Positions 1-33,492 of a stretch of 33,492 bases of DNA are shown here, one piece after another (the stretch's first letter is position 1; every line of letters begins with the position of its first letter). The notes under the pieces were generated by a model. It was not told the DNA's origin. It was given only the letters and a program-made list of their open reading frames with translations, and searched no databases. The position numbers and the translations under genes are program-made. Origin of the DNA: Candidatus Omnitrophota bacterium (GTDB lineage: Bacteria; Omnitrophota; Gorgyraeia; Gygaellales; Profunditerraquicolaceae); assembly GCA_028712175.1 (NCBI GenBank), contig JAQTQQ010000005.1, forward strand, positions 21,314 to 54,805, written 5' to 3'.

Positions 1-320
1 TTCATTAGGTTGTGGTATCCTTCTTCATCGCGGGCCAAAAGAATTAAATGGTTAGCTACATCTTCTATGCCCGCTGTGCTTTTATCCAGCCTGCTTTGAG
101 GTGCGACATAAACTTCACAGCCGATAATCGGTTTTATTCCCGCCTTTTGCGCTTCCTGATAAAATTCAATCGCCCCAAACATGTTGCCATGGTCGGTAAT
201 AGCAAGTGAATCCATTTTAAAGCTTTTGGCAATTGCCAGTATTTCGGGTATACGGCAGGCGCCGTCAAGAAGGCTGTATTGGGTATGAAGATGCAGATGG
301 ATGAATTCAGAACCGGGCAT
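1..320 (-). CDS. dnaE: DNA polymerase III subunit alpha, N-terminal PHP domain (partial, runs off window)
   Basis: Reverse complement of 1-320 reads MPGSEFIHLHLHTQYSLLDGACRIPEILAIAKSFKMDSLAITDHGNMFGAIEFYQEAQKAGIKPIIGCEVYV..., matching the DnaE PHP start (HLHTxYSLLDG, ALTDHGNMFG, PIIGCEVYV). Confidence 0.95.
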   Translation of the reverse strand, partial: MPGSEFIHLHLHTQYSLLDGACRIPEILAIAKSFKMDSLAITDHGNMFGAIEFYQEAQKAGIKPIIGCEVYVAPQSRLDKSTAGIEDVANHLILLARDEEGYHNLM

Positions 321-337
321 GGCAGAGTTAAACTTGC

Positions 338-413
338 TTAGCTCTTGGCTCTTCGTTCATAGGTTAGGTTGTCTACGAGCCAAAAGCTACGAGCTAAGAG
401 CTACGAGCTAAAA
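338..413. repeat. Heptad-type palindromic repeat, family A (copy 1)
   Basis: agctcttggctc (340-351) pairs with gagccaaaagct (377-388), then two 14-nt units gctacgagctaaga/gctacgagctaaaa (386-413). The unit is shared with 8799-8864 and 24191-24209. Confidence 0.8.
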
Positions 414-430
414 GGTATGATCAATTTCTA

Positions 431-1972
431 TTATTCCCACTCTATTGTTGCAGGAGGTTTAGAGCTTATATCGTAAACAACGCGGTTAATTCCTCTAACC
501 TCATTAATGATACGATTGGATATTTTTTCTAAAACTTCGTAAGGGAGTTTTACCCAGTCGGCGGTCATTCCGTCAAAACTGGATACACAGCGCAGGGCTG
601 CGACATTTTCATATGTCCGTTCATCCCCCATGATCCCCACGCTTTTTATAGGAAGCAATATTGCAAAAGACTGCCAGATTTGTTCGTATAAACCTGCTTT
701 TGAAATTTCTTCAATAACGCGCTTATCAGCCTCACGCAATAGGTCAAGGCGTTCTTTGTTCACTTCACCGATTATCCTGACTGCAAGGCCCGGGCCGGGA
801 AACGGCTGGCGTTGTACGATATTTTCAGGAAGGCTCATTTGCCTGCCGATTTGGCGCGCTTCATCTTTAAATATCTCCCTCAAAGGCTCAATTAGTTTAA
901 GTTTCATTTGCGCCGGAAGCCCTCCGACATTGTGGTGGCTTTTGATTTTTCTGCTCGGGCCTCCTGTTGGGGAAACGGATTCAATTACATCCGGATATAA
1001 TGTCCCCTGGCCTAAGAATTTTGCGCCTTTTGTCTTTTTTGCCTCTTCTTCAAATACCTTGATAAATTCATCGCCGATTATTTTTCTTTTCTCTTCCGGA
1101 TCAATTACGCCTTTTAAGCGCTCAAGAAACCTTTTGCTCCTGTCAACATAGCTCAAGTTAAGATGGTACATATCTTTAAATACGCTTTTAACCTGCTCGG
1201 CTTCTCCCTTTCTTAGCAGGCCGTTATCAATAAAAATACAGCGCAAGTTTTTTCCGATTGCTTTGTGGATTAATAATGCGGCAACGGAAGAATCCACTCC
1301 TCCGCTTAAACCCAAGACTACCTTATCGCGGCCGACAGTTTTCTTAATGCCTTCTATCGATTCTTTGATAAAAGACTGCATGGTCCATCTGCCCGAAGCG
1401 CCGCAGGCTTTAAATAAGAAGTTGCTCAAAATCTGGCTGCCTTTTTCAGTGTGGGTTACTTCCGGGTGGAACTGGACGGCAAATATTTTTTTCTTTGAAT
1501 TAGCGATCGCGGCAATCGGCGTGTTAGAGGTGTGGGCAATGGTATGAAAACCCGGGGGCATTTTAGTTACATAATCACCATGGCTCGCCCAACAAGTGAA
1601 ATTACCGGGCAGATGGTTAAAAAGGTCGCGGTTATCATCAACAAATAATTCCACTTTCCCGTATTCGCGCTCGCGGGTATGTTTGACCTTTCCTCCGAGG
1701 AGCTCGCAAATCACCTGCATTCCATAGCATACGCCGAGTATGGGTATTCCTAATTTAAATATGTTTTTATCCGGATAAGGCGATTTCTTGTCAACCACGG
1801 AAGCCGGGCCGCCGGAAAGAATTAAACCTTTTGGGTTTAGGGCAGTGATTTCTTTTACCGGAGTGTTATAAGGGATAATTATCGAAAAAACCTTGTTTTC
1901 TCTTACTCTTCGCGCGATTAACTGCGTATACTGTGAACCAAAATCCAATATTAATATTGTTTGCCTTGTCAT
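431..1972 (-). CDS. guaA: GMP synthase (glutamine-hydrolysing)
   Basis: 513 aa; GATase motif GVCYGMQ, PP-loop [14 protein letters not shown]-terminus KPPATIEWE. Confidence 0.98.
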
Positions 1973-3129
1973 TTTCCCATCCCCACCCTCTGGCCGACCT
2001 GGAATATTTTTCCTTCGGTTTGAATTGAAGGCGCGATAATAATTTCTACGTCATGCATGTCTTTTAGGTCCGAGGCGCCCAGTGAACCCATAGAGGTCCT
2101 TAATGCGCCTAAAAGGTTCTGCGAGCCGTCATCTACTTTTGCCGGGCCAAGCAGGATCTCCTTTAAAGAACCGGTAGTCCCTACCTGAATACGTGTCCCG
2201 CGCGGCAGGTTAACATGCGATGTAGCCATTCCCCAATGAAACCCTCTTCCCGGGGCTTCTTTTGCGCGGGCAAAACTTGAGCCGATCATTACCGCGTCAG
2301 CTCCGCAGGCAAAGGCCTTGCAGATATCTCCACCTCGGTTCATACCGCCGTCGGTAATAATGGAAACATATTTTCCGGTGCGTTTAAAATAAAAATCGCG
2401 CGCGCTGGCAGCATCAACCGTGGATGTAACTTGCGGCACGCCGATTCCCAATACCCCGCGCGTTGTGCAGGCGGCCCCGGGGCCGACACCAATCAAGAGG
2501 CCGCTGGCGCCCGTTGCCATAAGCTCTAAAGTTGTTTCATAGGTTACGCAATTTCCGAGAATAACCGGGATTTTTAAGGATTTACAAAATTTTTCCAGAT
2601 TAAGAGTTTTGTACTGCGTAGAAAGATGCCTGATGGTAGTAACTGTGGATTGCAGGACAAAAATATCGCATCCTGCGCTAACCGCTAATTTTGAAAACTT
2701 TTCGGCATTGGCCGGGATACAGCTGACCACTGCCATAGCTTTTGCTTTCTTGATTTGCGCGACTCTTTTCGTGATTAATTTTTCTTTAATGGGAGTGGTA
2801 TAAACTTCCTGGATTAACTCTGTTGCTTTTTGCGGGCTGGCTTTTGCGATCTCTTCCAACACTTCATCGGGGTTTTCGTAGCGGGTTTGGATTCCGTCAA
2901 GGTTTAAAACCGCAATCCCTCCTAAACGGGACATTTCAATGGCAAACTTGACATCTACCACGCCGTCCATGGCCGCGGCAAGTATAGGTATTTTAAAATT
3001 TTTCCCGTTAAATTTAAAGCTGGTATCGACCTCGTTGGGATTTACGGTTTGCGATCCGGGAACTAAGGCAATCTCATCAAACCCATAACATCTTCTTGCC
3101 CTCCTGTTTATACCTATCCACTCTGCCAT
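1969..3129 (-). CDS. guaB: GuaB3-type IMP dehydrogenase family protein lacking CBS domains
   Basis: 386 aa; [20 protein letters not shown] and [25 protein letters not shown] motifs, no CBS insert; 4-bp ATGA overlap with guaA. Confidence 0.9.
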
Positions 3130-3223
3130 TTTAAATTCTCCTTATATTATAATATAACCTGTTATTTTGTAATAAGTTATGAATATTCGCCTCGCCTTGG
3201 AGAAAATACTGAAAGGATTACAA

Positions 3224-3252
3224 ATTTTATACTATCCAGCGCGGTTTGTCAA
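3224..3252 (-). promoter_or_regulatory. Candidate sigma70-type promoter for guaBA
   Basis: Minus strand TTGACA (3252-3247), 17-nt spacer, TAAAAT (3229-3224), about 95 bp upstream of guaB. Confidence 0.55.
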
Positions 3253-3272
3253 TACATATTTTAAGCCGTAAA

Positions 3273-3319
3273 AAATAGGGGACGCTTCCCTTCTTGTATC
3301 TGGGAAACGCCCCCTATTT
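3273..3319. repeat. REP-like palindrome (possible groEL terminator)
   Basis: aaataggggacgcttccc (3273-3290) and gggaaacgccccctattt (3302-3319) form a near-perfect 18-bp stem with an 11-nt loop, 27 bp downstream of groEL. Confidence 0.8.
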
Positions 3320-3345
3320 GTTTTAACTGTGCTATTATTTAAGGC

Positions 3346-4992
3346 TTAATACATTCCTCCGCCCATGCCACCCATTCCTCCGCCCATGCCACCCGGCATC
3401 GGAGGCATCTTTTCCTCTTTTTCCGGTTTATCAGCAATCAAGGCTTCAGTAGTAAGCAATAATGCGGCTATGCTGGATGCATTCTGCAGAGCTGAACGGG
3501 TAACTTTAGTCGGATCAATTACGCCGGCTTCAATCATATCAACATAAGCATCCTGGCTGACATCATAACCTATGTTAGTTTTTTCTTGTTTAATCCTTTG
3601 AACGACCACTGAGCCTTCAAGGCCAGCGTTTTGCGCAATCTGCCTTAAAGGTTCTTCAATAGCGCGCCTTACGATATTTGCGCCGATCTTTTCATCGCCT
3701 TCCAGTTTTAACTTATCCAAAGCACCAATCGTGCGGATAAGCGCGATTCCGCCCCCGGGGACGATACCTTCTTGTGTCGCGGCGCGGGTAGCGTGCAAGG
3801 CATCCTCAACGCGCGCCTTTTTCTCCTTCATTTCAGTTTCAGTGGCAGCACCGACATTAATTACCGCAACACCGCCGGATAGTTTCGCCAGGCGCTCCTG
3901 CAATTTCTCTTTATCATAATCTGAATCTGTATCTTCAATCTGTTTTTTGATTTGGGAAATTCTTGCGTTAATCGCCGCGTTTTTGCCGGCGCCCTCAACG
4001 ATTGTAGAATTCTCTTTATCAATTTTTACTTTCTTAGCGCGTCCAAGATCTTCGATATCAACATTTTCAAGCTTGATACCTAAGTCTTCAGTCAATGCTT
4101 TCCCGCCGGTTAAAATAGCGATATCCTCAAGCATTGCTTTACGCCTGTCACCGTAACCGGGGGCTTTTACCGCGCATGCGACAAAAGTTCCGCGAATCTT
4201 ATTGACTACTAAGGTTGCCAGGGCTTCGCCGTCAACTTCTTCGGCAATAATCAAAAGCGGTTTGCCTGCTCGGGCAATCTTTTCTAACAACGGAAGAATA
4301 TCTTTAATTGAAGATATTTTTTTCTCATAAATAAGGATATAGGCATCCTCTAAAAGAACTTCCATTCTTTCTGCGTCGGTCACAAAATAAGGGGATAAAT
4401 AACCCTGGTCAAACTGCATGCCTTCAACAACATCCAGGGTGGTCGCGGTAGATTTTGCCTCCTCTACCGTAATTACCCCGTCTTTGCCCACTTTATCCAT
4501 TGCCTCGGCAATCAGTTCGCCGATATTGGTGTCTGAATTGGCTGCGATAGAAGCAACTTGGGCAATTTCCTTTTTGTCTTTAATCGGGGTAGAAAGCTTC
4601 CCCAATTCTTCGACTATTTTTGCCACAGCTTTTTCAATCCCGCGTTTTAACTCCATAGGGTTTGAGCCTGCGGTAACATTTTTTAATCCTTCGCGGTATA
4701 TTGACTCGGCTAAAACGGTTGCGGTAGTGGTCCCGTCGCCGGCAATATCAGAAGTTTTTTCCGCTACTTCCTTGACCATCTGGGCGCCCATGTTTTCAAA
4801 GGCATCCTCTAGATCAATCTCTTTTGCTACGGTTACGCCGTCTTTGGTAATTGTAGGCGAACCGAATTTTTTATCAATTACTACGTTACGGCCCTTGGGG
4901 CCTAAAGTTACCTTTACCGCAGCGGCAAGCTGTTCAACGCCTGCTAGAATCTTGCGCCGGGCATTATCACTGTACAATAATTGCTTTGCCAT
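3346..4992 (-). CDS. groEL: Chaperonin GroEL
   Basis: 548 aa; [30 protein letters not shown]-terminal GGM-rich tail [20 protein letters not shown]. Confidence 0.99.
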
Positions 4993-5005
4993 AAATCCTC
5001 CTTGA

Positions 5006-5296
5006 TTATTTGATAATTGCTAAAATGTCTTCTTCGCGCAGAATAAGCAACTCTTCGCCTTCTTTGGTTGTAATCTCGTTTCCGGAATATTTTCCGTATA
5101 ATACTTTATCTCCTACTTTTACCTCGGGAGCTTGAACGCTGCCGTTCTCAAGGACCTTGCCTTTTCCTACTGCCACAACTTTGGCTTCTTGCGGTTTTTC
5201 TTTGGCAGTATCAGGCAGGACAATGCCTCCTTTTGTTTTGTTCTCGGCCTCTAAAGGCTTAACTACGATGCGATCACCTAATGGTTTAATCTCCAT
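5006..5296 (-). CDS. groES: Co-chaperonin GroES
   Basis: 96 aa; [31 protein letters not shown]; strong upstream Shine-Dalgarno (aaggaggtgacagg). Confidence 0.99.
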
Positions 5297-5334
5297 CCTG
5301 TCACCTCCTTAAAATTGCGGTTTATTAATTTGAT

Positions 5335-5361
5335 TTAGCACTCTTTTCTCTAGAGTGCTAA
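5335..5361 (-). promoter_or_regulatory. CIRCE operator (HrcA binding site)
   Basis: TTAGCACTC-N9-GAGTGCTAA, perfect match to the CIRCE consensus, upstream of groES. Confidence 0.97.
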
Positions 5362-5388
5362 TTATAAGTAAAAAAAAATTGTTGTCAA
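5361..5388 (-). promoter_or_regulatory. groESL sigma70-type promoter
   Basis: Minus strand TTGACA (5388-5383), 16-nt spacer, TATAAT (5366-5361), abutting CIRCE. Confidence 0.85.
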
Positions 5389-5397
5389 GAGTTTTTT

Positions 5398-6027
5398 TTA
5401 AAATAGATGTTTCGGCTTCTTGATTTCCAATGGGGCGTCGTTTACGAAACCGACAACTTTATCATCGCTGCTTGAGAGCACGAACTTATCGTCTCTATAC
5501 TCAAAATGTAAATTATAATGCGTTGTAACCGTATAAAAATACGGATTGGTGTCGCTGACATCGGGAGAATGGTATTTCTCCACATAAAGCTCTTCACTTA
5601 TGACCACATCTGCTTTATAAGGAGTAGTCAGGGAATCGCTGCGGACCACATCGCTTTTAAGGGTGCTATACTTATACCCTCTTAAATAATATTCATAATG
5701 CCTGGGCGCGATTTTAAATGTCGCCGCTAATTTTTCCCAGCTTTGTTTAAGGCGGGTGCCTATTTTAGAATGTTTATCGGACTTAGCGGAATCGATCCAG
5801 TCTGCGGTTATTTGGTTTAAAGAACGGTGGAGTTTTTCTGCCAGCGCATCCTGTTCCTGCTGTTTTTTCATTTCAAAACTTCTTAATACCTGTTCAAAAA
5901 TAGCGGCTGCGTCAGCGCTATCCTTAACTTTACCTGTCTCCTGGGCAAAGCAAAAGGTGCTTATAAGAAAGATTAGTGAAATAAAAACAATTTTAAACGC
6001 GCTTGTTAATTTCATCGGCATAAACAA
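5398..6027 (-). CDS. Hypothetical exported protein
   Basis: About 205-209 aa; N-terminal signal peptide (MKLTSAFKIVFISLIFLISTFCFAQ). Start probably at the internal Met (about 6015). Overlaps the 3' end of coaX. Confidence 0.75.
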   Translation of the reverse strand: MFMPMKLTSAFKIVFISLIFLISTFCFAQETGKVKDSADAAAIFEQVLRSFEMKKQQEQDALAEKLHRSLNQITADWIDSAKSDKHSKIGTRLKQSWEKLAATFKIAPRHYEYYLRGYKYSTLKSDVVRSDSLTTPYKADVVISEELYVEKYHSPDVSDTNPYFYTVTTHYNLHFEYRDDKFVLSSSDDKVVGFVNDAPLEIKKPKHLF

Positions 6028-6754
6028 GGCTTAATCCTTTTAAGGTCAAATCCTTATCTACTATTAATTTTATTCCGGAATATTTCTTTATAAGGGCAAT
6101 ATTGCCACCTGTGCCCAGAACCAGCGTATATTTTCCTGTGTGTTTCTTGATCCTCTGTACCAACTCTTTACATAAAGCTGCCGAGCCAAAGATAACACCG
6201 CTTAAGATGCTGTTTTTTGTATCCCGGGCAATAAGTTTTTTAGGGGCACCTATCCTGATAGCCGGCAGAAGCGCTGTTTTTTCTGCCAAAGAATTAAGAG
6301 AAATACTCATGCCGGGAGCAATCAACCCTCCCAGGTATACTTTATTTTTTGAAACCACATCAAAGGTAATGGCAGTGCCTGAATCTATTACGACCAGAGG
6401 CAAAGGATAAATGCGGCTTGCGGCATAAGCATTTATCAGGCGGTCAAGCCCCAATTGGCCCGGTTTATAAAGGCTTTTAATGGGCACCGGCGCATCCTTA
6501 CCTAATATATATGGGCGCTTGCCGGTTATAAGCTTTAAATCATGCGCCAATGTTTTAGTTAAGCCCGGGACAACACTGCAGATTACGGTATCAAAAATAT
6601 TAATCAGGCCGGATTTTAATATCCCAGCGAGCTTTTTCTTTGAGTAGGTTTTTACCGGTATGCTAAACCGCTTTAAGATTTTATTATCCGGCCCGGCTGT
6701 TGAAAAAAAAGCCGCGGATATGTTGGTATTTCCAATATTAATTGCCAGTAGCAC
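5993..6754 (-). CDS. coaX: Type III pantothenate kinase
   Basis: 253 aa; MLLAINIGNTNISAAFF, GADxxxDR-like GLDRLINAYAA, IDSGTAITFDVV, GGLIAPGM. Confidence 0.95.
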   Translation of the reverse strand: MLLAINIGNTNISAAFFSTAGPDNKILKRFSIPVKTYSKKKLAGILKSGLINIFDTVICSVVPGLTKTLAHDLKLITGKRPYILGKDAPVPIKSLYKPGQLGLDRLINAYAASRIYPLPLVVIDSGTAITFDVVSKNKVYLGGLIAPGMSISLNSLAEKTALLPAIRIGAPKKLIARDTKNSILSGVIFGSAALCKELVQRIKKHTGKYTLVLGTGGNIALIKKYSGIKLIVDKDLTLKGLSLVYADEINKRV

Positions 6755-8714
6755 TGCGCAGCTCCTTTATTTTATCCCTTAATTCTGCCGCTTTTTCAAA
6801 TTGCAAATTCCGCGCGGCCATCTCCATTTCATATTCTAACTCACTTATATATTTATGCAACTGATATTGCTCTTTCGGCTCTCCGGTTAGGTCACGCACA
6901 AAATCATCCGCCTGCTGAAGGTCTTGAATGCCTTCCTTAATTGACCTTTGTATGGAGCGCGGGGTGATTTTATTTGTTCTGTTATATTCAAGCTGGATTG
7001 TCCTTCGGCGTTTGCTTTCATCGATCGCTTTTTTCATGGAACGGGTCATTCTGTCGGCATACATGATTACCGTTGCGTCAATATTGCGCGCCGCACGCCC
7101 TCCGACCTGAATAAGGCTTGTGGCAGAACGCAAAAAACCTTCTTTATCCGCATCCAGAATGGCAACAAGGGAGACTTCAGGCAAATCAAGCCCTTCGCGC
7201 AGAAGGTTGATTCCTACCAAACAGTCAAATTTCTTCTGGCGCAGCTCCTTTAATATTACGGAACGCTGGATAGTCTGGATTTCAGAATGTAGGTATTTTA
7301 CCCTTATTCCGTTTTCCCTTAGATAATTTGACAGGTCTTCAGAGCTCCTTTTGGTAAGGGTGGTTACGAGGACCCGCTGGTCTTTTTTAGAACGCTCTTT
7401 AATTTCTTTGATCAAATCGGCAATCTGGCCTTCGGAGGGTTTAACAATAATTTCAGGGTCGGCCAACCCTGTGGGCCGGATAATCTGCTCTGCTACATTG
7501 CCGCTGCTTAATTTAAGTTCGTATTCATCGGGAGTGGCAGAAACAAAAATAAATTGCTTGGTTAATTTATTAAATTCGTCAAATTTTAGCGGGCGATTGT
7601 CCAGGCATGACGGAAGCCTGAAGCCGTAGTTTACGAGGGTTTCTTTACGCGCCCTGTCTCCGGCATACATCCCCCTTATTTGAGGGATAGTTGCATGCGA
7701 TTCATCTATTACCGTTAGAAAATCGTTATTTTTAAAATAATCAATCATCGAATACGGCCGGCTGCCTTTTGGCCTGCCGCTTAAATGGCGGGAATAATTT
7801 TCTATTCCGTGGCAATAGCCGATCTCTTTAAGCATCTCTAAATCATAGTTTGTGCGTGATTCTAAACGCTGCGCTTCAAGAAGCTTATTCCTTTCTTTCA
7901 GGTTCCCTAATTGTTCTTTAAGTTCCTGCCTTATGGATTCTACCGCCTGATCAATCCTGTCTTTTGATACAATAAAATGCTTAGCCGGATAAACCGCTAT
8001 CCTCTCAACCCGGTTTAGTATTTTAGCCGAAACCGGATCAATCACCGAAATCTTCGACAGTTTGTCATTATTAAATTCAATACGCAATGCCTGCTGGCTG
8101 TATGAAGGGAATACCTCAAGAACATCCCCGCGTACCCGTATTTTTGAGCGCTTAAACTCATAATCATTGCGTTCATACTGAATCTGGATAAGCTTGGCAA
8201 TTAATTCGTCGCGCGGCAGCTCCTGGCCTTTATTTAAAACTAAAAGCTGGCCCTCGTAATCCTGCGGAGAGCCTAAATTATAAATACAGGAAACAGAAGC
8301 TACGACAATTACATCTTTCCGGCTCATAAGCGAGGTGGTTGCGGAAAGCCGCAGGCGGTCAAGGCGCTCATTTATGGAAGAATCTTTTTCTATGTAGGTA
8401 TCTGTAGAAGGGATATAGGCCTCCGGCTGATAATAATCGTAATAGCTTACGAAATATTCAACCGCATTAAGCGGAAAAAATTCCTTGAATTCAGAATAGA
8501 GCTGGGCGGCTAAGGTTTTATTGTGCGAGATTACAAGAACAGGTTTGTTTATCTTTGCAACTACATTGGCAAGGGTAAAAGTTTTACCGCTTCCGGTTGC
8601 GCCTAAAAGTGTATTGTAGCGCTGGCCAGAAACAATGGCTTGAGAAAGGTTTTTAATGGCTTTAGGCTGGTCCCCGCAAGGCCGTAACTTTGAGACAAGT
8701 TTAAACCTATCCAT
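6738..8714 (-). CDS. uvrB: Excinuclease ABC subunit B
   Basis: 658 aa; LLGATGSGKTFTLANV, YYDYYQPEAYIPSTDTYIEKDSSIN, GINLLREGLDLPEVSLVAILDADKEGFLRS, C-terminal UVR motif. Confidence 0.99.
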   Translation of the reverse strand: MDRFKLVSKLRPCGDQPKAIKNLSQAIVSGQRYNTLLGATGSGKTFTLANVVAKINKPVLVISHNKTLAAQLYSEFKEFFPLNAVEYFVSYYDYYQPEAYIPSTDTYIEKDSSINERLDRLRLSATTSLMSRKDVIVVASVSCIYNLGSPQDYEGQLLVLNKGQELPRDELIAKLIQIQYERNDYEFKRSKIRVRGDVLEVFPSYSQQALRIEFNNDKLSKISVIDPVSAKILNRVERIAVYPAKHFIVSKDRIDQAVESIRQELKEQLGNLKERNKLLEAQRLESRTNYDLEMLKEIGYCHGIENYSRHLSGRPKGSRPYSMIDYFKNNDFLTVIDESHATIPQIRGMYAGDRARKETLVNYGFRLPSCLDNRPLKFDEFNKLTKQFIFVSATPDEYELKLSSGNVAEQIIRPTGLADPEIIVKPSEGQIADLIKEIKERSKKDQRVLVTTLTKRSSEDLSNYLRENGIRVKYLHSEIQTIQRSVILKELRQKKFDCLVGINLLREGLDLPEVSLVAILDADKEGFLRSATSLIQVGGRAARNIDATVIMYADRMTRSMKKAIDESKRRRTIQLEYNRTNKITPRSIQRSIKEGIQDLQQADDFVRDLTGEPKEQYQLHKYISELEYEMEMAARNLQFEKAAELRDKIKELRSATGN

Positions 8715-8756
8715 AATGATAACTAAAGCTTTTCAAACAAAAATTATTAAACATCT

Positions 8757-8864
8757 AGCTTTTAACTTATAGCTCTTAGGTATAAATGTGTGTTTTCCTA
8801 AGAGCTATAAGCTAAGAGCTATAAGCTAAGAGCTATAAGCTAAGAGCTACGAGCTAAGAGCTAA
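8757..8864. repeat. Heptad-type palindromic repeat, family A (copy 2), followed by 14-nt tandem units
   Basis: Arms agcttttaacttatagctcttagg (8757-8780) and cctaagagctataagctaagagct (8797-8820), 22/24 complementary with a 16-nt loop; then about 4.5 tandem copies of taagagctataagc (from 8799). Confidence 0.9.
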
Positions 8865-9725
8865 TTAGTCAACCTCTAAACTGATATCTACGGATTTTAC
8901 TGAATCGGTTAATTCGCCTACTGAAATTAAATCCACTCCGGTTTCGGCATATTTCCTTATGTTGGCTAAATTTATCCCTCCGCTTGCCTCCAATTTAACC
9001 GGAGACTTTCCCCGGATCTTTACCGCCTTCTTAATATCCTTGATTTTCATATTGTCAAGCATGATAACGTCGGGTTTAAAACGCAGGGCATGCCTGAATT
9101 CATCCATATTCTGCGCTTCAATCTCAATTTTACAGCCTTTTGGCACGCTGGGAAGGTTAAAATATCCGCCGAGAATTTTTAAATGGTTATCTTTTATTAA
9201 AAGCATCTCATCAAGCCGGATCCTGTGGTTATACCCGCCGCCTATTTTGACCGCATATTTCTGTAACTGCCTTAATCCGGGGAAAGTTTTTCGTGTATCT
9301 GTAATTTTTGTTTTAAACGGCTCAATGTTTTTAACAAATGTGCGCACCTTTGTAGCAGTTGCCGACATTAAGGATAATAAATTTAAGGCTACCCTTTCTG
9401 CCTTAAGAATGCTTCTTGCATTACCGGCAACTATGGCAATAGCCTGTTTATTTTTAACATCTTTGCCGTCTTGTGCCTTTTTATAGAAGTTTATCGAAGG
9501 ATCTACGGATTTAAATACGCATTTAGCAACATCAATTCCGCAAAGGATGAAATTTTCTTTGGCAACAATTTCGACTTTAATTTTTTTATGCTTTGGTATT
9601 GTCAACTGCGTAGTGATATCCCCTCTTCCGATATCTTCGGCTAAAGCCCGATTGATCAGGCTTCTAAGGGCGCAGGAGTTAATGCGGGGTTTGCCCCCGG
9701 ATAAAAAATACTTAGCGTAAGCCAT
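8865..9725 (-). CDS. nadC: Nicotinate-nucleotide pyrophosphorylase (carboxylating)
   Basis: 286 aa; LAEDIGRGDITT, ADTRKT-like TDTRKTFPGLRQLQKYAVKIGGGYNHR, LEASGGI. Confidence 0.97.
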   Translation of the reverse strand: MAYAKYFLSGGKPRINSCALRSLINRALAEDIGRGDITTQLTIPKHKKIKVEIVAKENFILCGIDVAKCVFKSVDPSINFYKKAQDGKDVKNKQAIAIVAGNARSILKAERVALNLLSLMSATATKVRTFVKNIEPFKTKITDTRKTFPGLRQLQKYAVKIGGGYNHRIRLDEMLLIKDNHLKILGGYFNLPSVPKGCKIEIEAQNMDEFRHALRFKPDVIMLDNMKIKDIKKAVKIRGKSPVKLEASGGINLANIRKYAETGVDLISVGELTDSVKSVDISLEVD

Positions 9726-12375
9726 TTCTAACCGCCTCTAATTTGACAATTTGCATTTGCATCTCTTTTAATTTTACCCTCTCTGCCTCAACAATCTCAG
9801 CGGGCGCGCGCGCAGTAAAATTCTTATTCCCAAGCATCGTTTCTTTGCTGCGGATATCTGCTTGTAATTTGCCGATTTTACCCTCCGTTTTTTTTAGCTG
9901 CGTTTCCGTATCAACAAGGCCCGATAGAGGCATTATAATATGCATATCCTTAAATACTGCGGCATATTGATTGGCCTGCGGGATATATTTTTCGCTCAAG
10001 CTTAAATTTTTAACCTTTGCCAAATTCTTGATGTAGTCAAGTAAGGGTTTTATTATATTGTGTGCCTGCTTATCCGGCAGGGCCAGTTCAATATCGATAA
10101 AACTTGAGGGGTTTAGCTCAAGCTCTGCGCGCATATTCCTGACCATATTAATAATATCAAAAACGGATTGAATCTGATTTTCCACTTTAAGGTCAATCAT
10201 CTGTGCCTGAAGATGAGGCCAGCCTTGCTGAATTATCGAAACCTTGGCTCCCGGAAGGCGCTGCCGGATTTCCTCGGTTATAAAAGGCATAAACGGATGC
10301 AATAATCTTAAGGTTTCCTCAAGAACTTTATACATAACTATTTGTGTTTCTTCACGGTTTATCTGCGGCTTGATTAATTCAAGATACCAGTCACAGAATT
10401 CATGCCAAAAGAATGAATACAGGCTGTTGGCAGTTTCATTAAACTTATAGCAGTTTAAATTTTTCTCTACTTCTTCTAATGTCGAATAAAACCGGCTCAA
10501 TATCCAGCGGTTAAGAATATCAAGTTTTCCGGCATTTAATAAAACACGCAAATCTGCATTTGCCGCTTCGGGTTTAAGGTTCATAAGAATAAACCTTGAG
10601 GCGTTCCATATCTTATTGGCAAAATTCCTGCCTTGCTCAAACCTCTCTTTGGAAAGAAACACATCTTGGCCTTGCGAAGTTATGGATATAAGGCTAAAGC
10701 GCAGTGCATCCGCGCCGTATTCAGCAATAATCTCTAAAGGATCGATCGCATTGCCTAAGGACTTGGACATCTTTTTGCCTTCAATGTCGCGGATTGTCCC
10801 ATGAATATAAACATCCTTAAAAGGAACTTGTTTTCTAAACTCAAACCCCGCCATAACCATGCGCGCTACCCAGAAGAAAATAATATCCGGGCCGGTAACC
10901 AGTGTTGAGGTAGGGTAAAAATATTTTAAATCTGCTGTTTCTTTTGGCCAATAAAAAGTGGCAAAAGGCCAAAGCCAGCTGGAGAACCAGGTATCCAGGA
11001 CATCTTCGTCTTGAATTAAATCTGTTCCTCCGCAGTCAGGGCATTTATCAGGCTTGGCGCGGCTAACGATGATGCCTTTAGCTGATAGTTCCTGGCTCCT
11101 GGCTCCTTGACAATCTTTGCAGTAATAAACAGGCAGGCGGTGGCCCCACCAGATCTGGCGTGATATACACCAATCTTGAATATTTTCCATCCAATTTAAA
11201 TAAACCTTAGTCCACCGGCCGGGATAAAATTTGATTCTGCCTTTTTTAACGGCTTCTATCGCAGGCTTAGCTAAAGGTTTGGTTTTTACAAACCACTGTT
11301 TTGATAAGTAAGGCTCAATAATAGTGTGGCATCTATAGCAGTGGCCTGCGGAAAGCGTATGGGGATCGATTTTTTCCAGACAGCCCAAAGACTTTAAATC
11401 TTCCAACACCGCTTCCCTTGCCTTAAACCGGTCAAGCCCTGAATATTTACCGGCCATATTGTTCATTTTACCGTCGGGCGTCATAACGGTAATAAACTCT
11501 AAGCCGTGTTTTTTACCTAAGGCATAATCGTTGGGGTCATGTGCAGGCGTAACTTTTACCGCACCCGTGCCAAAATGCATATCTACAATATTATCTGAAA
11601 TAATTTTTATCCGGCGAGAGGCCAAAGGAAGGGCCAATACTTTACCGATATATTTTTTATAACGCTTATCTTTTGGATTTACGGCTACGGCTGTGTCTCC
11701 AAGCATAGTTTCAGGGCGCGTGGTAGCAACGGTGATAAACTCCTGCGGGTTTTCTTCCAGAGGGTATTTTAGGTAATAAAGATGTCCCTGTAATTCCGAG
11801 TGGCTTGCTTCTTCATCGCTAAGCGCAGTCTGGCAGCGCGGGCACCAGTTAATGATATAACTCCCCTGATAAATAAGTTTTTTTTCATAAAGCCTGACAA
11901 AAACCTCGGTAACGGCCGTTGAATAATCATTATCCATAGTAAAACGCAGGCGGCTCCAGTCACAGGAGCAGCCGAGTTTTTTCAACTGATAGATTATAGT
12001 CGAGCCGTATTTCTCTTTCCATTCCCAGACTCTTTCTATAAATTTTTCCCGGCCCAGGTCTTGGCGCTTTAGGCCTTCTTTAGCCAAAGTTTTTTCAACC
12101 ACATTTTGCGTAGCTATTCCGGCATGGTCTGTGCCCGGCATCCATAAAGCTTCAAAGCCTTTCATTTTTTTATAACGGATAAGGATATCCTGAATACTGT
12201 TATTGAGCGCATGGCCCATATGCAGTATGCCCGTAACATTAGGCGGCGGGATAACTATGGTATAAGGCGGCTTATCCGGCGCGGCTTTGGCGGAAAAGAA
12301 ATTATTCTTCTCCCAAACTTCGTACCATTTACTTTCAGTTTCTTTGGGATTATATTGTTTGGATAGTTCAGTCAT
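9712..12375 (-). CDS. valS: Valine--tRNA ligase
   Basis: 887 aa; PPPNVTGILHMGHALN, WMPGTDHAGIATQ, KMSKSLGNAIDP, C-terminal coiled-coil arm. Confidence 0.98.
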   Translation of the reverse strand: MTELSKQYNPKETESKWYEVWEKNNFFSAKAAPDKPPYTIVIPPPNVTGILHMGHALNNSIQDILIRYKKMKGFEALWMPGTDHAGIATQNVVEKTLAKEGLKRQDLGREKFIERVWEWKEKYGSTIIYQLKKLGCSCDWSRLRFTMDNDYSTAVTEVFVRLYEKKLIYQGSYIINWCPRCQTALSDEEASHSELQGHLYYLKYPLEENPQEFITVATTRPETMLGDTAVAVNPKDKRYKKYIGKVLALPLASRRIKIISDNIVDMHFGTGAVKVTPAHDPNDYALGKKHGLEFITVMTPDGKMNNMAGKYSGLDRFKAREAVLEDLKSLGCLEKIDPHTLSAGHCYRCHTIIEPYLSKQWFVKTKPLAKPAIEAVKKGRIKFYPGRWTKVYLNWMENIQDWCISRQIWWGHRLPVYYCKDCQGARSQELSAKGIIVSRAKPDKCPDCGGTDLIQDEDVLDTWFSSWLWPFATFYWPKETADLKYFYPTSTLVTGPDIIFFWVARMVMAGFEFRKQVPFKDVYIHGTIRDIEGKKMSKSLGNAIDPLEIIAEYGADALRFSLISITSQGQDVFLSKERFEQGRNFANKIWNASRFILMNLKPEAANADLRVLLNAGKLDILNRWILSRFYSTLEEVEKNLNCYKFNETANSLYSFFWHEFCDWYLELIKPQINREETQIVMYKVLEETLRLLHPFMPFITEEIRQRLPGAKVSIIQQGWPHLQAQMIDLKVENQIQSVFDIINMVRNMRAELELNPSSFIDIELALPDKQAHNIIKPLLDYIKNLAKVKNLSLSEKYIPQANQYAAVFKDMHIIMPLSGLVDTETQLKKTEGKIGKLQADIRSKETMLGNKNFTARAPAEIVEAERVKLKEMQMQIVKLEAVRNGLR
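11077..11108. repeat. Heptad-type repeat related to family A, inside valS coding sequence
   Basis: tttagctgatagttcctggctcctggctcctt reads as 7-nt units tagctga/tagttcc/tggctcc/tggctcc. It encodes QGARSQELSAK between the zinc-ribbon CKDC and IIVSR, where ValS homologues normally have about two residues. Confidence 0.6.
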
Positions 12376-12390
12376 TATTGAGAATTCAAG

Positions 12391-12464
12391 GTCGATGGAC
12401 TATAGACGATAGACGATAAAAATTACACGAAGGTTTTATCGACCACAGTTTATCGATTATCGAG
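12391..12464. repeat. Heptad-type palindromic repeat, family B (copy 1)
   Basis: gtcgatggactatagacgatagacgataaaa (12391-12421) and ttttatcgaccacagtttatcgattatcgag (12434-12464), imperfect inverted repeat (about 22/31) with a 12-nt loop. Confidence 0.75.
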
Positions 12465-14034
12465 TGGATTTTTCTTTATCCTTTAACAATTTATACTCAA
12501 TACTGTCAACAAGTGCCTGCCAGCTGGCCTCGATAATATTTTCATGAACTCCTATCGTATTCCAGATGTCATCTTCATCCTGAGACTGGATTAATACGCG
12601 CACGCGTGCGGCAGTACCGGCTTTTTCCTCTAAAACCCGTACCTTAAAATCAGATAGATGCATTTTAGATAAAGCCGGGTAAAAATCTTTCAGCGCTTTA
12701 CGCAAAGCATTGTCTAAGGCGTTGATCGGTCCGTCCCCTTCAGCGGCAGTATGTTCCCTTACCCCGTTCACCCTTAATTTTATAATTGCTTCGGAGGTAA
12801 TCTTCTTATCCTGATTCTTTTCAATAACCACCTTAAAACCTTCAAGATCAAAAAAATCTTTAAATTTCTTAAGCGCTCTTTTCATGAGTATCTGGAAAGA
12901 TGCTTCGGCGGCTTCGAATTGAAACCCTTTATGCTCCAATGACTGCACCAAATCCAGGATTTTTTTTGTTTGCGGGTCAGTTTTAGTCAAATCATAATTC
13001 AGGGCTTTGGCCCTAAGCAAAATCCCGGTCTTCCCTCCTAACTCTGAAACTAAGATACGCCGGTGGTTTCCCACTAAAGAAGGATCAATATGCTCATAAG
13101 TAAAGGGGTTTTTCATTATCGCATTAATATGCATTCCCCCTTTATGCGCAAACGCAGAATCACCGACAAAAGGCTGTTCATTCTTCAGGCGCATGTTGCT
13201 GATTTCGCTAACAAAATGCGAAAGATGGGTAAGTTGTTTTAATTGCATTTCAGAAACACAATTAATCCCCATTTTAATCTTTAAATTTGCGATAATGGGA
13301 ATTAAGTCCGCGTTTCCGCAGCGCTCCCCGTAACCGTTAATAGTCCCCTGCACCATTGTTGAGCCGGCCTCGACTGCCGCTAAAGAATTAGCGATAGCAA
13401 CACCTGCATCATTATGGCAATGAATACCCAAATCAATTTTAATTTTACCCTTAACCTCTTTTACTATTGTCTTTACCTGTTCAGTTAATGTGCCGCCATT
13501 GGTATCACAAAGGCATATTGCTTCAGCTTTTGCCGCTTGGGCGGCGAGAAGGGTTTTTAAGGCGTAATCCTTATTTGCAGTATACGCCTCAAAAAAATGT
13601 TCGGCATCATAAAATACGGTAAATCCCTTTTTAACCAGAAAACTCACAGTATCGGAAATCATTGCCAGGTTTTCTTCCAGGGTAGTTTTGAGGACATCTG
13701 TAACATGAAAATCCCAGGTTTTTCCTACGATGGTAATAACCTGAGCGTTTGATTTTAGAAGGGCCGCGATGTTAGAGTCTTTAGCCGCTGGAATATTCGG
13801 CCTGCGTGTCATACTAAAAGCGGCAATTTGAGAATTCTTAAGCCTGATTTTGGAGACCTTTTCAAAGAATTCCCTGTCTTTAGGGTTAGAACCGGGCCAG
13901 CCGCCTTCGATATAATGAATACCGAATTCATCCAGTGCTTCGGCAATGCGCACCTTATCCATTACAGAATAAGATATGCCTTCTGCCTGTGAGCCGTCCC
14001 TAAGAGTAGTGTCGTATAATTTTACCTTAACCAT
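12457..14034 (-). CDS. cimA: (R)-citramalate synthase
   Basis: 525 aa; LYDTTLRDGSQAEGISYSVMDKVRIAEALDEFGIHYIEGGWPGSNPKD, typical of the CimA/LeuA-like citramalate synthase family, with C-terminal LeuA-dimer domain. Confidence 0.92.
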   Translation of the reverse strand: MVKVKLYDTTLRDGSQAEGISYSVMDKVRIAEALDEFGIHYIEGGWPGSNPKDREFFEKVSKIRLKNSQIAAFSMTRRPNIPAAKDSNIAALLKSNAQVITIVGKTWDFHVTDVLKTTLEENLAMISDTVSFLVKKGFTVFYDAEHFFEAYTANKDYALKTLLAAQAAKAEAICLCDTNGGTLTEQVKTIVKEVKGKIKIDLGIHCHNDAGVAIANSLAAVEAGSTMVQGTINGYGERCGNADLIPIIANLKIKMGINCVSEMQLKQLTHLSHFVSEISNMRLKNEQPFVGDSAFAHKGGMHINAIMKNPFTYEHIDPSLVGNHRRILVSELGGKTGILLRAKALNYDLTKTDPQTKKILDLVQSLEHKGFQFEAAEASFQILMKRALKKFKDFFDLEGFKVVIEKNQDKKITSEAIIKLRVNGVREHTAAEGDGPINALDNALRKALKDFYPALSKMHLSDFKVRVLEEKAGTAARVRVLIQSQDEDDIWNTIGVHENIIEASWQALVDSIEYKLLKDKEKSTR

Positions 14035-14045
14035 GGTTACCCCTT

Positions 14046-15269
14046 TTATTTGCCTAATCCGAACTCTGCGTGCAACTGCCTAACCGCAATCTCAGCATTC
14101 TTTTTTCTAATAATGCAGGAAATACTGATATCCGAAGTAGAGATCATTTCTATATTAATATGGTTATCTGCCAGTATTCCAAACATTTTGGCGGCGACTC
14201 CATGATGTGATTTCATGCCTACCCCGACAATTGATACGCGCGCGATATCATTATCAATCAGGACATCCCCGGCTCCAATTTGTTTTGCTACTTTTTTGGC
14301 GATTTTGCTTGCCTTGGCCGCATCCGCCTTAGTCGTTGTAAAAGATATGTCCGTTTGGCGGGTGTGGCTTACATTTTGTACGATCATGTCAACGCTGACA
14401 GAAGCTAAAGCAAGTTGTTTAAATAATTTGGCTGCGGCTCCCGGTTTATCAAGGACGCCGCAAAGAGTAATTTTAGCCTCATTTTTGTTTAAAGTAATCC
14501 CGTTTACAACAACATCCTCCATTTTTTTTACCTCCTTGATGATCATTGTTCCGGTGCCGGCGTGGAATGACGAACGAACATGCAGAGGTACGTCAAATTT
14601 TTTTGCCACTTCAATAGAACGAGCCTGCATAACCTGCGCACCAAGGGATGCCATCTCAAGCATTTCGTCGTAAGTGATCTCTTTGATTTTCTTAGCTTTT
14701 GGTTCAATTCGCGGGTCGGTGGTATAAATTCCTTCCACATCAGTGTAAATTTCACATGTATCTGCTTTAAGTTCTTTGGCAAGGGCTACAGCGGTAAGGT
14801 CCGAGCCTCCGCGTCCGAGAGTAGTGATATCCTGATTTAAGGTTACCCCCTGAAAACCCGCCACAATAACAATGTTCCTTCTTTTTAATGCCTCTTTAAT
14901 TTTATCCGCGTTAATCTTAATGATCCGGGCTCGGGTATGGCTTGCATCGGTAATTATACCGACCTGTGCACCTGTAAATGAAATTGCCTGAGACCCTAAT
15001 TTATGAATTGCCATTGCTAAAAGAGCTACGGATATCTGTTCTCCGGTTGATAGCAGCATATCCATCTCCCGCTCCGATGGTTCCGGGTTTATCTTATCCG
15101 CCAATTCTACCAATTCATCGGTGGTATCTCCCAAAGCTGAAACAACTACTACAAGCTCATAACCTTTTTTAGCGTAACTGACCACCCTTTCCGCTACTTT
15201 TTGAATACGTTCAACGTTGGCAACAGACGAGCCGCCGTATTTTTGCACAATCAAACCCTTACGCATCAT
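14046..15269 (-). CDS. lysC: Aspartate kinase
   Basis: 407 aa; VQKYGGSSVANVERIQKVAERV, GRGGSDLTAVALA, tandem ACT domains. Confidence 0.97.
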   Translation of the reverse strand: MMRKGLIVQKYGGSSVANVERIQKVAERVVSYAKKGYELVVVVSALGDTTDELVELADKINPEPSEREMDMLLSTGEQISVALLAMAIHKLGSQAISFTGAQVGIITDASHTRARIIKINADKIKEALKRRNIVIVAGFQGVTLNQDITTLGRGGSDLTAVALAKELKADTCEIYTDVEGIYTTDPRIEPKAKKIKEITYDEMLEMASLGAQVMQARSIEVAKKFDVPLHVRSSFHAGTGTMIIKEVKKMEDVVVNGITLNKNEAKITLCGVLDKPGAAAKLFKQLALASVSVDMIVQNVSHTRQTDISFTTTKADAAKASKIAKKVAKQIGAGDVLIDNDIARVSIVGVGMKSHHGVAAKMFGILADNHINIEMISTSDISISCIIRKKNAEIAVRQLHAEFGLGK

Positions 15270-16474
15270 TTTTTCTCCCCATGAATAAAATATTCCATAA
15301 GTTCGTGGCCGTTTTTGAAATAAAGCTCAGATTTTTGAGCTTCTTTCTCGCTATAATTAAGAAAATTCTTCGCAGGTATGCCCTTGCCGTAAAGGACAAA
15401 AGGGATTTCTTCGGCGGTATGCGTTTTTATGGAAACAGGAGTAGCATGGTCCGGAAGTACCATAATGCGAAAATCAACCTTGTTTTTGCAATAATCAAGT
15501 ATGGTGCCGACAATTAACTGATCGAATCTTTCTATCGCCGTCAATTTTTCGCGCAAATCCCCGTTATGCCCTGCCTCATCAGGCGCCTCTACATGCACAA
15601 ACACAAAATCATTCTTCTCCAAACTTTTTACGGCGGCCTGTCCTTTAGCAAGATAATCAGTATCATAATATCCGGTTGCCCCCGGGACATTAATGACCTC
15701 AAGGCCAAGTATACGTCCCAGGCCCTTAATTAAGTCTACCGCAGAAATTACACTTCCCGATAAACCGAATTTATCTCTAAATTTGGGCATATCCGGCTTT
15801 CTGCCCTGCCCCCATAGCCAAATCATATTTGCCGGGTTTTCTTTTAAATCCAGGCGCACATGGTTAATTTCATGGTTTTCGAGAATTTCACGTGAATCCT
15901 GCATAAGTTTTATAATTAAATCGGCGTTATCGCCTTTGGGTAAATTTTTACTGATACTTTGCCCCGAGATATCATGCGGAGGCAGGCATTTTAAATCCTG
16001 GAGTTTAAACTCCGCCCCGCGTTTTGCCAGAAGCAGATGCCTGTAGCTAATCCCCGGGAAAAAACGCATTTTATTGGTCCCTAACTTCTGATCAAGAAAT
16101 TTAATTAACTTTTCTGCCTCGGTTGATTTAATGTGCCCGGCGCTATAATCAAGCAGAGTGTCTCCCGAGGCGGTAATTAAGTTACAGCGGAAAGCGACAT
16201 CATCTTCCTCAAGATCAATGCCTAAATTTGCCGCTTCCAACGGCCCTCTTCCCGAATAGTATCTTTTCGGGTCGTAACCGAATATGGATAGGTTAGCTAC
16301 ATCAGAAGCCGGTGTCATTTTTTCGGGAATGGTTTTAGCCTGCCCCAGAGAGCCATTTTTGGCAATAAAGTCCATGTTTGGGGTGCGCGCTGCCTCTAAG
16401 GGTGTGCGCATACCCAGCTCCTCAATCGGATAATCCGCCATACCGTCGCCCACAAGTACGATATATTTTGTCAT
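15266..16474 (-). CDS. ApgM-like 2,3-bisphosphoglycerate-independent phosphoglycerate mutase family protein; candidate homoserine kinase
   Basis: 402 aa; VLVGDGMADYP, RTPNMDFIAKNGSLG, SDVANLSIFGYDPKRYYSGRGPLEAANLGI; lies between thrC/hom and lysC with 4-bp overlaps on both sides. Confidence 0.85.
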   Translation of the reverse strand: MTKYIVLVGDGMADYPIEELGMRTPLEAARTPNMDFIAKNGSLGQAKTIPEKMTPASDVANLSIFGYDPKRYYSGRGPLEAANLGIDLEEDDVAFRCNLITASGDTLLDYSAGHIKSTEAEKLIKFLDQKLGTNKMRFFPGISYRHLLLAKRGAEFKLQDLKCLPPHDISGQSISKNLPKGDNADLIIKLMQDSREILENHEINHVRLDLKENPANMIWLWGQGRKPDMPKFRDKFGLSGSVISAVDLIKGLGRILGLEVINVPGATGYYDTDYLAKGQAAVKSLEKNDFVFVHVEAPDEAGHNGDLREKLTAIERFDQLIVGTILDYCKNKVDFRIMVLPDHATPVSIKTHTAEEIPFVLYGKGIPAKNFLNYSEKEAQKSELYFKNGHELMEYFIHGEKK

Positions 16475-17109
16475 AATAGCTCTTTCATTACTAATTTAAC
16501 TAAATGGTTTGCCATACCTGCCTTCCTGTGAAATGGCCCGTAGTGTTTTCTATGGTTTAATATATACGCAGTGTAACATTTATTTTTATTTGAATTCGCA
16601 ACTACCAGATCCAAACCAGCCTGTTTAAGGAATTGGCCGCCTTTCTTTATTAAGCTTGTTTTATTAAGAAGCGGTTCAAATTTAAAACCAACAGTAAGTA
16701 AATTGGATGTAAAATCTTTAAAAATAGCAATCAGTTTCTTTGTCGGGACTAAATTAATTCTCCAAATTTTACGGCCTGAGTTTATCTTTCCGGTAATTAT
16801 TTTATCAGGCCTGTAATCAGAGACGGCTGCGCTATGGATAACCGCGGCGTATTTAGATGATCTTAATTCTTTTTTTAAAAGAGCCTGGAGCTCGGAAAAA
16901 TAATGAAAACGGATTATTCTTATACCGGATGAAGCAATGCAAAAGTTTCCCGGGCCCAATAGCAGCGTAACCTTTAACCCCAGGCTTCTAAATTTCTCCG
17001 CCAGAATACAGCCGGTATGCCCGCTAGAAATATTACTTATTACCCTCGCCCTATCTATAGCAACCCAAGTCTGGCCGGCTGTAATAAGCACTCTTTTCTT
17101 AGTAACCAA
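16471..17109 (-). CDS. coaB: Stand-alone phosphopantothenate--cysteine ligase (CoaB-like)
   Basis: 212 aa; VLITAGQTWVAIDRARVISNISSGHTG, HSAAVSDYRPD, KLIAIFKDF, VGFKFE, LDLVVANS; no CoaC domain. Confidence 0.85.
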   Translation of the reverse strand: MVTKKRVLITAGQTWVAIDRARVISNISSGHTGCILAEKFRSLGLKVTLLLGPGNFCIASSGIRIIRFHYFSELQALLKKELRSSKYAAVIHSAAVSDYRPDKIITGKINSGRKIWRINLVPTKKLIAIFKDFTSNLLTVGFKFEPLLNKTSLIKKGGQFLKQAGLDLVVANSNKNKCYTAYILNHRKHYGPFHRKAGMANHLVKLVMKELL

Positions 17110-17143
17110 TTTCTTTAATTATTGCTTTTAAATCCGGCCGCAT

Positions 17144-18196
17144 CTATCTGGGGGGTTTAATTGTTTTGATTGCCCTCTCCGGATCTTTAAGCCCATGGCC
17201 GGTTAATATGCATACAATTTTAAACCTGGCCGATGGACTATAGTCAATAGTCGATAAAAACTTCTTAAAGTAGCCATTCCGGATTAATTTTAATAAACCG
17301 GCAATCGAAGCTGCCGAGGCAGGTTCGGCAAATACACCCTCTTTTTCAGCGAGCATTTGATAAGCAGAGACTATCTCATCATCCGAAACCATATCAATCA
17401 ATCCTCCGGATTCATCGCGGGCAGAAACCGCACTTTTCCAGCTGGCAGGATTTCCGATACGAATAGCCGTAGCCAAGGTCTCCGGGTCTTCAATCGGCTT
17501 GCCCCTTACGATCGGAGCAGCCCCTTCAGCCTGAAAACCTAACATTACAGGAAGCTTAGTGCTTAATGCGGTATTTTTATATTCCTTATAGCCTTTCCAG
17601 TAGGCGGTGATATTACCGGCATTTCCGACAGGCATGGCCTGAAAATCAGGAGCGTCTCCAAGGAAATCGCAGATTTCAAAACTTGCAGTTTTCTGGCCCT
17701 CAATACGGTAAGGATTAAGCGAATTTACCAGGACAATAGGATACTTACTTGTAATTTCTTTTACCAGGTCCAGCGCCGCATCAAAATTTCCCTTGATTGC
17801 TAAAACCCTGGCGCCATGAATTAAGGCCTGACTAAGCTTACCGAGGGCGATTGCGCCGCCGGGGATAAGCACAATACATTTAATCCCGGCCCGCGCCGCA
17901 TAAGCTGCGGCAGAAGCAGAGGTATTTCCCGTAGAAGCGCACATAATTGCGTCAGCATTTTCCTCGCAGGCCTTTGATATGGCCAGGGTCATCCCGCGGT
18001 CCTTAAAAGAACCCGTGGGGTTAAGCCCCTCATACTTTAAATAAACCTCAAAATTATCGCCCGTTAATTTACTCAAATAAGGAGCAAAAATTAAAGGAGT
18101 ACTACCTTCACTTAAAGTAATAACGGGAGTCTTATCGCTTACCGGCAGGAATTTCCTGTACCTGTTTATTATCCCCATATTGTTTTGCGAGCCCAC
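17144..18196 (-). CDS. thrC: Threonine synthase
   Basis: 350 aa; [55 protein letters not shown] start overlaps the hom stop region. Confidence 0.96.
17229..17260. repeat. Family B heptad repeat half-copy inside thrC coding sequence
   Basis: gccgatggactatagtcaatagtcgataaaaa matches gtcgatggactatagacgatagacgataaaaa (12391-12422) at about 28/32 positions. It encodes [13 protein letters not shown] between GYFKK and [10 protein letters not shown]. Confidence 0.88.
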
Positions 18197-19498
18197 TTAG
18201 ACACCCTCAATTCTTATAGCAACTGATTTTTCTTTAATGTCAGATAATTTATCGATCAGCTTTAAAGCTTGCCGCATATTCTTTTCTTTAACTTCATGCG
18301 TAACCATGACTACAGGGACGACCTGTGATTTCAATCTTTCCTTTTGCGTTACCGAGGCAATACTAATTCCGAATTTTGAAAGGATCCCCGCCACTTTGGC
18401 CAAGACCCCCGGTTTATCCACTGCCATGATGCGTATATAGTATTTATTTTCAAATTCGTCAATTTTACGCAAACCTTTAATAGAGTTGTCTTCGATTGAA
18501 TTTAAGGTAGGCCTGAATAATCCCGCTTTAATATCCTGGGTAAGATCAACGATGTCAGAAACAACCGCGCTTGCCGCAGGCAATTGCCCTGCTCCGGGCC
18601 CGTAAAACATAAGATCTCCCGCTAAATCGCTTGATACATAAATCGCATTAAACACCCCGTCTACGGAGGAAAGCAGGTGTTCAACAGGAAGAAAAGTCGG
18701 ATGCACGCGCACCTCAAGCTCGTCTACCTCTTTCTTTGCTATAGCTAACAATTTTATTTCATAGCCCAGCTCTTTTGCATAAGCAATATCCAGCGCTGAA
18801 ATATGCGCAATACCTTCGATAAAAATATCCTTAAGATTTACGATCTTACCGAAAGCTAAATAAGTAAGCAGAGAAAGCTTATGCGCAGAATCAATACCCT
18901 GAATATCAAAAGTCGGGTCTTTCTCGGCGAAACCTTTGGCTTTAGCCGAGGCAATCGCGTTGGCAAAAGAACAGCTCTCTTTAGACATCTGGGTAAGCAC
19001 ATAATTCGAGGTCCCGTTAACGATACCGAATATAGAACTGAATTTATTGGCAACCAGGCCCTCTTTTATGGATTTTATAATCGGGATACCCGCTCCGACA
19101 GAAGCCTCAAAATAAATATTTTTGCCGCGTTCTGCGGCCTCGCTAAATAACTCATTGCCGCATTTAGCAAGCAAAGCTTTATTGGCGGTAACCACATGCT
19201 TACCTTTTCTTAACGCGGCAAGGATAAACTCCTTTGCCGGGCTAAGCCCTCCGATTAGCTCAACAACTATATCAATCTGCGGATCATTAATAATTTCGTC
19301 GGCAACGGCGGTAAGTAATTTTTTATCAACGGAAACATCCCGTTTCCTTCCTAAATCCGAATCACAGATTTTTTTAACTACTATTTCAATGCCAATTTTT
19401 TGTGCAAGCAGAGTTTTACGCTGCTGCAGGATTTTTACTACTCCGCAGCCGATATTTCCGAAGCCTATAAGGCCGATATTTATTTTTCTCAAAGCCAC
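18197..19498 (-). CDS. hom: Homoserine dehydrogenase with C-terminal ACT domain
   Basis: 433 aa; IGLIGFGNIGCGVVKIL, VTANKALLA, GIVNGTSNYVLTQM, C-terminal ACT (IMAVDKPGVLAKVAGILSKFGISIASV). Confidence 0.97.
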   Translation of the reverse strand: MALRKINIGLIGFGNIGCGVVKILQQRKTLLAQKIGIEIVVKKICDSDLGRKRDVSVDKKLLTAVADEIINDPQIDIVVELIGGLSPAKEFILAALRKGKHVVTANKALLAKCGNELFSEAAERGKNIYFEASVGAGIPIIKSIKEGLVANKFSSIFGIVNGTSNYVLTQMSKESCSFANAIASAKAKGFAEKDPTFDIQGIDSAHKLSLLTYLAFGKIVNLKDIFIEGIAHISALDIAYAKELGYEIKLLAIAKKEVDELEVRVHPTFLPVEHLLSSVDGVFNAIYVSSDLAGDLMFYGPGAGQLPAASAVVSDIVDLTQDIKAGLFRPTLNSIEDNSIKGLRKIDEFENKYYIRIMAVDKPGVLAKVAGILSKFGISIASVTQKERLKSQVVPVVMVTHEVKEKNMRQALKLIDKLSDIKEKSVAIRIEGV

Positions 19499-19519
19499 CT
19501 TCCTTTCTCTACAGCATAC

Positions 19520-19879
19520 TTACCATTTCTTAAGGTAATAATTTACTGTTTCCTGTATTATCCCGCGGTGTTTTTCGTCTATCGCCAAAAAAACAAGCCG
19601 GGTATCATAAATTATGTTCTTGGTGATTTCTTTTGATTCAAGGACTTTTGCAAAAATCATAATCGGATTAGGGTCAAAAGGCAGGCGAATTTCGAGCGCA
19701 AGGTTCGTGCCTACCGGAAACTGGCAGTTAGTGGTCAATAACATGCCTCCTAAGCTTAAATTCTTGCTTTGGGAAATATCTGAACCGGTACTGCTCGGAA
19801 TCACTCTATAAGACACAATAAACCTGCCTTTTGCACGGGGAAATTTTCTTCTCTCTTCTCCCTCATAAGCTTTTGTCAT
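19520..19879 (-). CDS. PilZ domain protein
   Basis: 119 aa; RRKFPR (RxxxR) and NLSLGG (D/NxSxxG) motifs. Confidence 0.85.
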   Translation of the reverse strand: MTKAYEGEERRKFPRAKGRFIVSYRVIPSSTGSDISQSKNLSLGGMLLTTNCQFPVGTNLALEIRLPFDPNPIMIFAKVLESKEITKNIIYDTRLVFLAIDEKHRGIIQETVNYYLKKW

Positions 19880-19890
19880 GCGGCCTCCTT

Positions 19891-20235
19891 TTAACGTGCA
19901 CCTAATGGGTTATTTTTAACAAACCAGGTGACATATTCATGGATGATTTTTTTCTGTTCCTCGTCAAGATCGACAAACTCTACGCGTGTTTTAAGCTGGG
20001 ATGATTCTACCACTTTGCCTTTTGCCTTAAGCCAGTGGCTTGGGTCAAAAGGAAGCTTAAAACGCAATATAAGCAGCTGGTCTTTCTCAAAATTCTTATT
20101 AGTATTGAGCAATATCCCTTCAGCGCTAATATTTTTTATGGTTGTAGAATCCCAACGGCTAATACTATCGGCTTCGTGAGAATATTGCGCTACTAATACC
20201 TTTTCAATCCTGGGTGATTTTCTTTTTTCTTCCAT
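19891..20235 (-). CDS. PilZ domain protein
   Basis: 114 aa; RKSPR (RxxxR) and NISAEG (D/NxSxxG); similar to its neighbour (LPFDPxxxxxAKxxVxES). Confidence 0.85.
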   Translation of the reverse strand: MEEKRKSPRIEKVLVAQYSHEADSISRWDSTTIKNISAEGILLNTNKNFEKDQLLILRFKLPFDPSHWLKAKGKVVESSQLKTRVEFVDLDEEQKKIIHEYVTWFVKNNPLGAR

Positions 20236-20268
20236 TACGCAGATCCTTAATTTTTCAAAACCGGCTCA

Positions 20269-20322
20269 ACAGGACTCACCCGCCACAATTCCCTGGCGGG
20301 TCCGCCTTCGGCGGAAACCTGT
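20269..20322. repeat. Three-way-junction inverted repeat
   Basis: Outer acagg/cctgt (20269-20273/20318-20322) encloses acccgcca...tggcgggt (20278-20285/20294-20301) and ccgcc-ttc-ggcgg (20302-20314). Confidence 0.75.
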
Positions 20323-20355
20323 GTCTTTTTTTTAAAGTTTTGCCCTGATATTTAT

Positions 20356-20429
20356 TCGGGGCGACAGGACTTGAACCTGTGACCTCTTGAACCCCATTCA
20401 AGCGCTCTACCAAGCTGAGCCACGCCCCG
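20356..20429 (-). tRNA. tRNA-Pro (anticodon GGG)
   Basis: Cloverleaf with acceptor CGGGGCG/CGCCCCG, T-arm GGTTCAAGTCC, anticodon stem CTTGA-atGGGgt-TCAAG. Confidence 0.93.
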
Positions 20430-20443
20430 CTGTATCTTATAAT

Positions 20444-21445
20444 CTATTCTTCTTTGCCCTTTCTCGTCATCAAATCCTTCACTGCCTGACGAGGGGGTTT
20501 ATTTCTATAAAGCAAATGATATACTTCTTTAATTATAGGCATATCCACTTTATATTTTAAACTTAAGGCATAGGCAGATTTTGTTGTCGGCACTCCTTCG
20601 GCAACCATTTGCATATGCCGTATAATTTCACTTATTTTCTTTCCTTTACCCATCAATTCTCCGACCATGCGGTTCCGGCTTTGTTTACTTATACAAGTTG
20701 TAACTAAATCCCCCAGCCCGCTTATTCCGCTAAATGTCTCTGGCCTGGCGCCCATAGCCCGGCCCAGCCTTGAGATTTCTGCAAGCCCCCGGGTAAGGAT
20801 GGCCGCTTTAGTATTAGTCCCAAAACCCAAACCGTCTGATACCCCGCAGGCAATAGCAATAATGTTTTTTAAACTTCCTCCAAGCTCAACGCCGGTAACA
20901 TCAGGATTAGTGTAAACGCGGAAACTCTGCGTGCTAAACACTTCTTGGATAGTTTTGCGTATTTTTTTATTCCTCGAAGCTGCAACCGCGGCAGTAGGCA
21001 CTCCTTTTGCCACCTCCATAGCTATAGTAGGCCCGGAAAGCACCGCCAATTCTATGGCCCCCAGCTCATTACTGATGATTTCTGACATCCTCTCAAAGGA
21101 CTTAATTTCAATTCCTTTTGTTACGCTTAAAAAAATAGTTTTCTTAAAAGAACAGTTTTTTATTTTCTTAAGCACCTGCCTTGTGTATTGCGAAGGCACT
21201 GCAAGCACCACGATCTCTTTGCCTGAAACGGCAGTTTTGATATCGCCTGTTATCCTGACTTCTTTCGGGATTTTTATACCGGGCAAGAATTTAGGATTAA
21301 AACGCAGCCTGTCCATTTCTTTAACATATTGCTCAAAAGCCCCCCAAAGAGTGACCGGATACCCTTTATTAGAAAGAAGGATTGCCAGTGTAGTTCCCCA
21401 CCCTCCGTCACCGATTACCGCAATACGTATTTTATCCATGGGCAA
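20444..21445 (-). CDS. gpsA: Glycerol-3-phosphate dehydrogenase [NAD(P)+]
   Basis: 333 aa; IAVIGDGGWGTTLAILLSNKG, LSGPTIAMEVAKGVPTA, GVELGGSLKNIIAIACG, GLGDLVTTC. Confidence 0.97.
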   Translation of the reverse strand: MPMDKIRIAVIGDGGWGTTLAILLSNKGYPVTLWGAFEQYVKEMDRLRFNPKFLPGIKIPKEVRITGDIKTAVSGKEIVVLAVPSQYTRQVLKKIKNCSFKKTIFLSVTKGIEIKSFERMSEIISNELGAIELAVLSGPTIAMEVAKGVPTAAVAASRNKKIRKTIQEVFSTQSFRVYTNPDVTGVELGGSLKNIIAIACGVSDGLGFGTNTKAAILTRGLAEISRLGRAMGARPETFSGISGLGDLVTTCISKQSRNRMVGELMGKGKKISEIIRHMQMVAEGVPTTKSAYALSLKYKVDMPIIKEVYHLLYRNKPPRQAVKDLMTRKGKEE

Positions 21446-22187
21446 TCAGATCCTTTTTCTTGTTTGTTCTTAACATTGCCAGCTCCCAGGCATAATCATA
21501 AAGATGCAGCCCCTTGCTTACGGCAATAATCTCCCCGTCCTCAACGCCTATCTCCGCAGCCATATACTGTTTTACCAGCTCTAAGCCGCCGAGATTTGAC
21601 GGAAATCCTCCCCAAAGATCCCAAGAACGGAAATAGAGTATGAAGTTAAGCTTCCCGTAACGCAGGCGTGTATCAATTAGCCTTAAACAAGGAGGATCAA
21701 TTAATTTAATATCCGAAGGCATGCCGATTTCCATAACCGCCTGATTTGTCCCCGGCCCTTTTTCTTTATACATTTTTATTACTTCCTCTATCTGATTAAC
21801 ATTTAAAGGCATATCATTGATTAATTCTTTACCGTCGATCTTTTGCATAATCCTCACCTTAGGGTCAACTAATCTTTCCCCATAAGTATAATCTTCGGTT
21901 TCAGTTTTTGCTCCCGTAAGCAGGTAACTTAAATAACCCTGTATGTACTCCATATCGGTCGGGGCGGGGATACTCATCCCTTCGGGGATTATCGGGATAA
22001 TTTGATGCGCGGGCTTGCGTACCCTTATGGTAACAAAATCAAATTCAAGCCTTTTTTGCCCTTCGTAACTTCCCCGCGTAATTGTATAAACATGGCCCTG
22101 GTCTAATATTGTAGATAAACATTGAAACCACGCGTCATCTAAATCAAATGCATCTATAAAAACCGGCTTTAAAAATTCTTCACTCAT
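21432..22187 (-). CDS. Thymidylate synthase-like protein, archaeal/methanogen-type
   Basis: 251 aa; DPPCLRLIDTRLRYGKLNFILYFRSWDLWGGFPSNLGGLELVKQYMA...SKGLHLYDYAWEL retains the ThyA PPC nucleophile, RSWD and LHLYD. Confidence 0.8.
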   Translation of the reverse strand: MSEEFLKPVFIDAFDLDDAWFQCLSTILDQGHVYTITRGSYEGQKRLEFDFVTIRVRKPAHQIIPIIPEGMSIPAPTDMEYIQGYLSYLLTGAKTETEDYTYGERLVDPKVRIMQKIDGKELINDMPLNVNQIEEVIKMYKEKGPGTNQAVMEIGMPSDIKLIDPPCLRLIDTRLRYGKLNFILYFRSWDLWGGFPSNLGGLELVKQYMAAEIGVEDGEIIAVSKGLHLYDYAWELAMLRTNKKKDLIAHG

Positions 22188-22573
22188 TGGGCACAGCCTT
22201 TTTCCTTTGCATTTTTTATAAACTGCTTAAGGGTAACTATGATCTGGGCGACAGGCATATTTTTGCCGATATAACCGGAACAGCTGAACTGCTTGCTGCG
22301 CGCGATCAGGTCGTCATCGTATCCAAACCCGGTAATCATAACAACCGGGAGGCTGTTGTTTAAATCCCTTATATGCTTGAGCGCTTCTAAACCGCTCATT
22401 CCGGGAAGCTTAATATCCAATAAGACAACATCAAAATTATCCTTTTTAATCAACTCCAAGGCTTCTTCTCCGGATGCACAAGCAACCGTATGGCAATCTT
22501 CTTCTTTAAGCAGATCCTCAAACAAATCCCTTACCGGAGCCTCATCATCAACAATGAGAATTTTATAAAGCAT
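22184..22573 (-). CDS. Single-domain response regulator (CheY-like REC)
   Basis: Start MLYKILIVDDEAPVRD at 22573 (the 22648 start overlaps the kinase); LLDIKLPGMSGLEALK; 4-bp overlap with the ThyA-like gene. Confidence 0.9.
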   Translation of the reverse strand: MLYKILIVDDEAPVRDLFEDLLKEEDCHTVACASGEEALELIKKDNFDVVLLDIKLPGMSGLEALKHIRDLNNSLPVVMITGFGYDDDLIARSKQFSCSGYIGKNMPVAQIIVTLKQFIKNAKEKGCAQ

Positions 22574-22586
22574 GGCCGTCTCCTTT

Positions 22587-24038
22587 TTAAATAAAAGGTA
22601 ATTTGATAGTAAAAGTTGACCCCTTATTGATTTGACTTTCCAATTCAATAATCCCGTTATGGTTTTTGATAATATTCTGGCATATTGACAAACCTAATCC
22701 CGTGCCGTCGCTTTTTGTAGAAAAAAACGGCATAAAGATATCTTTTAAGCTATCCTCGGGTATCCCCATACCCATATCAGTAATTTGAATCTGTGCGTAG
22801 AGGTTTTTAAAATTGCTCGTTACAATATTAATTGTCCCGCCAGTCGGCATAGATTGGTAAGCATTTATGAGAATATTGAGGAATACTTCCTGCAATTGAT
22901 GCAGGTCGCCTTTAATTTGAGGCATATTTTCTTCAAATGATTTCTTTATTTCAATTTTCGCCTGAGGAAGCTTGTTGTAATGAACAAGAGGCAGAACATT
23001 ATCAATAGCTTGATTTACGTTAATCTCTTCCAAAACCGGTGTAGATTTACGGGAAAACTGTAAAATTCTATCAACGAGTTTACGTATACGATCAGTCTGG
23101 CCCTCAATTAACGCAAGGTTATCCTTAACCTTCTGGCTAAGCTTCTCGTTTTTAAGCATCTCTAACCTGCCGGAGATGACAAAAAGCGGATTGTTTATTT
23201 CGTGCGCCATGCCGGCAGAGAGCTGCCCGAGAGCAACTAACTTTTCAGCCTGAAAAATCTGGTTTTCCAGTTTTTTCTTCTCCGTCATATCTTTTGCAAT
23301 AAATACATAGCCGGTAAGCTTGCCGGTTGGGTCCAAAAAATGGTTTACCGTCAACACAACAGGAATGACCTCCTTGTTTTTAGCGACAAGTTTGGTCTCT
23401 GTTTCATATTTACCGAAGAGGCGCGCCTGTTGAAGGATAAAATCCAGATTAGAGGCAGCATCATTAGTATCATGCAAGATGCTTGCATGTTTAAAGATAA
23501 TATCGCTTTTACTCCAACCGAGCATAGCCTCGCCGCCCATGCCAAAATAAGTGATTTTGGCGTCAAGGTTAATCACATATAAAGTGTATTCCTTTATAAT
23601 AGAGAAAATATTTTTTAGTGAATCGTCAATATTCTTTAATGACGCCTCCCTCTCTTCAATCTCGGTAATATCATGGCCAAAAAGGATGCAACCCTCGGTT
23701 GTTTGGTTGTTTTTATTAAAAATAGGGTTAATGCTCCAAGAGATAAGCCTTGAGGAACCTTCAGCGCTGGACATGTGGCACTGAAAGTCCTTGGCTCTTT
23801 TATAACCCATGGAATCTTCCATTACCGCTTTAAACATCTCTTTTATCATAATGCTGCTTGCGCCTTTAAACAACACCGCAAGCCAGTTTTTACCTATGAT
23901 CTCAACACGGTTAACTCCGGCCACGCTCTCGGCTTTTTTATTACAAAACAAGATACTGCCATTATGGTCAAGGTAAAGCACTGCCACCGCAGCATTCTCG
24001 ATGAGATCAGGCAGTTTTTCTTTTATGTCAGTGACCAT
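22587..24038 (-). CDS. PAS-PAS sensor histidine kinase
   Basis: 483 aa; HisKA SAGMAHEINNPL, N box NILINAYQSM, G boxes DMGMGIP and GTGLGLSICQNIIKNH. Confidence 0.95.
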   Translation of the reverse strand: MVTDIKEKLPDLIENAAVAVLYLDHNGSILFCNKKAESVAGVNRVEIIGKNWLAVLFKGASSIMIKEMFKAVMEDSMGYKRAKDFQCHMSSAEGSSRLISWSINPIFNKNNQTTEGCILFGHDITEIEEREASLKNIDDSLKNIFSIIKEYTLYVINLDAKITYFGMGGEAMLGWSKSDIIFKHASILHDTNDAASNLDFILQQARLFGKYETETKLVAKNKEVIPVVLTVNHFLDPTGKLTGYVFIAKDMTEKKKLENQIFQAEKLVALGQLSAGMAHEINNPLFVISGRLEMLKNEKLSQKVKDNLALIEGQTDRIRKLVDRILQFSRKSTPVLEEINVNQAIDNVLPLVHYNKLPQAKIEIKKSFEENMPQIKGDLHQLQEVFLNILINAYQSMPTGGTINIVTSNFKNLYAQIQITDMGMGIPEDSLKDIFMPFFSTKSDGTGLGLSICQNIIKNHNGIIELESQINKGSTFTIKLPFI

Positions 24039-24064
24039 ATTTTAGCTCATTGGCTTAGATTATC

Positions 24065-24135
24065 AGCGGGAGAGGGGAATCGAACCCCCATTCATAGCTT
24101 GGAAGGCTATTGTTCTACCACTGAACTACTCCCGC
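24065..24135 (-). tRNA. tRNA-Gly (anticodon TCC)
   Basis: Cloverleaf with acceptor GCGGGAG/CTCCCGC; anticodon stem-loop ATAGC-ctTCCaa-GCTAT. Confidence 0.95.
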
Positions 24136-24156
24136 AATTCTGTTAAAAAAATCGGC

Positions 24157-24209
24157 TTTAGCTCTTAGCTATTAGAAGGATATCCATGACCTAAGAGCTA
24201 CGAGCTAAA
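24157..24209. repeat. Heptad-type palindromic repeat, family A (copy 3), between tRNA-Gly and tRNA-Tyr
   Basis: tttagctcttagctattag (24157-24175) and ctaagagctacgagctaaa (24191-24209), 17/19 complementary with a 15-nt loop. Confidence 0.9.
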
Positions 24210-24212
24210 TAA

Positions 24213-24295
24213 TGGGCAGGAGAGGATTCGAACCTCTGAAGCACAGGTGCAACAGATTTACAGTCTGTCCCCTTTGGCCACTTGGGTACCTGCCC
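24213..24295 (-). tRNA. tRNA-Tyr (anticodon GTA)
   Basis: Class II tRNA with long variable arm; acceptor GGGCAGG/CCTGCCC; anticodon stem-loop CAGAC-tGTAaa-TCTG. Confidence 0.95.
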
Positions 24296-24314
24296 GTATT
24301 GCTTGAAACTCAGG

Positions 24315-24392
24315 GTCTATAGTCGAATGTCTATTGTCTATAAAATTGCAATGTGAAAATGTTTTATCGACAATAGACTATCGTCTATCGAC
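24315..24392. repeat. Heptad-type palindromic repeat, family B (copy 2), between tRNA-Tyr and tRNA-Thr
   Basis: gtctatagtcgaatgtctattgtctataaaa (24315-24345) and ttttatcgacaatagactatcgtctatcgac (24362-24392), about 26/31 complementary with a 16-nt loop. Confidence 0.9.
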
Positions 24393-24410
24393 TATTACAT
24401 TAAGATACAA

Positions 24411-24483
24411 AGCCGGCGAGAGGAATTGAACCCCCGACCCGCTGTTTACAAAACAGCCGCTCTGCCAACTGAGCTACGCCGGC
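24411..24483 (-). tRNA. tRNA-Thr (anticodon TGT)
   Basis: Acceptor GCCGGCG/CGCCGGC; anticodon stem-loop GCTGT-ttTGTaa-ACAGC; T-arm GGGGGTTCAATTCC. Confidence 0.94.
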
Positions 24484-24484
24484 A

Positions 24485-25351
24485 CTAACTGCATTTCTTA
24501 ATCGCATCCGGAATATGCTCAATGATATCAGAGGCAATTAATCCCATCTGCGTCTTGTCTTTTGCTGCAATATCTCCGGCTAAGCCGTGCACATATGTTG
24601 CATATTTAGCAGCCATAAAACTATCCAAACCCTGCGCCAGAAACGCTCCGACTATACCGCTAAGCACATCACCGCTTCCAGCTGTCGCCATCCCCGGATT
24701 TCCGGTTTTATTTATATAACACTGTCCCATAGCACTAGTTACAGTGCTGTTATGCCCTTTAAGTATAATCGTACTATTATAGTATTTAGAGTACCTTTTC
24801 GCAACCAATTTCCTATTTTTCTTTACAAAACCAATACCTATCCCAAAGAGGCGGGCAAATTCTTTCTCATGAGGAGTTAGAATAAACTCCCCCTTGTGAT
24901 TCTTTAGTATAGCTAAATTTTTACAAAGCGCATTAATACCATCGGCATCAATAACCGTTGGCAAAGTTTGTGCCTTAATAATTTTTCTTACCAAAGCATA
25001 AGTCGATTTATTATTGCCCAGGCCAGGGCCGATTATTAACACATCAATTTTTTTAAGAAAATCCCTGATTTGAATAAAAGCGCCTTTACTTAAAAAACCT
25101 TCCGCGGTTTGAGCAAGCGGCAGGGTCATTACCTCTTTTGGCTTATTTCTGGTTATCGCCAGATTAATGCCTTTAGGTAAGCCCAACGTTACTAATCCTG
25201 CCCCGGAACGTATTGCTGAAGCGGCGCAAAGCAACGCTGCTCCGGAGAATCCGGCTGAGCCGGCAATAATCAGTATATGCCCGTAATCGCCTTTATGAGA
25301 ATCGGCTTTTCTTAGTAATAACCGCGCTGGCAACCGCATAAGTTTTAACAT
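24485..25351 (-). CDS. nnrD: ADP-dependent (S)-NAD(P)H-hydrate dehydratase, stand-alone C-terminal-type
   Basis: 288 aa; HKGDYGHILIIAGSAGFSGAALLCAASAIRSGAGLVTLG, IGPGLG, GNPGMATAGSGDVLSGIVGAFLAQG. Confidence 0.93.
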   Translation of the reverse strand: MLKLMRLPARLLLRKADSHKGDYGHILIIAGSAGFSGAALLCAASAIRSGAGLVTLGLPKGINLAITRNKPKEVMTLPLAQTAEGFLSKGAFIQIRDFLKKIDVLIIGPGLGNNKSTYALVRKIIKAQTLPTVIDADGINALCKNLAILKNHKGEFILTPHEKEFARLFGIGIGFVKKNRKLVAKRYSKYYNSTIILKGHNSTVTSAMGQCYINKTGNPGMATAGSGDVLSGIVGAFLAQGLDSFMAAKYATYVHGLAGDIAAKDKTQMGLIASDIIEHIPDAIKKCS

Positions 25352-25658
25352 GCGAAATAGAAATATGCACCCCGATGTCTTTACATTTCCCGTTTAAAAA
25401 TTCACAAATAGGTTTTCCGGACCGGTCATTTTGAACCTGTATATCCTGCCAGGAAAGCTTATTATCTCCTACCGCTTTAAAAACAGCTTCTTTAGCGGCA
25501 AATCTTCCGGCTAGATGCTGATAAAAAGAAACCCGGGTTTTGGCATTTTTTAATTCCGTTTTCGTAAAAACACGTGACAGGAAATCATCCCCCCATTTTT
25601 CAACCGCTTGGCGGATGCGGCGGACTTCAGTTATATCAACACCAGTACCGGTTATCAT
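25293..25658 (-). CDS. acpS: Holo-[acyl-carrier-protein] synthase
   Basis: 121 aa; GTGVDITEVRRIRQAV, FAAKEAVFKAVG, ISISHVKTYAVASAV. Confidence 0.95.
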   Translation of the reverse strand: MITGTGVDITEVRRIRQAVEKWGDDFLSRVFTKTELKNAKTRVSFYQHLAGRFAAKEAVFKAVGDNKLSWQDIQVQNDRSGKPICEFLNGKCKDIGVHISISHVKTYAVASAVITKKSRFS

Positions 25659-26371
25659 TTTTTTAAAATCCTGCGCATTTCTTTAACCGCTTTAAATAAA
25701 CCCGTATAAAGTGCTTTAGATATGATGGAATAGCCGATATTAAATTCATTGATTCCTTTAATCGCGGCGATTCTTTCAGTATTTGCATAATCAAGCCCGT
25801 GGCCGACATTAACAACCAGGCCTTTGGACAAGGCATAATCTACGGCATTCTTAATCTGATTAAAATACTTATTTTTGGCGGCGCAGTTTTCTGCCTGCGC
25901 ATAACGGCCGGTATGTAACTCGATTATTTCCGCTCCCGCAGCAATAGAAGAATCAATCTGCTTTTTATCCGGGTCAATAAACAGGCTCCCCCGCACGCCG
26001 GCTTTTTTAAGCAGCCTCAATGCCCGGGTAATTTTATTAAAGTTAAGGAAAACATCAAGCCCGCCTTCGGTAGTCAGTTCCTCCCTTTTTTCAGGAACCA
26101 GGGTAGCCTGATAAGGTTTAACCTTGCAGGCAATTTTTAGAATTTCCGGAGCTATGGACATTTCAAGGTTGAATTTAGTTTTAATTTTTTTAGAGAGATT
26201 AAAAACATCGCTATCCTGAATGTGCCTGCGGTCTTCACGCAGGTGCGCGACTATGCTGTCAGCTCCGGCTTTTTCGCATATAAGCGCAGAATTAACTGGA
26301 TCGGGAAATTTACCTTTACGGGCTTGGCGCAAAGTTGCTACGTGGTCAATATTTACCCCTAATTTAGGCAT
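25655..26371 (-). CDS. pdxJ: Pyridoxine 5'-phosphate synthase
   Basis: 238 aa; LGVNIDHVATLRQARKGKFPDPV, IVAHLREDRRHIQD, IELHTGRYA, VNVGHGLDYAN. Confidence 0.98.
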   Translation of the reverse strand: MPKLGVNIDHVATLRQARKGKFPDPVNSALICEKAGADSIVAHLREDRRHIQDSDVFNLSKKIKTKFNLEMSIAPEILKIACKVKPYQATLVPEKREELTTEGGLDVFLNFNKITRALRLLKKAGVRGSLFIDPDKKQIDSSIAAGAEIIELHTGRYAQAENCAAKNKYFNQIKNAVDYALSKGLVVNVGHGLDYANTERIAAIKGINEFNIGYSIISKALYTGLFKAVKEMRRILKK

Positions 26372-26379
26372 CTTTGATT

Positions 26380-26508
26380 TTATGGCCTTTCACCATTCGC
26401 ATAAAACCAAACAACAATGGCCAGGAGTAAAGAAATGAGCTTAAGCCATGGGTGGACAGTAACCAGGCTTGCTATTCTGGAAAGGGCGCTTTTCTTATTC
26501 TTATTCAT
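26380..26508 (-). CDS. Candidate 42-aa single-TM peptide resembling the N-terminus of CdaR/YbbR
   Basis: Reverse complement reads MNKNKKSALSRIASLVTVHPWLKLISLLLAIVVWFYANGERP*; overlaps the cdaA stop by 8 bp and ends 8 nt before pdxJ. Absent from the supplied ORF track (too short). Confidence 0.7.
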   Translation of the reverse strand: MNKNKKSALSRIASLVTVHPWLKLISLLLAIVVWFYANGERP

Positions 26509-27268
26509 CGTTATCAGTTTTAAGCAACTCTTTGATTCTTAGCTTTAGCTGCGGCCCGCCTAAATCCCTATAAAATTTTTTACGGTAAATTAAGGATATA
26601 TCGCTTCTTTCCTCTGAAACCACGATTAAAACAGCATCCGTTTCTTCGCTTAAGCCTAAAGCTGCCCGGTGCCGCGTACCGAAAAGCCGGCTAAGTTCCT
26701 GATTGGCCGTTAAAGGAAATATGCAGCCGGCCGCAGATAACCTTCCCCTTGCAATAATTAAACCTCCGTCATGAAGCGGGTTATTCGGGGTAAAAATTGC
26801 CTGAATCAAATCCGCGCTAATCCGCGCATCTACAACCTCTCCGCTATGGATATATTCGGCAAGGCTGTCTGTTTTTTCAACCGCAATCAACGCCCCAAGC
26901 CTATTTTGCGCAAGATTTTCACAGGCAAGGGTAACCTGATTAATAAAGATGTCAATATCTTCTTCTTTTAAGCTGTACCTAAAAAGGTGGCGTTTCCCAA
27001 GCGAGGCCAACCCCTGCCTAATCTCGGCTTGAAAAATAATTAAAATTGCGATGACACTAATTCCGAATAACTTGTTAAGCAGCCAGTTTAAAACAATAAA
27101 ATCAAATCTCTGGAATATTAAAAAAGCGAGCAGCAGCACGATTATCCCGCGCAAAGCTTGTAATGCCCGGGTGCCTTCAAAAAAAAGCATCAAGCGGTAA
27201 ATTAAAAACCAAAGGATAGCAATTTCAACAGCGGGTTTCCAGTGCAAGATTATATTATCTGTCAGCAT
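26501..27268 (-). CDS. cdaA: Diadenylate cyclase (CdaA/DacA)
   Basis: 255 aa; N-terminal TM helices, NNPLHDGGLIIARG (DGA-type motif) and FGTRHRAALG (RHR motif). Confidence 0.96.
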   Translation of the reverse strand: MLTDNIILHWKPAVEIAILWFLIYRLMLFFEGTRALQALRGIIVLLLAFLIFQRFDFIVLNWLLNKLFGISVIAILIIFQAEIRQGLASLGKRHLFRYSLKEEDIDIFINQVTLACENLAQNRLGALIAVEKTDSLAEYIHSGEVVDARISADLIQAIFTPNNPLHDGGLIIARGRLSAAGCIFPLTANQELSRLFGTRHRAALGLSEETDAVLIVVSEERSDISLIYRKKFYRDLGGPQLKLRIKELLKTDNDE

Positions 27269-28463
27269 TTTTTATGGCCTCAACCATTTTTAAAGACCGG
27301 CTTAGCTCTCCTACATCATGAACGCGCAGAATATTTGCGCCATTTTGCGCGGCAATCACACAACTGGCCAGGGTACCGTTAACCCTGTTTTCTAAGGTAT
27401 CCCCGAGAAGATTGGCAATAAAAGATTTCCGCGAAGTCCCTATAAGGATAGGTTTTCCCAAAACTTTAAAATCAGCCAATCTTTTTAATATCTGCAGGTT
27501 ATGAAAGGTAGTTTTACCGAATCCAATCCCCGGGTCTATAATAATTTTATCGTTCATTACTCCAAGCGAATGCGCTGAATCAACAGCACGCTTTAAATAA
27601 GCAGTAATGTCATCAATCAATGAACGATAGGAGATATTTTTCTGCATATTAACCGGCTTGCCGAGCATATGCATGATCACTACCGCCGCCTTGTATTTAA
27701 CTGCCAACCTCACCATGCTTTTATCCCTTAAACCTGAAACATCATTGATTATTTGAGCGCCTGCGTCTAAAGCGGCATCTGCTACTTCGGGCTTAAAAGT
27801 ATCGATAGAAACTGGTAAATTAATTTTTTTTACTAATAGCTTTACTACGGGCTTGATACGACGCAACTCTTCTTTGGTACTGACGCTTTTTGCGCCCGGC
27901 CTGCTGGATTGGCCACCAAGATCTATAATATCAGCTCCCTCCTGCGCCATCTGCTCCGCTTTCCTTAAAGCTAAATCAACATGGGCATTACCACATCCCC
28001 TATACAATCCATCCCCGCTAAAAGAATCAGGGGTAAGATTGATAATACCCATAATATGGGTTTTTCTTCCAAGATGCAAAGAGCGGCCCCTTAAGCGCAG
28101 GACGAAATTATCCCTAGTATAGCTTAGGAGATCTTTTTCTATATCTTCGCCTATTTGCTTAAGGCCAAAAGGCTGAAGTTTTAATTTGGATTTTAAAGAA
28201 TCAAATTGAGAAAGTGAACCAATGATAAGGACATCGGTTTTCTTGACTTTTCCGGTCAGCGCCCCACGGGCAACTGCCGCATCGGCTCCCAAAGAAAGCA
28301 TTTCCTGCTTGAGGATATTTGCAGCAATATTATTAATATTTTTTAAGTGAATTAAGAAATTTAAAGCTTTAGGCAGCATGATCTTTACCCCATAGGGGTC
28401 AACACCGATATCATGCATAATCTTTTTTACTTCTTTTTCATTATCAGGGGTAAAAACTCGCAT
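27255..28463 (-). CDS. folP: Dihydropteroate synthase with N-terminal extension
   Basis: 402 aa; MGIINLTPDSFSGDG, GADIIDLGGQSSRPGA, SIDTFKPEVADAAL, PIGTSRK-like ILIGTSRKSFI, with an extra N-terminal region of about 135 aa. Confidence 0.93.
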   Translation of the reverse strand: MRVFTPDNEKEVKKIMHDIGVDPYGVKIMLPKALNFLIHLKNINNIAANILKQEMLSLGADAAVARGALTGKVKKTDVLIIGSLSQFDSLKSKLKLQPFGLKQIGEDIEKDLLSYTRDNFVLRLRGRSLHLGRKTHIMGIINLTPDSFSGDGLYRGCGNAHVDLALRKAEQMAQEGADIIDLGGQSSRPGAKSVSTKEELRRIKPVVKLLVKKINLPVSIDTFKPEVADAALDAGAQIINDVSGLRDKSMVRLAVKYKAAVVIMHMLGKPVNMQKNISYRSLIDDITAYLKRAVDSAHSLGVMNDKIIIDPGIGFGKTTFHNLQILKRLADFKVLGKPILIGTSRKSFIANLLGDTLENRVNGTLASCVIAAQNGANILRVHDVGELSRSLKMVEAIKNADR

Positions 28464-28469
28464 TAATTT

Positions 28470-30326
28470 TTAAACCAAATCGCTTTTCTCAATTCCAAGC
28501 AGTTTCTTTACTTCTTCGCCGCTTAAGACCTCTTTTTCTAACAGATTACCTGATAAAAGTTTGAGCTTATCCTGATTGTCTTTTAAAAGGCTGACAGCTT
28601 TATGATAAGCCGCGTCAATGATTTTTTTAACCTCTTCATCAATTAACCGCGCTGTTTGTTCGCTATAATTTCTTTCCTCCATAATATCCCTGCCTAAAAA
28701 TACCAGACCCTCTCTTCTGCCCAAAGTTAAATTCCCCAGGTTTTCCGACATTCCGAACTGCATAACCATCCGCCGAGCCATTGCCGTTGCCACCTCTAAA
28801 TCATTCTGCGCGCCTGTAGTCACTTCATCAAGGTTTATCTTTTCAGAAGCCCTGCCTCCAAGTATCATGGTAATCTCAGCAAGCAGTTCTTTTTTAGTCC
28901 AATAGTGCCTGTCTTCAAGCGGAGGAGTAAAAGTGTACCCGCCGGCAAGCCCCCGGGGTATAATAGAAACCTTCTTTAAAGGGTTTACTTCGGGTAAAAG
29001 CAGGGAAAGCAGGGCATGCCCGGATTCATGCAAAGAAGTGATTTCTTTTTCTTTTTTAGACATAATATGGCTTCTTTTCTCCGGCCCCATCAATACTCTT
29101 TCCACTGACTTATCAAAATCGATTTCTTCAACTGCTTCTTTATTGTTGCGTGCGGCCATAAGCGCAGCTTCATTACAAAGGTTGGCCAGGTCCGCTCCCG
29201 AAAAACCCGGAGTTTGGCTGGCTACGGATTTTAAATTCACCGTAGGAGCGACTTTGATCTTACGAGTATGCACTTTAAGTATCTCTTCCCTGCCCTGAAT
29301 GTCAGGAAGATTGACAATAATCGTGCGGTCAAACCTTCCCGGGCGCATAAGCGCAGGGTCAAGCGTATCCGGACGGTTAGTTGCCGCAATAAGGATTAAA
29401 CCCTGCTGGCCGTCAAAGCCATCCATCTCAACCAAAAGCTGGTTAAGGGTCTGTTCCCGCTCATCATTTCCGCCGCCGATACCGGAAAAACGCAGGCGTC
29501 CTACGGCATCGATCTCATCAATAAAAATTATTGCCCCTTTACCAGAAACCACTCCGGCTTTCCTGCCCTGGTCGAACAGATCCCTAACCCGGCTGGCACC
29601 TACTCCTACAAACATTTCAACAAAGTTAGAACCGGAAATGCTAAAAAAAGGGACATTGGCTTCTCCTGCGACAGCCCGGGCAATAAGTGTTTTACCGCAT
29701 CCCGGAGGGCCGACCAAAAGCACTCCCTTGGGGATCTTGCCGCCAAGTTTCTGGAATTTCTTAGGGTCTTTTAAAAATTCAATGACTTCTTTTAGTTCTT
29801 CTTTTGCTTCATCTACGCCTGCAACATCATCAAAAGTGGCTTTTTCGGTATTGCTTTGAATCTTAGATTTTACTTTTCCAAAAGTCATAATCTTACTGCC
29901 AAGCTGTTCACCGCGCGCTGCCATCATCCACCAAAAGAAAATAAGCAAGAATATAGGCCCTAAATTAAAAAGCAGGGAGAGCCAAAATGTTCGCGCAGGC
30001 TTAACTTCAAAATCCTTTAAATTGGCTCTGATAAGGCTAAGCAGCTCCTGATCATTATCGGGTATGTTGACAAAAAATTTGGAATTATCAGAAAATTCAC
30101 CTTGCAGGATAGTCTCGGTTTTTGTAACTTTCTTGATTCTCCCGGGGTTATCCTTTAGGGTATTATAAAACTGGCTATAGGTAATTTCTTTGGGAATACC
30201 GGATATGGGGATATTGCTGAATGAATTTATCAGCAGGATAAAAAGAAAAAAAACAAATATCCAGCCGAATGGAAAACGCTTGAATTTATTATTCTTATTA
30301 GATTTATGTTTATTTTGCGGTGTCAT
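28470..30326 (-). CDS. ftsH: ATP-dependent zinc metalloprotease FtsH
   Basis: 618 aa; [49 protein letters not shown] region, HESGHALL zinc motif. Confidence 0.99.
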
Positions 30327-30402
30327 TTTGTTTCTCCCGGTTAAAGTATTTTAGATAATAATTATATCTTCAAAAGAATGTAAAATCAAGCATTTTATGG
30401 AT

Positions 30403-31362
30403 TTAGCGTTTAAAGAACCGCAGGTAATGGCGGGTTTTTTGCACAGAGATACCTTTTGGCAGGTCCACAATTGACCCTGTCGGACGGCTCAAGATTAAAT
30501 CTTCTATTTCCTGAATATGGATAAAACTTATCCTGCGCGTATCGCCTTGAATATACCCTATACTCTGCCTAAGCTTAAGCCGCAGTATTGCCGGATGCAA
30601 TGCAATGATTTTTTTAAGCTCAAGACGCGGGATATTGCCTCCGGCGCTGCGTTTGGCCATCCGGTCAAGATACTCATAATCATAAGATGCGCTTTGCGCA
30701 AGGTTAGCCAAAAGACCGACAATATTTCGGTTGTAGTTTTTCTTAAGTAAAGGAATTAATTTATGGCGGACACTATTACGCAAAAATATTTCTTGCCGGT
30801 TAGTCGAGTCAACGCGCGCCTTTACCCCTTTTCTTTTTAAAAACTTATCTATTTGGCTGCGCGGGGTTTCTAAAAGCGGCCGGATAAAAATTACCCCCCG
30901 GATATTTCTTTTAACGGATATTCCGGAAAGGCCGGAAAGGCCGGTCCCGCGCAGGAGGCGCATTAAAACAGTTTCTGCCTGATCGTCAAGGTTATGCCCG
31001 AGCGCAACCTTATCCGCTTTGATTCTTTTGGCGGTACTGGTAAAAAAAGCCAGCCTCTCCTCTCTGCAGATTTCTTCCAGAGAACCCCGTTTTTTAACAA
31101 GACTCTGGTCCAGTGTTTTAACGCTTATAGGGATATTCAAATTTCCGGCCAGCTTCTTCACAAACAAAACATCGGCGCCTGAATCCTTGCGTAAATTGTG
31201 GTCAACATGGGCAATATGCAAATCTAATCCCATAGAGGATTTTAAGGCAGCTAACTTGAAAAGCAAGGTCAAAGAATCCGGGCCGCCGGATACACCGATT
31301 AAAATTTTGTCCCCTTCTTTAATTAAAGAGTGCTTTTTGATAGTTTCAGTGAACTTATCCAT
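30403..31362 (-). CDS. tilS: tRNA(Ile)-lysidine synthase
   Basis: 319 aa; ILIGVSGGPDSLTLL, HVDHNLRKDSGAD, LGHNLDDQAETVLMRLLRGTGLSGLSG. Confidence 0.95.
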   Translation of the reverse strand: MDKFTETIKKHSLIKEGDKILIGVSGGPDSLTLLFKLAALKSSMGLDLHIAHVDHNLRKDSGADVLFVKKLAGNLNIPISVKTLDQSLVKKRGSLEEICREERLAFFTSTAKRIKADKVALGHNLDDQAETVLMRLLRGTGLSGLSGISVKRNIRGVIFIRPLLETPRSQIDKFLKRKGVKARVDSTNRQEIFLRNSVRHKLIPLLKKNYNRNIVGLLANLAQSASYDYEYLDRMAKRSAGGNIPRLELKKIIALHPAILRLKLRQSIGYIQGDTRRISFIHIQEIEDLILSRPTGSIVDLPKGISVQKTRHYLRFFKR

Positions 31363-31381
31363 TGATTGATTCTACCACAAA

Positions 31382-31443
31382 AATGGGGTCAGAGCTAATT
31401 TTCCTTATCTCTAAAACGGTGGAAAAATAAATCTGACCCCATT
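31382..31443. repeat. REP-like palindrome of the GGGGTCAGA...TCTGACCCC type
   Basis: aatggggtcagagctaattttcc (31382-31404) and ggaaaaataaatctgaccccatt (31421-31443), about 20/23 complementary, in the tilS/flippase divergent gap. Confidence 0.85.
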
Positions 31444-31452
31444 ATTGGCAAC

Positions 31453-31481
31453 TTGACTTTTTGTAACTTAAAGTGTACATT
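31453..31481 (+). promoter_or_regulatory. Candidate promoter for the plus-strand flippase gene
   Basis: TTGACT (31453-31458), 17-nt spacer, TACATT (31476-31481); only 8 nt before the ATG. Confidence 0.5.
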
Positions 31482-31489
31482 AAGTAAAA

Positions 31490-32764
31490 ATGAGCGCAAA
31501 ACACATTGTAACGCATAAAGAGAGAAAAATTGTTTTTGGAAATTTTATTTCTCTTACCAGCCTCCAGAGTATTAACTATATATTACCCCTGGTTGTCCTG
31601 CCCTACCTTATCAGAATTATCGGCATGGAAAAATTCGGCTTAATCGCTTTTGCCCAAAGCCTTGTACAATACTTCCTGATTGTAACGGATTACGGCTTTA
31701 GCCTGTCTGCAACAAGGACAATTTCCCTTATTGGGGAACATAAGCAAAAAACTAACGAATTATTTTCTTCCGTAATGACAGTAAAACTTATATTTTCCTC
31801 TATCAGTTTTTTAATCCTTTGCGGCCTTATATTTTTTATACCCAAGTTTAAAGCAGACTGGCTGGTTTATATTTTAAGTTTCGGTTCGGTAATCGGCAGC
31901 ACATTATTCCCTGTCTGGTTTTTTCAGGGAAAAGAAAAAATGAACTATATCGCAGTAGTAAACGTAATCAGCGGGTTAGTTTATGCTGTTTGCATATTTA
32001 TATTTATAAATTCGCCAGAAGATTTTCTGCTTGTGCCTTTTCTCAATTCGCTTTTTTCGGTAACAAGCGGAATCCTCGGGCTTTATATAGCTTTCAGAAA
32101 GTTCCGCCTTGAATTTATTTTCCAAAAATACGACTCCATTAAGCGTGAGCTTAAAACCGGCTGGGATATTTTTATTTCCATACTCTCCATTAACGCCTAC
32201 ACAACCACCCGAATTTTTGCCGTAGGCCTGCTTACCAATAATGTAATTACAGGTTATTATTCGCTGGCTGAAAAAATAGCTAACTATATCCAAACTTTCC
32301 CATTAGATTCATTTACCCGCGCCGTATTCCCGAGGATCAGTAATGTCTTTCTTAAGAATAAGCAACGGGCGACAGCTATAATGTACAGGATTCAGGATGG
32401 GATTACTTTAGGTTTCGTAATCAGCCTCCCCATTGCTTATCTTATTGCGCCTTGGATTATTAAGCTCGCCTGCGGGACAGCCTACCAGGAAGTCGTGCTT
32501 ACTTTAAGATTGCTTTTGGCTGCGGTATTCTTCGTCGGAGCAAACAACTTCAAGGTTCAATTCCTGCTTGTCTGCGGAAAACAGGATTTATACGCAAAAA
32601 TCCATATTGGCGCAGCGCTTATCGGTTTACCTTTAATATTCCTGCTGATTTATCATTTCTCTTACATGGGGGCAGCGCTGGCAACGATACTGACCGAGGC
32701 GGGCGTATTTATCGTTACATCTATAGCTGTTGAAAAACTAGCCAGGAAATTCTCCGGCAGGTAA
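31490..32764 (+). CDS. Polysaccharide (O-antigen-like) flippase, Wzx/MATE-like
   Basis: 424 aa; multi-TM; NYILPLVVLPYLIRIIGMEKFGLIAFAQSLVQYF and PVWFFQGKEKM typical of RfbX/Wzx. Confidence 0.9.
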   Translation: MSAKHIVTHKERKIVFGNFISLTSLQSINYILPLVVLPYLIRIIGMEKFGLIAFAQSLVQYFLIVTDYGFSLSATRTISLIGEHKQKTNELFSSVMTVKLIFSSISFLILCGLIFFIPKFKADWLVYILSFGSVIGSTLFPVWFFQGKEKMNYIAVVNVISGLVYAVCIFIFINSPEDFLLVPFLNSLFSVTSGILGLYIAFRKFRLEFIFQKYDSIKRELKTGWDIFISILSINAYTTTRIFAVGLLTNNVITGYYSLAEKIANYIQTFPLDSFTRAVFPRISNVFLKNKQRATAIMYRIQDGITLGFVISLPIAYLIAPWIIKLACGTAYQEVVLTLRLLLAAVFFVGANNFKVQFLLVCGKQDLYAKIHIGAALIGLPLIFLLIYHFSYMGAALATILTEAGVFIVTSIAVEKLARKFSGR

Positions 32765-32783
32765 ACCTGTCTTTTAGAAAAAA

Positions 32784-33191
32784 CTAAATAACTTTGTTAC
32801 CGATACATAAAATTTCGTTGATGTTGCCGTCCTTAGAAATAATTGCCTTATTTGTCCACAAAATTCTGACCTTTTCTCCGTTACAACGGATGTTTTCGTT
32901 TTCATTTGTAGAGTAACTTTCGGGATTATCCGCGATATTTTTAATCATATCAACCAAATCTCTTCCGGAGTTATCCTTTTGAGCGACAATTGTGCCTATG
33001 ACGTTTTTCCCGATGATTTCATTTTCATAAAACCCAAAAAATCTTTGGCCGAATTTGTTAAAAAAAGTAACAATACCTTCCATATTCATAATCATAATAA
33101 TGCTGTTGGCATTCTCAACTATCTGCTCATATCTCGACAAACGGGCAATTTCTTTAAGTAAACTCTCTTTATCGCAATCTTTAATTTCCAT
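32784..33191 (-). CDS. Stand-alone PAS domain protein
   Basis: 135 aa; YEQIVENANSIIMIMNMEGIVTFFNKFGQRFFGFYENEIIGKNV. Confidence 0.85.
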   Translation of the reverse strand: MEIKDCDKESLLKEIARLSRYEQIVENANSIIMIMNMEGIVTFFNKFGQRFFGFYENEIIGKNVIGTIVAQKDNSGRDLVDMIKNIADNPESYSTNENENIRCNGEKVRILWTNKAIISKDGNINEILCIGNKVI

Positions 33192-33204
33192 AATATCCTT
33201 TGGG

Positions 33205-33492
33205 TTAAATTAGCGTTAAAAATTTAGCCCGGGCCGATTGATCTAATAATGAATCTATGGCATACATAGGCTGCATATTATTTAACAGCCTTCTGCTATT
33301 CTTTTCTTCACCGAGAAAATTCCAGCCCGACAGAGAAATCTGCAGGGCATATTTTACGTTTTTTACGTAAACATGCAAAGCGGTAGAAACAACCTGAGAT
33401 TCAGACTGTTGCCTTTCATCGGTAAAATTTGAGACAATCTCACTGAATTCTTTGGAACCTTCCGGCACAACGATTTTATTATCTTTAAACAG
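33205..33492 (-). CDS. Unknown protein, C-terminal part (runs off window)
   Basis: Frame stays open to the window edge (LFKDNKIVVPEGSKEFSEIV... upstream of the annotated GTG), ending ...SLLDQSARAKFLTLI*. Confidence 0.6.
   Translation of the reverse strand: MFKDNKIVVPEGSKEFSEIVSNFTDERQQSESQVVSTALHVYVKNVKYALQISLSGWNFLGEEKNSRRLLNNMQPMYAIDSLLDQSARAKFLTLI

Follow-up and report, generated by a model that had tools for sequence, protein, structure and literature searches.

An anchor-only form of CdaR, reduced to a single membrane helix, is encoded behind cdaA in many Omnitrophota

Directly behind cdaA, an Omnitrophota genome carries a 42-codon open reading frame (ORF) that is probably a real, selected and reduced CdaR, consisting of the membrane anchor only and supporting the arrangement of CdaA, with its binding to the enzyme and its effect there being inferred. 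CdaA makes the signal molecule c-di-AMP, and CdaR is the membrane partner of CdaA. Homology of the ORF product (here mini-CdaR) to the CdaR anchor, its position, its conservation, the purifying selection acting on it, the loss of all YbbR domains and the repeated origin of such forms are observed, while gene order, an in-frame fusion and published contacts between the membrane domains of CdaA and CdaR strongly suggest, without demonstrating it, that mini-CdaR is a minimal membrane partner of the cyclase. In many Omnitrophota, CdaR has been trimmed to about 30-70 residues forming a single membrane helix, which is kept by selection.

The ORF occupies positions 26380..26508 of the minus strand of the window, i.e. 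the whole stretch of 33,492 nucleotides that was analyzed, and its position, sequence (MNKNKKSALSRIASLVTVHPWLKLISLLLAIVVWFYANGERP) and translation are exactly those of the preliminary description. On this strand a folP-like gene for a pterin-binding enzyme (27255..28463, PF00809 1.6e-79) overlaps cdaA (26501..27268), followed by the 42-codon ORF, by pdxJ (25655..26371, 238 aa, PF03740 1.1e-95), and by an ORF at 25293..25658, which by its sequence is probably a holo-ACP synthase gene (acpS). The product of cdaA is a membrane-bound diadenylate cyclase of 255 aa with CdaA_N and DAC domains (PF02457 1.6e-38, PF19293 3.1e-5), which passes TIGR00159 with 222.6 bits against a cut-off of 188.8. The start codon of mini-CdaR, an ATG, sits within the final 8 nt of cdaA (ATGAATAA, 26501..26508, minus strand), so that the end of cdaA and the beginning of mini-CdaR overlap; the same overlap recurs in 17 of the 25 genomes of the genus, and from it we infer translational coupling of the two genes. 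As described earlier, pdxJ begins 8 nt past the mini-CdaR stop, and it stands where the Firmicutes operon has glmM as third gene.

Residues 1-20 (26449..26508) form a basic segment that, judged from sequence and charge, is predicted to be cytoplasmic, and residues 21-37 (26398..26448) a predicted transmembrane helix, WLKLISLLLAIVVWFYA, which holds a conserved motif: a small-xxx-small face made of S26 and A30 (26419..26433, all on the minus strand), with W34 four residues further. The 42-aa protein had no match in Pfam, NCBIfam or the PDB.

Conservation speaks for a gene. A search of the class with the 42-aa sequence (E<=1) gives matches in 199 of 293 genomes, with few exceptions located directly behind cdaA, and when approximately 200 cdaA loci were taken and all downstream ORFs searched with an iterated profile, a homologous ORF was found directly 3' of unfused cdaA in 205 of 208 loci of the class. 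In two of the three exceptions cdaA runs into the contig edge; in the third (L092), a YbbR match immediately follows cdaA, so that this locus probably carries the long form, with the anchor missed by the profile. Within the window's family, the anchor model matches in 97 of 108 genomes, and in those without a match cdaA is undetectable or present only as a fragment or weak match, or a CdaA-YbbR fusion of ~480-515 aa is encoded. A chance ORF is excluded by the class-wide matches behind cdaA together with these 97 family genomes.

The ORF is moreover under purifying selection within the window's genus. For the 25 sequences compared, pS averages 0.72 and pN 0.24, pS exceeds pN in all 300 sequence pairs, and the median dN/dS is 0.19; values of 0.15-0.24 were obtained in four further families. 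As dS is partly saturated the ratio is only a guide, but its direction is consistent. The preliminary description had called for checks of synteny and dN/dS in relatives, naming a local deletion or pseudogene, or an unconserved peptide, as outcomes that would refute it. Both checks came out in its favor, and neither outcome occurred, since the short form is common to the whole family and is held by purifying selection.

The identity of the peptide as the N-terminal anchor of CdaR/YbbR proteins, also proposed previously, is borne out by profile searches. In other Omnitrophota classes, a profile derived exclusively from short forms picks up full-length CdaR proteins at their N-terminus, next to cdaA. 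It likewise scores in Planctomycetota (63 of 200 genomes from the phylum to which a Brocadiia record belongs) and in Bacillota (118 of 199 genomes, phylum of an Aneurinibacillus record). Outside Omnitrophota these matches lie nearly all within frames of at least 240 aa, and nearly all retrieved examples from the two phyla are directly behind cdaA. A complementary search of 85,462 genomes for the helix as an exact DNA pattern returned 100 stretches, of which 80 were examined. Here, cdaA is nearby on the same strand in 75, and 70 are short, the latter from records named Omnitrophota, Omnitrophica or Susulua, plus one (L347) whose sequence matches a member of the window's genus (G008), while the stretches outside Omnitrophota belong to ORFs of 224-399 aa. 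Very short CdaRs were also seen behind cdaA in genomes of the Bacillota group (L383-L387); their readable open frames of 122-153 aa are longer than an anchor alone, and they were rejected as anchor-only forms, as was a weak 55-aa frame (G767) that has no adjoining cdaA and no anchor by a second profile. Based on the 80 stretches and the Bacillota-group lengths, no anchor-only form was seen outside Omnitrophota among the phyla sampled.

Mini-CdaR hence fulfils two CdaR criteria, a gene directly downstream of cdaA (with the 8-nt overlap) and a homologous single N-terminal membrane anchor (by profile and shared residues), but fails a further one, presence of YbbR domains (PF07949). Lacking any such domain, it should be classed as an anchor-only CdaR derivative and not among the YbbR-domain proteins.

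The extent of the external part differs within the class, where complete downstream ORFs fall into two size groups without intermediates. The short group (27-74 aa, median 44; 137 genomes, 27 families) comprises the anchor only, and the longer group (135-172 aa; 54 genomes, 20 families) the anchor and one YbbR domain, with both forms occurring in families f36 and f9. Because start codons were picked by rule, a given length may deviate by a few residues. The other classes of the phylum encode proteins of ~307-325 aa, with two to three detected YbbR stretches (PF07949), between cdaA and pdxJ. Another class also harbors a 56-aa anchor-only form (L259:1381-1548, minus strand), apparently an independent reduction. 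The median gap between short forms and pdxJ is 6 nt (131 short forms), with no decayed coding tail seen, and in f36 the short ORF even overlaps pdxJ. The earlier view that YbbR domains are absent rather than frameshifted is accordingly supported, and frameshift or local decay is rejected as the cause of the short ORF. Its notion of a mini form stands insofar as the anchor-only CdaR is real; it is however not peculiar to this genome, being recurrent across the phylum and accompanied by one-domain intermediates and full-length relatives. Together, the short forms make up a small-protein family of 27-74 aa that is unrecognized by the domain libraries searched.

A tree of 130 CdaA sequences, built by a quick method, indicates a minimum of 11 changes of size class (9 when the other classes are left out), and ten origins of the anchor-only form if loss is irreversible. 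Branch support is better for the large clade containing the window's order (95), for f9 (99) and f36 (87-99), and for f23 together with its one-domain sister groups (90). Anchor-only forms thus appear to have arisen repeatedly, about ten times, with the exact number uncertain because of weak deep branches and the quick tree method.

Gene order links the short forms further to CdaR. In all four genomes examined of family f31, cdaA is followed by a 47-aa mini-CdaR and glmM (e.g. L049:726-3042; glmM with TIGR01455 8e-150 in one genome), an arrangement equal to the canonical cdaA-cdaR-glmM operon except that the mini-protein stands in for CdaR. In one member of the window's family (G411, L248:1464-2363, minus strand), a single reading frame joins CdaA to the helix, yielding a fusion of 300 aa that is directly followed by pdxJ; the coverage of this contig is only ~2.5x, and a sequencing error is possible. 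Other loci (L131, L132, L133-L138, L113 and L099) encode a second type of cyclase, seen in some relatives, with ~485-498 aa composed of CdaA, a membrane helix and approximately two YbbR domains, and in two genomes of the window's genus a CdaA-YbbR fusion has apparently replaced the pair of cdaA and mini-CdaR. The catalytic motif reads HDGG in unfused Omnitrophota CdaA versus HDGA in the fusion-type enzymes. A genome of family f42 (G232, L157) displays two cdaA loci, one with a mini-CdaR resembling the f36 forms; the genome has 8% contamination, and this locus is probably mis-binned.

The conserved residues of the anchor are unchanged across every size class. Comparing 137 short and 55 one-domain forms with 20 CdaR of greater length from other classes and phyla, small residues at both the third and the seventh position after the conserved lysine (K+3 and K+7) are present in 99%, 96% and 100%, respectively, against 5-12% at other helix positions, and tryptophan at K+11 in 96%, 78% and 100%. 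Such 4-4 spacing represents a classic small-xxx-small packing face. The net charge in the class averages +2.8 on the N-terminal and +0.8 on the C-terminal side, and a single-pass protein oriented N-in/C-out is predicted.

In Firmicutes the contact between CdaA and CdaR lies in the membrane domains (PMC10243994, PMC8573169). We infer that mini-CdaR would be co-translated with CdaA and pack on the N-terminal membrane domain of the enzyme through the conserved [SA]xxxA...W side of its helix, which may help CdaA to adopt or hold a working oligomeric arrangement. Without YbbR domains, mini-CdaR would then be a constitutive structural subunit rather than a sensor of the cell envelope, with external sensing presumably lost. 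The small-xxx-small face could equally mediate self-dimerization. Structural and covariation data add little: the top pairs by mutual information between CdaA and the anchor do not exceed within-family shuffles (192 genomes, Neff 81, low power), and an AlphaFold model of the natural G411 fusion presents the mini part as a helix (pLDDT ~74-89) without packing data. A fold search with the fusion model gave only CdaA-type catalytic domains among the best 50 matches. For a CdaA-YbbR fusion the AlphaFold model is poor (pTM 0.36). No CdaR anchor or helix was found among solved structures by a PDB profile search; the CdaR-type structures found are isolated YbbR-type domains.

The alternative that survives best, unlikely as we judge it, is that the helix is a constitutive inhibitor or an assembly factor of CdaA, restraining the enzyme, for instance by keeping higher oligomers from forming. 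Depending on conditions, both activation and repression by CdaR have been reported (PMC8573169), in line with such a function, and the present data do not separate activation from inhibition. Against the main reading, no conclusive evidence that YbbR regulates DacA was found in S. aureus (PMC6368335). The mechanism by which CdaR controls CdaA is stated as unknown (PMC8573169, PMC10243994).

It is also conceivable that the helix merely anchors or dimerizes another, unidentified extracytoplasmic protein, with sensing kept in trans, and the separate CdaA-YbbR fusion proteins of a few relatives hint at this option. We nevertheless consider it quite improbable, as the window's genome (95% complete, 24 contigs) has no YbbR domain detectable by PF07949 of Pfam (E<=1) or by a model specific to the phylum (E<=0.1), and as the latter model finds none in 54 of the 59 genomes searched of the family. 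Of the five matches in the remaining genomes, four lie in frames whose length (485-514 aa) is that of CdaA-YbbR fusions, which have their own helix, and the fifth is weak and within a 6414-aa frame.

Two further readings were weighed and rejected. A leader that couples translation to pdxJ, with only the act of translation being of importance, would explain the tight spacing and overlaps on both sides of the ORF, but is very hard to reconcile with an amino-acid sequence kept across families, with the f31 ORF preceding glmM rather than pdxJ, and with the fusion of the helix to CdaA in G411. A degenerating cdaR remnant that lost its function along with the YbbR domains, as the long-form relatives in sister families and the coexistence of both forms in f36 and f9 might imply, is largely refuted and scarcely credible given the purifying selection, the lack of a decayed coding tail in the short gap to pdxJ (median 6 nt, 131 short forms), the anchor kept in 97 of 108 family genomes and invariant residues identical to those of longer CdaR.

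The reading of mini-CdaR as a reduced membrane partner of CdaA agrees with known systems in several respects. Firmicutes CdaR/YbbR is likewise encoded directly behind cdaA and shares the anchor motif K..[SA]...A...W.Y, and the cdaA-cdaR-glmM order of Firmicutes is fully matched in f31. Firmicutes CdaR however combines one membrane helix with three or four extracytoplasmic YbbR domains (PMC10243994), of which mini-CdaR has none. Chlamydia YbbR and Borrelia BT0009 are also encoded directly after the cyclase gene, and a holo-ACP synthase gene comes next after BT0009 (PMC8316131, PMC12422730), but both are annotated as YbbR-domain proteins, whereas mini-CdaR is helix-only. Streptococci possess natural in-frame CdaA-CdaR fusions (PMC10243994), comparable to the CdaA-YbbR fusions of Omnitrophota; the partner in the window is instead a separate peptide, and the G411 fusion, unlike the streptococcal one, carries the helix only.

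No description of an anchor-only CdaR was found in the literature, with subscription papers mostly outside the search, and within these bounds it is a previously undescribed form of a known protein. Omnitrophota are uncultured and mostly ultra-small according to one source (PMC10066038), which mentions neither c-di-AMP, YbbR nor CdaR. Considering that YbbR domains were lost about ten times with the helix being kept, and that unfused cdaA is practically never without the helix in the sampled genomes, the data suggest that what is essential in CdaR is the membrane helix rather than the external part. We lean slightly towards the more far-reaching proposal that the anchor-only CdaR is a sufficient and obligate CdaA subunit that evolved repeatedly by clean domain loss, with the YbbR domains as an optional sensing add-on. 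Nature appears to have conducted the domain-deletion experiment on CdaR approximately ten times, and the resulting anchor-only CdaRs, of 30-70 residues, represent natural minimal partners that are directly testable.
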